Source of the DNA: Promicromonospora sp. MEB111 | Lineage (GTDB): Bacteria; Actinomycetota; Actinomycetes; Actinomycetales; Cellulomonadaceae | Direction: 5' to 3' | DNA length: 64,000 nucleotides | Assembly: GCF_030209445.1 (NCBI RefSeq) | Contig: NZ_JARVSD010000014.1 | Location: 248,001-312,000 of the forward strand | Part shown: one piece after another, positions 1-64,000 of the stretch | How the letters are laid out: each line of letters starts with the position of its first letter | Position numbering within the stretch: position 1 is the stretch's first letter | The notes under the pieces: model-generated | The model's database searches: none | Told to the model about the DNA's origin: nothing | Seen by the model: the letters and a program-made list of their open reading frames with translations, nothing else | Position numbers and translations under genes: made by a program

Positions 1-729
1 GGCAAGGGTTTCGAGGTGGTCGGCGTGCACACGCCGGAGTTCGCCTTCGAGCGCGAGACGCGCAACGTGATCGCGGGTGCGAAGGACCTCGGCGTCACCT
101 ACCCGATCGCCCAGGACAACTCGTACGCGACCTGGACGGCGTACCGGAACCGGTACTGGCCCGCCCAGTACCTCATCGACGCCGACGGCACCGTGCGGCA
201 CATCCGCCTGGGCGAGGGCGGGTACCAGCGCACCGAGAACCTGATCCGCGAGCTGCTCGCCGACGCCAACCCCGGCGTCGAGCTGCCCGGGGCGACCACG
301 GTCCAGGACGCGACCCCGCTCGACGAGATCACGCCCGAGACGTACTTCTCCATCAAGCGCGTCATCAACTACTCGGGCGAGCCCCGGTACGCGGCGGGCC
401 GCCAGGAGTTCACGCTCGCGGCCGAGCAGGAGCAGGACACGTTCTCGCTCGGCGGCACGTGGGACGTCGACTTCGAGGGTGCGGAGGCGGTGTCCGACGA
501 CGCCCGCGTGCGCCTCGCGTACCGGTCGGCCGACGTCTTCGTGGTGCTCGGCGGCGAGGGGACCGTCAGGGCGACGGTCACGGCCGACGGCGAGGAACGG
601 ACCCGCGACATCGACGTCTCCGGGAACCCGCGGCTCCACCCGATCCTGGAGGGGGACGAGCCGACCGAGGGCCTCGTCGACCTGAGGGTGCCGGACGGCG
701 TGCAGGTCTTCACCATGACGTTCGGCTGA
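1..729 (+). CDS. DipZ/TlpA-like redoxin family protein, C-terminal part (partial)
   Basis: The reading frame is open from base 1, so the start lies outside the window; 242 codons are visible. The first ~85 residues look like the second half of a TlpA/AhpC-type thioredoxin fold (AQDNSYATWTAYRNRYWPAQ, then YLIDADGTVRHIRLGEGGY). The remaining ~150 residues resemble the beta-rich C-terminal domain that follows thioredoxin in mycobacterial DipZ. The CxxC active site and any CcdA-type membrane domain would be upstream and cannot be seen. If the assignment holds, the protein moves reducing equivalents to extracytoplasmic thiols. Family recognition is fair; the exact subfamily is inferred. Confidence 0.7.
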   Translation, partial: GKGFEVVGVHTPEFAFERETRNVIAGAKDLGVTYPIAQDNSYATWTAYRNRYWPAQYLIDADGTVRHIRLGEGGYQRTENLIRELLADANPGVELPGATTVQDATPLDEITPETYFSIKRVINYSGEPRYAAGRQEFTLAAEQEQDTFSLGGTWDVDFEGAEAVSDDARVRLAYRSADVFVVLGGEGTVRATVTADGEERTRDIDVSGNPRLHPILEGDEPTEGLVDLRVPDGVQVFTMTFG

Positions 730-776
730 CGGCGCCGGCCGTCCGCACACGCTTCGTGCCGTGCGGACGGCAGGGC

Positions 777-1178
777 TCAGGCTGCCGGGTGGACCAGCCG
801 CACGGTCTGGAGCACGTGCACGCACAGCTCGCCGGTCTCGTCGGTCACCCGGACCTCGACGAGCACCTGGCGGCTGCTCGCCCGGACGGGCACGGCCGTG
901 GCGGTGGCCTGCCCCGTCAGGGGGCGCAGGAAGTGCGTGGTCGAGTCGACGGTCGCCGGCAGGGCGCCCGGCCCGCCGTTGACGGACGCGCAGACGGCGG
1001 CGACCCCGTCCGCCAGGCCCATGAGGGCCCCGCCGTGCAGGCCGCCGCCGACCGTGGACAGCGGCTGGGAGTACGGCAGCCGTCCGACGACGGCCTCCGG
1101 CGTGATCCGGTCGAGCTCGACGCCGAGCGTCCTGACGAACGGTGCTGCGGCGTAGACGTCGTCCGCGGTCGGTGTCAT
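777..1178 (-). CDS. PaaI-type hotdog-fold thioesterase
   Basis: A 133-residue single hotdog domain of the usual length for PaaI/YbgC-like acyl-CoA thioesterases. The segment GGGLHGGALMGLADGVAAVC matches the conserved helix-entry motif (HGG, then an acidic residue a few positions later) of 4HBT proteins, followed by TTHFLRPLTG. It would hydrolyse an acyl- or aryl-CoA in the cytoplasm; the substrate is not evident. The ATG at 1178 is preferred to in-frame codons further upstream because those would run across the intergenic operator and into the divergent TetR gene. It is transcribed divergently from that regulator, which suggests it is the regulator's target. Confidence 0.8.
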   Translation of the reverse strand: MTPTADDVYAAAPFVRTLGVELDRITPEAVVGRLPYSQPLSTVGGGLHGGALMGLADGVAAVCASVNGGPGALPATVDSTTHFLRPLTGQATATAVPVRASSRQVLVEVRVTDETGELCVHVLQTVRLVHPAA

Positions 1179-1202
1179 GGGGATTCCTCTCGGTGCACGG
1201 TT

Positions 1203-1224
1203 GTAGAGATCTCTCTCTAGAGAC
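1203..1224. promoter_or_regulatory. Overlapping palindromes, probable TetR operator
   Basis: Two perfect 10-bp palindromes share one base: AGAGATCTCT (1205-1214) and TCTCTAGAGA (1214-1223). They lie between the divergent thioesterase and TetR genes, just upstream of where the -35 element for the TetR box at 1248 would fall. Assignment to this TetR protein is by position. Confidence 0.5.
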
Positions 1225-1247
1225 GGGACTCTAACGACGCGCTGCAG

Positions 1248-1253
1248 TACCGT
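1248..1253 (+). promoter_or_regulatory. -10 box, leaderless TetR gene
   Basis: TACCGT fits the actinobacterial TAnnnT consensus and ends 6 bases before the ATG at 1260, with no Shine-Dalgarno sequence between. The transcript probably begins at or beside the start codon. Confidence 0.5.
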
Positions 1254-1259
1254 CAACGC

Positions 1260-1832
1260 ATGGCCCGGCCCACCCACGACACCTCGACGATCCTCGACGC
1301 CGCGGGCCGGATCCTCGGCGAGGGCGGGCCGGCGAAGGTCACCATGGCGGCGGTCATCCGCGAGGCGGGCGTACCCAGCGGGTCGCTCTACTACCGGTTC
1401 CCGGACCGGCCCGCCCTGCTCGCGGCCCTGTGGAACAGCGCGATCGAGAGCTACCACCGGGACGCGTACCCGCTGTTCGAGGGGGATCCGGTCGAGGCGG
1501 CGGCCGCGCTCGCCGCGTACACCGTGCGGTGGTGCCAGGCCGAGCCGGCCCACGCGCACGCGCTTCTCGCGGGCCGCGCACGGTTCGAGGCCGAGGCCTG
1601 GCCCGAGGCCGCCCGCGACACCGAGGCGACGGAGAGCGCGCGCTGGAACGACGCGATCCGTGGGCTGACCCGGCGGGTCCGTGCCGAGACCTCGGTCTCG
1701 ACCACCGAGCTGCTCCTGGTCGTCGTCGATCTGCCCTACGCCGCGGTGCGGCGGTACCTGAGCGCCGGCAAGCCGATCCCGGCGGACCTCGCGGACGTGG
1801 TCGCGGGGATCGTCCGGACGTCGCTGCGCTGA
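1260..1832 (+). CDS. TetR/AcrR family transcriptional regulator
   Basis: 190 residues. The N-terminal TetR helix-turn-helix is clear: ILDAAGRILGEGGPAKVTMA, then VIREAGVPSGSLYYRFPDRP at about residues 35-55. The ligand-binding half is unremarkable and does not reveal an effector. The gene is divergent from a PaaI-type thioesterase with two short palindromes between them, so autoregulation plus control of the thioesterase is the simplest reading. The start at 1260 is supported by a TAnnnT box six bases upstream. Confidence 0.85.
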   Translation: MARPTHDTSTILDAAGRILGEGGPAKVTMAAVIREAGVPSGSLYYRFPDRPALLAALWNSAIESYHRDAYPLFEGDPVEAAAALAAYTVRWCQAEPAHAHALLAGRARFEAEAWPEAARDTEATESARWNDAIRGLTRRVRAETSVSTTELLLVVVDLPYAAVRRYLSAGKPIPADLADVVAGIVRTSLR

Positions 1833-1836
1833 GCGC

Positions 1837-2949
1837 TCAGTCGTTCGGCGGTGCTTCGAGCTCGAACTCCGCCACGTCGGTCGCGACTCCGTTGACCTGG
1901 AGCGTCACGGCATGCGGCCCCGGGTAGTAGCGGCGCGTGGTGATCGGCCGGAACGAGTGCTCCCGGCTGAGCTCGACCTGCTCGCCCGGGGCGAGCGTCC
2001 GGGTGGTCAGCTTGAACGTCTTCGCCGTCCGCGACCCGTTGGCCTTCCGGTGGTGCACCACGTAGTCGATGGCCAGCCGCGCCTCCTCGGCCCCGACGTT
2101 GCGCACCGCGGCCGTGAACCGGACCGCTCCGCCGAAGGGCACGCGGGCGGCGTCGAGCACCGGACCGTCGATCTCCAGCGTCGCGGGGCCGAACCCGAGC
2201 AGGCCCAGGGCGTCCGGGTCCCCGCGCTTGACCAGCGTGCGCAGCGCGTGCCGGACGAGGGCCGGCGTCGTGGGCGCGGGGTCCGCGAGCCAGCGGCCGG
2301 CCGTCGCGACCACGAGCCGCGGGTGGTCACGGCTGAGGTCGTTGAGGTGGTTGGCCACCGAACGGCGCACGTACTCGCTCTCGTCCCGGTAGAGGGCGTC
2401 GAGCACCGGCACCGTCACCCCGGGGCGGGCCAGGATCTCCGGCACCCGGACGGACCAGGGCAGGTACGGGCGGGTGCCCTCGCTGGCCAGGCGGCGCACG
2501 TCGACGTCGTCCGACCCGGCCCAGGCCGTGGCCGTGGCGAGGGCGCGGTCCAGGTCGTGCCGCAGCAGGGTCCGCACGGCGAACTCCGCGGTGAGCCGCC
2601 CGGTGAGGTCGGCCAGGAGCGCCATCGCGTCGTCGAACGCCGCGTCAGTGCCCTCCTCGACGGCCCGGGACGCGACGGCGCTCGTGACCGGCCAGATCAG
2701 CCAGCCACCGAACGGCTCCGCGCCGTCGCGCGCGGCGCGCACCACCGCGGCGAGGTCCGCGTAGGTGCCCGGCAGGTCGGCGAGCAGCGCGTCCCGCAGG
2801 AGGTCCGCCCGCTCGCGCAGCGTGAGGTCGGCGAGCCGGCCCGCGGTCGCCGGCAGCGCCCGCAGCGTGGCGTGCGGGGCGGACGCCCGGACCGCGCGGG
2901 TCAGGGTCGCGGCGGTGGTGTCGCTGATGAGCTCGTCGGCGAACGGCAT
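1837..2949 (-). CDS. alkC: DNA alkylation repair protein, AlkC type (HEAT-like repeats plus C-terminal Ig-like domain)
   Basis: 370 residues. The first ~250 are alpha-helical HEAT-like repeats typical of AlkC/AlkD glycosylases, with recognisable pieces GGWLIWPVTSAV, EGTRPYLPWSVRVPEIL and DESEYVRRSVANHLNDLSRD. The last ~110 residues change to beta structure (VRFTAAVRNVGAEEARLAID, HHRKANGSRTAKTFKL, FRPITTRRYYPG). That fits the Ig-like C-terminal domain I recall from one AlkC subclass. The family removes 3-methyladenine and related alkylated bases without base flipping. The gene stands alone, with an inverted repeat just upstream of its start. No Ada-type regulator is seen nearby. Confidence 0.8.
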   Translation of the reverse strand: MPFADELISDTTAATLTRAVRASAPHATLRALPATAGRLADLTLRERADLLRDALLADLPGTYADLAAVVRAARDGAEPFGGWLIWPVTSAVASRAVEEGTDAAFDDAMALLADLTGRLTAEFAVRTLLRHDLDRALATATAWAGSDDVDVRRLASEGTRPYLPWSVRVPEILARPGVTVPVLDALYRDESEYVRRSVANHLNDLSRDHPRLVVATAGRWLADPAPTTPALVRHALRTLVKRGDPDALGLLGFGPATLEIDGPVLDAARVPFGGAVRFTAAVRNVGAEEARLAIDYVVHHRKANGSRTAKTFKLTTRTLAPGEQVELSREHSFRPITTRRYYPGPHAVTLQVNGVATDVAEFELEAPPND

Positions 2950-2968
2950 GGAACTCCTTGCTCGGGAT

Positions 2969-3012
2969 GTGTCAGACGCTCAGGTCACTATGGTCACCTG
3001 AGCGTCTGACAC
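2969..3012. repeat. Palindromic element, TGTCAGACG family, copy 1
   Basis: Perfect 17-bp arms (GTGTCAGACGCTCAGGT at 2969-2985 and its complement at 2996-3012) around a 10-base loop. The same outer arm occurs at 7947 and 19364, and in reduced form at 43983. It sits downstream of the minus-strand ohr gene and its repeat array, and upstream of alkC. A terminator-like hairpin of a dispersed family is likely. Confidence 0.8.
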
Positions 3013-3030
3013 TGCCGTCAAGGTGCGGGC

Positions 3031-3308
3031 CTACGCTCTGCTCTTTTGTCGCTCGAGCCTGCGGTTCCGCTGCGGGCAGGTGCCTCGTTCCTCGGCCCCT
3101 ACCCTTCGCTGCACCTCCGGCTCAAGCTCTGCTTGTCGGTCGCCGGAGCCTGCGGTTCCGCTGCGGGCAGGTGCCTCGTTCCTCGGCCCCTACCCTTCGC
3201 TGCACCTCCGGCTCAAGCTCTGCTTGTCGGTCGCCGGAGCCTGCGGTTTCGCTGCGGGCAGGTGCCTCGTTCCTCGGCCCCTACCCTTCGCTGCACCTCC
3301 GGCTCAAG
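3031..3308. repeat. Tandem array A: three copies of a 91-bp repeat
   Basis: Three near-identical units begin (GAGCCTGCGG) at 3055, 3146 and 3237, a period of exactly 91 bp. Each carries GCAGGTGCCTCGTTCCTCGG, then GCTGCACCTCCGGCTC. Complementary pieces (GAGCC with GGCTC, GGTGC with GCACC) let each unit fold. Units 1 and 2 match closely; unit 3 has a C-to-T change. The last unit ends in GGCTCA, whose TCA is the stop codon of the minus-strand ohr gene at 3304-3306. Related array B lies at 34331-34581. Confidence 0.9.
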
Positions 3309-3732
3309 CGACGGTCGCGTCGACCGTGACCTCGATGTTGCCGCGGGTCGCGTTCGAGTACGGGCAGACCGCGTGCGCGGCCTCGACCAGCCCGTCGGCG
3401 GTGGCCTGGTCCACGCCGGAGAGCTCGACGTGCAGCGCGGCGCTCAGGTTGAACGCACCGCCGTCCCCGGGGTGGATGCTCACCTCGGCGACCACGGCGG
3501 AGTCGCTGACCGTGACCTTCTTCGCGGCGGCGACGGCCTTGAGCGCGCTGTGGAAGCACGAGGCCCAGCCCGCGGCGAACAGCTGCTCGGGGTTGGTGGC
3601 GCCGCCCGGGCCGCCCATGTCGGCGGGGATCGCCAGCTTGAGGTCCAGCAGGCCGTCGTCGCTCACCGCGCGGCCTCCCGCGCGGCCGTCGCCGGTGGAC
3701 GTCGCGACGGCGGTGTAGATGCTGTCAGCCAT
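3304..3732 (-). CDS. ohr: Organic hydroperoxide resistance protein (OsmC/Ohr family)
   Basis: 142 residues, the normal Ohr length. The two redox cysteines are in ASCFHS (Cys59) and AVCPYS (Cys123), with the NPEQLFAAGWASCF signature and Arg17/Arg21 in the N-terminal region. Ohr reduces organic hydroperoxides using dihydrolipoyl- or thiol-derived electrons in the cytoplasm. The start is the ATG at 3732. A 24-bp palindrome 45 bp upstream shares a 10-mer with the promoter of the neighbouring TetR gene, so regulation by that TetR rather than a MarR-type OhrR is likely. The stop codon is supplied by the edge of repeat array A. Confidence 0.92.
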   Translation of the reverse strand: MADSIYTAVATSTGDGRAGGRAVSDDGLLDLKLAIPADMGGPGGATNPEQLFAAGWASCFHSALKAVAAAKKVTVSDSAVVAEVSIHPGDGGAFNLSAALHVELSGVDQATADGLVEAAHAVCPYSNATRGNIEVTVDATVA

Positions 3733-3776
3733 GGGATGCGCTCCTTCTCGAGGCCGGGAACCGACCGTTCCGACCA

Positions 3777-3800
3777 TGTAGACGAACTAGTACGTCTACA
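3777..3800. promoter_or_regulatory. Operator palindrome upstream of ohr
   Basis: Inverted arms TGTAGACG (3777-3784) and CGTCTACA (3793-3800) flank AACTAGTA, which is itself nearly symmetric. The 10-mer GTAGACGAAC (3778-3787) recurs as its complement at 4562-4571 in front of the adjacent TetR gene. Confidence 0.65.
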
Positions 3801-3833
3801 TTAGCACCCGAACCGGCCGGCACAAGCAACCGA

Positions 3834-3879
3834 CGACGAGAGCCCGCCGCCACGGTGAGGTGGCGACGGGCTCTCGTCG
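3834..3879 (-). terminator. Rho-independent type terminator after the TetR gene
   Basis: Long hairpin: CGACGAGAGCCCG (3834-3846) pairs with CGGGCTCTCGTCG (3867-3879) and is extended inward by CCGCCAC/GTGGCG. It lies between the 3' end of the TetR gene and the ohr operator, which separates the two transcription units. Confidence 0.75.
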
Positions 3880-3907
3880 GGTCCGGGCGGATCCGGAGCG
3901 GGTGCGG

Positions 3908-4492
3908 CTACACGCGCGAACCGGCGGCCTGACCTGCGTCGATGACGGCGAAGATCGCGCGCTCCAGGGCGCTGCCGACGCGGGCGGGGTCGTCCAGGTA
4001 GCCCGACAGCATGGCGCCGTCGCGCAGCATCATCAGCTCGTCGGCCGCCTGCTCGGCGTCGGCCACGCCCAGCCCGGCGGCCATCGCGGCGAAGGTCTGC
4101 CGGTACCAGGTGCGGTGCTCGGCCACCACCTTGCGGACCTCGCTGCCGGGCTCGGCGTACTCGGCCGCCGCGTTGATGAACGAGCAGCCCCGGAAGCCGG
4201 GCTTGCAGGCCTCGGTGCCGACGCTCGCGGCGAACCGGCGGAGCGCCTCGGCGTCACCGGCGGACGCGCGCAGCCCGTCGAGCGCGCCGCGCTCCCAGGC
4301 CGCCTGCCGCTCCAGGTAGGCCACGACCAGGGTGTCCTTGGTCCGGAAGTGGCGGTAGAACGTGACCTTGGTGATCCCGGCGCGCTCGATGATCTTGTCC
4401 GCGCTGACCGCCCGGATCCCGTGGGCGTAGAACAGCTCGGTGGCCGCGTCGAGGATGCGGTCCCGGGTGGATGGGGCCGACGTCGTGCTCAT
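3908..4492 (-). CDS. TetR/AcrR family regulator, probable regulator of ohr
   Basis: 194 residues. The N-terminal HTH spans DRILDAATELFYAHGIRAVS to ITKVTFYRHFRTKDTLVVAY. The effector domain contains two cysteines close together, Cys96 and Cys103 (EACKPGFRGCSF), which could sense oxidants. The promoter region has GTCTAC at 4538 and the 10-mer GTTCGTCTAC at 4562-4571; the latter is the complement of a half of the ohr operator. Control of itself and ohr is inferred from this shared site. A hairpin terminator follows the gene. Confidence 0.85.
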   Translation of the reverse strand: MSTTSAPSTRDRILDAATELFYAHGIRAVSADKIIERAGITKVTFYRHFRTKDTLVVAYLERQAAWERGALDGLRASAGDAEALRRFAASVGTEACKPGFRGCSFINAAAEYAEPGSEVRKVVAEHRTWYRQTFAAMAAGLGVADAEQAADELMMLRDGAMLSGYLDDPARVGSALERAIFAVIDAGQAAGSRV

Positions 4493-4561
4493 GTGCGCAC
4501 CTGCCTTCGTACTCGTTCCGACGATCTGAGGAGAAGAGTCTACCCGGAGGTGTACTGACGG

Positions 4562-4571
4562 GTTCGTCTAC
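4562..4571. promoter_or_regulatory. Candidate TetR half-site shared with the ohr operator
   Basis: GTTCGTCTAC is the exact complement of 3778-3787 in the ohr operator. A further GTCTAC lies at 4538-4543, 28 bp away, upstream of the TetR start codon. Confidence 0.45.
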
Positions 4572-4621
4572 CTCGGTCGGCCCACACCCCGTGGTTTCAC
4601 TTCGCCGCCCGGTGGGGGAGA

Positions 4622-6259
4622 ATGGCACCCGTGGTTATCCGGAACGCCCGATTCGTCCCGCACCACCGACCTGCGTCCGCCGCGGCTCTGCTCGCGGTCG
4701 GCGCCCTTCTCCTGGCCGGTTGTACCGTGCCGACGGCTGAGGGCGATGACGGCAAGACGGGGGAGAAGTTCCAGGTCAGGGACCCCTCCGGGCCGGCCCT
4801 GGTGCTCGACTCGACCGACCCCGCCGAGCTGGCCCTGACGGCGAGCCAGGCCTTCTTCCACGCCTCCCCGATCGCGGTCATCGCCTCGGCTGACGACGTC
4901 GACGCGCGCGCGACCGCCGCGGCCACCGGCGCCGCCGTCACCGCGCCGGTCCTGCTGACCGACGGTGGCGTCTCGGACACCAACGTCGTGGCCGAGCTCG
5001 AACGGCTCGGGGCGGACACGGTCGTCGTCGTCGGCGACGAGCAGGCCGTCGCGGACGTGGGGCCGGCCGCGGGCAAGGCCGACGTGGTCCGCTTCGACCC
5101 GGGCGCGCTGAGCGCGGCCGCGGAGGCCGCGGCCTCCGCGGGGAAGGGCGACGCGGGGAAGGGCGACGCGGACAAGCAGGACGACGCCAAGGTCGAGCTG
5201 CCGACCGCCGACCGCCTGCACGCGGCAGACCTGGACGGGCTGCGCGCGAAGATCCCCGACGTCACCGACCCGGAGCTGCTGCAGGAGATCCTCGTCGCCG
5301 TCGACCCGAAGCCGGGGCAGGAGGCCGCCATCGGTACCGCCCTGGCGGCCGGCGCCGTGCCGGTCGAGGTGCCCGGCGGCGACGTCGCGGCACACGCGGG
5401 CACCGTCGAGACCATCCGTGCCCTCAAGCCGCTCGGCGTGGTCGGGATCGGCGCCGAGTTCGGCGCCGCGGAGGACCTGGGCTGGCAGGTCGCCGTGGCG
5501 ACGTCGGGCGCGACGCTGCCGGACGGATCGCTGCAGCTCTTCCCGGGCCGCTACATCTCGACGTCGTACACCGTGCCGGCCGGCATCGCGGACCCGGCGG
5601 CGGACGCCGTCCGCGCCGTGAACGCGGCCGCCACGAACGGCGAGGTGCTGGGCGGTTCGCCCCTGGTGACCGTCACGGCGAGCGTGCGGTCGAGCGCGCC
5701 GGGCGAGGACGGCGACTACGTGGACGAGCAGCCGCTGGAGCTGCTCACGCCCGCGGTCGAGGCGATCCGTGACGCCGGGCAGATCGTGCTGCTCGACGTC
5801 GCGCCCGGCGTCCAGCCGCTCGCGGCGCAGCTCGACGACCTCGAACCGCTGCTGACGCGACCGGGTGTCGGCCTGTCCGTGCACCCCGAGTTCCGCGTCG
5901 CGGGCAACGGCGCGGAGTCGGGGTCCGTCCCCGTGGCGGAGCTCCAGGAGGTCGTGGACCGGCTCGCCAGGATCGCCACCGCGCAGGGGCTGCCGCAGAT
6001 CATGCTGGAGGTGCACCAGTCCACCGCGACATCCGTCGTGGACCGGGCGGCCCTGCGGATCCCGTCGCAGGTCGCGGTGGTCTTCACCGCGGCGGGCCCG
6101 GCCGCGGGCCAGGCGACGGCCGGCGGCGTCTGGGCCGACGTCGCGAACGACCTGCCCGCCCACGCGGTGCTCGGCTGGTCCGCGCCGAGCGAGGTGCCCG
6201 CCGACGCGACGAGCATCCTGCCCACCGAACCGCTCCTGGGCCTGGTCTCCGCCGGCTGA
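4622..6259 (+). CDS. Lipoprotein with cell-wall-binding-repeat-2-like domain
   Basis: 545 residues. A lipoprotein signal peptide is clear: ALLAVGALLLAGC, with the lipobox cysteine near residue 35. Residues ~60-165 resemble CWB2 repeats, for example PVLLTDGGVSDTNVVAELER followed by LGADTVVVVGDEQAV. The rest (~180-540) has no family I recognise. An acidic, lysine-rich low-complexity stretch (GKGDAGKGDADKQDDAK) lies near residue 175. It is likely a surface protein touching the wall. The start could instead be the GTG at 4631, since GAGAAT at 4618-4623 would then act as a -10 box with a 7-base gap. The GH20 gene follows after 48 bp. Confidence 0.75.
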   Translation: MAPVVIRNARFVPHHRPASAAALLAVGALLLAGCTVPTAEGDDGKTGEKFQVRDPSGPALVLDSTDPAELALTASQAFFHASPIAVIASADDVDARATAAATGAAVTAPVLLTDGGVSDTNVVAELERLGADTVVVVGDEQAVADVGPAAGKADVVRFDPGALSAAAEAAASAGKGDAGKGDADKQDDAKVELPTADRLHAADLDGLRAKIPDVTDPELLQEILVAVDPKPGQEAAIGTALAAGAVPVEVPGGDVAAHAGTVETIRALKPLGVVGIGAEFGAAEDLGWQVAVATSGATLPDGSLQLFPGRYISTSYTVPAGIADPAADAVRAVNAAATNGEVLGGSPLVTVTASVRSSAPGEDGDYVDEQPLELLTPAVEAIRDAGQIVLLDVAPGVQPLAAQLDDLEPLLTRPGVGLSVHPEFRVAGNGAESGSVPVAELQEVVDRLARIATAQGLPQIMLEVHQSTATSVVDRAALRIPSQVAVVFTAAGPAAGQATAGGVWADVANDLPAHAVLGWSAPSEVPADATSILPTEPLLGLVSAG

Positions 6260-6307
6260 ACCTGCGAAACTGCGGGCATCCATCGGAGCGAAGGGGCCCT
6301 AACAATC

Positions 6308-7936
6308 GTGACCACCGTGAGCAGCGGCGCGGCCGTCGTCGCCGACGCCGTCATCCCCGTACCTGTCGAGCTCGTAGCGGGCGAGGGGGTGCTGGACCTC
6401 AGGTCCGTCACCGTGCACGCGCCCGACGCCGTGACCGAGCGCCTCGCGGGTGAGCTGCTCACGAGCGCGGGCGCCTCGGTCGTGGCGGACGGCGCCACGG
6501 CTGTCACGCTGACCGTCGACCCCGCCGCGGGTCCCGAGGGATCGCGGAACTCCGAGCGCTACACGCTCACGGTGACCGCCGAGGGCGTGTCCGTCGCGGC
6601 TCCCGAGCGCTCCGGCCTGCTGCACGGCGTCCGGACCCTGCGGCAGCTTGCCAACGCGGGCCGGTTCGGCGCGGACGGCGACGGCGGGGCGACGGACGTG
6701 CCGCTCGAGGTGCGCGCCGTCGTCGTGCGGGACGAGCCGCGGTTCGGCTGGCGCGGGCTGTCGTTCGACGTGGTGCGGCACTGGTTCGGGCCCGCGGACC
6801 TGCGGGCGGTCGTGGACCTCGTGGGCTCGTACAAGATGAACCGGCTGCACCTGCACCTGTCCGACGACCAGGGCTGGCGGCTGGAGATCCCGTCCCGCCC
6901 CGCGCTCACGGAGAAGTCGTCGCAGGGCGCCGTGTCGGGCGCGACCGGCGGGTTCCTCACCGCCGACGAGTACCGCGAGCTGCAGGAGTACGCGGCCGAG
7001 CGGGAGATCGTGATCGTCCCGGAGATCGACGTCCCCGGGCACGTCAACGCGGCGACCCACGCCTACGGTGAGCTCACGCCGTCGGGCGAGGCCACCGACG
7101 CCTACGACGGGATCGAGGTGGGCTTCTCGAAGCTGCACTTCGACCTGCCCACCACCGAACCGTTCCTGCGGGACGTGTTCACCGATGTCGCGCGCATGAC
7201 GCTGGGGCCGTGGGTGCACTTCGGCGGCGACGAGGTGCTGGTGATGCAGCCCGAGGAGTTCGGCCGGTTCGTGGTGCTGTGCCAGGAGATCATCGCGGGC
7301 GCGGGCAAGGTCCCGGTGGCCTGGCAGGAGGCGGCCGGCTCGGCGCACGGCGACCAGGCGGCCGTGGCGGCGCTGGCCGGGGCAGAGGCCGGCTCGGGTC
7401 CTGGCTCCGGTTCCGGTTCCGACGCCGACGACGACGCCCCGGCGGGCCACGCCGGCACTCCCGGCGGCGAGGCGCCCGTCCTGGTGGAGCCTGGCACGGT
7501 GCTGCAGTACTGGGACACCCGGCCCGACCCGGCGCCGTTCCTGCGCGCCGCGCAGGCCGGCGCGAGGTTCGTGATGTCGCCGGCCGACCGGGCCTACCTC
7601 GACATGAAGTACACGCCGGAGCACCCGCTGGGCCAGCAGTGGGCCGCGTTCGTCGAGCTGCACGACTCCTACGACTGGGACCCGGCGGCCCTCATCGAGG
7701 GGCTGCCCGAGTCGGCGATCGAGGGGGTGTCGGCCGCGGTCTGGACCGAGACCCTGCTGAACCGCGACCACCTGTTCTCGATGCTGCTGCCCCGGCTCGC
7801 GGCGGTGGCCGAGGCCGCCTGGTCGCAGCCCGGCGCCAAGGACTGGGAGTCGTTCCGCCGGCGGATCGCCGTCGAGGCGGGTGCCTGGCGGCGCGACGGC
7901 GCCAGCTACCACCCCACGCCCCAGATCGACTGGTAG
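6308..7936 (+). CDS. Beta-N-acetylhexosaminidase, glycoside hydrolase family 20
   Basis: 542 residues. An N-terminal GH20b-type domain is followed by the catalytic barrel from ~residue 150 (RFGWRGLSFDVVRHWFGPAD, NRLHLHLSDDQGWR). The catalytic pair is in HFGGDEV (Asp308-Glu309). It removes terminal GlcNAc or GalNAc from chitooligosaccharides, muropeptides or glycans. No signal peptide is visible, so it appears cytoplasmic and would act on imported oligosaccharides. A Gly/Ser/Asp-rich insert (~residues 358-390) interrupts the barrel and is probably a surface loop. The GTG at 6308 follows a modest GGAGCGAAGG ribosome site. Confidence 0.93.
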   Translation: MTTVSSGAAVVADAVIPVPVELVAGEGVLDLRSVTVHAPDAVTERLAGELLTSAGASVVADGATAVTLTVDPAAGPEGSRNSERYTLTVTAEGVSVAAPERSGLLHGVRTLRQLANAGRFGADGDGGATDVPLEVRAVVVRDEPRFGWRGLSFDVVRHWFGPADLRAVVDLVGSYKMNRLHLHLSDDQGWRLEIPSRPALTEKSSQGAVSGATGGFLTADEYRELQEYAAEREIVIVPEIDVPGHVNAATHAYGELTPSGEATDAYDGIEVGFSKLHFDLPTTEPFLRDVFTDVARMTLGPWVHFGGDEVLVMQPEEFGRFVVLCQEIIAGAGKVPVAWQEAAGSAHGDQAAVAALAGAEAGSGPGSGSGSDADDDAPAGHAGTPGGEAPVLVEPGTVLQYWDTRPDPAPFLRAAQAGARFVMSPADRAYLDMKYTPEHPLGQQWAAFVELHDSYDWDPAALIEGLPESAIEGVSAAVWTETLLNRDHLFSMLLPRLAAVAEAAWSQPGAKDWESFRRRIAVEAGAWRRDGASYHPTPQIDW

Positions 7937-7946
7937 TCCCCGCACG

Positions 7947-7988
7947 TGTCAGACGTACAGGTCACCCGGGTGACCTGTACGTCTGACA
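7947..7988. repeat. 42-bp perfect palindrome, TGTCAGACG family, copy 2
   Basis: 21-bp arms meet with no loop: the left half begins TGTCAGACGTACAGGTCACC. It lies between the convergent stop codons of the GH20 gene and rsmI, so it could end transcription from both sides. It shares its outer arm with copies at 2969 and 19364. Confidence 0.85.
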
Positions 7989-7992
7989 GGTC

Positions 7993-8868
7993 CTACTTGG
8001 CGGGGCGCGCCGCCAGGGCCGCGGCGTACAGGTCGCGCTTGGCAACGCCCGCGGCGTCGGCCACCTCCGCGACCACGGCCTTGAGCCGCTCGCCGGAGGC
8101 GACCCGTTCGAGGACCTCGCCCACGACGTCGTCCACGCTCGCCTGCACGGCCGGAGCCCCGCCGACCACCACGCAGATCTCGCCACGGAGCTGCTCGGCC
8201 GCGGCGCGCTCCGCGAGGTCCGCGAGAGGGCCGCGCAGCACCTCCTCGTACGTCTTGGTCAGCTCGCGCGCGACGGCGGCCGGGCGGGTGTCGCCGAACG
8301 CCGCGGCCATGGCGCCCAGCGTCTCGGCGATCCGGTGCGGCGCCTCGAAGAACACCATGGTGCGCGGCTCGGTGGTCAGCGCGCCGAGCGTCCGGGAGCG
8401 GTCGCCGGCCTTGCGCGGCAGGAAGCCCTCGAACGTGAACCGGTCGGTCGGCAGGCCGGAGAGCGCCAGCGCGGTCAGCACCGCGCTCGGCCCGGGTGCG
8501 GCCGTGACCCGCAGGTCGCGCTCGATCGCCCGCTCCACGACGCGGTACCCCGGGTCGGAGACCGACGGCATGCCGGCGTCGGTCACGACCACCACGGTGC
8601 CGCCCTCGGCGACGACGTCGAGGAGCTCGTCCGCGCGGGCCGTCTCGTTGTGCTCGTGGTAGCTGGTCACCTTGCCGCGCACCTCGACCCCGAGCCGTCC
8701 GGCGAGGGCGTGCAGGCGGCGTGTGTCCTCGGCGGCCACCACGTCGGCGTCGGCCAGCAGGCGGACTAGCCGGGGCGAGGCGTCCTCCGCGTTGCCGATG
8801 GGGGTGGCTGCCAGGACGAGAGTGCCGGCCTCGGGCGCGGGCCCGGGAACCGGGGACGAGTCGGTCAT
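7993..8868 (-). CDS. rsmI: 16S rRNA (cytidine(1402)-2'-O)-methyltransferase
   Basis: 291 residues, the usual RsmI size. The SAM-binding tetrapyrrole-methylase fold is clear: LVLAATPIGNAEDAS, VVAAEDTRR, SYHEHNE, VVTDAGMPSVSDPG, TAAPGPSAVLTALALSGLP and FEAPHRI. It methylates C1402 of 16S rRNA near the decoding centre. Start ATG at 8868. It is divergent from pmt, the same pairing seen in mycobacteria (Rv1003/Rv1002c), which supports both calls. Confidence 0.96.
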   Translation of the reverse strand: MTDSSPVPGPAPEAGTLVLAATPIGNAEDASPRLVRLLADADVVAAEDTRRLHALAGRLGVEVRGKVTSYHEHNETARADELLDVVAEGGTVVVVTDAGMPSVSDPGYRVVERAIERDLRVTAAPGPSAVLTALALSGLPTDRFTFEGFLPRKAGDRSRTLGALTTEPRTMVFFEAPHRIAETLGAMAAAFGDTRPAAVARELTKTYEEVLRGPLADLAERAAAEQLRGEICVVVGGAPAVQASVDDVVGEVLERVASGERLKAVVAEVADAAGVAKRDLYAAALAARPAK

Positions 8869-8889
8869 GAACCACACTGTCCCACGCTC

Positions 8890-8895
8890 TATGCT
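8890..8895 (+). promoter_or_regulatory. -10 box, leaderless pmt
   Basis: TATGCT ends 6 bases before the GTG at 8902, with no ribosome-binding sequence between. Confidence 0.5.
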
Positions 8896-8901
8896 GGCCC
8901 G

Positions 8902-10674
8902 GTGTCTCAGCAGCCTGAAGCCACCGGAGCGCATCACGCCGCAGTGCAGCAGGCTCTGCCTGGAACCTACGGGGCGCACGTGCGCCGCGAGGCGGTGGGC
9001 GCCCGGATGACGCCGACGGGATCGTTCCCCGCCGTCGCCCCGGCCGAGCCGCCGGTGCGCGACCGTCTCCTGCGTGACCTGCTGGGCGAGCGCCGCCTCG
9101 CGCTCGGCCGCCGCGCCTCGGACCGGTTCTGGGGCATCTTCGGCGCGCTGGTCGTGACGGCGCTCGCCGCCGGTGCGCGGCTGTACGCGCTGGGCCGCCC
9201 GGGCAAGCTGGTCTTCGACGAGACGTACTACGTCAAGGAGGGCTGGTCGCTGGCCAGCCTCGGCTTCGAGGCCGCGTGGCCCGACAAGCCCAACCCCGCG
9301 TTCGAGGCGGGCGACGTCAGCTCGTACAAGACCGACGAGGCCGAGTACGTGGTCCACCCGCCCGTCGGCAAGTGGATGATCGCCATCGGCATGCGCCTCA
9401 TGGGCGGCGCGACCGACCCGATGGCCTGGCGCATCGCGAGTGCCGTGATCGGCGTGGTCGCCGTGTTCCTCATGGTGCGGATCGCGCGCCGCCTGTTCTC
9501 GTCCACGCTGCTCGGCCTGGTCGCGGGCCTGCTGCTCGCGGTCGACGGCGAGGCGATCGTGCACTCGCGCACCGGCCTGCTGGACCAGTTCCTCATGTTC
9601 TGGGTGCTCGTCGCGTTCGGCTGCCTGGTGATGGACCGCGAGTGGGCCAGACGCAGGCTCGCGGACCGGGTGGCGCAGATCGTCGAGGCGGGCGGGGCGA
9701 TCGGCCGGTACGGGCCACGGCTCGGGTTCCGGTGGTGGCGGCTCGCGGCGGCCGTGTCGCTGGGTCTGGCCTGCGGCGTGAAGTGGTCGGGTCTGTACTT
9801 CGTCGCGGCGTTCGGCCTGCTCACCGTGGTCTGGGACCTCACGGCCCGCCGCACGGCGGGCATCGGGCGGTGGTGGGAGGACGCCCTGGTGGTCGACGCC
9901 GTCCCGGCCGCCCTGGTCATGCTGCCCACCGTGGTCGCGGTGTACGTCGCGTCGTGGTCGGCCTGGTTCGCGCACCCGAAGTCGTACCTGCGCGACTGGG
10001 CGGTGGTGAACGGCGTGACGCCGCCGGGCTGGTGGCCGGACTGGGGCTGGGCGCAGGGCGCCTGGGAGGCCGGCCGGTCGCTGTGGGAGTACCACCACAT
10101 GATGTGGGACTTCCACACCAACCTGGACTCGGACCACAACTACGCGTCGCACCCGCTGGGCTGGATCGTGCAGTGGCGGCCGACGTCGTTCTTCTGGGAG
10201 AAGTTCGCCCCCGGCCAGGGCCCCTGCCCGGCAGACTCGGTGGGCGACTGCGCCACCGCCGTGACGTCGCTCGGCAACCCGCTGCTGTGGTGGCTGGGCG
10301 CCCTCGCGATCCCGGTGGTCCTGGTGCTCGTGATCAGGTACCGGGACTGGCGCGGCACCGCCGCCCTCGCGGGCATCGCCGCGGGCTGGCTGCCGTGGTT
10401 CCTCTACTCGTGGCCGCTCGCGGACCGCACCATCTTCACGTTCTACTCGATCGTGTTCACGCCGTTCGTGATCCTCACGCTCGTCTACGTGCTGGCGGTC
10501 GGGCTCGAACGGACGCCGCGCAGGAGCGCCGACCGGCGGATCGTGTGCTGGCTGGCCGCCGCGCTGGTGGTGCTGATCGTGGGCGTGAGCGTGCTCTACT
10601 ACCCGATCTGGACTGCGATGCCGGTGCCGTACGAGTACTGGCAGCGGCTGATGCTGCTCCCGAGCTGGATCTAG
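8902..10674 (+). CDS. pmt: Polyprenol-phosphate-mannose--protein mannosyltransferase (Pmt family, GT39)
   Basis: 590 residues with about ten membrane segments. The first extracytoplasmic loop carries LVFDETYYVKEGWSLASLGF; the Asp106-Glu107 pair is the conserved catalytic acid motif of Pmt proteins. Further family marks are HPPVGKWMI, GEAIVHSRTGLLDQFLMFW and LACGVKWSGLYF. The enzyme transfers mannose from polyprenyl phosphate to Ser/Thr of secreted proteins in the membrane. The GTG at 8902 fits a leaderless transcript; Met36 is an alternative start. A GT2 of the Ppm type, which could supply its donor, lies at 41100. Confidence 0.93.
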   Translation: MSQQPEATGAHHAAVQQALPGTYGAHVRREAVGARMTPTGSFPAVAPAEPPVRDRLLRDLLGERRLALGRRASDRFWGIFGALVVTALAAGARLYALGRPGKLVFDETYYVKEGWSLASLGFEAAWPDKPNPAFEAGDVSSYKTDEAEYVVHPPVGKWMIAIGMRLMGGATDPMAWRIASAVIGVVAVFLMVRIARRLFSSTLLGLVAGLLLAVDGEAIVHSRTGLLDQFLMFWVLVAFGCLVMDREWARRRLADRVAQIVEAGGAIGRYGPRLGFRWWRLAAAVSLGLACGVKWSGLYFVAAFGLLTVVWDLTARRTAGIGRWWEDALVVDAVPAALVMLPTVVAVYVASWSAWFAHPKSYLRDWAVVNGVTPPGWWPDWGWAQGAWEAGRSLWEYHHMMWDFHTNLDSDHNYASHPLGWIVQWRPTSFFWEKFAPGQGPCPADSVGDCATAVTSLGNPLLWWLGALAIPVVLVLVIRYRDWRGTAALAGIAAGWLPWFLYSWPLADRTIFTFYSIVFTPFVILTLVYVLAVGLERTPRRSADRRIVCWLAAALVVLIVGVSVLYYPIWTAMPVPYEYWQRLMLLPSWI

Positions 10675-10677
10675 CCG

Positions 10678-10693
10678 GGGCCGGCTTCGGCCC
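10678..10693. terminator. Short hairpin between convergent pmt and nicotinamidase
   Basis: GGGCCG (10678-10683) pairs with CGGCCC (10688-10693) over a 4-base loop. There is no T tract, so terminator activity is tentative. Confidence 0.4.
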
Positions 10694-10708
10694 GGTGCCG
10701 GGGCGGCG

Positions 10709-11305
10709 TCAGAGGGCCGAGGAGTCGCGGAGGTCCACGCCGGCGGCCGTCAGCTCCTTCTCGGCGGCCTCGCCCTGCTCCGGCGAGACCGGGATCGTCA
10801 GGTCGGTCAGCACCCGGGCGTGCAGGCCCGCGCGGCGGGCGTCGAGCGCCGTGTGCTTCACGCAGTGCGACTGCACGAGTCCCACGACGTCGACGGCGGT
10901 CACCCCGGCCTCGGACAGGACCGTGGCGAGGCTGCGGCCGTGCTCGTCCGCGCCGTCGAAGCCGGAGTACCCGTGCGAGTACTGGCCCTTCAGCAGCTTG
11001 GCGTCCGGGGCGAGGTCGGCCAGCGCGGGGTGCAGCTCGGCGTTCGGCGAGCCGGCGACGCCGTGCGGCGGCCACGAGTCGACGAAGTCCGGGGTGTCGC
11101 TGAAGTGCTCGCCCGGGTCGATGTGCCAGTCCTGCGTGGTCACCACGGTGGTGTACCGGTCCCGGTGGGCGGCGGCGTAGGCGGCGACGCGGTGCGCGAT
11201 CTCGTTCGCGCCCTCCGTGGCGAGCTCACCCCCCTCGCAGAACGTGGGCTGCACGTCGACGACGATGAGGGCCCGCAGCTCGGGCGAGGACTCGGCAAGG
11301 CTCAT
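10709..11305 (-). CDS. pncA: Nicotinamidase (isochorismatase-like cysteine hydrolase)
   Basis: 198 residues. The catalytic triad is Asp17 (VVDVQPTFCEGG), a lysine in LLKGQYSHGY (Lys106) and Cys148 (LVQSHCVKHTA). The metal site Asp59-His61-His67 is in TQDWHIDPGEHFSD. It deamidates nicotinamide to nicotinate for NAD salvage. The ATG at 11305 begins MSLAESSPELRALIVVDVQ; longer in-frame starts would add a proline- and arginine-rich leader unlike the family. An inverted repeat GATCGGC/GCCGATC (11370-11393) upstream may be regulatory. Confidence 0.88.
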   Translation of the reverse strand: MSLAESSPELRALIVVDVQPTFCEGGELATEGANEIAHRVAAYAAAHRDRYTTVVTTQDWHIDPGEHFSDTPDFVDSWPPHGVAGSPNAELHPALADLAPDAKLLKGQYSHGYSGFDGADEHGRSLATVLSEAGVTAVDVVGLVQSHCVKHTALDARRAGLHARVLTDLTIPVSPEQGEAAEKELTAAGVDLRDSSAL

Positions 11306-11369
11306 GAACCTCACTCTTCCACTCCGCTGGTTGCCGAGGTAGCCCGTGGTGATCGGTAGTTCGTCACAT

Positions 11370-11393
11370 GATCGGCACCCCGGAACGCCGATC
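11370..11393. promoter_or_regulatory. Inverted repeat between nicotinamidase and sugar dehydrogenase
   Basis: GATCGGC (11370-11376) and GCCGATC (11387-11393) are separated by 10 bases. Another GATCGG lies ~20 bp upstream. It may be an operator for either divergent gene; no regulator is adjacent. Confidence 0.35.
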
Positions 11394-11455
11394 ACCCGAC
11401 GAACCGCCGATCGCCACGCCGCACCCCGTCGCGGGCGGGGTGCTTGGATGGGGGA

Positions 11456-12712
11456 GTGGACACTGACGCCGGGGTGCGCCGGCACCTGCTGACCTTGGTT
11501 CTGCCCGCGTTCGTGCTGGTCGCGGGGGTGAGCGGGTGCAGCGGGTCGGCCGAGCCCGGCGTCGTGTCGCCGAGCCCGTCCGCGTCGGAGAGCACGTCGT
11601 CAGGCACGGCTGCGCCGTCAGGCACGGATCCCTCGAACGGTGCGGATCCCTGGGACGGCGAGGTGACGGCCGAGGCCGAGGTGGTGGCCCAGGAGCTCCC
11701 GGTCCCGTGGGGCATCGCCCCGCTGCCCGGCGGGCGGTTCCTGGTCACGACGCGGGACGACGCGGCGCTCGCCGTGGTGCACCCGAACGGCGACGTCGAG
11801 CCGCTCGACGCGTCCGGCGGCGCCCAGGAGCTGGCCGACCAGACGATGCCCGGGGGCGAGGGCGGTCTGCTCGGCGTCGCCGTCGACCCGGAGGACACCG
11901 GGCCGACGTTCACCGTCTTCCTGTACCGCACGGGCGCCGAGGACAACGCCGTGCTGCGCGCCGAGCTCGACCTGGACGGCGTGACGCTGCGCGACGTCAC
12001 CACGATCCTCGACGGCATCCCGAGCGCCTCCAACCACAACGGCGGGCGGATCGCGCTCGGCCCGGACGGGTACCTGTACGTCGCGACGGGCGACGCCGGG
12101 AACCCCGCGAACGCGCAGGACCCGGAGTCGCTGGGCGGCAAGATCCTGCGGATCACGGCCGACGGCGAACCCGCGCCGGGCAACCCTGACCCCGGCTCGC
12201 CGGTGTGGTCGCTGGGGCACCGCAACGTGCAGGGCCTGGGCTGGGACGCGAGCGGCCGGATGTTCGCGAGCGAGTTCGGGCAGGACCGCCTGGACGAGCT
12301 GAACGTGATCGAGGCGGGCGGCAACTACGGCTGGCCCGACGTCGAGGGTCCGGGGGAACGCGCCGGGTTCGTCGACCCGGTGGCCTGGTGGCCGACGTCG
12401 GAGGCGTCGCCGTCGGGTATCGCCGTCACCGACGAGGCCGTGTACCTGGCGGCGCTGCGCGGGGAGCGGCTGTGGCGCGTGCCGCTGCTCGGCACGGCGC
12501 AGGACGTCGCCGGCGGCGAGAGCCCGGGTTTCGGGGAGCCGCAGGAGCTGCTGGCCCGGGAGTACGGGCGGCTGCGCGCGGTCCAGACCGGGAACGACGG
12601 CGAGCTGTACGTGCTGACCGGCAACACGGACGGCCGCGGCGAACCCGCGACCGAGGACGGCCGGCCGGTCGACGACCGGCTGCTGCGGGTCACGCTGACA
12701 CCTGGCGGGTGA
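11456..12712 (+). CDS. PQQ-type glucose/sorbosone dehydrogenase lipoprotein
   Basis: About 418 residues. A lipoprotein signal is present (LVLPAFVLVAGVSGCSG), followed by a Ser/Thr-rich tether. Then comes a six-bladed quinoprotein beta-propeller: PWGIAPLPGGRFLVTTRD, GEGGLLGVAVDP, SNHNGGRIALGPDGYLYVAT, GHRNVQGLGWD, EFGQDRLDELN and GGNYGWPD. These are the hallmarks of soluble-type GDH/Asd proteins, which oxidise aldoses outside the membrane using PQQ. A frame extends to a TTG at 11444. I favour the GTG at 11456 because TTGGAT at 11444-11449 could be a -10 box six bases upstream. The actual substrate is unknown. Confidence 0.85.
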   Translation: MDTDAGVRRHLLTLVLPAFVLVAGVSGCSGSAEPGVVSPSPSASESTSSGTAAPSGTDPSNGADPWDGEVTAEAEVVAQELPVPWGIAPLPGGRFLVTTRDDAALAVVHPNGDVEPLDASGGAQELADQTMPGGEGGLLGVAVDPEDTGPTFTVFLYRTGAEDNAVLRAELDLDGVTLRDVTTILDGIPSASNHNGGRIALGPDGYLYVATGDAGNPANAQDPESLGGKILRITADGEPAPGNPDPGSPVWSLGHRNVQGLGWDASGRMFASEFGQDRLDELNVIEAGGNYGWPDVEGPGERAGFVDPVAWWPTSEASPSGIAVTDEAVYLAALRGERLWRVPLLGTAQDVAGGESPGFGEPQELLAREYGRLRAVQTGNDGELYVLTGNTDGRGEPATEDGRPVDDRLLRVTLTPGG

Positions 12713-12835
12713 GGAAGCCCGGGGACGACCGGCGGGGTATCCACTGGCAGACGTCTAGGGCTGTGGATATCCTGGCCGGCGGGAAGGGGCCACGTCGTAG
12801 GCTCGAACCACTGCCGATCGAGAGGGGTGAACAGG

Positions 12836-13201
12836 ATGTCCGCAGAGCGTGGCGGGTACCGGACGGTGCCGCGCGGCTACGTCTACGCCGACCACATCCC
12901 GTACGTCACCCCGGAGTCCCTCGACGAGCTGCGGGGGCCGACCACGGGGATCGTCACCGTGGGGCCGCACATCGACACGAGCCTGGACCCGACGTACGAC
13001 CTCGGCCGGCGGGCGCGGAAGCTGGAGCTGTACAGCGCGACCGTCCGCGACGGTTTCGTGCCGGACCACCGGGCTGTCCTGAACCGGTCCGAGCTGGTGC
13101 GTCTCTGGCCGTTCCTCAACCTCCCCGGTCGGTGTCGCACGGTCTGGGAGTCGAAGTTCCCTGAGCTGGCTGCCCGGTCGAGGGTCACGGGAGCCGCCTG
13201 A
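12836..13201 (+). CDS. Uncharacterised small protein paired with a nucleotidyltransferase (candidate antitoxin)
   Basis: 121 residues from the ATG at 12836, which has AGAGGGG upstream (12821-12827); an in-frame GTG at 12827 is less well placed. Composition is charged and soluble, with stretches [37 protein letters not shown] and [21 protein letters not shown] do not recognise a family, and it lacks the winged-helix look of AbiEi. Its stop codon overlaps the ATG of the next gene (TGATG), so the two are translationally coupled. That gene is an AbiEii-like nucleotidyltransferase, so an antitoxin or partner role is inferred from position only. Confidence 0.7.
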
Positions 13202-13857
13202 TGCTCCCGTTCCACGAGCGCCTCGCCACGATCGGCCTGGAGGCGCTGGAGGGTTATGGCTTCGCACTGGCCGGCGGTTACGCGATCTCCGCGAACGGCA
13301 TCGGCGACCGGCCGTCCAACGACGTGGACCTGTTCACGAACGTGTTCGAGCCCGATGTCTTCGTGGTCTCGGTGGCGAAGCTTCGAGCGGCGTTCCTGGC
13401 CGCCGGCCTGGACGTTCGCGACAACCTGATCGGTCGGACGTTCGCCGACGTCAACGTCACCGATCCCGTCACGGGCGAGTCGAGCGACGTCCAGATCGGC
13501 GCGAACTACCGCGCGTTCCAACCCTCCCAGCTGGCCGTCGGACCGGTGCTCGACGTCCGTGATGCCGTGGCCGGAAAGATGAGCGCCTTGTGGTCCCGGG
13601 GTGAGACGCGTGACTTCATCGACATCGATGCGGTGATGGGCTCCGGGCGCTTTACCCGTGACGAGGTCCTGTCGATCGGGGACGAGCAGGAGTCGCTGCC
13701 GTTCGACCGGGCGATGCTGGCCGACCGGTTCCGCTCGGTCCAGGGCAAGAGCCCCGAGTCGTTCGAGGCGTACGAGGTGGGGGAGGCCTGGCGGCAGGAG
13801 ATCGTCGAGCACTTCCTCGACTGGGCCGACGAGATCGACCCCGCCGTCGTCCGCTGA
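13201..13857 (+). CDS. Nucleotidyltransferase, AbiEii/AbiGii toxin-like
   Basis: 218 residues. The N-terminal region has the DUF1814-type nucleotidyltransferase signature: [20 protein letters not shown] followed directly by DVDLFT. The GG...RxSxDVDL arrangement provides the metal-binding aspartates. A second acidic segment is [26 protein letters not shown], where Lys and Asp residues match the family pattern around KxxAxxxRxxxRDxxDI. Such enzymes add nucleotides to RNA or protein targets and often act as type IV or related toxins. The start overlaps the upstream gene's stop by one base. Function as a toxin is inferred. Confidence 0.8.
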
Positions 13858-13941
13858 GTGCCGCCCGCCGAGTGCCGTCACGGCGTCACCGCGGCGCCGC
13901 CGCAGCGCCCCGGGCGCTGCGATCAGGCTGGACCGCGCACC

Positions 13942-13947
13942 TACCAT
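13942..13947 (+). promoter_or_regulatory. -10 box, leaderless metG
   Basis: TACCAT ends 6 bases before the ATG at 13954; no Shine-Dalgarno sequence is present between them. Confidence 0.5.
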
Positions 13948-13953
13948 GGACCC

Positions 13954-15579
13954 ATGCCGGAAGCCGAGAAGTCCTTCTATCTCACGACGCCGATCTACTA
14001 CGTGAACGATGCCCCCCATATCGGGCACGCGTACACGACGGTCGCCGCCGATGTCGTGACGCGCTGGCACCGCCAGCGCCAGGAGAACGTCTGGTTTCTC
14101 ACCGGCACCGACGAGCACGGCGAGAAGGTGCTGCGCACCGCCGAGGCCAACGGCGTGACCCCGCAGGACTGGGCGGACCGGCTGGTCGAGACCGCCTGGA
14201 AGCCGGTGCTGAAGACCCTCGACGTGCGCAACGACGACTTCATCCGCACCACGGAGGCGCGGCACGAGACCGCGGTGCAGGCCTTCCTCCAGGGCCTGTA
14301 CGACAAGGGCGAGATCTACGAGGGCTCCTACGAGGGCCCGTACTGCGTGGACTGCGAGGAGTACAAGCTGCCGGGCGAACTGCTCGACGGCACGGGGGAG
14401 TACGAGGGGCAGAAGGTCTGCGCCATCCACGGCACGCCCGTCGAGATGCTCTCCGAGCAGAACTACTTCTTCCGGATGAGCGCGTACGCGGACCGGCTGC
14501 TCGCGCTCTACGACGAGCACCCCGAGTTCGTGCGGCCGGCGTCGGCCCGCAACGAGGTCGTGAGCTTCGTGCGGCAGGGGCTGCAGGACCTGTCGATCTC
14601 GCGCTCGACGTTCGACTGGGGCGTGCCGATCCCGTGGGACCCGTCCCACGTGCTCTACGTCTGGTTCGACGCGCTCCTCAACTACGCCACGGCCGTGGGC
14701 CTCGACAGCGACGACCCGGAGCGCAAGGAGCAGTTCGCCCGGACCTGGCCGGCCGACGTGCACCTCGTGGGCAAGGACATCCTGCGGTTCCACGCGGTGA
14801 TCTGGCCGGCGATGCTCATGGCCGCCGGCCTGCCGCTGCCCCAGACCGTGTTCGCGCACGGCTGGCTGCTGGTGGGCGGCGAGAAGATGAGCAAGTCCAA
14901 GCTCACGGGCATCGCGCCGGCCGACATCATCGACACCTTCGGCTCGGACGCGTTCCGCTACTACTTCATGCGGACCATCGCGTTCGGCGGTGACGGCTCG
15001 TTCTCCTGGGAGGACATGACCGCCCGCTACAACGGCGAGCTCGCCAACGGGTTCGGCAACCTCGCGTCCCGGACCGCCGCGATGATCGGCAAGTACTTCG
15101 GCGGCTCCCTGCCCACCCCGGGCGCCCTCACCGACGCCGAGACCAGCCTCGCCCGGGTGGCGGCCCAGGCCGTGGCCGACGCCGAGGCGGCGATCGACCG
15201 GCTCGCCATCCACGACGCGGTCTCCGCGGTCTGGACGCTCGTGGACGCCACGAACGGTTACCTCGCCGACACGCAGCCCTGGAAGCTCGCGAAGGAGCCG
15301 GGCGAGACCGACGAGTCCGGCGCGGGGGTCGACGGCGGGCGCCTCGCGACGTCGCTCGTCACCGCGACGGAGGCGCTGCGGTCGCTGGCGGTGCTCCTCA
15401 ACCCGATCACGCCGAAGGCGGCGGCCGGGCTCTGGGAGCTGCTCGGTGCGGAGGCCTCGCTGGGGGCGCTCGACGCCCAGCCGCTCGACGGCGCGGCGAC
15501 GTTCGGCGCACTCCCTGCGGGCACCACCGTGACCAAGGGCGCGGCCCTGTTCCCGCGCCTCGACGACACGGCGGCCTGA
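13954..15579 (+). CDS. metG: Methionyl-tRNA synthetase
   Basis: 541 residues. Class I synthetase with the HIGH-type motif DAPHIGHAYTTVAADVVTRW and the KMSKS loop GEKMSKSKLTG. A zinc-type knuckle is present (YCVDCEEY, then KVCAIHG). The tail is short with no C-terminal tRNA-binding domain, as in many actinobacterial MetG proteins. It charges tRNA-Met, including the initiator. A TAnnnT box six bases before the ATG indicates a leaderless message. tatD follows after 10 bp, so the two are likely co-transcribed. Confidence 0.97.
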   Translation: MPEAEKSFYLTTPIYYVNDAPHIGHAYTTVAADVVTRWHRQRQENVWFLTGTDEHGEKVLRTAEANGVTPQDWADRLVETAWKPVLKTLDVRNDDFIRTTEARHETAVQAFLQGLYDKGEIYEGSYEGPYCVDCEEYKLPGELLDGTGEYEGQKVCAIHGTPVEMLSEQNYFFRMSAYADRLLALYDEHPEFVRPASARNEVVSFVRQGLQDLSISRSTFDWGVPIPWDPSHVLYVWFDALLNYATAVGLDSDDPERKEQFARTWPADVHLVGKDILRFHAVIWPAMLMAAGLPLPQTVFAHGWLLVGGEKMSKSKLTGIAPADIIDTFGSDAFRYYFMRTIAFGGDGSFSWEDMTARYNGELANGFGNLASRTAAMIGKYFGGSLPTPGALTDAETSLARVAAQAVADAEAAIDRLAIHDAVSAVWTLVDATNGYLADTQPWKLAKEPGETDESGAGVDGGRLATSLVTATEALRSLAVLLNPITPKAAAGLWELLGAEASLGALDAQPLDGAATFGALPAGTTVTKGAALFPRLDDTAA

Positions 15580-15589
15580 GCGACCGACG

Positions 15590-16525
15590 ATGGCGAAGCG
15601 CACACGCGAGCGCGGGTTCCCGGCCGCCCCCGAGCCGCTGCCGGTCCCGGTCGTGGACAACCACACACATCTCGACCACATCGCCGCTGTGCTGCCCGGC
15701 ACGGCGCCGGCGGGCGAGCGGGGCGACTGGCCGCCGTCCGCCGCGGACCACCTGGACCGGGCCGCGGCCGCGGGCGTGGACCGAGTGGTCCAGGTGGGCT
15801 GCGACCTGCCGTCGGCGCGCTGGACCGACGCCCTCGTCCGCCAGGACGCGCGGGTGCTGGGCGCCGTCGCCATCCATCCCAACGAGGCCACCCTGCACGC
15901 GGGCATCGACGAGGTGGGGCCTGACGGGCTCACGCCCGAGCCGGAGGAACGCCACGCGGTGGGGCTGGACGACGCCGTCGCCGAGATCGCCGACCTGGCC
16001 AAGGGCAACGACCGCATCCGCGCGATCGGCGAGACGGGCATGGACCTGTTCCGCACGGGCCCGCGCGGCGAGCAGGCCCAGCGGGACGCCTTCCGCGCGC
16101 ACATCGCCCTGGCCAAGGAGCTGGGCCTGGCCCTGCAGATCCACGACCGGGACGCGCACGCCCAGGTCATCGAGGTTCTGCTGGCCGACGGCGCGCCCGA
16201 GCGCACCGTCTTCCACTGCTACAGCGGCGACGCCGAGATGGCCCGCGTCTGCGCCGAGCACGGCTGGTACCTGTCGTTCGCCGGACCGGTCACGTTCAAG
16301 GCCAACGACCACCTGCGCGCGGCCCTGGCCGTGGCGCCGCGTGAGCTGATCCTCCTGGAGACCGATGCCCCGTACCTCACGCCGCACCCGTACCGGGGGC
16401 AGCCGAACGCCCCGTTCGCGGCGGCCCACACGGTGCGCGACATGGCGGCCCACCTGGGGGAAGACCTCGCGGTGCTGTGCGCGGACATCAGTGCCAGCTC
16501 GGAGCGCGTCTACGGTAGCTGGTAA
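15590..16525 (+). CDS. tatD: TatD family metal-dependent DNase/hydrolase
   Basis: 311 residues. The metal-site motifs are in order: VVDNHTHLDHIAA, AIGETGMDLFRT, LQIHDRDAHAQV, VFHCYSGDAEMA and LLETDAPYLTPHPYRGQPN. It differs slightly from canonical TatD in having an N-terminal 20-residue extension. Family members cleave DNA 3'-5' or act as other phosphodiesterases. It lies between metG and the rpf-like genes, the usual actinobacterial order. Confidence 0.93.
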   Translation: MAKRTRERGFPAAPEPLPVPVVDNHTHLDHIAAVLPGTAPAGERGDWPPSAADHLDRAAAAGVDRVVQVGCDLPSARWTDALVRQDARVLGAVAIHPNEATLHAGIDEVGPDGLTPEPEERHAVGLDDAVAEIADLAKGNDRIRAIGETGMDLFRTGPRGEQAQRDAFRAHIALAKELGLALQIHDRDAHAQVIEVLLADGAPERTVFHCYSGDAEMARVCAEHGWYLSFAGPVTFKANDHLRAALAVAPRELILLETDAPYLTPHPYRGQPNAPFAAAHTVRDMAAHLGEDLAVLCADISASSERVYGSW

Positions 16526-16598
16526 GAATGGCGCATTGGGGCGAAGAAAGCGGCATTTGATTTCATATCCCCACGCCTTTTGCTGCGAGGTTTGTTCC

Positions 16599-16607
16599 GT
16601 TACGGTC
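16599..16607 (+). promoter_or_regulatory. Conserved GTTACGGTC box before the first G5 protein
   Basis: GTTACGGTC also occurs at 17889-17897 and, as GTTACGTTC, at 19496-19504, each in front of one of the three G5 wall proteins. The TACGGT within it fits a -10 box. Confidence 0.5.
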
Positions 16608-16615
16608 TGGTGCTC

Positions 16616-17788
16616 GTGGTGAGGTACGCACGGCCGTGGCTCGCGAGCAGACCGGCCCGCTGGCTGGTTCGTGGTGCCGTCGTCGGCGTGCTCGTCGGTG
16701 TGGCCGGCATGTACACGGCCAACGCGACGACCCTGACGATCGACTACAACGGCGACGTCCGCACGCTCAGCGTCTACGGCGACACGGTCGCCGAGGCGCT
16801 GGCGTCGCAGAACATCGAGCTGCAGCCCGACGACGTGGTGCAGCCCGCCGCCGCGTCCGGCGTCGGCCCCGGCAACACCGTGGTGGTCCGCACCAGCCGG
16901 GACGTCACCGTCGAGCTCGACGGCCAGGTGATCACGCTGCGCACCACCGCGGGCACGGTCGGCGAGCTGCTGGCGGCCCTCGGGCCGCGCGGCGACGGCG
17001 CCCTCGCCACGGCCTCCCGGACCACGCAGCTCGGCCGCGACCCGGTCCGGTTCTCCACGGTCAAGAAGGTCAACATCGCCGTGGACGGCTCGGTGCTGGA
17101 GTTCAGCACCACCCGGTCGACGGTGCGCTCCGTGTTCGACGAGGCCGGGATCGCGCTGGCCGACGGCGACGTCACGTCCGTGCCGCTCGACGCCGCAGCC
17201 GTGGACGGGATGATCATCATGGTCAGCCGCGACGCGTCGTCGTCGCGCACGGTGACCGAGGTGGTGCCGTTCGAGACCGAGACGGTCGAGGACTCGAGCC
17301 TCCCCGAAGGCTACGAGTCGATCCGCACCGCCGGCGTCGCCGGTGAGGCGAAGGTGACGTACGAGGTCAAGACGGTGGGCGGCGCCGTCGTCGAGCGCAC
17401 CGTGGTGGACCGCAAGGTCACCCGCGAGCCCGTGAACGAGGTGCTCGTTGTGGGGACCATGGACGTGGCCACCGCGCCCGTGGACCCGGGCTCCGCGCGG
17501 GCCCTGGGCCAGGCGATGGCGGCCGAGCGCGGCTGGGGCGCCGACGAGTTCTCGTGCCTCGACCAGCTCTGGCAGAAGGAGAGCGGCTGGCGCTGGAACG
17601 CCGACAACCCCAGCAGCGAGGCGTACGGCATCGCCCAGGCGAACCCGGGCTCCAAGATGGCCACGGTGGGCAGCGACTGGCTCACGAACCCGGCCACCCA
17701 GATCGAGTGGGGGCTGGGCTACATCTCCGGCCGCTACGGCACGCCGTGTGGTGCCTGGGCGCACTCCGTGGAGATCGGCTGGTACTGA
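16616..17788 (+). CDS. DUF348/G5-domain wall protein with C-terminal lytic transglycosylase-like domain (rpfB paralogue 1)
   Basis: About 390 residues; the frame is open back to a TTG at 16580, but a GTG at 16610, 16616 or 16619 just after the TACGGT box is more likely. A membrane/signal segment (VVGVLVGVAGMYTANA) precedes three DUF348 units (TTLTIDYNGDVRTLSVYGDT; RDVTVELDGQVITLRTTAGT; VNIAVDGSVLEFSTTRST). A G5 domain with VTYEVKTVGGAVVERTVVD follows. The last ~85 residues are not the classical Rpf domain but the aggregation-promoting-factor type (FSCLDQLWQKESGWRWNADN, ending CGAWAHSVEIGWY). It probably cleaves peptidoglycan outside the cell. Confidence 0.85.
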   Translation: MVRYARPWLASRPARWLVRGAVVGVLVGVAGMYTANATTLTIDYNGDVRTLSVYGDTVAEALASQNIELQPDDVVQPAAASGVGPGNTVVVRTSRDVTVELDGQVITLRTTAGTVGELLAALGPRGDGALATASRTTQLGRDPVRFSTVKKVNIAVDGSVLEFSTTRSTVRSVFDEAGIALADGDVTSVPLDAAAVDGMIIMVSRDASSSRTVTEVVPFETETVEDSSLPEGYESIRTAGVAGEAKVTYEVKTVGGAVVERTVVDRKVTREPVNEVLVVGTMDVATAPVDPGSARALGQAMAAERGWGADEFSCLDQLWQKESGWRWNADNPSSEAYGIAQANPGSKMATVGSDWLTNPATQIEWGLGYISGRYGTPCGAWAHSVEIGWY

Positions 17789-17868
17789 GCAGGCCATTTT
17801 CACCCTGGAACATTTGGGATATTTAAGGATCTATCCCGACCTTTCCAAGGTGTATTTCGCGGATAGGC

Positions 17869-17897
17869 TTGCATTTGATAACGGCAGGGTTACGGTC
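17869..17897 (+). promoter_or_regulatory. Promoter of rpf paralogue 2
   Basis: TTGCAT (17869-17874) and TACGGT (17891-17896) are spaced by 16 bp. GATAACGG at 17877 and GTTACGGTC at 17889 match a similar 21-bp box at 19484-19504 before paralogue 3. The surrounding ~90 bp is much poorer in GC than the genes. Confidence 0.55.
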
Positions 17898-17902
17898 TCT
17901 GG

Positions 17903-17922
17903 GACCGCCGGATCGGCCGGTC
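17903..17922 (+). repeat. 20-bp leader element shared by two rpf paralogues, copy 1
   Basis: GACCGCCGGATCGGCCGGTC is identical to 19603-19622 in front of paralogue 3. In paralogue 3 it can be read in frame (RPPDRPV); here it is out of frame with the gene. It is either a conserved RNA element or a frameshifted remnant of an N-terminal extension. Confidence 0.6.
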
Positions 17923-17974
17923 GGGCCCGCGCCCCGCGCGGGAGGCGCGTGCGACTCGCGCCGTCCCGGCCCCC

Positions 17975-19351
17975 GTGCCCGGACCGCGCGAGGACTGGAC
18001 CCGCGTGTCATCTCCCCACCCAGCTCAGGGCATCCCCAGTGAACAGCCCCCCACCCCTGAGGCCGGCTCCGACGTCGGCATCACCGAGATCTTCGAACCG
18101 CCGTCAACGGTTCACCCCCTCGTCCCGCCGGACTCTCCCCAGCCGGCCCCGCCCCGTAAGCGCCACCGCAGAGCCGCCCTCCTCGCGGGGGCCGCGGCCA
18201 TCGCGGTCGCCGGCGCCGGTGGCATCACCGCCTACGGTTCGGCCCACAAGACCGTCACGCTCGACGTGGACGGCAAGGTCACGACCGTCGAGACCTTCCA
18301 GGGCGACGTCGCCGGCCTGCTGGCCGACGAGGGCGTCGACGTCACCGACCGTGACGCGGTGACGCCCGGCGGCTCCCTCCGGGACGGCAGCATGGTCGTG
18401 GTCCGCTACGGCCATGAGATCACCCTCCAGGCCGACGGCGAGCGGCGGACGACGTGGGTCACCGCGCTCGACGCCGACGAGGCGCTCGCCACGCTCTCCG
18501 AACGGGCCGACGACGTCGCGCTGGTCCCGTCCCGCTCCGGCGGCCGGGTGACCCTCCCGTTGCGGCTCGACGCCGACAGCCCGGTGAACCTGGTCGTCGG
18601 CGGCAAGACCGAGCGGGTGGCCGACGGCGCGGCGCAGCTCGACGAGCTGCTCGCCGAGCACGACGTCACGGTCGACTCGGACGACCGGGTCACCGTCGAG
18701 AGGTCGGACGGCGCGTCCGACCGGTCGGCCGATCCGAGCGTCCCGACGCTTTCCGTCGTCGTCGAGCAGGTCCGGAGCTCGGTCAAGAAGACCGTGACCC
18801 GGCTGCCCTACGACAAGGTGCGCACCGCTGACCCGGACCGGTACGAGGATCTCGACCCGTACGTGGCGACCAAGGGCGTCGTGGGCAAGCGCGTCACGAC
18901 GTGGGACGTCACGACGGTGGACGGCGAGGTCGTGAAGCGGGACAAGCGCTCCTCGAAGGTCGAGCGCAAGCCCGTCGACCAGGTGACCGTGTACGGCACC
19001 AAGGACCGTCCCGCACCGGAGCCCGAACCGGAGCCGGAGCCCGAGCCGCAGCCCGTCGCGAAGGAACCGGCCCAGAAGGCCGCGCCCGAGCCGAAGGGCG
19101 ACGTGGTCGCGACCAGCGGCGTGTGGGCCCAGCTCGCGCAGTGCGAGTCGGGCGGCGACCCCACCACCAACACGGGTAACGGCTACTACGGCCTGTACCA
19201 GTTCTCGCAGCAGACCTGGGCGGCGATGGGCGGTTCCGGCCTCCCGTCGGAGGCCTCGGCCGCCGAGCAGACCATGCGGGCCCAGAAGCTCCAGGCGCAG
19301 TCCGGCTGGGGGCAGTGGCCCGGCTGTGCCGCGAAGCTCGGCCTGCTCTGA
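17975..19351 (+). CDS. rpfB: Resuscitation-promoting factor, RpfB-type
   Basis: 458 residues from the GTG at 17975. The reading EDWTRV near the start is conserved in paralogue 3 with synonymous codon changes, which supports translation from here. A cytoplasmic tail of ~60 residues precedes the membrane anchor (AALLAGAAAIAVAGAGGITA). Then come DUF348 repeats beginning [20 protein letters not shown] and a G5 domain (TTVDGEVVKRDKRSSKVER). A Pro-Glu linker leads to the classical Rpf transglycosylase domain (WAQLAQCESGGDPTTNTGNG, YYGLYQFSQQTWAAMGG), with the catalytic Glu in QCESGG. It cleaves peptidoglycan glycan strands and supports regrowth. It is the true RpfB orthologue of the three. Confidence 0.95.
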   Translation: MPGPREDWTRVSSPHPAQGIPSEQPPTPEAGSDVGITEIFEPPSTVHPLVPPDSPQPAPPRKRHRRAALLAGAAAIAVAGAGGITAYGSAHKTVTLDVDGKVTTVETFQGDVAGLLADEGVDVTDRDAVTPGGSLRDGSMVVVRYGHEITLQADGERRTTWVTALDADEALATLSERADDVALVPSRSGGRVTLPLRLDADSPVNLVVGGKTERVADGAAQLDELLAEHDVTVDSDDRVTVERSDGASDRSADPSVPTLSVVVEQVRSSVKKTVTRLPYDKVRTADPDRYEDLDPYVATKGVVGKRVTTWDVTTVDGEVVKRDKRSSKVERKPVDQVTVYGTKDRPAPEPEPEPEPEPQPVAKEPAQKAAPEPKGDVVATSGVWAQLAQCESGGDPTTNTGNGYYGLYQFSQQTWAAMGGSGLPSEASAAEQTMRAQKLQAQSGWGQWPGCAAKLGLL

Positions 19352-19363
19352 CCCCCTCCCGAC

Positions 19364-19407
19364 GTGTCAGACGTACAGGTCACCCGAGTGATCTGTGCGT
19401 CTGACAC
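19364..19407. repeat. Palindromic element, TGTCAGACG family, copy 3
   Basis: 22-base arms: GTGTCAGACGTACAGGTCAC at the left and TGATCTGTGCGTCTGACAC at the right. Two of the three differences from perfect complementarity are G-T, which still pair in RNA. It lies 13 bp after the rpfB stop codon, as a terminator would. Confidence 0.8.
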
Positions 19408-19473
19408 GGGGAGCGAGTTGGACGGTTGTCCTAGACGAGTGAGCGATAACACAGCCCGATAGCACCGAGAAAC

Positions 19474-19504
19474 TTGGCCGGACGATAACGGATCAGTTAC
19501 GTTC
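19474..19504 (+). promoter_or_regulatory. Promoter region of rpf paralogue 3
   Basis: TTGGCC (19474) and TACGTT (19498-19503) are spaced by 18 bp. GATAACGG-N4-GTTACGTTC at 19484-19504 matches the box before paralogue 2. A second GATAAC lies at 19445. Confidence 0.45.
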
Positions 19505-19602
19505 GGTTGTCCTCGCTGGCGGGAGGGTGCGAAGTGGTGTAGGCCACAGCGCCCGAACGGCGGCAGGGCAGCACTGAGAACGGAACCTCGTGATCAGTGC
19601 GA

Positions 19603-19622
19603 GACCGCCGGATCGGCCGGTC
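19603..19622 (+). repeat. 20-bp leader element shared by two rpf paralogues, copy 2
   Basis: Identical to 17903-17922. It lies ~110 bp before the preferred GTG start at 19713, and inside the frame if the GTG at 19590 is used. Confidence 0.6.
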
Positions 19623-19712
19623 GAGACCGCGACGGCTCGCAAGAGTCGCCAGGCCCCCAGGCCGAATCGTGGTGGGGACGCTCGCGCGAGCGCGCGCCCC
19701 GGCTCGCCGCCC

Positions 19713-21077
19713 GTGCCCGGGACGTCCGACGACTGGACACGAGTGAACCCCCGTTCCGAGCAGCAGAGTTCTGGCTCCATCCCCAGCATCAACTCAGAGT
19801 CCGAGGCCCCGAACCCTCGGACGACCCTCTCGAAGCGTCGCCGTCGCTGGCCCCTGGTCGCCGGCCTCGCAGCCGTGGCGATCGCCGCCTCCGGCTCCGT
19901 CGCCTTCGCGGAGGCGCGCAAGACCGTCACGCTCGACGTCGACGGCACCACCAAGACCATCACCACCTACTCCGGTTCCGTGCAGGGCATGCTCGAGTCG
20001 CAGGGCGTCCGTCTGGGCGAGCGCGACGTCGTCGCCCCCGGCACCGACGCGAAGCTGTCCGACGGCGACCAGGTGGTCGTCCGCTACGCCCGCCAGGTCA
20101 CCATGTCCGACGGCGGTGACGAGCGCGACGTCTGGGTCACCGTGACCGACGCCGGCGAGGCCCTGACGACGCTCGCCGAGCGCGGCGGCGACGTCTCCCT
20201 GGTGGCGTCCCGCTCCGGCGACCGCGCCTCGCTGCCGCTCCGCCTGAACGACGACGGCCCCGTCGCCGTCGTGGCGGACGGCAAGACCCGCGTGGTCGAG
20301 GACCACGCCGACGGCGTCGACAGCGTGCTCAACGGCCTCAAGGTCGAGCTCGACAAGGACGACCTCGTGAACATCGTCCCCGTGGCCACCCTGGCCGAGG
20401 ACAAGGCGATCGACGCGAAGTCCGCCAAGGCCGCCAAGAAGGCCGGCGCCGACGTCGCCGTCCAGGTGCAGCGCGTCGAGACCAAGAAGGTCACGCAGAG
20501 GTTCGACGTGGACCACGAGGTGAAGACCGTCAAGGACAAGGACCGCTACGAGGACGAGGGCGACCACGTCCGCACCGCGGGCCGGGACGGGGTGCGCACG
20601 CGCATCGTCCAGCTCCGTACGGTCGACGGCGAGGTCGTGGCCCGCAAGGAGCTCTCGAACAAGGTGACCAAGAAGCCGGTCACCGGCGTGATCGTCGAGG
20701 GCACCAAGGAGCGCCCGGTGGAGAAGAAGGCCACCGTCGAGGCGACCAGCACCGAGAGCAGCACCCCGGCGCCGTCCGGCTCCGTCAAGGAGATCGGCCA
20801 GCAGATGGCCGCCGCCCGCGGCTGGACCGGCTCGGAGTGGACCTGCCTCGAGCTCCTCTGGGAGCGCGAGTCCGGCTGGAACTACCAGGCGGCCAACCCG
20901 TCCTCGGGCGCTTACGGCATCCCGCAGGCGCTCCCGGGCTCCAAGATGGGCTCGGCGGGCTCGGACTGGGCCACCAACCCGGCCACCCAGATCAAGTGGG
21001 GCCTCGGCTACATCGCGGACCGCTACGGCACGCCGTGCGGTGCGTGGGGCCACTCGGAGTCGGTGGGCTGGTACTGA
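19713..21077 (+). CDS. DUF348/G5-domain wall protein with C-terminal lytic transglycosylase-like domain (rpfB paralogue 3)
   Basis: 454 residues from GTG 19713; the frame is open to GTG 19590 (495 residues). Both paralogues 2 and 3 carry VPGxxxDWTRV at this point, so 19713 or earlier is supported. The membrane anchor is [23 protein letters not shown]348 units start at [20 protein letters not shown]; a Lys-rich linker and a G5 domain ([20 protein letters not shown]) follow. The C-terminal domain ([20 protein letters not shown] to [13 protein letters not shown]) is the aggregation-promoting-factor type, close to paralogue 1, not the Rpf type. Confidence 0.88.
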
Positions 21078-21191
21078 TCCACTGACGGAGCCTTTCGATT
21101 CCACACGGTCGCTCTCGTGCTGCGCGTCCTCCCGGCGGGACCTGCTCCGCTGCGTCCCACCTCCGAGTACGCTCCGCACGAACGCTCCAGT

Positions 21192-21197
21192 TAGGCT
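21192..21197 (+). promoter_or_regulatory. -10 box, leaderless ksgA
   Basis: TAGGCT ends 7 bases before the ATG at 21205. Confidence 0.5.
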
Positions 21198-21204
21198 CAC
21201 CTGC

Positions 21205-22122
21205 ATGAACGACACCTCAAGCGCCCTGCTCGGTCCCGCGGAGATCCGCGACCTGGCAGGGCGTTTGGGCGTCCGGCCCACCAAGACGCTCGGCCAGAAC
21301 TTCCTGCACGACGGCGGCACCGTCCGCAAGATCGTGCGCACCGCGGGGCTGCGGCCCGGCGAGCGGGTGGTGGAGGTCGGGCCCGGGCTGGGCTCCCTGA
21401 CGCTGGGACTGGTGGAGGCCGGCGCCTCCGTGGTCGCGATCGAGATCGACCCGGTCCTGGCCGGGCAGATCGCCGACACGGTGCGCACCCGGGTCCCGGG
21501 CGCCGACTTCGAGGTGGTGCTCTCCGACGCGCTGGACGTCACCACGCTGCCCGGCGAGCCGCCGACGGCGCTCGTCGCGAACCTTCCCTACAACGTGGCC
21601 GTCCCGGTGCTGCTCACCATGCTGCAGCGGTTCGCCTCGCTCGAACGTGTGCTCGTGATGGTCCAGGCCGAGGTGGCCGACCGGATCGCCGCCGTCCCGG
21701 GCTCCAAGATCTACGGCATCCCGTCGGTGAAGGCCGCGTGGTACGCGTCGGCCCGCCGCGCCGGGACCATCGGGCGCAACGTCTTCTGGCCCGCCCCGAA
21801 CGTCGACTCCGCGCTCGTCTACCTCGAGCGTCGCGACCCGCCCTCGACCACCGCGTCGCGGGAGCAGGTGTTCGCCGTCGTGGACGCCGCGTTCGCGCAG
21901 CGCCGCAAGACGCTGCGGGCCGCGCTGTCCGGGGTGTTCGGCTCCGGCGCCGCCGCCGAGGACGCGCTGCGCGCGGCGCGCGTGGATCCGGGCGCCCGGG
22001 GTGAGACGCTCGTCGTCGAGCAGTTCGCGCGTATCGCGGAGCAGCTCCCCGACCTGCCGGACACCGCGGGCACCGGGGTGACCCCTGCGTCCGGCATCGC
22101 AGAGCAGGAGGGGGACGAGTGA
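21205..22122 (+). CDS. ksgA: 16S rRNA (adenine(1518)-N6/adenine(1519)-N6)-dimethyltransferase
   Basis: 305 residues. KsgA/Dim1 motifs are intact: [34 protein letters not shown] and the catalytic [11 protein letters not shown], plus [14 protein letters not shown]. It dimethylates two adenines in the 3' hairpin of 16S rRNA during 30S maturation. A TAnnnT box seven bases before the ATG suggests a leaderless message. It ends in a 4-base overlap with ispE, giving coupled translation. Confidence 0.97.
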
Positions 22123-23069
22123 TCCCGCGTCTTTCAGCGGCCCCGCCGCCGTCGGTCCGGGTCCGTGCGCCCGGCAAGGTCAACCTCGGGCTGCGCGTGG
22201 GGCCCGTCGGCGACGACGGCTACCACCCGCTGGCGACGATCTTCCAGGCCGTGTCCCTGTACGAGGAGGTGACGGCGACCCAGGTGGCACCCGGCGCCGG
22301 CATCTCGCTGACGGTCTCGGGTCCGCAGGCCGACGCCGTCCCGACGGACGAGACCAACCTCGCGTGGCGCGCCGCCGCGCTGCTGGCCGAGCGCACGGGC
22401 CTGCCCGACGACGTCCAGCTGCACATCACCAAGGGCGTGCCGGTCGCCGGCGGCATGGCGGGCGGCTCGGCCGACGCCGCCGCCGCGCTCGTGGCCTGCG
22501 ACGCGCTCTGGGAGGCCGGTATACCCCGCCCGGAGCTGGTGGAGCTGGCCGCAGAGCTCGGGGCGGACGTGCCGTTCTCGCTGCTGGGGCACACCGCCGT
22601 CGGCACGGGCCGGGGCGACCTGCTCACGCCCGCGATGACCCGCGGCGAGTTCCACTGGTGCTTCGCGACCCAGCGGGAGGGCCTCTCCACGCCCACGGTG
22701 TTCCGCCGGTTCGACGAGCTCGCCGGGCCGTCGACGCCGCGCGTGGCCCCCACCGACGACACCGCGATCATGCACGCGCTGCGCGCCGGCGACGCGGTGG
22801 CCCTCGGCAAGGCGCTGCACAACGACCTGGAGGGTCCTGCGCTCGACCTGCGGCCCGAGCTCGCGGACGTGCTGGAGGTCGCCACGGAGTCCGGGGCGCT
22901 GGGCGTCATCGTGTCGGGATCCGGTCCCACGGTCGCCGCGCTCGGCCGGTCCAGGCAGCACGCGCTGGCGCTGGGCGCGGCATGGACGGCGGCGGACGTC
23001 GTCGACGCGGTCTGGTGCGCGTCCGGGCCCGCCCCCGGGACCCAGGTGGTGACCCCGATGCGCGCCTGA
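22119..23069 (+). CDS. ispE: 4-diphosphocytidyl-2-C-methyl-D-erythritol kinase
   Basis: 316 residues. GHMP-kinase signatures are present: [20 protein letters not shown] and the ATP loop [20 protein letters not shown], with a third motif in [14 protein letters not shown]. It phosphorylates CDP-methylerythritol in the MEP isoprenoid pathway. The GTG start overlaps the ksgA stop. It converges on the degenerate CE7 gene 12 bp beyond its stop. Confidence 0.96.
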
Positions 23070-23081
23070 GCGCGCACCGGG

Positions 23082-23891
23082 TCAGTACGCGACCTGCGGC
23101 ACGAAGACGTTCGTCAGGTGCGTGTGCCGCGTGATCCAGCGGGTGCGCCGCGTCGCCAGGTTGCTCTCGGCGGTCAGCACGCACTCGACCACCCGCTCGA
23201 CGGTGCCCGTCATCGCGCTGAGCGCCAGGGCGGCGTTGCGGCCCCACTCCTCCAGCAGCACCTGCGCGCCCGCGCCCTGCGTGAGCTGCAGCGGGGTGCT
23301 CGCCCGGCGTGCGAACGCGACCAGGGAGTCCTTGTGCGCCGCCGGGATGTCGCCCTCGACCAGGGCGCACGCGAGGTCGGGCAGCAGGCCGGCCGCGGCG
23401 ACGGCCGCCGCCGCCACCGGGCCCGTACCGAGCACCGCGATGCGCGACGGGTCCACGCTCTCCAGCGTGCGCAGGGCCTGCACCGCGCGGACCGCGTCGG
23501 TGAAGACGCCGCGGTTGTACGGGTCGTCGAGGTCGTCCTGCGGCACCTCGACGACCAGGTGGGCGAACCCGCCGGACGCGAGCCACTCCAGGTCGCGCGC
23601 CGCGGCCCTGCCGGCCGGCCGCAGCTCGACCAGGCCGGGCAGCGTCGCGGCGGCCCCGACCGGCATGACGAGCCAGCCCGTCACCGGGCGGCCCTCGAAA
23701 CCGGCGAACGTCACCGTCTCCGCGTTGAGGTCCCGCGAACGGGCGAACGTCGTGGTCAGGACCGGCGCGACCTCGATGTCCCGGTGCGCGGCGAGGTTCG
23801 CCGCCCAGAACGCGTCGAAGTCCGTGGGCTCGTCGGTGGCGGGCGGAGCGGCCGGTGCCACCGTGACGAGCGGCAGGTCGTACTCGGGCAC
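23082..23891 (-). CDS. CE7-like protein lacking the catalytic serine (probable pseudoenzyme)
   Basis: 269 residues. It is clearly related to the adjacent acetyl xylan esterase: PTDFDAFWAANLAAHRDIEV, FAGFEGRPVTGWLVMPVG, and RGVFTDAVRAVQALRTLESV-DPSRIAVLG. Where the esterase has SGGSQGG, this protein has GTGPVAA (residues 155-161), so the nucleophile is gone. The Asp and His parts of the triad cannot be found, and the tail is shorter and diverges. The GTG at 23891 has GGAGGT seven bases upstream, so it is still translated. A regulatory, binding or decaying role is possible. An ATG at 23999 would overlap the upstream gene and is less likely. Confidence 0.75.
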   Translation of the reverse strand: MPEYDLPLVTVAPAAPPATDEPTDFDAFWAANLAAHRDIEVAPVLTTTFARSRDLNAETVTFAGFEGRPVTGWLVMPVGAAATLPGLVELRPAGRAAARDLEWLASGGFAHLVVEVPQDDLDDPYNRGVFTDAVRAVQALRTLESVDPSRIAVLGTGPVAAAAVAAAGLLPDLACALVEGDIPAAHKDSLVAFARRASTPLQLTQGAGAQVLLEEWGRNAALALSAMTGTVERVVECVLTAESNLATRRTRWITRHTHLTNVFVPQVAY

Positions 23892-23977
23892 GGGCGGTAC
23901 CTCCGGGTCTGGGGCGTGCGCTGGGAGCGTACCGCCACTGTCCGACAGTCCCGAAGCCGGTCCACGGCCGACGGCCG

Positions 23978-24967
23978 TCAGATGATCTTGTTCAGCCATG
24001 CGAGCTTCCGCGGGAACCGGTAGTCGCCGCCACCCTCGTGGTTGTTGTACGGGTAGACGTCGATCTCCTTGCCCGCCGCGCCGGCCCCGCCCGGCCCCCA
24101 GCCGTTGTACGCCGCGTACACGGTCGACGGCGGGCACGTGGCGTCCATGAGCGCCACCGAGAACAGTGCCGCCGCGCGGGCGCGCCGGGCGAACGACACC
24201 CCGTCCAGGTAGGAGAAGGTCCGCCAGACCTGCTCCTCCACCGCCGGGTCGCGGTGCACGGAGAGGTAGCGGGTGATCTCGTTGTACGGCAGGTTGTCCG
24301 TGATCGACACCGCGCGGCGGTAGTGGCTCAGGAACGGCACGTCGGGCATGGCGGCCACGACGTCGGGCACGAGGCCCGCGACCGCGATGGTGATGCCGCC
24401 GCCCTGGCTGCCACCGCTCAGCGCCACCCGCGCCGGGTCCAGGCCCGGGATCGCGCGCACCGCGTCGACGGCGCGGGCGCCGTCGGTGAAGACGCGGCGG
24501 TAGTAGTGGTCGTGCGGGTCCAGCACGCCGCGGGTCATGAACCCGGGGGACGCGGGGCCCGACCCCACCGGGTCCGGCGTGTCCCCGCCCGCACCCCAGC
24601 CCGAACCCTGGCCGCGCGTGTCCATCATGAGGTGCGCGTAACCCGCGGCGGCCCACTGGATCCGCTCGTGCGGCAGGCCCCGCCCGCCGCCGTAGCCCTG
24701 GTACTCGACCACGACGGGCAGGTCGCCCGGCGCGTGCGCCGGACGCGTCAGCCAGGCCTTGACCGGATGCCCGCCGAACCCGGCGAACGTGACGTCGTCG
24801 ACCAGGATCTCGGTGAGCCCCACGTCGATGCGCTCCACCTGCGGCGCCTCGTCGAACGTGCGGGCCTCGGCCAGGGTCGTCGACCAGAACTCGTCGAAGT
24901 CGCCGGGCTCGTCGACCTCCGGGCTGTACTTCTCGAGTTCGGGCAGCGGCATGTCGAACTGGGCCAC
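23978..24967 (-). CDS. Acetyl xylan esterase / cephalosporin-C deacetylase, carbohydrate esterase family 7
   Basis: 329 residues, standard CE7 length. The triad is Ser187 (VALSGGSQGGG), Asp275 (ALMDATCPPSTVYAAYN) and His310 (YPYNNHEGGG). Other family marks are YQGYGGGRGLPHE and MDTRGQGSGWGAGGDTPD. It removes acetyl groups from xylo-oligosaccharides and is cytoplasmic, as no signal peptide is seen. It lies upstream of and in line with a degenerate copy of itself 86 bp away. Confidence 0.94.
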   Translation of the reverse strand: MAQFDMPLPELEKYSPEVDEPGDFDEFWSTTLAEARTFDEAPQVERIDVGLTEILVDDVTFAGFGGHPVKAWLTRPAHAPGDLPVVVEYQGYGGGRGLPHERIQWAAAGYAHLMMDTRGQGSGWGAGGDTPDPVGSGPASPGFMTRGVLDPHDHYYRRVFTDGARAVDAVRAIPGLDPARVALSGGSQGGGITIAVAGLVPDVVAAMPDVPFLSHYRRAVSITDNLPYNEITRYLSVHRDPAVEEQVWRTFSYLDGVSFARRARAAALFSVALMDATCPPSTVYAAYNGWGPGGAGAAGKEIDVYPYNNHEGGGDYRFPRKLAWLNKII

Positions 24968-25058
24968 GTTGATGCTCCTCGGCGTCGTGTTCTGCTGTGC
25001 CGGCGGCGAAGTCGTTCCTGTGCGGTCGCCGTCGACCGGGGTGAGCGTAGCGCGCGAC

Positions 25059-25064
25059 TACCCT
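25059..25064 (+). promoter_or_regulatory. -10 box, leaderless ABC-F gene
   Basis: TACCCT ends 6 bases before the GTG at 25071. Confidence 0.5.
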
Positions 25065-25070
25065 TGGTAG

Positions 25071-26932
<1,862 letters not shown>

Positions 26933-26936
<4 letters not shown>

Positions 26937-27400
26937 CCGACAACGATCTGACACCGCTCGACGGAGTGGACCGGGCACTCGTCGACGCACTGCGCAAGGA
27001 CGGGCGCACCACGCTGGCGGTGCTGTCCGAGATCTCGGGGCTCTCCCTGTCCGCCGTGCAGGTGCGGGTGCGCAAGCTGGAGGCGCGCGGCGTCATCACG
27101 GGCTACCGGGCGGTCGTGAACCCGGAGGCGGTGGGGCTGCCGCTCTCCGCGTTCATCGAGATCACGCCCCTGGACCAGGCCCAGGAAGACGACGCGCCCG
27201 AGCGGCTGCGCGGCATGGCCGGCATCGAGTCCTGCTACTCGGTGGCGGGCAACGCGAACTACCTGCTCACCGCGCGGGTGGCGTCGCCGCGGGCACTGGA
27301 GGAGCTGCTCGGCAAGATCCGGCGCACGGCGAAGGTCTCGACGCGCACGACGGTGGTGCTGCAGACGTACTTCGAGGGGCAGGCGGCCGAGCTCGACTGA
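26933..27400 (+). CDS. Lrp/AsnC family transcriptional regulator
   Basis: 155 residues. The HTH is in LDGVDRALVDALRKDGRTTL to LSLSAVQVRVRKLEARGVIT, followed by the RAM ligand domain (IESCYSVAGNANYLLTARVA). The ATGA overlap with the ABC-F gene couples its translation. Effector and targets are unknown. A lysine aminotransferase whose mycobacterial relative is Lrp-linked lies at 31138, but a link here is speculative. Confidence 0.9.
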
Positions 27401-27421
27401 GCCGGCTCAGCCCGGCCCGGC

Positions 27422-28348
27422 TCAGCGCAGCGCCAGGGCCGGGTGGTCCAGCGTGAGCGTGCCGGCGTCGGCGTCCAGCTCCGCGGTGACGCCGAACGGC
27501 ACGGTGAGCGGGTCGGGGCCGTGGCCGAACCCGAGCTCGCCCAGGATCGGGATGCCGAGCTGGCCCAGCAGGTCCAGGACCACCGGCTCGACCGGCTCGC
27601 AGTCCTGCCACGACCCGAGCACGATGCCCACCGCGCCGTCGAACCAGCCCGAGCGCAGCAGGTGCGTGAGGAACGAGTCGATCCGGTAGGCCTTCTCCTC
27701 GATGTCCTCCAGCAGCACGATGCCGCCCGCCGCCGAGGGCGTCGTGGGGCCGGTCCCGACGGACGTCGTCAGGAGCGAGAGGCAGCCGCCGGTCGTGATG
27801 CCACGGGCCGTGCCGCCGACGAGGGTGTGCGCCTCCGGGCCCGTGAGCACCTGGGTGGCCTCCGGCTCGAAGAGCGTGCGCCGCAGGTGCTCCCGGGCCA
27901 GGTCGGACTTGAGGAACGACATGGTCCCGGACATCGGCCCGTGCAACGACACCAGCCCGAGCCGCGCGGCGACCGCCTGGTGCAGCACCGTGCAGTCGCT
28001 GTACCCGACGAGCACCTTGGGGTCGGTGGCGGCGAGCGCGTCCCAGTCGACGAGCTCGACCATCCGCGCGGCGCCGTAGCCGCCCCGCGCCGCGACGATC
28101 GCCCGGACGTCCGGGTCGAGCCAGGCCTCCTGGAAGTCCGCGGCGCGCGCCTCGTCGTGACCCGCCAGGTAGGCGTGGTCCGGGTGCGTGTCCAGCACGT
28201 GGGGCATCACCTGTACGTCGAGGCCCCAGTCCCGCAGGTGGGCGACGCCGTCGCCGAGCCGGTCCGCCGGCACGGGACCGGACGGGGCGACGACGGCGAC
28301 GGTGTCACCCGGGCGCAGTCGCGGCGGGCTGGTCAGGGGCCGCAGCAT
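27422..28348 (-). CDS. LD-carboxypeptidase, peptidase family S66
   Basis: 308 residues from ATG 28348, which has GGGAGGT 12 bases upstream; a frame to 28408 exists but adds an unlikely charged leader. Motifs are VAVVAPSGPVPADR, AARGGYGAARM and the nucleophile loop VGYSDCTVLHQA (catalytic Ser), with LLEDIEEKAYRIDSFL and LGFGHGPDPLTVPFG carrying the Glu and His. It removes the terminal D-alanine from murein tetrapeptides in recycling, or cleaves related substrates such as microcin C. Confidence 0.92.
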   Translation of the reverse strand: MLRPLTSPPRLRPGDTVAVVAPSGPVPADRLGDGVAHLRDWGLDVQVMPHVLDTHPDHAYLAGHDEARAADFQEAWLDPDVRAIVAARGGYGAARMVELVDWDALAATDPKVLVGYSDCTVLHQAVAARLGLVSLHGPMSGTMSFLKSDLAREHLRRTLFEPEATQVLTGPEAHTLVGGTARGITTGGCLSLLTTSVGTGPTTPSAAGGIVLLEDIEEKAYRIDSFLTHLLRSGWFDGAVGIVLGSWQDCEPVEPVVLDLLGQLGIPILGELGFGHGPDPLTVPFGVTAELDADAGTLTLDHPALALR

Positions 28349-28400
28349 GCCGCCGACGTTACCTCCCGGTTCGTCGTGCGCCCGCTGGTGATGCTTTCTT

Positions 28401-28931
28401 TCACCCATCTGAAATCTGGCCCCGCAATGCGGTCGTGAGCCGGGTGAGAAGTCCCGACAGCAGCAGACGGTCCTCGGCCGGCAGCCCGGCCAGCAGCGCC
28501 TCCTCGTGGGTGAGCAGCTCCCGCACGGCGCGTTCGACGAGCGCGTGCCCGGCGTCGGTCAGGGTCACGGCCACGGCCCGCCGTCCGGCGTCGGACGACG
28601 AGCGCACGACCAGGCCCTCGCGCTCCGCTCGCGCGACCCGCTGCGAGATCGCGCCGGCGGTGACGAGCGTGTGCGCCGCGAGCTCGCGGGTGGTCAGCGA
28701 CCAGGGCGTCCCGGACCGGCGCAGGGTGCTGAGCAGGTCGAGCGTCGCGGGGTCGATGCCGATCCGGCGCAGCGTCCGACGCCGCTCGTCCGCCAGGGTC
28801 TTGGCGGCGCGCCACAGCGGCGTGATCACACCGATCGAGGCCACCGGGACGCCCGGCAGCTCGCGTTCCCATGCCGCGGCGATGACCTCGGGCGGAACGG
28901 CCGCCGCGGTGTCGAAGGGGTACTCGGTCAC
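28401..28931 (-). CDS. MarR family transcriptional regulator
   Basis: 176 residues from GTG 28931 with AGGAGGT five bases upstream. The winged helix is in LDLLSTLRRSGTPWSLTTRE and VTAGAISQRVARAEREGLVV, with the wing SSDAGRRAVAVTLTDAG. A 22-bp perfect palindrome between it and the divergent SDR gene is the likely operator for both. Confidence 0.9.
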   Translation of the reverse strand: MTEYPFDTAAAVPPEVIAAAWERELPGVPVASIGVITPLWRAAKTLADERRRTLRRIGIDPATLDLLSTLRRSGTPWSLTTRELAAHTLVTAGAISQRVARAEREGLVVRSSSDAGRRAVAVTLTDAGHALVERAVRELLTHEEALLAGLPAEDRLLLSGLLTRLTTALRGQISDG

Positions 28932-28942
28932 CCTGACCTCCT

Positions 28943-28964
28943 GTACGTTTAGATCTAAACGTAC
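28943..28964. promoter_or_regulatory. 22-bp perfect palindrome, MarR operator
   Basis: Each 11-base arm is GTACGTTTAGA read from its own outer end. It lies 11 bp upstream of the MarR start and ~21 bp upstream of the SDR start, so a bound dimer would block both promoters. Confidence 0.75.
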
Positions 28965-28985
28965 CCGTCTCCAGGAGGTGGCCGC

Positions 28986-29705
28986 ATGTCCGGACTCGTA
29001 CTCGTCACCGGTGGCTCGGGCGGTATCGGGAGCGCGGTGGCGCGCCGGTTCGTCGAGGAGGGGCGCCCGGTCGTGATCACCGGTCGCGACGCCGAACGGC
29101 TCGACCGCGCGGTGGACGTGACCGGCGCGCGAGGGGTGCGCTGCGACGTCGGCCGCCCGGACGACGTGGAGGCGCTCGTGGCGCGGCTCGGCGCGCCCGT
29201 CGAGGTGCTGGTGGCCATGGCCGGCGGCAACACCGACTTCGACGGGCCCGAGCCGGCGGGCCTCGCGCAGGTGGCCGACGGCTGGCGGGCGAACCTCGAC
29301 GCGAACCTGATCAGCACCGTGCTGGTCGTGACCGCCGTCCTCGACCACATGCCGGCCGGCGGCACGGTCGTCACCGTCGGCTCGATCGGCGCCGAGTACG
29401 CGGGCACGTCCTACGGCGTGGCCAAGGCGGCAGTCCAGGCGTGGACGGCCGGTCTGTCCGCCACGGTCGGGCCGCGCGGGATCACCGCGAACTGCGTGGC
29501 GCCGGGCTACATCGAGGACACGGGCTACTTCAAGGGCCGGCTTACGCAGGAGCGCCTGGGCCGGCTGGTCGCGGCGACGCACGACAAGCGCGCCGGCACG
29601 CCGGACGACGTCGCCGGGCTGGTCTCGTTCCTGGCCTCGCCGGCCGCGCGGCACATCACCGGGCAGACGCTGCACGTGAACGGCGGCGCGCACACGACCC
29701 GGTAG
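28986..29705 (+). CDS. Short-chain dehydrogenase/reductase
   Basis: 239 residues. The cofactor loop is VTGGSGGIG. The active site has Ser in VGSIGAEYAG and the YxxxK motif in SYGVAKAA, and the C-terminal part has APGYIEDTGYF and HITGQTLHVNGGA. It resembles FabG-like 3-oxoacyl or general alcohol reductases. The Asn in the NAG motif is replaced by the sequence MAGGN. AGGAGG precedes the ATG. Its substrate is unknown; expression is probably governed by the divergent MarR. Confidence 0.9.
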   Translation: MSGLVLVTGGSGGIGSAVARRFVEEGRPVVITGRDAERLDRAVDVTGARGVRCDVGRPDDVEALVARLGAPVEVLVAMAGGNTDFDGPEPAGLAQVADGWRANLDANLISTVLVVTAVLDHMPAGGTVVTVGSIGAEYAGTSYGVAKAAVQAWTAGLSATVGPRGITANCVAPGYIEDTGYFKGRLTQERLGRLVAATHDKRAGTPDDVAGLVSFLASPAARHITGQTLHVNGGAHTTR

Positions 29706-29837
29706 CCCATCGAAACGCATGAGATCCGGTTTCTGCTGGTGCGTCGCTTCCGTCTTGTAAGTGCCAATTGTTACGCTCGCGGGTAGCCAGCACCCGCGCC
29801 CGGCTCCGTCGTCGGGCACACGAAGGAGCGCGAGGAA

Positions 29838-30368
29838 ATGCCCACCACCCGAACCTGGCTGCAGGCGGGCGGGGGCACCGTGGTCCTCGCCCTGATCGTC
29901 GCCGCCGTGGTGCAGGCGGCCAACTCGAGCGCGACATGGGTCTCCAACGACCCGGTCGGCGAGTGCGGCAGGACGTCCGGCGGCCAGGTGGTCGCGGCGC
30001 AGAACGTGCTGTCGGCCGCGACCGGGCTGGAGACCGTGGACGGCACCTGGGACAGCCAGTCGGAGGCCGCCACGAGGGCGTTCCAGGCGTACAACGGGCT
30101 GCCCGTCGACGGCTGCGTCGACACCAGCACGTGGGTGACCATGCGCGCGCTGGCCATCTCGCTGTGCGACCCGGACTACAGCTGCCAGGGCCCGGACCAC
30201 CGCATCCGGTACGCCGCGCCGGGCGGGGCGCGGGACGCCTACCTCGCGGAGAACGACTGCGACTGGGGCTCCTACGTGCTGCCCGGGGTGGCGCGGAGCC
30301 CGGTCGCCTCGAACAAGGTCATCGCGCTCTCGCGGGACGCGGTCACCGAGATCAAGTGCGGGGGCTGA
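29838..30368 (+). CDS. Membrane-anchored or secreted peptidoglycan-binding protein
   Basis: 176 residues. An N-terminal hydrophobic segment (TVVLALIVAAVVQAANSSA) is followed by a PG_binding_1-like fold: GGQVVAAQNVLSAATGLETV, DGTWDSQSEAATRAFQAYNG, LPVDGCVDTSTW. The C-terminal ~70 residues contain five more cysteines and have no family I know. The next gene starts one base after the stop codon, so the two form an operon. Confidence 0.8.
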   Translation: MPTTRTWLQAGGGTVVLALIVAAVVQAANSSATWVSNDPVGECGRTSGGQVVAAQNVLSAATGLETVDGTWDSQSEAATRAFQAYNGLPVDGCVDTSTWVTMRALAISLCDPDYSCQGPDHRIRYAAPGGARDAYLAENDCDWGSYVLPGVARSPVASNKVIALSRDAVTEIKCGG

Positions 30369-30369
30369 C

Positions 30370-31053
30370 ATGGTCACCACCATCGACGAGCCGAAGATCC
30401 GTCCCGAGTGGCTGCTCGGCGGAGCCGTGACGCTGCTGGGCGCCATCATCATCGTGGTGGTCACGATGGTGCTCGGCGCGGGGGAGGACGAGCCCGTCGT
30501 CGCCCCGGCCGACGCCACCGAGCTCACGGCGAACACCTGCGCCGCCGACCTGCGCCAGCCCCACTGGGTGCCCGACGACGTGCTGAAGGCGGTGGCGGAG
30601 TGCCCCGCCGAGATCTCGGCGGGGATGGGCCGCACGACGGCGGAGGACCACCTCGGCACCTGGATCACCTACACCCTCGACGGCGCCGAGAACGCGGAGA
30701 CGTTCCGCGGCCGGCCGGGCGCCGGGTGGCCCGAGGAGGAGGTCCGCGGCGGGGCGTTCCACCCGGCGTCGGCCATCGTCTACGTGGCGTACCCGGGGTC
30801 GGAGGAGCTGTCCGGCAAGCTGTCCGGCGACACCGTGACGGTCGAGTGGCAGGACCTGACGGAGTCGGGCCTGGAGGCGCGGGTGACCCGCGTGGACAAC
30901 AACGGGTTCGGCCCGGTCCGGGTCGAGTGGACCGACGACGTGGGTTCCTACCTGCTGCTCGCCACGATCGGTCGCACGCCGACGGCCAACGCGGGGCCCT
31001 CGGTGGCCGAGCTGATCCGGATCGCGGACAGCGTCGCGGCCGAGGACGAGTGA
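30370..31053 (+). CDS. Membrane-anchored protein of unknown function
   Basis: 227 residues. One membrane segment (LLGGAVTLLGAIIIVVVTMV) near residue 15-35 leads to an outside domain rich in acidic residues. It contains two cysteines (NTCAADL, AECPAEI) and a beta-rich region (TVEWQDLTESGLEARVTRV). I recognise no family. It is tightly linked to the preceding peptidoglycan-binding protein, so a shared envelope role is likely. Confidence 0.75.
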   Translation: MVTTIDEPKIRPEWLLGGAVTLLGAIIIVVVTMVLGAGEDEPVVAPADATELTANTCAADLRQPHWVPDDVLKAVAECPAEISAGMGRTTAEDHLGTWITYTLDGAENAETFRGRPGAGWPEEEVRGGAFHPASAIVYVAYPGSEELSGKLSGDTVTVEWQDLTESGLEARVTRVDNNGFGPVRVEWTDDVGSYLLLATIGRTPTANAGPSVAELIRIADSVAAEDE

Positions 31054-31116
31054 CCGGCCCGGCGCCCGGGTCTTCTGGGAACCCGAGCGCCCGACCGGCC
31101 GGTCGGTGGGGCCGCC

Positions 31117-31152
31117 CGTCAGAGGGCGGCCGGTCCGTCAGAGGGCGGCCGT
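31117..31152. repeat. 19-bp duplication at the 3' end of lat
   Basis: CGTCAGAGGGCGGCCG occurs at 31117 and again at 31136. The second copy contains the lat stop codon (TCA at 31138-31140), so the gene's tail is duplicated just past its end. Confidence 0.7.
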
Positions 31153-32445
31153 GAGCGACTCGTCGAGGGCCTGGACGCCGGCCTCGAGCGCCTCCGTGGT
31201 CACCGTCAGGGCGGGGCGGAACCGTACCGACCGCTCGCCGCAGCCCAGCAGCAGCACGCTCCGCGCGGTGAGCGCGGCCAGCACCCGGTCACGGACCTCG
31301 CGCGAGGGCAGGGTCAGCGCGCACATCAGGCCGCGGCCGCGCACGTCGGTCACGCCGGCGTGCCGCGCGGCGAGCTCGGTGAGGGCGTCCTGGAGCTGCT
31401 TGCCCATGGTCCGGGCACGGTCGACCAGGCCCTCCTCCTCGTAGGTCTCCAGGATCCGGCGGGAGCGCACCATGTCGGTCAGGTTGCCGCCCCAGGTGGA
31501 GTTGATCCGCGAGGAGACGGCGAACACGTTGTCCGGCACCTCGTCCACGCGGCCGCCGGCCATGATGCCGCAGACCTGCGTCTTCTTGCCGAACGCGACG
31601 ATGTCGGGCGTGACGCCGAGCTGCTGGTACGCCCACGTGGTGCCGGTGATCCCGGCGCCGGTCTGGACCTCGTCCATGACGAACAGCGCGTCGAACTCCT
31701 CGCACAGCGCCTGCATGCCCTGGAGGAACGAGGGGCGGAAGTGGTGGTCGCCGCCCTCGCCCTGGATGGGCTCCATGATGAAGGCTGCGATGTCGTGCGG
31801 GTTGGCCTCGAACGCCGCGCGGGCGGCCCCGAGCGCGGCGGCCTCGGCGGCGTCCATGTCCTTTTCCTCGGCGAGGTACGGGGACGGGATGCGCGGCCAG
31901 TCGAACTTGGGGAAGCGGGCGACCTTGCCCGGCTCCGTGTTGGTGAGCGACATCGTGTAGCCCGAGCGGCCGTGGAACGCGTGCTCCAGGTGCATCACCT
32001 GGGTGCCGAGCTCCGGGGACCGGCCGTTCGCCTCGTTGTGGCGGGACTTCCAGTCGAACGCGACCTTGAGCGCGTTCTCGACGGCCAGCGCCCCGCCGTC
32101 GATGAAGAACAGGTGCGGCAGGGCGGGGTCGCCCAGCACCCGCGCGAACGTGTCGGCGAACCGCGCCATCTCGACCGTGTAGATGTCGGAGTTGGACGGC
32201 TTGTTGATCGCTGCGGTGGCGAGCTCCTCGCGGAAGGCCGGGTCGTCGGCCAGGGCGGGATGGTTCATGCCGAGGGGTGAGGAGGCGAAGAACGTGAACA
32301 GGTCGAGCCACTCGTGACCGTCCCGCGCGTCGACGAGCGTGGAGCCGTGCGACCGGGTGAGGTCGAGGACGAGGTCGAACCCGTCGACGAGAAGGTGCTC
32401 GCGAAGGGTGGGGAGCACTGCGGTGGGCTCAAGGTGTGTCGTCAT
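31138..32445 (-). CDS. lat: L-lysine 6-aminotransferase
   Basis: 435 residues. Class III PLP aminotransferase; the sequence follows mycobacterial Lat closely in layout (GFDLVLDLTRSHGSTLVDAR, FFIDGGALAVENALKVAFDW, HAFHGRSGYTMSLTNTEP). The PLP motif is FVMDEVQTGAGITG followed by the lysine in VAFGKKTQVCG. It moves the epsilon-amino group of lysine to 2-oxoglutarate, giving piperideine-6-carboxylate for lysine breakdown or specialised metabolites. An inverted repeat TTGGCA-N7-TGCCAA lies 11 bp before the start codon. An MFS gene is upstream on the same strand, 56 bp away. Confidence 0.94.
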   Translation of the reverse strand: MTTHLEPTAVLPTLREHLLVDGFDLVLDLTRSHGSTLVDARDGHEWLDLFTFFASSPLGMNHPALADDPAFREELATAAINKPSNSDIYTVEMARFADTFARVLGDPALPHLFFIDGGALAVENALKVAFDWKSRHNEANGRSPELGTQVMHLEHAFHGRSGYTMSLTNTEPGKVARFPKFDWPRIPSPYLAEEKDMDAAEAAALGAARAAFEANPHDIAAFIMEPIQGEGGDHHFRPSFLQGMQALCEEFDALFVMDEVQTGAGITGTTWAYQQLGVTPDIVAFGKKTQVCGIMAGGRVDEVPDNVFAVSSRINSTWGGNLTDMVRSRRILETYEEEGLVDRARTMGKQLQDALTELAARHAGVTDVRGRGLMCALTLPSREVRDRVLAALTARSVLLLGCGERSVRFRPALTVTTEALEAGVQALDESLTAAL

Positions 32446-32455
32446 GCTGGAAAGA

Positions 32456-32474
32456 TTGGCAATGATCCTGCCAA
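32456..32474. promoter_or_regulatory. Inverted repeat in front of lat
   Basis: TTGGCA (32456-32461) and TGCCAA (32469-32474) flank 7 bases. It sits 11 bp upstream of the lat start, within the 56-bp gap to the MFS gene, as a repressor or Lrp-type site would. Confidence 0.5.
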
Positions 32475-32501
32475 GTTTCAATGAGTATGGAAAAGTTCCT
32501 G

Positions 32502-33716
32502 TTACGGACGTGTGGGCCCCCGACGCCGGGTCGCGACCAGCTCGGCCGTCCCGAGCGCCAGCGTGGACCCCAGCATCACCACGAGCGCCGCGGTCCAGCC
32601 GCCCGACGCCACGTGCACCGCGCCGATCACAGTGGGCGCGGTCGCCGCCACGGCGTAGCCGAAGGCCTGGACGGCCGCGACCGTCCGCCGGGTCTGGGCG
32701 ACGGTGCGGCACCGCTGCGCGACCACCGTGAAGATCACCACGAAGTTCCCGCCCTGGGCGACCCCCGCGAGGCTCACCCACAGCAGCCACCACTGCGGCG
32801 CGAGCAGCAGACCCGCGGGCAGCGAGACCCACAGCAGGGCCATCACCACCGCGGCGCCGCGCATCGGCACCCGGGCGGCCAGGGCGAGCGGCACCAGTAC
32901 GCTCCCCGCGATGGCGAGGCCCTGGAACGGCGCGGCCGCGTTGCCCGCGGTGGTCACCGACACGCCCAGCAGGTCGCGCAGCAGCTCCGGCAGCCAGGCG
33001 GTCACCGCGAAGTAGGAGAAGGACTGGCCTGCGAACGCCACGGTCAGCACCCAGGTGATCGGACGGCGCAGCACTCCGGCCCAGGTCTCCTCGGGCCGCT
33101 CCGCCGGCGGCGGCGCGTGCGCCGGGGCGGGCCGGTCGACCAGGTGCCGGGTGGTGATCTTCCACACCACGAGCGCGACCACGGCCACGATCGCCCACGA
33201 CGCGATGGCACCCCGCCAGCCCAGCAGGGCCGCGAGGGGCGCCGTGAGCGACGTCGCGAAGACCGACCCGAGGTTCATCGTCGACGAGTACAGGCCCGTG
33301 GCGAGCGCCGTCCGCGCGGGGAAGTCCCGCGCGATGATCACGGGGACCACCACGTTGCCCACGGTGATGGCCGAGCCCAGCACGACGGTCCCCGCGAAGG
33401 CCGCCACCACACCCACGGTGCCCGTCCCGGCCGACCGGATCAGCGTGCCCACGATCACCCCGACCAGGGCGACCGTGACCGCCGCGTACGGCCCGACCCG
33501 GGCGATCAGGGTCGACGCCGCGGGAGCCACCACGCTGAAGCAGAGCGCCGGGATCCCCACGAGGAGGCCCGCCAGGGTCTGGTCGAGGCCGAGCCCGGCG
33601 GCGACGTCGGACATGACGGGCGGGAGCGACGTGATGGGGGTGCGGAGGTTCAGGGCGAAGACGAGTACCGCGACGAGCAGCGCGGAGCCGCCGGCCGCAG
33701 TGCGGATGTTGCTCAT
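32502..33716 (-). CDS. MFS transporter, CynX/NimT-like
   Basis: 404 residues with about twelve membrane segments. The start MSNIRTAAGG is followed by ALNLRTPITSLPPVMSDVAA, typical of the CynX/NimT family of cyanate- or nitroimidazole-linked exporters. Other segments are ALCFSVVAPAASTLIARVGP and LGSVFATSLTAPLAALLGWR. Substrate unknown. It is upstream of and in line with lat, so it may move lysine-derived compounds, but this is only context. Confidence 0.85.
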   Translation of the reverse strand: MSNIRTAAGGSALLVAVLVFALNLRTPITSLPPVMSDVAAGLGLDQTLAGLLVGIPALCFSVVAPAASTLIARVGPYAAVTVALVGVIVGTLIRSAGTGTVGVVAAFAGTVVLGSAITVGNVVVPVIIARDFPARTALATGLYSSTMNLGSVFATSLTAPLAALLGWRGAIASWAIVAVVALVVWKITTRHLVDRPAPAHAPPPAERPEETWAGVLRRPITWVLTVAFAGQSFSYFAVTAWLPELLRDLLGVSVTTAGNAAAPFQGLAIAGSVLVPLALAARVPMRGAAVVMALLWVSLPAGLLLAPQWWLLWVSLAGVAQGGNFVVIFTVVAQRCRTVAQTRRTVAAVQAFGYAVAATAPTVIGAVHVASGGWTAALVVMLGSTLALGTAELVATRRRGPTRP

Positions 33717-33874
33717 GATGCGTTCATTGTGCGCGACGGGGGCAGTTGGTTGCGTCGGGCGTCCATCGCATCACCACACGATGTGCTGCTCGTTACCCCG
33801 GTTTCCCCAGGAGGGAATGCGGCTTTCCCGCTAGATTGGGCGACCGGTCACGACAGGAACAACTGAGGTGTGGA

Positions 33875-34291
33875 ATGAACCAGCGGCAGGTCTTCCCCGC
33901 GGTGGGAGCACTCGTCGGCGTACTCATGATGTCGGGATGCGGGTTCGATCTCGGCAAGGTCGACTACACGGAGCCCGAGTTCGTCGGCTCCTGGGTGGGT
34001 GACGGCGCGGGGACCGTCGTGGCGCTCGGCGAGGACCGGACGTTCACGGCCGTCGGCGTCCCGGACGAGCTGCTCGACGGCGCGGGCGGCGACGTGCCCG
34101 CCGAGATCGAGGGCACCTGGAAGTACAACTCGAAGAGCTCCGCGGACCACGTCGAGCTGACGGTCACCGACGCCGACGGCATGCCGGCGAAGCTCGGCGA
34201 GCTGCCCCTGTACGTGGCCGACGCCGACGACCTCTTCTTCCTGCCGGACCAGGTGGGCCGCGAGAAGATCATGGTGAGCCGGGACCGCTGA
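33875..34291 (+). CDS. Small lipoprotein of unknown function
   Basis: 138 residues from ATG 33875 with GAGGTG just upstream. The signal peptide ends in the lipobox VLMMSGC. The mature part (FVGSWVGDGAGTVVALGEDR, IEGTWKYNSK, HVELTVTDADG) looks like a small beta barrel of the lipocalin-like or DUF-type surface lipoproteins. I do not recognise the family. Repeat array B begins about 40 bp after its stop. Confidence 0.75.
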   Translation: MNQRQVFPAVGALVGVLMMSGCGFDLGKVDYTEPEFVGSWVGDGAGTVVALGEDRTFTAVGVPDELLDGAGGDVPAEIEGTWKYNSKSSADHVELTVTDADGMPAKLGELPLYVADADDLFFLPDQVGREKIMVSRDR

Positions 34292-34330
34292 GGCTCTGCG
34301 TCCAGCCCACACTCTGTCTGTCGGACGACT

Positions 34331-34581
34331 GAGCCTGCAGTTCCGCTCCGGGCGGGTGCCTCGTTCCTCGGCCCCCACCCTGCGCTGCACCTCCGGCGCA
34401 CGCTCTGCTTGTCTGTCGCCTGAGCCTGCGGTTCCGCTCCGGGCGGGTGCCTCGTTCCTCGGCCCCCACCCTGCGCTGCACCTCCGGCTCAGTCGTGTTT
34501 GTGGGACGACTGAGCCTGCGGTTCCGCTCCGGGCGGGTGCCTCGTTCCTCGGCTCCCACCCTGCGCTGCACCTCCGGCTCA
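34331..34581. repeat. Tandem array B: three copies of a ~91-bp repeat
   Basis: Units start (GAGCCTGC) at 34331, 34422 and 34512, giving periods of 91 and 90. Each has TTCCGCTCCGGGCGGGTGCC, then TCGTTCCTCGG and GCGCTGCACCTCCGG. It is the same element as array A at 3031-3308, with a few fixed differences (CTCCGGGCGG here, CTGCGGGCAG there). As in array A, the last unit ends in GGCTCA, and that TCA (34579-34581) is the stop codon of the adjoining minus-strand gene, here MarR. Confidence 0.9.
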
Positions 34582-35082
34582 GTCGTCGAACTGCGCGGTG
34601 ACCGTGCGCAGCAGCGCAGCCAGCTGCGGGCGCTCCGCGGGGGACAGGGCGGTCAGCACCTTGGCCTCGATGTCGAGCAGGTCGCTCATCGCGGCGTCGA
34701 CCCGCGCCAGCCCCTCGTCGGTGAGCTCGACCAGCACACCGCGGCGGTCGTCCGGGGAGCGGTGCCGCTTGACGAACCCGCGCGACTCCAGCCGGTCGAT
34801 CCGGTTGGTCATGGTGCCGCTCGTGACCAGCGTCTGGGTGACGAGCGTGCCCGGCGACAGGCGATAGGGCTCGCCGGCGCGGCGCAGCGCCGAGAGCACG
34901 TCGAACTCCCAGGTCTCCAGGCTGTGCCGCGCGAACGCCGTGCGACGGGCGAGGTCGAGGTGCCGGGCCAGCCGGGACACCCGGCTGAACACCGTGAGGG
35001 GCTCGAGCTCGAGGTCCGGGCGCACGTGGTGCCACGCGGCGACGATGCGGTCGACCTCGTCGGCGGGACCTGTGTGCTCCAT
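34579..35082 (-). CDS. MarR family transcriptional regulator
   Basis: 167 residues. The winged helix is in WEFDVLSALRRAGEPYRLSP and LVTSGTMTNRIDRLESRGFV, with the wing RSPDDRRGVLVELTDEG. It is divergent from a maleylacetate reductase gene. A palindrome TCTCGATATCAAGA (35102-35115) lies 20 bp upstream, a usual distance for autoregulation. Control of aromatic breakdown is inferred from the neighbour. The stop codon is provided by repeat array B. Confidence 0.9.
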   Translation of the reverse strand: MEHTGPADEVDRIVAAWHHVRPDLELEPLTVFSRVSRLARHLDLARRTAFARHSLETWEFDVLSALRRAGEPYRLSPGTLVTQTLVTSGTMTNRIDRLESRGFVKRHRSPDDRRGVLVELTDEGLARVDAAMSDLLDIEAKVLTALSPAERPQLAALLRTVTAQFDD

Positions 35083-35101
35083 GGCGAGAGGCTACCGGAT
35101 G

Positions 35102-35115
35102 TCTCGATATCAAGA
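35102..35115. promoter_or_regulatory. MarR operator
   Basis: TCTCGATATCAAGA is symmetric except at one pair (C/A at positions 4 and 11). It is placed between the divergent MarR and maleylacetate reductase genes. Confidence 0.55.
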
Positions 35116-35169
35116 ATCTCGACACGACGCGCGGCGGGCGGGCCGTGGTGGGCGACGGCACGGCGACCG

Positions 35170-35175
35170 TAGGCT
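35170..35175 (+). promoter_or_regulatory. -10 box, leaderless maleylacetate reductase gene
   Basis: TAGGCT ends 8 bases before the GTG at 35184. Confidence 0.45.
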
Positions 35176-35183
35176 CAGGCATC

Positions 35184-36227
35184 GTGGGAACAGACATCAG
35201 GGTGCACGAGGTGTACGCCGGACGAGTGCTGCAGGGTGCCGGGGCGCGAGCCCTCGTGCCGGACGAGATCGAACGGCTCGGGGCGCAGCGGGTGCTGGTG
35301 GTGGCGGCGCCGTCGTCGGCCGAGGTGGCGCAGGACCTGGCCACGAACCTGGGGGAGCGGCATGCCGCGACCTTCGGGCGCCCGGCCCAGCACACCCCCG
35401 TCGAGGTGACCGCCGAGGCGCTCGCCGTGGCCCGGGAGGTGCGCGCCGACGCGCTCGTGGCGATCGGCGGCGGCTCGGCGATCGGGCTCTCCAAGGCGCT
35501 CGCGATCCGGACCGGCATGCCGCAGGTCGCCGTGCCCACCACCTACGCCGGCTCGGAGGCCACACCCGTGCTCGGGGAGACCGAGAACGGCGTCAAGACG
35601 ACGCGGCGCGACCCCGCCTTCGCGCCCGGCACCGTGGTGTACGACCCCGAGCTCACGCTGTCGATGCCCCACGGGCTGACGCTGACCTCGGCCCTCAACG
35701 CGCTGGCCCATGCCGTCGAGGCGCTGTGGGACACCGGCGCGAGCGCGGCGACCCGCGCGTACGGGGTCGAGGCCGCGGACGGCATCCTGTCCGCGCTCCC
35801 CGTGGTGCTGGACCGGCTGTCCGACGTCGACGCGCGGGGCCGGCTCCAGGAGGCGGCGTGGCTCGCGGGCGCATGCCTGGCGCAGGCGCGGATGGGGCTG
35901 CACCACCAGCTCGCGCACGTGCTCGGCGGCACCTACGGCCTGCCGCACGCGGAGCTGCACGCCCTGCTGCTGCCGCACGTCATGCGGTTCGACCTGGCTG
36001 CCGCCCCCGACGCGGCCGCGCGCCTGACGCGCGTCGCGAACGGCGACCCCGCCGCCGCGGTCGCGGCGCTCGCGGCCCGGCACGACGGCCCGACGACGCT
36101 CGGTGCGCTCGGCCTGCCCCGCACCGCGCTGCGCGAGGCGGCCGAGCGGGTGGCAGCCGAGCCCTACCCGAACCCGCGCCAGGTGACCGCCGACGCGGTG
36201 GAGGAGCTGCTGCTCGCCGCGTGGTGA
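35184..36227 (+). CDS. Maleylacetate reductase (iron-containing alcohol dehydrogenase superfamily)
   Basis: 347 residues. The layout follows maleylacetate reductases: VLQGAGARALVPDEIERLGA, ADALVAIGGGSAIGLSKALA, VPTTYAGSEATPVLGETENG and VYDPELTLSMP. The metal-site histidines are in NALAHAVEAL, GLHHQLAHVLGGTYGLPHAE. It reduces maleylacetate to 3-oxoadipate with NAD(P)H in hydroxyquinol or chlorocatechol pathways. No ring-cleavage dioxygenase is seen in the window. The GTG at 35184 follows a TAnnnT box; a frame extends to 35145. Confidence 0.9.
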   Translation: MGTDIRVHEVYAGRVLQGAGARALVPDEIERLGAQRVLVVAAPSSAEVAQDLATNLGERHAATFGRPAQHTPVEVTAEALAVAREVRADALVAIGGGSAIGLSKALAIRTGMPQVAVPTTYAGSEATPVLGETENGVKTTRRDPAFAPGTVVYDPELTLSMPHGLTLTSALNALAHAVEALWDTGASAATRAYGVEAADGILSALPVVLDRLSDVDARGRLQEAAWLAGACLAQARMGLHHQLAHVLGGTYGLPHAELHALLLPHVMRFDLAAAPDAAARLTRVANGDPAAAVAALAARHDGPTTLGALGLPRTALREAAERVAAEPYPNPRQVTADAVEELLLAAW

Positions 36228-36230
36228 GGG

Positions 36231-36908
36231 TCAGCCGGCCGTCCTGCGGCCCAGGAGGTGTGCCTGCGGAAACCCCCGCGCCGGGTCCTCTCCCGGCGCG
36301 ATCACCAGGCGGGCGACCTCGCTCACGCCCGTCCGTCGCAGCAGGCCGACGACGTGGTCGGGGCAGTACCGCCAGGCGGGCGACACCTTGTGGTCGAAGG
36401 GTTCCGCCGCCGCGTCCGTGGCGTCGAGCGCCTGGAACGACAGCAGGAGGTACCCGCCCGGGGCCAGGACGCGGCTCAGCTCGGCGAGCGTCGCCGGGAG
36501 CACGTCCGGCGGCGTGTGGATGACGGAGTAGTTCGCCACCACCCCGGCGAGGCTGCCCGCCTCGATGCCGAGCGCGCCGAGGTCGCCCATGTCGCCGACG
36601 TCGAACCGCACGCCCGGGTTGGCCTCGCGGGCGGCCGACACGAGCCGTGGCGACAGGTCGACGCCGAACGCGTCGACACCTCGGTCCCGGAGGAAGGCGG
36701 TCACGTGCCCGGGCCCGCAGCCGACGTCGGCCACCTGCCCGACGCCCGCCTGCCCGTCGCCCACCTGCCCGATCAGGTCGGCGAACGCCTGGATCATGAC
36801 GTGGTTCAGGGGCTGGCCGGCGAACGCCTCGCCGATGAACGCGGTGTAGGCCTCGGCCTTGTCGTCGTAGTCGTCACGGACGGTCGCGAGCTGCTTGGAG
36901 GACGTCAC
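36231..36908 (-). CDS. Class I SAM-dependent methyltransferase
   Basis: 225 residues. SAM motif I is QVADVGCGPGHVTAFLRDRG, followed by VDLSPRLVSAAREANPGVRF, VVANYSVIHTPPDVLPATLA and APGGYLLLSFQA. The fold is the small Methyltransf_11/25 type; substrate unknown. It starts at GTG 36908 and converges with maleylacetate reductase four bases away. Confidence 0.85.
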   Translation of the reverse strand: MTSSKQLATVRDDYDDKAEAYTAFIGEAFAGQPLNHVMIQAFADLIGQVGDGQAGVGQVADVGCGPGHVTAFLRDRGVDAFGVDLSPRLVSAAREANPGVRFDVGDMGDLGALGIEAGSLAGVVANYSVIHTPPDVLPATLAELSRVLAPGGYLLLSFQALDATDAAAEPFDHKVSPAWRYCPDHVVGLLRRTGVSEVARLVIAPGEDPARGFPQAHLLGRRTAG

Positions 36909-37020
36909 GCGGCGCAGCCTAGACGACGTCGTGACGCCACCGGTGTCGCGGCAGCCGGCGTCCCTTGAGCAACTGACTCTCGTTCAGGAATATGTCCACT
37001 TCATGCCGGACCATGGTTCA

Positions 37021-37049
37021 GTTTCACCCCCAATATCACAGGGTGAAAC
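37021..37049. promoter_or_regulatory. Inverted repeat upstream of the small peptide gene
   Basis: GTTTCACCC (37021-37029) and GGGTGAAAC (37041-37049) are perfect 9-bp arms around 11 bases. It is ~35 bp upstream of the -35 element at 37084. It may be an operator or activator site. Confidence 0.55.
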
Positions 37050-37083
37050 AGGGCGCGCATTAAAGCCGAATATCCATTTCCCG

Positions 37084-37112
37084 TTGCAGAGTCCGGGTCG
37101 TGTGCTTAATGT
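37084..37112 (+). promoter_or_regulatory. Sigma70-type promoter of the small peptide gene
   Basis: TTGCAG (37084-37089), 17-bp spacer, TAATGT (37107-37112). This is the best housekeeping promoter match in the window and it lies in a markedly AT-richer stretch. Transcription would begin near 37119, giving a ~65-base leader before the ATG at 37185. Confidence 0.7.
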
Positions 37113-37184
37113 ATGGAACGCGAACACTGTTCCGCTCGCAGGTGATCATCCTGTGATTCCCGTTTTCCGGAAGGAAAAAGCACC

Positions 37185-37268
37185 ATGTCTGTTGTTGACA
37201 TCGTCTCGACCCTGCTCGACTCCCTCGGCATCACCCTGGCGCAGATCCGCGTCCTTCTGGGTCTCTGA
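37185..37268 (+). CDS. 27-residue hydrophobic peptide gene (possible small RNA with peptide)
   Basis: The ATG at 37185 has GGAAGGA 9 bases upstream. The product starts MSVVDIVSTLLDSLGITL and ends VLLGL. It has 14 Ile, Leu or Val residues of 27, two Asp and one Arg, with spacing that would give an amphipathic helix. No known family is recognised. It has its own promoter and a strong terminator with a T run, so it is a complete unit of about 240 bases. It could be a secreted or membrane-active peptide, a toxin of a type I system, a signal peptide, or the unit could act mainly as RNA. The function is not known. Confidence 0.6.
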   Translation: MSVVDIVSTLLDSLGITLAQIRVLLGL

Positions 37269-37277
37269 GCAGGGAAT

Positions 37278-37295
37278 ACGCCGCCATAGCGGCGT
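37278..37295 (+). other. Hairpin in the 3' part of the small peptide transcript
   Basis: ACGCCGC (37278-37284) and GCGGCGT (37289-37295) enclose CATA. It lies 10 bases after the peptide stop codon and before the terminator. Confidence 0.6.
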
Positions 37296-37316
37296 GAGCA
37301 ACATCCCCAGCCACAG

Positions 37317-37360
37317 CGAACGCCCCCTGCGTATTCAACGCAGGGGGCGTTCGTTCTTTT
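37317..37360. terminator. Strong intrinsic terminator
   Basis: 16-bp perfect arms (CGAACGCCCCCTGCGT at 37317-37332; complement at 37338-37353) with a 5-base loop, followed by TTCTTTT. It closes the small peptide unit and faces the convergent TetR gene. It is the clearest hairpin-plus-T-tract terminator in the window. Confidence 0.9.
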
Positions 37361-37481
37361 GCGCTGGCGCAGACATTGTTGCCTCCACGCAAACTGAGTT
37401 GACGACACCGGGCATTTCAGCTGTCAGCGGCAATTCGCCACCCGGTATTGACGCTCCGTCAGTGTGTGGAGGCGCCGGGCC

Positions 37482-38129
37482 TCAGCGCGACATCTTTGTC
37501 AGCGCCGGCTTCTTCTCCATGTTGTGCAGGCCGTTCCAGGCCAGGTTCACCAGGTGCGCCGCCACCTCGGTCTTCCTGGGGCTGCGTGCGTCCAGCCAGT
37601 ACTGGCCCGTGAGTGCGATCATCCCGACCAGCATCTGCGCGTAGAGCGGGGCTGCCTTGGTGTCCAGCCCGTTCTCCCGGAACTGCGGTTCCAGGATCGC
37701 TTCGACCTGGGTGGCGACGTCGCCGATCAGGCTGGAGAACGTGCCGGTCGCCTGGGCCACGGGGGAGTCGCGCACGAGGATCCGGAAACCGTCCTCGGAG
37801 GACTCGATGTAGTCCAGGAGGGCGAGCGCCGTCCGCTCCAGCAGCACCTTCGGGTGGCCGCCGGAGCCGAGCGCCCCGGTCAGGGCGTGGGTCAGGGCCT
37901 GGACCTCACGGTCCACGACCACGGCGTAGATGCCCTCCTTGCCGCCGAAGTGCTCGTAGACCACGGGCTTGGAGACCTCGGCCCGGGCCGCGATCTCCTC
38001 CACGCTCGTGCCCTCGAAGCCCTTCTGGGCGAACAGGCCGCGGCTCACCGTGAGCAGCTGCTCACGCCGCTGGCTGGCCGTCATGCGAGGTCGATGGGTA
38101 CGTCGGTTTTCGGCGGCCATGGGGTTCAT
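37482..38129 (-). CDS. TetR/AcrR family transcriptional regulator
   Basis: 215 residues from ATG 38129 (ATG 38120 also possible). The HTH is in RREQLLTVSRGLFAQKGFEG, TSVEEIAARAEVSKPVVYEH and FGGKEGIYAVVV. The C-terminal half (ESSEDGFRILVRDSPVAQAT, MLVGMIALTGQYWLDARSPR) is of the TetR_C type common in actinobacterial membrane-lipid regulators. It converges with the small peptide unit. A frame extends upstream to 38267 but lacks support. Confidence 0.87.
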   Translation of the reverse strand: MNPMAAENRRTHRPRMTASQRREQLLTVSRGLFAQKGFEGTSVEEIAARAEVSKPVVYEHFGGKEGIYAVVVDREVQALTHALTGALGSGGHPKVLLERTALALLDYIESSEDGFRILVRDSPVAQATGTFSSLIGDVATQVEAILEPQFRENGLDTKAAPLYAQMLVGMIALTGQYWLDARSPRKTEVAAHLVNLAWNGLHNMEKKPALTKMSR

Positions 38130-38306
38130 TGTGCCCGAGTGCCGGTTCGGGGCGTGTCCCGGCCGGGGCGGCCCGTGCCGCGGATGTGGCTGACGACTCG
38201 ACCGGTCCGGCATGGGGCATGCCCCGGGACCTGGCAGACTGTTCACGGACGTGCGACGGTGGCACACGCCCGCCTCGGGTCACGACGGAGCCTCCCGCGC
38301 GCCCGG

Positions 38307-38381
38307 TCCGCCTTGGTGTAATCGGCAGCACAGAGGTTTTTGGTGCCTTTAGTCCAGGTTCGAATCCTGGGGGCGGAGCCA
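38307..38381 (+). tRNA. tRNA-Gln (anticodon TTG)
   Basis: 75 bases including an encoded CCA end. The acceptor arms TCCGCCT and GGGCGGA pair; the T arm is CCAGG-TTCGAAT-CCTGG. The anticodon loop TTTTGGT places TTG at 34-36, giving Gln (CAA). It lies just upstream of glmU. Confidence 0.93.
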
Positions 38382-38415
38382 TCCGGATCTGACGAACCCA
38401 CCGATCGGAGCACTC

Positions 38416-40038
38416 GTGACCGAGACACCTCAGCCGGCAGCAGTCATCGTTCTTGCCGCCGGCCAGGGCACCCGTATGAAGTCAGCGCTGCCGAAGATCC
38501 TGCACCCGCTCGGCGGCAAGCCGATGGTGGGGCACGCGCTGGCCGCGGCTCGCGAGCTCGAGCCCGCGCAGGTCGCCGTGGTGGTCCGGCACGAGCGCGA
38601 CCTTGTCGCCGAGGCCGTCGCGCAGCTCGACCCCGGCGCGATCCTCGTGGACCAGGACGACATCCCCGGCACCGGCCGTGCCGTGCAGTGCGCCCTGGCG
38701 GCGCTCGACGCCAAGGCCCAGGCCGCGGCGGCCGCGGCGGGGCTCGCCGACGGCGAGGTCGTGGGCGAAGGTATCGAGGGGCCGGTCGTCGTCGTGGCGG
38801 GCGACGTCCCGCTGCTCGACGGCGCCACCCTCGGCCAGCTCCTCGCCGCGCACCACGCTGACGGCAACGCCGTCACCATCCTGACCACCGAGGTCGCCGA
38901 CGCGACCGGCTACGGCCGGATCGTCCGCGAGAAGGACACGGGCGACGTGCTCGAGATCGTCGAGCACAAGGACGCGAGCGCGGACCAGCTCGGGATCCTG
39001 GAGATCAACTCGTCGGTGTACGTGTTCGACGCCGTCACCCTGCGCCGCGGGCTGAACGGGCTGGACAGCAAGAACGCGCAGGGCGAGGTCTACCTGACCG
39101 ACGTCGTCGCGTTCGCCCGCTCCGAGGGCCTGCACGTGCGGGCGCTGCTCGCCGACGACCCGATGCTGGTCGAGGGCGTGAACGACCGCGTGGCGCTCTC
39201 CGTCCTCGCCCGCGAGATGAACCGCCGCGTCGTCGAGGAGTGGCAGCGCGCGGGCGTGACGGTCCAGGACCCGGCCACCACGTGGATCGACGTCGACGTC
39301 GAGCTCGCCCCCGACGTCACGCTCCTGCCGAACACGCAGCTCAAGGGCGCCACCGTGGTCGCCACGGGCGCGACGATCGGCCCGGACACGACGCTGACCG
39401 ACGTCGAGGTGGGCGCGGGCGCCACGGTGGTCCGCACGCACGGGTCGCTCGCCGTCATCGGCGAGGGCGCCTCCGTGGGCCCGTTCGCCTACCTGCGCCC
39501 CGGCACGAAGCTGGGCCGCAAGGGCAAGATCGGTACCTTCGTCGAGACCAAGAACGCCGAGATCGGCGAGGGCAGCAAGGTGCCGCACCTCTCCTACGTC
39601 GGTGACGCCTCGATCGGCGAGCACACCAACATCGGCGCCGCGTCGGTGACCGTCAACTACGACGGCGTGCACAAGCACCGCACGGTGATCGGCTCGCACG
39701 CGCGCACCGGCGCGGACAACATGTTCGTCGCACCCGTGACCGTGGGTGACGGCGCGTACACGGCTGCCGGATCCGTGATCCGCCGGGACGTGCCCGCGGG
39801 CGCACTCGGGGTCACGGCCGGGCAGCAGCGCAACATCGAGGGCTGGGTCGGCCGTCGTCGGCCGGGCACGGCCGCGGCCGACGCCGCGGCGTCCGCCAGC
39901 GGGCCGGCCGGCCTCGGTGACCAGGCACAGCGACAGCTTGCCCAGCAGAATGCAGCAGGGGCCCCCACGGCCCCGCAGGCCGTACCGGCCGACCAGGCCC
40001 CTGTACCGGGGGCCGACGAGGAAGGAAAGTCGCACTGA
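38416..40038 (+). CDS. glmU: Bifunctional N-acetylglucosamine-1-phosphate uridylyltransferase / glucosamine-1-phosphate acetyltransferase
   Basis: 540 residues. The uridylyltransferase half opens with VIVLAAGQGTRMKSALPKIL and has VVAGDVPLLDG. The left-handed beta-helix half has AYLRPGTKLGRKGKIGTFVE, VNYDGVHKHRTVIGSHA and FVAPVTVGDGAYTAAGSVI. It makes UDP-GlcNAc for peptidoglycan and other glycans. A disordered Ala/Pro/Gln-rich tail of ~60 residues follows the hexapeptide domain. The GTG at 38416 has GGAG five bases upstream. It overlaps prs by one base (TGATG). Confidence 0.97.
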   Translation: MTETPQPAAVIVLAAGQGTRMKSALPKILHPLGGKPMVGHALAAARELEPAQVAVVVRHERDLVAEAVAQLDPGAILVDQDDIPGTGRAVQCALAALDAKAQAAAAAAGLADGEVVGEGIEGPVVVVAGDVPLLDGATLGQLLAAHHADGNAVTILTTEVADATGYGRIVREKDTGDVLEIVEHKDASADQLGILEINSSVYVFDAVTLRRGLNGLDSKNAQGEVYLTDVVAFARSEGLHVRALLADDPMLVEGVNDRVALSVLAREMNRRVVEEWQRAGVTVQDPATTWIDVDVELAPDVTLLPNTQLKGATVVATGATIGPDTTLTDVEVGAGATVVRTHGSLAVIGEGASVGPFAYLRPGTKLGRKGKIGTFVETKNAEIGEGSKVPHLSYVGDASIGEHTNIGAASVTVNYDGVHKHRTVIGSHARTGADNMFVAPVTVGDGAYTAAGSVIRRDVPAGALGVTAGQQRNIEGWVGRRRPGTAAADAAASASGPAGLGDQAQRQLAQQNAAGAPTAPQAVPADQAPVPGADEEGKSH

Positions 40039-41021
40039 TGTCCAGCACCGTTCCCGGACCCAACCGCCACCCGCTCGTCCTGGCGGCGGGCCGCGCACAT
40101 CCTGAGCTGGCGAAGAACGTCGCGAAGGAGCTGGGCATCGACCTCCTGGGCGTGTCCGCGTACGACTTCGCCAACAGCGAGACCTACGTCCGCTTCAGCG
40201 ACTCGGTGCGCGGCATGGACCTGTTCCTGCTCCAGTCCCACACGATGCCGGTCAACCAGTGGATCATGGAGCAGCTGCTCATGGTCGACGCCGCCAAGCG
40301 CGCCTCGGCGCACTCCGTCACCGTGGTCGCGCCCTTCTTCGGCTACGCCCGGCAGGACAAGAAGAGCCGCGGCCGCGAGCCCATCTCGGCCCGCCTCGTC
40401 GCGGACCTGTTCAAGACGGCGGGCGCGGACCGCCTGATGAGCGTGGACCTGCACACCGCGCAGATCCAGGGCTTCTTCGACGGGCCCGTGGACCACCTGT
40501 GGGCCATGCCGATCCTGGTCGACTACGTGCGCACCCGCGTGGACGTCGACAACGTGACCGTCGTGTCGCCCGACGCCGGCCGCATCCGCGTCGCGGAGAT
40601 CTGGGCCTCCAAGCTGGGCGGCGGCCCGCTGGCGTTCGTGCACAAGACGCGCGACGTCACGCGGCCCAACCAGTCCGTCGCCAACCGCGTGGTGGGCGAC
40701 GTCCAGGGCCGCGACTGCGTGCTGGTGGACGACCTGATCGACACCGGCGGCACCATCGCCGAGGCCGTCAAGGTGATCATGGCCGCGGGCGCCAAGTCCG
40801 TGACCGTCGCGGCGACGCACGGCGTGCTGTCCGGTCCGGCCAGGCAGCGGCTCACCGAGTGCGGGGCGCGTGAGGTCGTGGTCACCGATACCCTGCCGAT
40901 CGAGGAGGACCGCCGGTTCGAGACCCTCAAGGTGCTCTCGATCGCGCCGCTGCTGGCCTCCGCGATCAACGAGGTCCACTCCGACGGGTCCGTGACCTCG
41001 CTGTTCGACGGCAACTCCTGA
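40038..41021 (+). CDS. prs: Ribose-phosphate pyrophosphokinase
   Basis: 327 residues. Class I PRPP synthetase with VAPFFGYARQDKKSRGREPI, SVDLHTAQIQGFFDGPVDH and the PRPP loop CVLVDDLIDTGGTIAEA. It makes PRPP from ribose-5-phosphate and ATP for nucleotide, His and Trp synthesis. It is translationally coupled to glmU, the usual actinobacterial order. Confidence 0.97.
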   Translation: MSSTVPGPNRHPLVLAAGRAHPELAKNVAKELGIDLLGVSAYDFANSETYVRFSDSVRGMDLFLLQSHTMPVNQWIMEQLLMVDAAKRASAHSVTVVAPFFGYARQDKKSRGREPISARLVADLFKTAGADRLMSVDLHTAQIQGFFDGPVDHLWAMPILVDYVRTRVDVDNVTVVSPDAGRIRVAEIWASKLGGGPLAFVHKTRDVTRPNQSVANRVVGDVQGRDCVLVDDLIDTGGTIAEAVKVIMAAGAKSVTVAATHGVLSGPARQRLTECGAREVVVTDTLPIEEDRRFETLKVLSIAPLLASAINEVHSDGSVTSLFDGNS

Positions 41022-41099
41022 GCCGAGCGGCGGAGCCGGGCACTTGACTCGGACACGGTCAACGGAGGACCGTGTCTTGACATCGATCTGGGAGGGTCA

Positions 41100-42305
41100 G
41101 TGACCGTCACCGTCGTGGTCCCTACGTTCAACGAGGGACCCAACGTCGCCGCGCTCACGGAGCGGCTCTGCGCCGCCTTCGGGGTGCTGCCCGACGACGG
41201 TCGCCGCTCCGGCGTCCCGCAGGGACCCGAGGGCGGCCCGGCTCCGGTGGGGGCACCGGAGCTGGCCGAGATCCTCTTCGTCGACGACTCGACCGACGAC
41301 ACCCCCGACCGGATCCGCGAGGTGGCGGCCACCGCACCCGTCCCGGTGCGGCTGCTGCACCGCGACGCGCCGCAGGGCGGGCTGAGCGGCGCCGTCGTGG
41401 CCGGGCTGCGCACGGTGGACACCGAGTGGGCCGTGGTGATGGACGGCGACCTGCAGCACCCGCCGGAGCTGGTGCCCGCCCTCGTCACGCGCGGGCGGGA
41501 GTCGGGCCTCGACCTCGTGGTGGCGTCCCGGTACACGGGCGACGGCGACGCCGGGGGCCTGGACGGCTGGTGGCGGCACGGCGTCTCGATCGCGTCGGCC
41601 CTGCTGGCGCGCTCCATGTTTCCGGTCCGGCTGCGGAACGTGACCGACCCGCTCACCGGCTTCTTCGCCGCTCGGGTGGAGAGCCTGGACCTCGACGCCC
41701 TGCACCCGCGCGGCTTCAAGATCCTGCTCGAGCTGCTGGCGCGCAACACCCTCGCCGTGGGCGAGGAGCCGTTCGTGTTCGGCGAGCGGTACGCGGGGCA
41801 CTCCAAGGCGACCTTCAGGACGGGGCTGCGCTACCTGGAGCAGCTCGCGGCCCTGCGGTTCGGGCGGATGTCGCGGTTCGCGATCATCGGCGGCTTCGGG
41901 GCCGTGCTCAACGTGCTCATCCTGTGGCTCCTGACCGCGCTGAGCGTGCACTACGTGCAGGCGGCGGTGATCTCTGCCGTCGTCACCATCGTCATCAACT
42001 TCCTGCTGCAGGAGCGGCTTGTGTTCCGCGACCTGCGGAACGAGGGCCGCGGCGTCTGGTCGCGGTTCGCGCACTCGTTCGCGTTCAACGGCACCGAGGC
42101 GGCGATCCGGCTGCCCGTCCTGTGGTGGCTGGTCGAGCACACGGGCATGTGGCCCGTCCTGGTGCAGGCGGTGACGCTCGTCGTGGCGTTCCTGCTGCGG
42201 TTCGTGTTCCACGTCCAGGTGGTCTACAAGCCCCGGCGCACGCAGCCGGCGATCGGCGTCACACCGCCCCTCGGTGCGGATCGGGCTGACGAGCGGGTAC
42301 AGTAG
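41100..42305 (+). CDS. GT2 glycosyltransferase fused to a GtrA-like membrane domain (polyprenyl-phosphate mannosyl/glucosyl synthase type)
   Basis: 401 residues. Residues 1-250 are a GT2 domain: TVVVPTFNEGPNVAALTERL, FVDDSTDDTPDRI, VMDGDLQHPPELV and NVTDPLTGFFAARV. The DxD-like site is MDGD. Residues ~265-380 are a GtrA domain with four membrane segments (FAIIGGFGAVLNVLILWLLT, VVTIVINFLLQERLVFRDL). Such fusions load a sugar onto polyprenyl phosphate and flip or anchor it. It could supply the mannosyl donor for Pmt at 8902; that link is inferred. GTG start with GGGAGGG just upstream. Confidence 0.88.
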   Translation: MTVTVVVPTFNEGPNVAALTERLCAAFGVLPDDGRRSGVPQGPEGGPAPVGAPELAEILFVDDSTDDTPDRIREVAATAPVPVRLLHRDAPQGGLSGAVVAGLRTVDTEWAVVMDGDLQHPPELVPALVTRGRESGLDLVVASRYTGDGDAGGLDGWWRHGVSIASALLARSMFPVRLRNVTDPLTGFFAARVESLDLDALHPRGFKILLELLARNTLAVGEEPFVFGERYAGHSKATFRTGLRYLEQLAALRFGRMSRFAIIGGFGAVLNVLILWLLTALSVHYVQAAVISAVVTIVINFLLQERLVFRDLRNEGRGVWSRFAHSFAFNGTEAAIRLPVLWWLVEHTGMWPVLVQAVTLVVAFLLRFVFHVQVVYKPRRTQPAIGVTPPLGADRADERVQ

Positions 42306-42525
42306 TCAGGTTGCCTCGGCGAGGGACGCCTGACGGCCGCGGCGGGACTTGATCCCGCAAGCACTCGGCCGGCGTCCGTGATCGACTGGGCGGCCGTCGG
42401 CGGCCCCGGGCGGAGTACCCCTCCAGCACCTCGCCCCGCGTGCCCGCTCCGCGCCCGTCACGTGTCCCGCGCCGACGCAGCCGCCATCTTCGAGTTGCAC
42501 ACATATCTTCCAGGAGTGAATTCCC
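42306..42525 (+). promoter_or_regulatory. 220-bp leader/promoter region of rplY
   Basis: No gene is seen. TACAGT (42298-42303), overlapping the end of the previous gene, could be a -10 box, which would give a ~215-base GC-rich leader able to form several hairpins. AGGAG at 42512 serves the rplY ATG. Whether the leader regulates is unknown. Confidence 0.35.
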
Positions 42526-43137
42526 ATGGCCGAGATCAAGCTCGCCGCTGAGCCCCGCACCGAGTTCGGCAAGGGTGCGGCCCGCCGCATCCGCCGCGAC
42601 AACAAGATCCCCGCTGTCCTGTACGGGCACGGCACCGACCCGGTGCACGTGACCCTGCCGGGCCACGAGTCCATGCTGGCCCTGCGCCAGACCAACGTGC
42701 TGCTCTCCATCGAGCTGGACGGCAAGGGCCAGCTGGCCGTCGCCAAGGACATCCAGCGCGACCCGGTCCGCAACGTCATCGAGCACATCGACCTGCAGGT
42801 CGTGCGCGCCGGCGAGAAGATCACCGTCGACATCACCGTGAACATCGTGGGCGAGTCGGCTCCGGGCACCATCCACCTGGTCGAGGCGCAGACGCTGTCG
42901 GTCGAGGCCGAGGCCACGCACCTGCCCGAGTCGGTCGAGGTCTCGATCGAGGGCCTGGAGAACGGCGCGCAGGTCCACGCCGGCGAGGTCGCCCTCCCGT
43001 CCGGCTCCACGCTGCTCACCGACCCGGAGCACGTCGTCGTGCTGATCACCGAGCCGCGCGGCGAGGCCAGCCCGGACGAGGCCGAGGAGTCGGCGGAGTC
43101 CGCCGGGTCGGCCGCCGAGGCAGCCTCGGAGGGCTGA
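42526..43137 (+). CDS. rplY: 50S ribosomal protein L25 (Ctc type, long form)
   Basis: 203 residues. The N-terminal 5S-rRNA-binding domain (EPRTEFGKGAARRIRRDNKI, PAVLYGHGTDPVHV) is followed by the TL5/Ctc C-terminal domain (VRNVIEHIDLQVVRAGEKIT, LPESVEVSIEGLENGAQVHA). The tail is Ala/Glu/Ser-rich. It binds 5S rRNA in the large subunit and is often stress-related in Gram-positives. It is placed between prs and pth, as in other actinobacteria. Confidence 0.96.
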   Translation: MAEIKLAAEPRTEFGKGAARRIRRDNKIPAVLYGHGTDPVHVTLPGHESMLALRQTNVLLSIELDGKGQLAVAKDIQRDPVRNVIEHIDLQVVRAGEKITVDITVNIVGESAPGTIHLVEAQTLSVEAEATHLPESVEVSIEGLENGAQVHAGEVALPSGSTLLTDPEHVVVLITEPRGEASPDEAEESAESAGSAAEAASEG

Positions 43138-43196
43138 GCCCCTCCCGTGACCCGGAGCGTCCCGGCCTGAGCCGGACGCACCGGGTCGAGGCACGA

Positions 43197-43266
43197 CGGG
43201 CCGAGGTGGAACGTCCTGACGCGCGCACGAGAGGATCGTGCGCGGCGCGGGTTCCACCTCGGCCCG
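43197..43266. terminator. Composite hairpin after rplY
   Basis: Outer 16-bp perfect arms CGGGCCGAGGTGGAAC (43197-43212) and complement (43251-43266). An inner hairpin GCGCACGA/TCGTGCGC (43223-43230, 43236-43243) sits inside. It lies 60 bp past the rplY stop and 91 bp before pth. Confidence 0.75.
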
Positions 43267-43357
43267 ACCTGTCTCCGCCGTGCCGTCTCCACCGTGCAGT
43301 CTCCGGCACGGCGCGGCAGCCCCGCCCCCGTGAACGCCGTCGTGAAGGGAACATGAC

Positions 43358-43963
43358 ATGAGCGACCGGCCCTGGCTCGTCGTCGGGCTCGGCAACCCCG
43401 GACCCAAGTACGCCGGCAACCGGCACAACGTGGGGCAGATGGTGCTGGACCTGCTGGCCGAGCGCACCGGCGCGCGCTTCTCGAAGCACGCCCGGGCCCA
43501 GGCCGTCGTCGCGGAGGCGCGGCTCGGGGTGCTGCCCGGCGGGGCCCCCGGCCCCCGCGTGATCCTCGCGAAGCCGACCACGTACATGAACACCTCGGGC
43601 GGCCCGGTCAGCGCGCTCGCGAAGTACTACGACGTCGAGCCCGACCACGTGGTCATGGTGCACGACGAGGTGGACATCCCCTTCGACACCATCAAGCTCA
43701 AGGTCGGCGGTGGCGAGGGCGGCCACAACGGCCTGCGCGACACCACCAAGGCGCTCGGCACCAAGGAGTACCACCGGGTGCGCGTCGGCGTCGGCCGCCC
43801 GCCCGGCCGTATGGACACCGCCGACTACGTGCTGCGCGACTTCAGCGGCACGGAGAAGAAGGACCTGCCGATCCTGGTCGACGACGCCGCCGACGCCGTC
43901 GAGATGCTGCTCACCGAGGGCCTGCTGGCGGCCCAGGGCAAGTACCACGTCGCCAAGGCTTGA
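43358..43963 (+). CDS. pth: Peptidyl-tRNA hydrolase
   Basis: 201 residues. Pth motifs: [20 protein letters not shown] with the catalytic His, [31 protein letters not shown] and [11 protein letters not shown]. It frees tRNA from peptidyl-tRNA dropped by ribosomes. AAGGGA precedes the ATG. A TGTCAGA-type hairpin follows the gene. Confidence 0.97.
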
Positions 43964-43982
43964 GGCCGCCTTCTCGTCCCTC

Positions 43983-44045
43983 CTGTCAGATCCCCAGATC
44001 GCACCCGTGACCTGGGGATCTGGTACGTCCGGCGGGGTCTGACAG
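43983..44045. repeat. Palindromic element, TGTCAGA family, divergent copy 4
   Basis: Outer arms CTGTCAGA (43983-43990) and TCTGACAG (44038-44045). An inner 11-bp perfect hairpin CAGATCCCCAG (43987-43997) with complement at 44012-44022. It is downstream of pth. The ends match the other family members while the middle is different. Confidence 0.65.
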
Positions 44046-44116
44046 CGGTGTATGCAACCGGGTGAACCGGGGGTGATCATGCCGTCCTGGCAGGGCCCAA
44101 CCGGCATCGACGCTCC

Positions 44117-44122
44117 TAGGGT
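44117..44122 (+). promoter_or_regulatory. -10 box, leaderless secreted-protein gene
   Basis: TAGGGT ends 6 bases before the GTG at 44129. Confidence 0.45.
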
Positions 44123-44128
44123 GGCGAT

Positions 44129-47100
44129 GTGGGCAGCACCTTCGCAGTTTCGTCACACCGGACCCGCCGGGGCCGTCGTCCCCTCGCGGCCCTCGTCGTC
44201 GCCGTCCTCGCGGCCTCGTCAGCGCTGCTGGCGGTGGTTCCCGCGGCGACCGCGGCCGACCCGTGCGCGCCCGGGAGCAAGCCGGTCGTCTGCGAGAACT
44301 CGAAGCCCGGCACGTCCCCCGAGGTGTGGGACATCGACCGGTCCGGCGACTCCAGCATCCAGGGCTTCGCCACCGAGATGAGCGTCGACACGGGCAGCCG
44401 GGTGTCGTTCAAGATCGACACCGACGCCCGGGCGTACACGATCGACATCTACCGCACCGGCTGGTACCAGGGGCTCGGGGCGCGCAAGATCACGTCGGTC
44501 TCGCCGAGCGCCACGCTGCCGCAGCGGCAGCCGGAGTGCGCCTGGGACGTGACCACCGAGCTGGTCGACTGCGGGGGCTGGGGCGTCTCGGCGGGCTGGG
44601 ACGTGCCGTCCACCGCGGTGTCCGGGGTGTACATCGCCCTGCTGACCAGGACGGACACCGGAGGACAGAGCCACATCACGTTCGTCGTGCGCGACGACGG
44701 GTCCACCTCCGACGTCGTCTTCCAGACGGCGGACACCACGTGGCAGGCCTACAACACCTACGGCGGGTCCAGCTTCTACACCGGCGGTGCCAACGGGCGG
44801 GCCTACAAGCTCAGCTACAACCGCCCGTTCGCGACCCGCGGGCTGGAGCAGGGCCGCGACTTCTACTTCAGCGCCGAGTACGCCATGGTCCGCTTCCTGG
44901 AGCAGAACGGCTACGACGTCACCTACATCGCCGGGGCGGACACCCACCGTGACGGGGCCCGGCTGCTGAACCACAAGGCGTTCCTGTCGGTGGGGCACGA
45001 CGAGTACTGGTCCGGCCCGCAGCGGGCCGCCGTCGAGCAGGCCCGCGACGCCGGGGTGCACCTGGCCTTCTTCGCCGGCAACGAGATGTACTGGCGCACG
45101 CGCTGGGAGCCGTCCGCCGCCGGGCAGCCGTCCGCCTACCGCACCCTCGTCTCGTACAAGGAGACCTGGGGCCGGGACAAGATCGACCCGTCCAGCGAGT
45201 GGACCGGGACCTGGCGCGACCCGCGGTACGCGAGCACGGCCGCCGGCGCCGGGCGTCCCGAGAACGGCATCATCGGCACCCTGTACACGACCAACTACTC
45301 GGACCTGCCCCTCACGGTCACGGCCGAGGACGGCAAGCTGAGGATCTGGCGGGGGACAACCCTGGGCTCCCTGCCCGCCGGGACCTCGCAGGCGCTCGCG
45401 CAGCACACGGTCGGGTACGAGTCGAACGAGGACATCGACAACGGCTTCAGACCGGCTGGCCTGATCCGGATGTCGACGACCGTGGGCAACGTGCCGGAGT
45501 ACCTGCAGGACTTCGGCAACACCGTGGCTCCGGGCGTCACGAAGCACACCATCACGATGTACAAGGCCACGAGCGGCGCCCTGGTGTTCTCCGCCGGCAC
45601 GGTGCAGTGGGCCTGGGGCCTGGACCAGGAGCACGACGGGGCCGGCGCCCCGGCGGACTCGCGGATGCGCCAGGCGACGGTCAACCTCTTCGCGGACATG
45701 GGCATCCAGCCGGGCACCCTGGCGTCCGGCATCACCCCGGCGACGCGGACGACGGACACCGCCGGGCCGACCACCCAGATCACGAGCCCGGCGGCGGGAC
45801 AGTCGTACCGCGGCGGGGCGACCGTCACCGTCACGGGCACGGCCACGGACGCCGCCGGCAAGGTGGCCGGCGTGGAGGTGTCGCTCGACGGCGGCAAGTC
45901 CTGGCACCCGGCCGAGGGCCGCGCGAGCTGGAAGTACACCGGTCAGGCCTTCGGGTCGGGCGCGACGCAGCTCCGCGCCCGGGCGATCGACGACTCCGCG
46001 AACACGGGGGCCGTGGCGACGGTGGGCGCGCAGGTGACCTGCCCGTGCACCGTGTTCGGCACCACCACGCCGCCGAACGGCCCGGCAGACGACCCGTCGG
46101 CGGTCGAGCTGGGCATGCGGTTCGTCCCCACGGACAGCGGCTACGTGAGCGGCGTGCGGTTCCACAAGACGTCGGCGAACACGGGCACCCACTTCGGGTC
46201 GCTGTGGAGCGCCTCGGGCGAGCAGCTCGCCCGGGTGCAGTTCACCGGCGAGACGGCGACCGGCTGGCAGGAGGCGACGTTCACCAGCCCCGTCCCCGTC
46301 GTCGCGGGGCAGGCGTACACGGTGTCCTACACCGCGCCCAACGGCGGCTACACGTCGACCCCGTGGGCCTTCCAGACCAAGGGGCGCGAGGCCGGGCCGC
46401 TGACCGTCGCGGGCGGGTTCAGCGCCGCGCCGGCCGGCCTGTACGGCGCGCCGGGCACCGTCCCGACCGAGAACTGGGACAACGCCGCCTACTGGGTGGA
46501 CGCGGTGTACACGACGAACGACAGCTCGCCGCTGGTCGCTTCCTCGCGGACCCCGGTCCCCGGTGAGGTCAGCGTGCGCCTTGACGCCCCGGTGCGGATC
46601 ACGTTCTCCAAGAACGTCGTGGCGTCGTCGATCAGCATGACGCTGACCGACGAGGCCGGCACGGCGGCTCCCGGGACCGTGTCGTACGACGCCACCACCC
46701 GTACGGCCACCTTCACGCCGTCGTCGCCGCTGGCCGGGTTCGTCACCTACAAGATGGTGGTCACGGCCCGGACGGCCGAGGGCACCACCCTGTCCGACGG
46801 CGGCACCTGGAGCTTCCGGACCCTGCGCCCGCCGTCCGCGACCTGCCCGTGCGGCCTGTTCGACGAGACGACGGTGCCGGGCGTCACGGCCGCGGCCGAC
46901 AACGCCGCCGTCGTGCTGGGCATGCGCTTCACGCCCCGCGTGACCGGCAAGGTCACCGGGCTGCAGTTCTGGAAGTCGACCCAGATGACCGGGCCGTTCG
47001 TGGCCTCCCTGTGGGGCAGCGGCGGGCAGCTCGTCGCCCAGGCGACCGTCACCAACCCGGTGGCGCAGGGGTGGCAGGACGTCACGTTCGACACGCCCGC

Positions 47101-48079
47101 CGACGTGACCGCCGGCCAGGAGTACACGGTGGGCTACCGCGCGCCGTCCGGGCGCTACCCGGTGACGCTCGGCGGGCTCGGCGCCGCCCGGACGGCCGGG
47201 GACCTGAGCACGCCGCAGAACGCGGGCGTGTACCTCTACGGCTCCGGCCGCCCGACCACCCAGACGTCCTCGTCCTACCTGGTCGACGTGCAGTTCGAGC
47301 CCGCCGCCGCCGCTCCGACCATCACGTCGCGCACGCCGGCCGCCTCCGCGGTCGACGTGGCGACGAGCACCAAGGTCTCGGTCACGGCCTCGCAGACGCT
47401 GGCCACCTCCGGCACGACGCTGACGCTGACCGGCCCCGGCGGCCAGGCGGTGTCCGGCACGCTGGCCGTGTCCGGCACGACGGCGACGTTCACGCCAGGG
47501 AGCGCCCTGACGCCCGGCGCGGCCTACACGGCGGCGTTCACCGGGAGGACCACCGGCGGGCAGACGCTCGGGCCGACCTCGTGGTCGTTCACCACGAAGG
47601 CGGCCGACGGGCAGTGCCCGTGCACGATCTTCGGCGCTGCGGTGCCGCCGGTCGCGTCCGCCGACGACGGCGCGGCCGTGGAGCTCGGCACGCGGTTCAC
47701 GGCGAGCCGCAACGGCTTCGTCACGGCGGTGCGCTTCTACCGGGGGCCGGCGAACACCGGCACCCAGACGGTGTCGGTGTGGAACTCCGCGGGCACGCGC
47801 CTGGCGACGGCCCAGGCGGCGTCGGGCGGGAGCGACGGCTGGCAGACGGTCACCCTGCCCCAGCGGGTGGCGGTCACCGCCGGGAGCACGTACACCGTGT
47901 CCTACCTCGCGCCGAACGGCGGGTACGCGGCAGGGTCCGGGTACTTCGCCCAGGCGCGCACCGTCGGCCCGCTGACGGCGCCCGCGAACGCCGGCACCTA
48001 CGTCTACGGCGGCGGGTTCCCCCAGTACACCTGGCAGAGCACCGGGTACTGGGTGGACCCCGTGTTCACCGACCAGTAG
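44129..48079 (+). CDS. Secreted N,N-dimethylformamidase-beta-like protein with three DUF4082 domains and Ig-like repeats
   Basis: 1316 residues. A signal peptide (LAALVVAVLAASSALLAVVP, cleaved near ATA-ADP) is followed by a large ~500-residue domain resembling the DMFase large subunit (SFKIDTDARAYTIDIYRTGW, VGHDEYWSGPQRAAVEQARD, FFAGNEMYWRTRWEP). After an Ig-like segment (GQSYRGGATVTVTGTA) come three DUF4082 domains, each opening with a CPC motif at residues 638, 906 and 1163 (CPCTVFG, CPCGLFD, CPCTIFG). These are separated by SbsA-type Ig-like repeats. The natural substrate is unknown; similar proteins occur near surface polysaccharide genes. TAGGGT six bases before the GTG suggests a leaderless message. 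Confidence 0.85.
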   Translation: MGSTFAVSSHRTRRGRRPLAALVVAVLAASSALLAVVPAATAADPCAPGSKPVVCENSKPGTSPEVWDIDRSGDSSIQGFATEMSVDTGSRVSFKIDTDARAYTIDIYRTGWYQGLGARKITSVSPSATLPQRQPECAWDVTTELVDCGGWGVSAGWDVPSTAVSGVYIALLTRTDTGGQSHITFVVRDDGSTSDVVFQTADTTWQAYNTYGGSSFYTGGANGRAYKLSYNRPFATRGLEQGRDFYFSAEYAMVRFLEQNGYDVTYIAGADTHRDGARLLNHKAFLSVGHDEYWSGPQRAAVEQARDAGVHLAFFAGNEMYWRTRWEPSAAGQPSAYRTLVSYKETWGRDKIDPSSEWTGTWRDPRYASTAAGAGRPENGIIGTLYTTNYSDLPLTVTAEDGKLRIWRGTTLGSLPAGTSQALAQHTVGYESNEDIDNGFRPAGLIRMSTTVGNVPEYLQDFGNTVAPGVTKHTITMYKATSGALVFSAGTVQWAWGLDQEHDGAGAPADSRMRQATVNLFADMGIQPGTLASGITPATRTTDTAGPTTQITSPAAGQSYRGGATVTVTGTATDAAGKVAGVEVSLDGGKSWHPAEGRASWKYTGQAFGSGATQLRARAIDDSANTGAVATVGAQVTCPCTVFGTTTPPNGPADDPSAVELGMRFVPTDSGYVSGVRFHKTSANTGTHFGSLWSASGEQLARVQFTGETATGWQEATFTSPVPVVAGQAYTVSYTAPNGGYTSTPWAFQTKGREAGPLTVAGGFSAAPAGLYGAPGTVPTENWDNAAYWVDAVYTTNDSSPLVASSRTPVPGEVSVRLDAPVRITFSKNVVASSISMTLTDEAGTAAPGTVSYDATTRTATFTPSSPLAGFVTYKMVVTARTAEGTTLSDGGTWSFRTLRPPSATCPCGLFDETTVPGVTAAADNAAVVLGMRFTPRVTGKVTGLQFWKSTQMTGPFVASLWGSGGQLVAQATVTNPVAQGWQDVTFDTPADVTAGQEYTVGYRAPSGRYPVTLGGLGAARTAGDLSTPQNAGVYLYGSGRPTTQTSSSYLVDVQFEPAAAAPTITSRTPAASAVDVATSTKVSVTASQTLATSGTTLTLTGPGGQAVSGTLAVSGTTATFTPGSALTPGAAYTAAFTGRTTGGQTLGPTSWSFTTKAADGQCPCTIFGAAVPPVASADDGAAVELGTRFTASRNGFVTAVRFYRGPANTGTQTVSVWNSAGTRLATAQAASGGSDGWQTVTLPQRVAVTAGSTYTVSYLAPNGGYAAGSGYFAQARTVGPLTAPANAGTYVYGGGFPQYTWQSTGYWVDPVFTDQ

Positions 48080-48098
48080 CGGGAGCGGCACCGGCGAG

Positions 48099-48143
48099 AC
48101 GGTGAGGCGGACGCCGCCGTGCGGGCGGCGCCCGCCTCACCGT
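48099..48143. terminator. Hairpin between convergent genes
   Basis: 12-bp perfect arms ACGGTGAGGCGG (48099-48110) and complement (48132-48143), with further pairing inside (GCCGCC/GGGCGGC). It lies between the convergent stops at 48079 and 48152 and could serve both. Confidence 0.7.
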
Positions 48144-48151
48144 GCGGTCGC

Positions 48152-48952
48152 TCAGCGCGCCGTCAGCGTGGCGAACACCGTGACCGCGCACCCGTCGCCG
48201 TCGCGGACCGTGGTGAGCACCACGCTGTCGCCCTTGCGGGCGAGGTCGACGGTGGTGCGGCGGGGCCGGTTCGCCGTGTCCTTCTCGGCGAAGCCGCCGG
48301 AGGTGAACCAGGAGCGGTAGTCGAGCAACACGTCGGTGCACGCGGCGTCGACGGTCGCGTCGAGCGTGACCTGGTAGCGGCCGTCCGACCCGGTGACGGA
48401 GCTGGAGTCGACGTCGGCCCCCTTCGGCACCAGGACGACGTCCTGCGGGAAGCCGGCCACGAGGCCGGAGCCGCTGCCGGTCTGCTGTCCGGTGCCGAGC
48501 CTGCCGGCGGCCGGGCCGGTGGAGCCGCCCAGGCCGTTCGCGGGCGACCCGTCCTGCGCCACGGGCGGGATCACCTCGCTGCCGTCGCCGCCGCTCTGGC
48601 CGCCGCTGCGTCCGTCCGGCGCGGGCGCCGTGGCCCCGGCCTTGCCCGGCTCGGCGTCGGGTTCGGTGCTCGGCCCGGCGCTGGTGCCCGGGTCCGTGCT
48701 CGGCTCGGCCGACGCGGTGCCGGCGTCGTCCGGCTCGTCCGACGGCGTGGCCGAGGCCGTGCCGGGACTCGTCGCGGAGGCCGTGCCGTCGTCGGGCGTC
48801 CGGCTCGCCTCGGGCGTGCCCGTGCAGCCGGTCAGGACCAGGGCCGCGGCCAGCAGCGGGGCGGCCGCGGTAGTCCTTGCGGCGTTACTCCTTGCGGCGG
48901 TACTCCTTGCCGCGCTGCTCCTTGCCGCGAAACTCCTACGGATCGTGCGCAT
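48152..48952 (-). CDS. Lipoprotein of unknown function with repetitive signal peptide
   Basis: 266 residues from ATG 48952. The n-region of the signal peptide carries tandem AARS-type repeats (SFAARSSAARSTAARSNAAR) before PLLAAALVLTGC with the lipobox Cys. A ~130-residue disordered Ser/Thr/Pro/Glu stretch leads to a C-terminal domain of ~90 residues (GFPQDVVLVPKGADVDSSSV, DVLLDYRSWFTSGGFAEKDT). No family recognised. It starts 4 bp after the stop of the propeller gene and is third in the operon MFS-propeller-lipoprotein. Confidence 0.8.
   Translation of the reverse strand: MRTIRRSFAARSSAARSTAARSNAARTTAAAPLLAAALVLTGCTGTPEASRTPDDGTASATSPGTASATPSDEPDDAGTASAEPSTDPGTSAGPSTEPDAEPGKAGATAPAPDGRSGGQSGGDGSEVIPPVAQDGSPANGLGGSTGPAAGRLGTGQQTGSGSGLVAGFPQDVVLVPKGADVDSSSVTGSDGRYQVTLDATVDAACTDVLLDYRSWFTSGGFAEKDTANRPRRTTVDLARKGDSVVLTTVRDGDGCAVTVFATLTAR
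48877..48936. repeat. 15-bp tandem repeats in the lipoprotein signal peptide
   Basis: Four units of the form TTGCGGCGGTACTCC (minus-strand AARSx) follow each other, the last two with TTGCCGCG. They encode the Ala-Ala-Arg-Ser repeats of the n-region and probably arose by slippage. Confidence 0.7.
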
Positions 48953-48956
48953 GGTG

Positions 48957-49988
48957 TCATCCCCTGACCACACTCGGGGACCAGGCCTGCGGGATCGCGA
49001 CGACCGGGTCGGTCGCTCCGTCCGCGGGCAGGGCCCAGACGTCGGTGGTGCCCGGCTCGTCGGCACGGGGCAGCCCGTAGAGGAGCGTCGTGTCGTCGAG
49101 CCAGGTGATCTGGTCGTCGACATTCCGCTCCTCGGTGTCGAGCACGGTGATCGCCATCGTGTCGAGGTCGAGCACCGCAGGGGTCCAGTGCGGCGTGGCC
49201 GTACCGGGCTCGCGGGCGTCGTGCTTGAAGGCCAGACGGGTCCCGTCCGGCGACAGCGAGGGGCACTCCACGCCGTCGAGCAGGGTGACGAGGGTGCGGT
49301 CGTCCAGGTCGCCCCGCACGAGCCAGGTGCGGCCCAGCGACTGTGACTGGACCGTCGCGTAGAAGGTCCGTTCGTCCGCGAACGTCACTCCCCACACGTT
49401 CCGGTCCACGGGGGCCACCCGCTCGCCGTCGACGACCAGCGTGAAGTCCTCGAGGTTGCCGGACACGTCGGAGCCGTCGGCGCGGTGCACCGTCGTCTCC
49501 GTGGAGAAGCCCGTCGTGGCGTACGAGTGGCCGGTCACGAACGAGGTGGTGGCCACCAGGCCGTCCGGCGAGAGCCGGGTGCGGCTCGGGACGCCGGGCA
49601 GGGGCCAGCTCGCCGTGGCCTGCCACGCGTCGTCGAGCACCTCCGCCTCGTAGGTGGTGACGACGCCGCGGCGGGTGTGCAGGCAGACCGTCGTCTCGCC
49701 GTCGGAGTCCACCCGGTCGCAGACGGCGGGCGTCACCTCGCGGGGACCGGACAGGTCGTCCAGCGCGACGGCGGACACCCGGCCGTACAGGTCGCCGGGC
49801 GCGGTGCCGCGGAACAGCACGTGCGGGCCGTCCAGCACGTCCTCGGCCACCTCGACCGCGCTCGGTGCGGCCTGCTCGGCCCGGGCGCGCAGCACCTCGG
49901 TGGTGACGTACCAGCCGGTACCGGCGAGTACCACCACGGCCAGCACGCCGAACGCCGTGCGTCGGCGCCGGGTCGGGTGCGGGCTCAC
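48957..49988 (-). CDS. Membrane-anchored TolB-like beta-propeller protein
   Basis: 343 residues from GTG 49988, which overlaps the stop of the MFS gene (GTGA). One N-terminal membrane anchor (TAFGVLAVVVLAGTGWYVTT) is followed by WD40/TolB-type blades: TRLSPDGLVATTSFVTGHSY, VECPSLSPDGTRLAFKHDAR, VDDQITWLDDTTLLYGLPRA and TDVWALPADGA. Two cysteines are near residue 90 (VCDRVDSDGETTVCLHTRRG). It is probably outside the membrane and works with the transporter it is coupled to. Confidence 0.83.
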   Translation of the reverse strand: MSPHPTRRRRTAFGVLAVVVLAGTGWYVTTEVLRARAEQAAPSAVEVAEDVLDGPHVLFRGTAPGDLYGRVSAVALDDLSGPREVTPAVCDRVDSDGETTVCLHTRRGVVTTYEAEVLDDAWQATASWPLPGVPSRTRLSPDGLVATTSFVTGHSYATTGFSTETTVHRADGSDVSGNLEDFTLVVDGERVAPVDRNVWGVTFADERTFYATVQSQSLGRTWLVRGDLDDRTLVTLLDGVECPSLSPDGTRLAFKHDAREPGTATPHWTPAVLDLDTMAITVLDTEERNVDDQITWLDDTTLLYGLPRADEPGTTDVWALPADGATDPVVAIPQAWSPSVVRG

Positions 49989-51352
49989 GCGGGGGACTTC
50001 CGCAGCACATAGGCGCAGACCGGCACGGCGAGCACGAGCGCCGCCGTCGCGATCCACAGCGCGTCGACCCGGCCGGTCGCGTACCAGAGCACGCCGAACC
50101 CGGCGGAGGCGACCATCCGCGCGACGGCCGTGACCGTCTGGGCGGTGCCGATCGCGGTGCCGCGGACGGCCGCGGGGACCAGCGCGCTGGTCAGCGCGGA
50201 CAGCACGCCGTCGGTCGCGGCGTAGAAGGCGCCGAGGAGGACCAGGGCGACCACCGTCGTCGTCGTGCCCGCGAAGGGGGCGGCCGCGCACGCGTACGCC
50301 GCCGCGAGCAGCACGTGCCCCCACACGAGCACGCGGGCCCGGCCGAAGCGGTCGGCGAACCGGCCGACGGGCGCCGCGAGCAGCATGTACACGGCGTTGG
50401 TGCCGACGTACAGCAGCGGGAACCACTGCGTCGCGAAGCCGTCGCGGTCCTGCAGCGCGAGGTAGACGAAGCCGTCGCCCACGGTGAGCAGGCCCAGGAG
50501 ACCGGCGACGACGAGGAGGCGCACCGTGGCGCCGCCGCGCAGGAAGCTCCACGAGAACGGCCGCCCGGCGAGCTCCAGGCCGCCCGGAGCCTCGCACGTG
50601 CAGCCCTTGCACTTGGGCAGCCCGCGGGACTCGCGGGTCCGGTGGGTCTTCAGCCAGGCGGCCTGCCGGGGCCGGAGGTCCGGGACGAGGAACACCAGGG
50701 CGCCGACGCCGAGCACCGCGGCGCCGAGCGAGATCACGAAGACCGTCGTGTACCCGTCCGGGATGGCCCAGAGCACCACGAACGCGAGCAGGGGGCCGAG
50801 CGCGGCGCCCGCGGTGTCCAGCGCGCGGTGCACCCCGAAGGAGCGCCCGAGGTTGCGCGGGTTGGCCGATGCCGCGATGAGGGCGTCGCGCGGGGCCGTG
50901 CGCACACCCTTGCCCACCCGGTCGGTGACCACGAGGCTCGCGATGGCCGGGAGGCCCGCGGCGAACAGCAGGCCGACGCGGGTCAGGGCGGACAGCCCGT
51001 AGCCGACGGCGGCGACCCACTTGGGCCGGTCGGTGCGGTCCGCGGCCCAGCCGCCGGCCACCCGGACCAGGGCACCGGCGCCCTGGACGAGCCCGTCGAC
51101 CACGCCGTACGCGACCACCGACAGACCGAGCGCGGCGGTGACGTACAGGGGCAGGATCGCGGTGACCGCCTCGGAGGAGACGTCCGTCAGGAAGCTCACC
51201 ACGCCGAGCGTGACCACGGTGGACGAGACCCGTCCGGCGCGGCGGCGCGCGGCGCCCTGCCGGGCGGGTGGTCGCGCGCCCGGCCGGTCTGGGGAAGGAG
51301 TTCCGGTCTGTGTGCCGGTCCCTCCCGGAGCAGCGCGGAGGAGCCCTGACAT
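49985..51352 (-). CDS. MFS transporter with a cysteine-rich central loop
   Basis: 455 residues, about twelve membrane segments. An N-terminal Pro/Arg-rich tail of ~40 residues comes first. Family marks: VVSFLTDVSSEAVTAILPLY, ADRTDRPKWVAAVGYGLSAL, RVGKGVRTAPRDALIAASAN. The central cytoplasmic loop holds LPKCKGCTCEAPGG, a CxxCxC motif at residues 248-253 that could bind metal. Substrate unknown. First gene of a coupled operon with the propeller protein and the lipoprotein. Confidence 0.85.
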   Translation of the reverse strand: MSGLLRAAPGGTGTQTGTPSPDRPGARPPARQGAARRRAGRVSSTVVTLGVVSFLTDVSSEAVTAILPLYVTAALGLSVVAYGVVDGLVQGAGALVRVAGGWAADRTDRPKWVAAVGYGLSALTRVGLLFAAGLPAIASLVVTDRVGKGVRTAPRDALIAASANPRNLGRSFGVHRALDTAGAALGPLLAFVVLWAIPDGYTTVFVISLGAAVLGVGALVFLVPDLRPRQAAWLKTHRTRESRGLPKCKGCTCEAPGGLELAGRPFSWSFLRGGATVRLLVVAGLLGLLTVGDGFVYLALQDRDGFATQWFPLLYVGTNAVYMLLAAPVGRFADRFGRARVLVWGHVLLAAAYACAAAPFAGTTTTVVALVLLGAFYAATDGVLSALTSALVPAAVRGTAIGTAQTVTAVARMVASAGFGVLWYATGRVDALWIATAALVLAVPVCAYVLRKSPA

Positions 51353-51456
51353 GTCGCTCAGGCTACGGCCGGGGGCATGGGTCCCGACCTGTTCAGCAGG
51401 GGTGAACTGGGTTTCTCACCCGGGTGAGGCGGGCCCGTCCCCGCACGCGGTGGCGA

Positions 51457-53160
51457 TCAGTGGGCCTCGGCCCCGGCCCAGGTCGTCAGGTAGCTCTCCG
51501 GGCCGCGCGACAGGTCGTCGACGAGGTCCTGGCCGCCCACGAGCCGCAGGTCCTCCACGTAGTCGGGCACCAGGCCGTAGTGGGCCACGCCGTCGACGTT
51601 GACGTCCCAGGTGCGCTCGCCGGTGGTCTGCCGGTCGAGCAGGGTGCCGCCGTCGAACGACCGGAACGGGTAGGTCACCGGGTTCGCCGCGGCGTCCTCG
51701 CGGGGCGGCGGCGTGCCGCCGAACCCGTTCATGTCGAAGCCGAACCCGATCCCCGCGCCGTACCGGTCGCGGACGGGCGCGGTGCGCTCGTACTCCGCGA
51801 CGAGCTCGTGGGTGGCGTGGCCGTAGATCGTGGCGAACCCGCCCAGCGCGTAGAGCCGGTCCAGGTAGCTCTCGTCCATCCAGGAGTGCGTCGACAGCAC
51901 GCCGGGGTAGCCCACGTCCTCCAGGAGGTCGAGGGTCTGGCCGGCGGCCTTCGCGCTCATGTGGTCGATCTCGACCATCATGTTCCGTTCGACCATGCCG
52001 CGGACGGCGTAGGCCCCCAGCCCCGTCAGGCCGCGGGTGTTGCAGACCGTGCCCGGCGGGTAGAGGGGCAGGACGGGCGGCAGGTCGTCCTCCAGCTCGG
52101 GCGGCAGCTCGCCGTTGCCCGGGTTGTTGTCGTGCGGCTGGTCCGCGGGGCAGGAGCGCGCGTCCCACCAGGTGCCGGTGGACAGGAACTGGCCGGCGTT
52201 GATGACGGTGCCGAGGGTGCCCGCGTCGAACCGCACGCCGCACAGCGCGTTGTCGAACTTGTGGCACAGGTACATCGAGCGCACACCGAGGTCGTGGAGC
52301 TCGTCGAGGCCGGCGTCGATGTCCGCCCTGGAACAGTTCGGGATCCGCAGGGTCTGCTTGCAGCCGAACGGCTCCGACGTCTCCACGCCGAGCACGACGG
52401 CGAGCTTGCCCTCCTCGATCACCTGCCGCGCCTGCTCGCTGCTGGTCACCACCCGGAACCAGCCGCGGCCCGGCCCGCCGTACTGCTCGTCGACGTAGGC
52501 CTGGAGGTCGTAGGTGTCCTGCGCCTGGCGGCGGATCGCCGTCATCTCGTCGCAGCTCTGGTAGGTGCCCGGGTTGATCGAGCACAGCAGGCCGTTGGAG
52601 ACCAGGTCGTTGACGAGCACGCGCTGCCCGCCGCGCCACGCCCGCTCCACCCAGCGGTAGTACATCTGCTGGTGGGTCAGGGAGTCGTGGGCGGGCCAGT
52701 CGGCGAAGGTCGGCCAGCCGGTCGTGTCGTGCGTGCCGATCGGGGAGCCGTCCCGCGTCAGGTTCTCCAGCAGCGCGCCGAGCCCGTGCGGCTCGTGCGA
52801 CGGGCAGTCCCGCAGCGCCGTCTCGATCCCCTGCTCCGAGAACACCTTGCCGCAGACGGCGGCGCCGCCCATGCCGTCCTGCATGAACAGGTGGCTGTGC
52901 GCGTCGACGAGGCCGTACACCGTCCCGTCGGGCCGGGTGCCGGTGAAGGGCGTCCCGGTCACGTTCACCGCGGACTCCGGGGTGGGGAGGACGGGCTCGG
53001 CCATCGTGTCGGTGGTCCTCGCTGCCGGGGACTCCCGGGCCGCCAGGACGGTCTGCGACGTCGTGCCCGTGGCGGACGCCGGTGACACCAGCGCCGTCGA
53101 GCCGAGACCCACCGCGAGCACTGCGGTCACGAGTCCGGCCGTTCGTCTGCTACGTCGCAC
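51457..53160 (-). CDS. Secreted metal-dependent hydrolase, membrane-dipeptidase (M19)-like
   Basis: 567 residues. A Sec signal peptide ends near VSPASA. The barrel begins YGLVDAHSHLFMQDGMGGAA with the metal-binding HxH. Further on are KLAVVLGVETSEPFGCKQ, DLGVRSMYLCHKFDNALCG, MMVEIDHMSAKAAGQTLDLL, LSTHSWMDESYLDRL and IGFGFDMNGFGG, in the order of M19/amidohydrolase metal ligands. Nine or so cysteines suggest disulfides. Substrate unknown. GTG start preceded by GGGAGG. It is larger than typical renal-dipeptidase homologues, with inserts in the barrel. Confidence 0.8.
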   Translation of the reverse strand: MRRSRRTAGLVTAVLAVGLGSTALVSPASATGTTSQTVLAARESPAARTTDTMAEPVLPTPESAVNVTGTPFTGTRPDGTVYGLVDAHSHLFMQDGMGGAAVCGKVFSEQGIETALRDCPSHEPHGLGALLENLTRDGSPIGTHDTTGWPTFADWPAHDSLTHQQMYYRWVERAWRGGQRVLVNDLVSNGLLCSINPGTYQSCDEMTAIRRQAQDTYDLQAYVDEQYGGPGRGWFRVVTSSEQARQVIEEGKLAVVLGVETSEPFGCKQTLRIPNCSRADIDAGLDELHDLGVRSMYLCHKFDNALCGVRFDAGTLGTVINAGQFLSTGTWWDARSCPADQPHDNNPGNGELPPELEDDLPPVLPLYPPGTVCNTRGLTGLGAYAVRGMVERNMMVEIDHMSAKAAGQTLDLLEDVGYPGVLSTHSWMDESYLDRLYALGGFATIYGHATHELVAEYERTAPVRDRYGAGIGFGFDMNGFGGTPPPREDAAANPVTYPFRSFDGGTLLDRQTTGERTWDVNVDGVAHYGLVPDYVEDLRLVGGQDLVDDLSRGPESYLTTWAGAEAH

Positions 53161-53331
53161 GCGACCTCCCGCTGGGCGTGGGCGGGGCCGCGGCCGCGCC
53201 GGTCAGGACGGCGCCGTCGCCGTACTGAGGGTGAAACAGTAACAGGCAAGCCGCTTACGGGGTAGATATCCGTCAGGTCGGTTGTGGTGTGCTTTCGCGC
53301 GGCGCGTGGCGTGCGCGACGGGGGGCGTGAC

Positions 53332-53446
53332 CCGCTGAGTCGGCACCTCTGCTGAGCGTTCGGCAGCTGGCATCGAGATCGGCACAGCCCTGTGCCGATC
53401 TCGATGCCAACTGCCGAGTTCGTGGTGCAAACTGCCGAGTCAGCGG
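53332..53446. repeat. Large nested palindrome (acyltransferase 3' end)
   Basis: Inner hairpin: 27-base arms (53361-53387 and 53390-53416) with one mismatch and a 2-base loop; the arm core is TGGCATCGAGATCGGCACAG. Outer arms CGCTGAGTCGGCA (53333) and TGCCGAGTCAGCG (53433) match with one difference. The acyltransferase stop codon (53440-53442) lies in the outer right arm. The core CTGA(G/C)TCGGC recurs at 62910-63058. Confidence 0.8.
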
Positions 53447-54516
53447 CCGCCCGCCAGCCGCCGCGGCGGCACGAACAGCCAGCGCGCGCCGATCCGGGGC
53501 GCGAGGGCGCCCAGCCCCAGCCCGACGGCGATCGCCGCCGCCCAGAGGGCCACGGGCAGCCACTGCGACTGCGGCGCCGGGATCCAGACGGCGTTGCGGT
53601 ACAGCAGGCAGAGCAGCGCGAGCACCACCGACGTGTGCGTGACGAAGACCGGCAGCGTGCGCGCGCCGATCCAGCGCAGCCCGAGCGCGCCGGGCACCCG
53701 GGAGACCAGCACGCTCACCGCCACGCCGGCCGGCACGCCGGCGACGTTGGCCAGCAGGTACAGCCCGGGGATGTCGGCGAGGCCGAGGTCGCGCACCGTG
53801 ATCTGGATGCCGAGCCACAGGCCGACGGCGACCAGCGCCCAGAGCCAGGTGGCGCGCTCGGCGAACCGTTCGAGCAGCGGCCGCAGGTGCAGGCCCGCCA
53901 GGAAGAACAGTGCGAACTGCGCCGTGCCGCGCCACGCGATGCTCTCCGGCTCCCAGCCGGCCAGCGCCCACCCGCTCACGGCTGCCGCCGCCAGGAGCTG
54001 CAGCGGCACGGGGACCCGGCGCAGCAGGCGCGCGAGCACGAAGAACGCGGCCAGCGTCCAGAGGAACCACAGCTCCGACCGGGGGACCAGCAGCGACCAG
54101 GCGAGGTCGTGCGCGAGGGTGCCCCAGCCGGCGTCCGCCACCTGGTAGTAGCCCGTGAGCAGGCGCACCACCAGGGAGATCGGCTCCCACAGCACGAAGA
54201 CCCAGGCGAAGTGGAGCAGCTTGCCGCGGGCCAGCCGGGACCACGGCACCGTCGTCCACTTCCCGGCGAACATGCCGGCGACCGCGAAGAACAGCGGCAT
54301 GCGCAGGCTGCGCAGCGTCTCGTTGACCTCCCGCAGGACGCTCACCTCGTAGCCCGTGGACCACGTCCAGTTGGTCGCGTGGTAGAGCACCACGAGTCCG
54401 ATGGCGAGGCCGCGCGCGGCGTCGGGCCAGGCGAGGCGGACGGCGCCACGGCGCGCGAGGGTGGCGTCCGGACGCACGGGAGTGCCGTGCCGCGGGGTGC
54501 CGGAGGGGGTGAACAT
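53440..54516 (-). CDS. Acyltransferase family 3 (OafA/YrhL-like) membrane protein
   Basis: 358 residues with about ten membrane segments. The start of the domain is AWPDAARGLAIGLVVLYHAT, with the conserved Arg-Gly and His, then EVNETLRSLRMPLFFAVAGM and RSELWFLWTLAAFFVLARLL. These proteins O-acylate surface glycans, peptidoglycan or small molecules at the membrane. It stands alone, divergent from mfd. Confidence 0.88.
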   Translation of the reverse strand: MFTPSGTPRHGTPVRPDATLARRGAVRLAWPDAARGLAIGLVVLYHATNWTWSTGYEVSVLREVNETLRSLRMPLFFAVAGMFAGKWTTVPWSRLARGKLLHFAWVFVLWEPISLVVRLLTGYYQVADAGWGTLAHDLAWSLLVPRSELWFLWTLAAFFVLARLLRRVPVPLQLLAAAAVSGWALAGWEPESIAWRGTAQFALFFLAGLHLRPLLERFAERATWLWALVAVGLWLGIQITVRDLGLADIPGLYLLANVAGVPAGVAVSVLVSRVPGALGLRWIGARTLPVFVTHTSVVLALLCLLYRNAVWIPAPQSQWLPVALWAAAIAVGLGLGALAPRIGARWLFVPPRRLAGGR

Positions 54517-54671
54517 CGCCGGTCATCGTAGGACAGAGCGGGACGGAAGGCACCGCAAACTGCGGTGTCGGTGTCCAGGAGTAGCCTGGGATCCAGCCCC
54601 TCACCCCATGACCCCTCCCCGGGTCATGCCCGTGAAGGGCCCGTCGTCGTGCGCCCTCGAAGGACAGATCT

Positions 54672-58271
<3,600 letters not shown>

Positions 58272-58386
58272 CCCCAGGCCTCACGTCCGTGGGATAGGTG
58301 AAACTCGAATTCACAGCAACTCACCCGGACCGTATAGGCTCCACCCGCGTAACCCGCTCATCATGTCGTTTCGTGGAGGACACCGC

Positions 58387-59310
58387 ATGGCACTCGGACA
58401 TCGCGTGCGTGGACACCGTGCACGCGCGGTCATCGGCTCGATCGCGGCGCTGGCCGCGCTCGGCGGCCTGTTGACCGGCTGCGCGACCGATTCCGCCGAG
58501 TCGGCGGAGAGTACCGCGGTCGAGGTGCGCCCGGAGCTGCGCGCACTGCTACCGGGCGAGCTGCGTGCGGAGTCGGCACGCATCGCCGTCGGTACGGAGT
58601 CGGGCTACCCGCCCTTCGAGTACACGAACGAGGCCGGACGCATCGTCGGCTTCGAGATCGACCTGTTCGACGCCGCGTCGAAGCGGCTGGGCCTGAAGTA
58701 CAACTTCGTGGACATGCCGTGGGACTCGCTGGTCACCGAGCTGTACGCGAGCAACGTCGACGTCGTGGCCGCCGCGATGTCGGACACCCCCGAGCGGCAG
58801 GCCGATTCCGACTTCGTCGACTACTACAACGACAGCGACGCGATCATGGTCCCGGCAGGCAACCCCGAGGGCATCAAGAACCTCAAGGACCTGTGCGGCC
58901 GCCCGGTTGCGGTCCTCGTCGAGACCACGCAGGCGGACGCCCTGGCGGCGCTCAACGCCAACCAGTGCCAGGCCAACCCGGTCACCGTGCTGACGTTCGA
59001 GACGGACGCCGACGCGCTCGCCCAGGTCCAGGCGGGCAAGGCGGACGCGGAGCTCACCCAGTGGTCGACGGGTGCGTACAACGCCAAGCAGGTCGGCTCG
59101 GGCGACATCTTCCAGGTGGCCAACACCGAGATCATCAACCCGACGCCGCTCGGGTTCCGGTTCCCCAAGGGCGACGTCGAGATGGTGCGGGCCTACCAGG
59201 CCGCGGTGCAGAGCATCATCGACGACGGCACCTACGCCGAGATCCTGGCGAAGCACGACCTCTCCGCTGGTGCCCTGACCACGGCCACGGTGAACAACCA
59301 GCAGCCGTAG
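58387..59310 (+). CDS. ABC transporter solute-binding lipoprotein, family 3 (polar amino acid type)
   Basis: 307 residues from ATG 58387 with GGAGGA nine bases upstream. Lipobox: ALGGLLTGC. SBP_bac_3 motifs: VGTESGYPPFEYTNEAGRIV, GFEIDLFDAASKRLGLKYNF, LYASNVDVVAAAMSDTPERQ and LKDLCGRPVAVLVETTQADA. The permease and ATPase partners are not next to it. A hairpin terminator follows, so it is transcribed alone. Confidence 0.9.
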   Translation: MALGHRVRGHRARAVIGSIAALAALGGLLTGCATDSAESAESTAVEVRPELRALLPGELRAESARIAVGTESGYPPFEYTNEAGRIVGFEIDLFDAASKRLGLKYNFVDMPWDSLVTELYASNVDVVAAAMSDTPERQADSDFVDYYNDSDAIMVPAGNPEGIKNLKDLCGRPVAVLVETTQADALAALNANQCQANPVTVLTFETDADALAQVQAGKADAELTQWSTGAYNAKQVGSGDIFQVANTEIINPTPLGFRFPKGDVEMVRAYQAAVQSIIDDGTYAEILAKHDLSAGALTTATVNNQQP

Positions 59311-59336
59311 GAACGCGCCGCTGAACGTCACGCGCG

Positions 59337-59369
59337 ACGGGCCGTCCCACACACCGTGGGGCGGCCCGT
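59337..59369 (+). terminator. Terminator after the solute-binding protein gene
   Basis: ACGGGCCGTCCCAC (59337-59350) pairs with GTGGGGCGGCCCGT (59356-59369) apart from one mismatch, loop of 5, then TCTGTGTCT. Confidence 0.75.
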
Positions 59370-59465
59370 TCTGTGTCTCCGGAAGGTCGCTCGTGCGGCC
59401 CCGCGACGTCCTGCCGACGGGCCGTCACGGTTCCTTCCTCGGAAGGCACGCTCCGCATCGCGAAA

Positions 59466-59489
59466 TAACGGTCACCCTGGTGACCGTTA
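59466..59489. promoter_or_regulatory. Operator 1 of the HipBA-like module
   Basis: Perfect 11-bp arms TAACGGTCACC (59466-59476) and complement (59479-59489) with a 2-base spacer, 40 bp upstream of the HTH gene start. Confidence 0.7.
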
Positions 59490-59499
59490 GGGGGCCCGT

Positions 59500-59517
59500 C
59501 GGTTAGCCTGATAACCG
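59500..59517. promoter_or_regulatory. Operator 2 of the HipBA-like module
   Basis: CGGTTA (59500-59505) and TAACCG (59512-59517) flank 6 bases. It is 12 bp upstream of the HTH start codon and resembles the outer half of operator 1 (CGGT/TAAC). Confidence 0.55.
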
Positions 59518-59529
59518 AAAGGAGCAGTC

Positions 59530-59832
59530 ATGGCCAGAACATCCCTCCGCACCCAGCGCGATCTCGCGTCGCTCGGCGACCACGTGCGCGCCTGGCGCAA
59601 GATCCACGGCCTCACGGCCCAGCTCGTCGCCGATCGTGCGGGCATCACGCGCACGACGCTGCGAGCCATCGAGACCGGCACGGGAACGGTCAGCCTCGAG
59701 AACACGTTCGCGGTGCTGCGGGTGCTCGGCGTGGCCGACGCCATCGTCGGCGCGAGCGACCCGCTGACCACCGAGATGGGCCGGTTCCACGCGGAACGGG
59801 CCCTGCCGCAGCGGGTGAGAGTCCCCAACTGA
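59530..59832 (+). CDS. XRE-family HTH protein, HipB-like antitoxin
   Basis: 100 residues. HTH_3 region: DHVRAWRKIHGLTAQLVADR, AGITRTTLRAIETGTGTVSL, ENTFAVLRVLGVADAIV. AAAGGAG precedes the ATG. It is followed by a HipA-like kinase 62 bp later, with two palindromes upstream, as in hipBA modules where HipB represses the operon and neutralises HipA. Confidence 0.87.
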   Translation: MARTSLRTQRDLASLGDHVRAWRKIHGLTAQLVADRAGITRTTLRAIETGTGTVSLENTFAVLRVLGVADAIVGASDPLTTEMGRFHAERALPQRVRVPN

Positions 59833-59835
59833 GCA

Positions 59836-59882
59836 GACCGAGCCAACCGAGCCCGAGCCGACGGAGCCCGAGCCAACCGAGA
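59836..59882. repeat. Three direct repeats of 15 bp between hipB- and hipA-like genes
   Basis: CCGAGCCAACCGAG, then CCCGAGCCGACGGAG, then CCCGAGCCAACCGAG. They fill the gap between the two coding regions. Function unknown. Confidence 0.6.
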
Positions 59883-59894
59883 GGGTGATCGCCG

Positions 59895-61148
59895 TTGTCG
59901 ATACGTGTCGAGGTCGAGCTACCAGGCGGTGGACAGGTCCCCGCAGGTGACCTCGACATGCATCTCAACCGGGGCGGCGCCCTCGTCGGCTGCACGTTCC
60001 GGTACGACGCCGCATACCTGCGCGACCAGCGCGCCTACGCCCTGTGCCCCGAGCTGCCCCTGACGCCGGGCAACATCCCGTCGGGCAGCGACCGGCCCCT
60101 CTTCGGCGTCCTCGCCGACTGCCAGCCCGACCAGTGGGGCCGCACCCTGCTGTTCAACGCGGAGCGGCGCGCCGCCCGCGCGGAGGGCCGCGGGTTCATG
60201 ACGCTGACCGAGGTGGACTTCCTGCTCGGCGTCCAGGACGAGACCCGGCTGGGCGCGCTGCGTTTCTCCCTCGACGACGGCAAGACGTTCATGGGGCCGC
60301 CCCGCGCGGAGGTCCCCGACCTGGTGGACCTGCCCTCGCTGACGGACGCCGCGGACGCCGTCGCGCAGCACCGGGAGACCGACCACGACGTGCGGCTGCT
60401 GGTCGCGGCCGGGACCTCCATGGGTGGCGCCCGCCCCAAGGTGACCGTGAAGGACGCCGAGGGCGACCTGTGGATGGCCAAGCTGCCCGAGACCGGCGAC
60501 CGGTGGGACGTGCAGGCCTGGGAGTACCTGACGCTGCGGCTGGCCTCGGACGCCGGCATCGAGGTGCCCGTGGCGCGGCTGCACCGCATCGGCCCGTCGC
60601 GCTCCATCCTGCTCACCCGCCGTTTCGACCGGCGTCCGGACCGCGGGCGGATCGGCTTCCTGTCCGCGGACAGCCTGACGCAGAAGGCGTTCTTCGAGGT
60701 CATCGACTACCGGACGCTCGCGGAGACGCTGGCGGACCACTCCGGGCGGCCGGCCACGGACGGGCACGACCTGTTCCGCCGGGTCGCGTTCACGCTGCTC
60801 GTGCGCAACGTGGACGACCACATGAAGAACCACGGGTTCCTGCGGCGCGCGGACGGCTGGTCGCTGTCCCCGCTGTTCGACGTGAACCCCAACCCGTTCG
60901 CCGTCGTGGAGTCCACGCCGCTGCGCCCCGGCAGCACCCGGATCGACCGGGACGTGCGCGTGCTGCTCGCCACCGCCGACTCCTACGGCTTACGGCAGGA
61001 CGACGCGCGGCGCGTGCTCGCCGAGGTGGCCGCCGCGACGTCGGGCTGGTCGCGGATCGCGCGCGACATGTCCCTGCCGCCCGAGGAGATCGCGCTGATG
61101 GCGGAGGCGTTCGAGAACCCGAACCGGGACGAGGCCCAGGCGGCCTGA
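59895..61148 (+). CDS. HipA-like serine/threonine kinase toxin
   Basis: 417 residues from a TTG with AGAGGG ten bases upstream. HipA N1 and C domains: [20 protein letters not shown], the Gly loop [12 protein letters not shown] (172-183), the catalytic [14 protein letters not shown] (Asp307) and [10 protein letters not shown] (Asp329). HipA-type kinases phosphorylate targets such as GltX and cause growth arrest. Paired with the HTH gene above. Confidence 0.88.
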
Positions 61149-61182
61149 CCACGGGGCGGCCCGGCCCGGCGGCGCGCGGGGT

Positions 61183-61188
61183 TACGCT
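61183..61188 (+). promoter_or_regulatory. -10 box, leaderless kynA
   Basis: TACGCT ends 6 bases before the GTG at 61195. Confidence 0.5.
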
Positions 61189-61194
61189 CGGCAG

Positions 61195-62055
61195 GTGACC
61201 AGCAACACCCGGCCCATCGAGGCCTCCATCCGCACGGACTTCCGCGACGAGATGGACTACGGCTCCTACCTGGGGCTCGACGCGCTCCTCTCGGCGCAGC
61301 ACCCGGTGAGCGACCCGCCGCACCACGACGAGCTGCTGTTCATCATCCAGCACCAGACCACGGAGCTGTGGCTCAAGCTCGTGGTGCACGAGCTGCGGGG
61401 CGTGCGGCGGTTCCTGGACGCCGACGACCTGCCCCGCGCCCTCAAGGGCCTGGCCCGGGTCAAGCACATCCAGCGGACCATCACCGAGCAGTGGTCCGTC
61501 CTGGCGACCCTCACCCCGAGCGAGTACGCGGAGTTCCGCGGCTCGCTGGGGCAGTCCTCCGGCTTCCAGTCCCACCAGTACCGGGCCGTGGAGTTCCTGC
61601 TCGGCAACAAGCACGCCGGGATGCTCCAGGTCTTCCGGGACAAGCCAGAGATCCACGCCCAGCTCGCGCAGCTGCTGGACGAGCCCACGGTCTACGACGC
61701 GTTCCTCCGCCTGCTGGCGCGGCGCGGGCACGCCGTCCCGGCCGAGATCCTGGAACGCGACGTCACGCAGGCCTGGACCGAGCACCCCGAGCTGGTCGCC
61801 GTCTTCAAGACGATCTACGAGGACCCGCACGCGTACTGGGAGCTGTACGAGGCGTGCGAGGACCTGGTCGACATCGAGGACGCGTTCCAGCTCTGGCGGT
61901 TCCGCCACCTGCGCACGGTGCAGCGCACCATCGGGTTCAAGACCGGCACGGGCGGCTCCAGCGGCGTCGGCTTCCTCAAGCGCGCGCTGGACCTGACGTT
62001 CTTCCCCGAGCTCATCTCGGTCCGCACCGAGATCGACGGCCCGCTCGGTGCCTGA
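61195..62055 (+). CDS. kynA: Tryptophan 2,3-dioxygenase
   Basis: 286 residues. Haem dioxygenase motifs: [40 protein letters not shown] and [20 protein letters not shown], where the last region holds the haem-ligand His. It opens the indole ring of Trp to give N-formylkynurenine. TAnnnT box six bases before the GTG start. It overlaps the next gene by 8 bases, so the two are coupled. Confidence 0.96.
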
Positions 62056-62917
62056 GGCGGTCCGCGGCACGCTCCCTGGTACGACGCTCCCGGGCGTCGT
62101 CGACCACCACGTGCACCTGGGCCTGGTCGACCGGGCGCTGCTGGCCGACGGCCCGGTCGTCGAGGTGCACGACCTGGGCTGGGACCCGCGCGAGGTGGCC
62201 GCCTGGGCGGCCGCACCGCCGTCGGGCCTCCGGGTCCGGTACGCCGGGCCGTTCCACACCGCGCCCGGCGGGTACCCGACCGGCCGCTCGTGGGCGCCGG
62301 ACGCCGCGGTGCGGCACGTCGTCTCACCGGATCACGCGACGGCGGCGGTGGCCGACGTCGTCGCCGCGGGCGGCTTCGCGGTCAAGGTAGCCCTCCACGC
62401 GGGCATGTCCCTGCTGCCCGACGACGTGCTGCGCGCGCTCGTCGACGCGGCGCACGCGGCGGGGCTGCCGGTCCTCGTCCACGCCGAGGGCGCCGGCCAG
62501 GCGGAGCGGGCGATCGACTCGGGTGCGGACACGCTGGTGCACGTGCCGTGGACGGAGCCGCTGCCGGCGGACGTGATCGCCCGCGCTGTCCACATGACCT
62601 GGATCTCCACCCTCGCGATCCACGACGGACCCGGTGGCTCGGCCGGTCTGGAGCTGGCGCTCGACAACGCGCGGCGGTTCGTCGCGGCGGGCGGGCGGCT
62701 CGTGTACGGCACGGACCTGGGCAACGGGCCTGCGCCGGCCGGGGTGAACGAGCGCGAGATCGAGCTGCTCGGCACGGTGCTCACGGGGGAGGCGCTGCGC
62801 CGTGCCGTCCTCGGCCCGCTCGATGCGGCTCCCGCGTTGACCGCCGCGCTGCCCATGCCGGACACGGCGGCGGATCTGATCGCCTGGCTCCGCGCGTCCA
62901 CCCGACTACCCCGCTGA
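62048..62917 (+). CDS. Amidohydrolase family protein linked to kynA
   Basis: 289 residues. Metal-site motifs of imidazolonepropionase-like amidohydrolases: [56 protein letters not shown] and [12 protein letters not shown]. The coupling to kynA suggests a step in Trp/kynurenine breakdown, perhaps formamide hydrolysis of N-formylkynurenine; this is inferred. Its stop codon lies inside the first hairpin of a triple hairpin block. Confidence 0.83.
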
Positions 62918-63058
62918 CTCGCCGCACGGGGTGCGACGAGTCAGCGGGTTGGTCGGACCACCCCACTGACTCGGCCGACGGGATGTGGCGAGTCAGTGGG
63001 GTAGTCCGACCATCTCGCTGACTCGGCCGACGGGCGATGGCGAGTCAGCGAGATGGTC
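62910..63058. repeat. Three consecutive long hairpins between convergent genes
   Basis: Hairpin A: CCCGCTGACTCG (62910) with CGACGAGTCAGCGGG (to 62948). Hairpin B: outer GGTCGGAC/GTCCGACC (62951-63011) and inner CCCCACTGACTCG with CGAGTCAGTGGGG (62961-63001). Hairpin C: 18-bp perfect arms GACCATCTCGCTGACTCG (63008-63025) and complement (63041-63058). All share the core CTGACTCG...CGAGTCAG. They fill the gap between the stops of the amidohydrolase and the beta-helix gene and include the former stop codon. Confidence 0.85.
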
Positions 63059-63064
63059 GGTGAG

Positions 63065-64000
63065 CTAGTTGCGGTTGATCGTGAACGTCGAGGTCGGGTT
63101 CTCGATGTCGCGGTAGTTGTTCTGCAGCGTCAGGCCGTTGAACGTCGCCGACCCGACCGCCGGTCCCTGCCCCGCCTCCGGCAACGGGTTGGCCCAGATG
63201 CCGTAACCCGACTTGGCGTCGTACGCGTCGCCGCTGCGCTGGGCGCCGGTGATCGACACGTCGGTGAACACGGTGTCCTGCACCGGGTTGACCGGCTGCC
63301 CGCCGATGTACTGGGTCTGGAACATGATCCCGGAGTACGTCGGGTCCACGATGTCGAGGTCGTTCACCCGGATCGCGGTGAACGTCTTCGACGCCGAGAA
63401 CAGCCACACCGCCGGGAACACCTGCGCGCCCCAGAAGTGCCCGCCGGAGCGCACGACGGAGATGCCCTCGAAGACGGTCGGCGCGGGGCCGAACCCCTCC
63501 ATCGGGTACCCGAAGTCCAGCGAGCTGATGGTCACGCCCGAGTACACGAGCGTGTCGGCGATGTAGATGTTGCGGAACGTGTTGTCCTGCCCGCCGTAGA
63601 CGGCCAGGCCCGCCGCCCGCCAGGTGTTCGTGGACGTCAGGTTCTCGAACACGTTGCCGCGCTGGCCGCTGCCCCCGGCGTCGGTCGCCGCGAACAGGGC
63701 GAACGAGTCGTCCCCGGTACCCCGCGCCTGGTTGTTGTGCACGTGGTTGTTCGCGCTGCCGTTGGTCATGTTCAGCGCGTCGGCGAACGTGTTCCGGATC
63801 CGCGAGTCCTTGATCTCCGAGTCGTCCATGTTGGCCGCCCAGAACATGCAGATCATGTGCTCGACCCAGATGTTGTCGATCGTCATGTCCCGCACGTTGG
63901 CGAAGTCGAACACCTTGCCCGGACCGTCGATCCGCGACGTGTAGTTGCCGAAGTAGGCGAAGTCGCGGAACGTCGAGCCGTTCGCCGTCCCCTCGGCCCG
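63065..64000 (-). CDS. Right-handed beta-helix glycosidase, probably GH87 alpha-1,3-glucanase type (partial)
   Basis: The frame is open to the window edge, so the start is missing; 311 residues are visible. Parallel beta-helix turns follow one another (MTIDNIWVEHMICMFWAANM, DSEIKDSRIRNTFADALNMT, NGSANNHVHNNQARGTGDDS, FALFAATDAGGSGQRGNVFE). Asp in ADALN and the Asp-Asp of GTGDDS are 23 and 24 residues apart, the same spacing I recall for the catalytic Asp trio of GH87 alpha-1,3-glucanases. A signal peptide and carbohydrate-binding modules would be upstream. It likely degrades fungal or bacterial alpha-glucans. Confidence 0.75.
   Translation of the reverse strand, partial: RAEGTANGSTFRDFAYFGNYTSRIDGPGKVFDFANVRDMTIDNIWVEHMICMFWAANMDDSEIKDSRIRNTFADALNMTNGSANNHVHNNQARGTGDDSFALFAATDAGGSGQRGNVFENLTSTNTWRAAGLAVYGGQDNTFRNIYIADTLVYSGVTISSLDFGYPMEGFGPAPTVFEGISVVRSGGHFWGAQVFPAVWLFSASKTFTAIRVNDLDIVDPTYSGIMFQTQYIGGQPVNPVQDTVFTDVSITGAQRSGDAYDAKSGYGIWANPLPEAGQGPAVGSATFNGLTLQNNYRDIENPTSTFTINRN

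Follow-up and report, generated by a model that had tools for sequence, protein, structure and literature searches.

A small repeat whose hairpin encloses the stop codon of its host gene and carries a far arm fitted to that gene

Two tandem arrays at the ends of ohr and a marR-type gene

The window analysed here, a 64,000-nucleotide stretch of the genome of Promicromonospora sp. MEB111, contains two tandem arrays that each begin at the stop codon of a gene (Table 1). The host gene of array 1 is ohr, with a product that matches Pfam OsmC (8e-18) and the NCBIfam Ohr family TIGR03561 (3e-49), and array 2 follows a gene of the MarR family. A preliminary description of this DNA had proposed a three-unit array with a 91-bp period, an array edge that coincides with the ohr stop codon, and a similar arrangement near 34331-34581 beside an unrelated gene. 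All three proposals were borne out by Tandem Repeats Finder and by the matches of the two gene products. Units of array 1 and array 2 are 93-94% identical over a 69-nt core and the two arrays therefore belong to one family. When the RNA folding of the arrays was compared with that of shuffled sequences, the minus strand, which is the sense strand for both host genes, folded better (z -2.5 and -5.0) than the plus strand (z -1.7 and -3.3) in both cases. The right arm of unit 1 in array 1 pairs with the end of ohr at five of five positions, one of the pairs being G.U.

Table 1 Positions of the two arrays, their units and their host genes in the window.
Feature	Position	Strand	Detail and evidence
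Array 1	3048-3309		Period 91, 2.9 copies, 98% matches; Tandem Repeats Finder
Array 1 unit 3 hairpin	3054..3124	-	Sequence, covariance model
Array 1 unit 2 hairpin	3145..3215	-	Sequence, covariance model
Array 1 unit 1 gene-specific right arm	3231..3235	-	Pairing profile
Array 1 unit 1 hairpin	3236..3306	-	Starts with TGA, the ohr stop; sequence, covariance model, fold
ohr coding sequence, host of array 1	3304..3732	-	Start codon inferred; stop TGA is TCA at 3304-3306
Final 5 nt of ohr	3307..3311	-	Left arm of the extended stem; pairing profile
Array 2	34301-34586		Period 90/91, about 3 copies; Tandem Repeats Finder
Array 2 unit 3 hairpin	34330..34400	-	TGA decayed to TGC; sequence, covariance model
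Array 2 unit 2 hairpin	34421..34491	-	Sequence, covariance model
Array 2 unit 1 gene-specific right arm	34506..34510	-	Perfect complement of 34582-34586
Array 2 unit 1 hairpin	34511..34581	-	Starts with the stop codon of the marR-type gene; sequence, covariance model, fold
marR-type coding sequence, host of array 2	34579..35082	-	Start inferred; stop at 34579-34581 (TCA); Pfam MarR_2, 5e-13
Final 5 nt of the marR-type gene	34582..34586	-	Left arm; pairing profile, fold

Structure of the hairpin

The unit of about 90 bp consists of a 71-nt hairpin (TGAGCC..GGCTCA), a 5-nt right arm, a short spacer, a segment that resembles the gene end and a further stop codon. The hairpin is interrupted by three GNA/GNA internal loops and capped by a GAGGAACGA loop. 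Among the 167 distinct near-full units from all collected loci, 145 are exactly 71 nt long; in these, GNA lies opposite GNA at the three internal loops in 137, 136 and 135 units, respectively, 112 have GAGGAACGA as the loop, and 144 conserve a T.G pair. With this invariant T.G column left out, the remaining pairs include 66 G.U and 15 A.C mispairs, an excess of G.U which suggests that the sense strand is the one that folds. In an alignment of 37 first units (those next to the gene), 14 pairs were altered on both sides, the covariation was 0.204 compared with 0.085 in shuffles (none of 500 shuffles reached the observed value), and RNAalifold recovered the same fold unprompted.

The 111 first units that have 150 nt or more of upstream sequence all begin with TGA, and in 102 of them this TGA ends a coding-like frame, as judged by third-position GC; the other nine were excluded from later counts (n = 102). 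The base that precedes the TGA is C in 89 of these 102 loci. The stop codon is not always TGA, a point that the preliminary description had proposed to check; TAA and TAG are found in diverged relatives. In the mRNA an 11-bp basal stem takes in the right arm, the stop codon and the two codons before it. The GAGCC/GGCTC pairing described previously does exist, but it is only the inner part of this stem, and what had been overlooked is that the stem extends 5 bp into the coding sequence and that the far arm complements the end of its own gene.

The 51 downstream units follow at a spacing of 88-92 nt. Counting full units only, the 116 first units represent 73 single, 36 double and seven triple loci, and the proposed clustering in threes is not the general pattern of the family. 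A reading frame of at least 20 codons closes inside the unit in 59 of the 167 units of the window's family, as a raw count.

The arm is fitted to the host gene

Gene end and arm pair at positions -1 to -5 in 99, 89, 96, 99 and 89% of the 102 loci, respectively, compared with 80, 41, 94, 77 and 55% with shuffled partners, and at -6 and beyond the pairing is at the level of the shuffles. Statistically, the arm thus tracks the end of its host gene. Five-base arms with perfect Watson-Crick pairing are present at 71 of the 102 loci. Thirteen units are non-Watson-Crick at -2, ten of which have the commonest arms, GGCGA or GGCGG; the rare arm types occur once each and match their own gene. The best reading of this fit between gene and arm is, tentatively, selection on RNA.

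In a comparison of orthologous host genes comprising 180 cells, 19 cells have a changed gene end, and of these 16 are Watson-Crick paired through a matching change in the arm, three form G.U and none has lost the pair; the 19 cells stem from nine gene groups, are not independent and may in some cases represent separate insertions. In a further 21 of the 180 cells the gene base is the same and the arm base differs, with at least one member unpaired, and in the downstream units of arrays the match to the unit's own arm is weaker (92, 69, 92, 63 and 61%); both observations count against the reading as an RNA hairpin.

Mutational bias alone might also have produced arms of this kind, if template switching at a quasi-palindrome kept rewriting the far arm from the gene end, with neither selection nor function involved. 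The near-perfect arms at 71 loci, and a gene end that recurs close by in both inverted and direct orientation, are what such a process would leave. It should, however, also have repaired the GNA/GNA loops and the T.G pair, which are kept in 135-137 and 144 of the 145 units, respectively, and we consider this explanation improbable.

Gene-specific stems are also found in another family, f17, which we take to be perhaps the Microbacteriaceae. Here a gene-specific stem of at least 6 is present at 12 of 15 loci, compared with 6.8% of foreign pairs, in a test that used simple stop calls, was given 17 loci (two without a called stop), includes two loci with doubtful reading frames (L406 and L413) and has six of its 15 loci at one shared gene end. 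Six f17 genomes (L407, L409, L412, L414, L416 and L420) carry the hairpin at a shared gene end, PHPHEFE[ML]YYD[IL], which according to Pfam is that of a glutamine synthetase (L420); the site is possibly a hot spot or an old insertion. The stem test fails in the Cellulomonas-like genus g20, where 2 of 15 loci have such a stem compared with 10.2% of foreign pairs, and this counts against the RNA-hairpin reading. The same genus is enriched in direct gene-end copies (11 of 15 compared with 25%). The gene for inositol-phosphate synthase is present in 76 of 80 genomes, and in the 30 g20-type genomes inspected by eye its end is a mixture of filled and empty sites; in the filled sites the bases 3' of the TGA co-vary with the opposite arm.

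Predicted folds and gene context

Folding of 91 of the 102 loci predicted a mean pairing probability of 0.73 for the stop codon within the main stem (at least 0.5 in 68 loci). With everything up to +12 masked, as it would be by a ribosome, the right arm was predicted to pair with the distal segment with a mean of 0.68 (65 loci). Own arms were predicted to fold better than foreign arms in 80 of the 91 loci (-52.0 compared with -47.5 kcal/mol). Together the models predict a switch between two alternative stems.

Based on simple gene calls, the next gene is convergent at 46 of 92 loci and co-directional at 44 (two have no call), compared with 237 and 353 of 590 in the background. A co-directional gene starts no more than 60 nt away at 13 of the 92 loci, and copies sit between nuoK-type, rpmA and FtsX-permease genes and their co-directional successors. 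Strong hairpins directly 3' of stop codons, together with the share of convergent neighbours, could indicate an intrinsic transcription terminator repeated 3' of genes; the co-directional arrangements speak against this, as does the lack of a U tract after the hairpin (all 167 units have at most two consecutive T in the 20 nt that follow the stem), and scans found no terminator-like site on an element, the one other site being at 3025-3041. The intrinsic terminator was rejected as highly improbable.

Insertion into existing gene ends

Genes that carry the element differ at their ends from 508 element-free genes that end in TGA, with G at -3 in 98% (52% in element-free genes), C at -4 in 83% (45%) and T at -5 in 57% (19%); at -2 the base preference is close to background. 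Nine genes were compared with their orthologous ends in five to 12 congeners each. The ends are mostly identical with and without the element and are thus older than the element; these empty orthologous sites support the earlier suggestion that it arrives at stop codons. The sigma-factor-like gene g066 ends in CTCGAC in 10 of 12 congeners, all of them element-free, before TAG or TGA, and the copy in the genome of the window ends in CTCGAC-TGA and retains a TAG after the array. At the rho-like end, one congener (G006) is cleanly empty and the window's genome repeats the gene end and stop codon after the element. At the few sites with clean empty relatives, the element abuts the final sense codon of a gene end that was already there, and the TGA comes from the element. 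Inspection of the rho-like and NeuB-type ends by eye revealed shortened remnants of the element. Since copies are decayed or absent in congeners, none of them seems to be indispensable, which counts against the RNA-hairpin reading.

The distal segment is similar to the gene end, with an identity at -2 of 89% in 44 arrays and 67% in 48 single units (36 and 30% when shuffled) among the 92 of 102 loci with a usable distal stop, and the identity runs up to 10 nt. Many Promicromonospora copies have a rather constant AGAGCC in place of this segment. The sharp 5-bp edge of the pairing and the direct copy of the gene end would also fit copying at insertion, which counts against the RNA-hairpin reading.

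Such copying would be expected of a purely selfish DNA element of the REP or MITE kind, whose enzyme would recognise the single-stranded hairpin with its flanking 5 nt and whose arms would result from target choice by pairing or from target copying at insertion, with no role for RNA. Consistent with this are the strong target motif at -3 to -5, the gene end repeated directly on the far side, the decay of copies in congeners and the finding that 10 of the 13 units that are non-Watson-Crick at -2 carry GGCGA or GGCGG, as would a standard donor arm. A fixed guide is, however, insufficient, because -2 is near background as a target and yet matched in 89%, and because rare arms, each found once, fit their own gene. 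The excess of G.U over A.C and the absence of a Y1 transposase from the 37 family genomes searched also argue against a selfish DNA element, an explanation we regard as possible and rather unlikely.

Distribution

Searches with the 69-nt core revealed 40 matches (E <= 0.01) in the 6.23-Mb Promicromonospora genome that contains the window, and matches in 20 of 59 genomes, its own included, although the match in one of the 20 (G035) is not a copy when inspected by eye. The covariance model gave 44 matches in the same genome, the weakest being doubtful, and matched 87 of 200 genomes of the window's family, its own included, with up to 20 candidates scored per genome. One congener, G007, gave no match in either the 59-genome core search or the 200-genome model search. 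With units placed after gene ends, these counts substantiate the earlier view of a dispersed element that is tied to stop codons and resembles REP, only longer. An exact pattern scan of named genomes found at least 107 stretches, and the same pattern had no matches in viral contigs. The genera among the matches listed are Promicromonospora, Antribacter, Isoptericola, Myceligenerans, Cellulosimicrobium and Xylanimicrobium, with one Arthrobacter.

The host genes are ordinary and include those for Ohr, MarR, aconitase, Rho-like, NeuB, FtsX, sigma factor, MerR, ribosomal L27 and NADH dehydrogenase chain 4L proteins, and at one locus (L093) a protein with a UTRA domain (Pfam). Among more distant relatives the hosts include glutamine synthetase, inositol-phosphate synthase, RNase J and RNA polymerase genes.

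Beyond the family, matches were obtained in 21 of 396 genomes at the level of the order, four of them outside the window's family, and in 7 of 394 at the level of the class, five of them outside the order; two of these five (L455 and L456) have no clear stop-codon arrangement. In f17, 26 of 149 genomes had matches. Distant relatives were observed in large actinobacterial genomes of genus g195 (L454, L457 and L458), two at the end of the same thiolase-like gene and one as an array with 99-bp spacing.

Copies of the Arthrobacter type (L125 and L354) lie at an rplK-like end with TAA or TAG as the stop codon, and their stem reaches further into the gene. A conserved cis-regulator of rplK was considered and rejected: among the 61 Micrococcaceae-like genomes searched, one match spans the hairpin and the rest end near the stop codon, so the rplK copies look like insertions. 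Two f17 genomes (L404 and L419) also have an rplK-like end with a related hairpin.

Relationship to known repeats

The element is a small repeat of a REP/MIRU-like kind from a group of soil actinobacteria, and its unusual feature is a hairpin that encloses the stop codon and has a far arm fitted to the host gene. A search of Rfam 15 at the gathering score found only tRNA in the window and nothing on the arrays, and at E <= 10 the region 2980-3360 gave one chance-level hit, outside array 1. No published description of such an element was found in a literature search, for which most subscription papers were out of reach.

The GTAG and CGTC super-families of REP are dispersed and clustered hairpins of 20-40 bp downstream of genes, with an unpaired GTAG or CGTC tag, and the accessible part of the survey that describes them names no actinobacterial example (PMC3733652). 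Like REP, the element is a dispersed palindromic repeat outside genes that follows gene ends, with 44 model matches in the genome of the window; unlike REP, it is 71 nt long and has GNA/GNA loops and a host-gene-specific arm. A RAYT-like transposase, which the preliminary description had considered, does not accompany the element, as Y1/RAYT (PF01797) is absent from all 37 family genomes searched (its own and 36 relatives) and is found in 2 of 59 genomes overall, both from other families. GTAG and CGTC occur just outside the stem in 5 and 22 of the 167 units, respectively. Membership of the RAYT-REP system is ruled out by the lack of PF01797 in the family and by a tag that is mostly absent.

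MIRU units are of similar size and are arranged in tandem. In the accessible part of their description (PMC12548453), MIRU insert where genes meet, on the overlap of a start and a stop codon. The element shares with MIRU, so described, the tandem units and insertion where genes meet; it differs in that most copies (89 of 102) follow C, and so have no start-stop overlap, and in that its copies may work without a reading frame, the two being set apart by the description of MIRU and not by sequence. In the window's family the start-stop overlap with -4 nt spacing is not the rule, A preceding the TGA in 5 of 102 loci. One f17 genome (G326) has 10 of its 14 loci on ATGA or GTGA, and at eight of the 14 the frame that begins at the overlapping start is open over more than 200 codons or extends beyond the end of the stretch, in one case entering, as judged by eye, a galactokinase-like gene. 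This is the arrangement given for MIRU in the accessible part of PMC12548453, and the branch is linked to the window's family by weak model scores (31-38 bits). Related units at L470-L483, L421 and L423 lie on start-stop overlaps with a frame that continues into the next gene, and form a MIRU-like branch.

ERIC-type intergenic repeats, which are mobile RNA hairpins roughly 100 bp long that lie close to the ends of genes, share this outline with the element; we know of no host-gene-specific arm in ERIC-type repeats, and the distinction is drawn from description and not from sequence. Integron attC sites are imperfect hairpins of 60-140 nt, and like the element they form direct arrays of such hairpins. 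An attC identity was rejected, as the core motifs GTTRRRY and RYYYAAC occur together in none of the 167 units.

Possible function

Based on sequence comparisons and predicted folds, we tentatively favour, at somewhat less than an even chance, a dispersing RNA hairpin that is anchored at stop codons and may act at translation termination or at the mRNA 3' end. The element would work as RNA. A ribosome positioned over the gene end would block the stem and leave the right arm free to pair with the gene-end copy further downstream; after release, the stem would close over the stop codon and clamp the 3' end of the reading frame. The clamp may protect from 3'-to-5' decay, or it may modulate both termination and coupling with the gene that follows. 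The element would disperse by some mechanism that prefers TCGNC before the stop codon, and tandem copies could arise by recombination between the repeated TGAGCC junctions.

A bolder proposal, which we consider unlikely, is that of an actinobacteria-wide superfamily of mobile stop-codon elements in which MIRU would be one branch. Each copy would be a translation-gated RNA switch, where the last codons and stop codon compete with their downstream copy for one tailored arm and the release of the ribosome flips the fold of the 3' UTR.

Small dispersed repeats are usually treated as generic hairpins, and here the copies enclose stop codons and match, base for base, the final codons of different genes. 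With roughly a hundred gene ends, they amount to a natural experiment that asks whether selection acts on mRNA structure at stop codons, and they offer a clue to the origin of MIRU-like elements.

Other repeats in the window

A long, perfect-looking palindrome is located at 2970-3011, between ohr and the next gene. A similar palindrome is found 3' of the ohr end in the congeners G003, G006 and G009, with or without the repeat, which suggests that ohr has a terminator or operator of its own. A further tandem array, at 62904-63060, has three copies with a period of 52 and an inverted repeat inside each.
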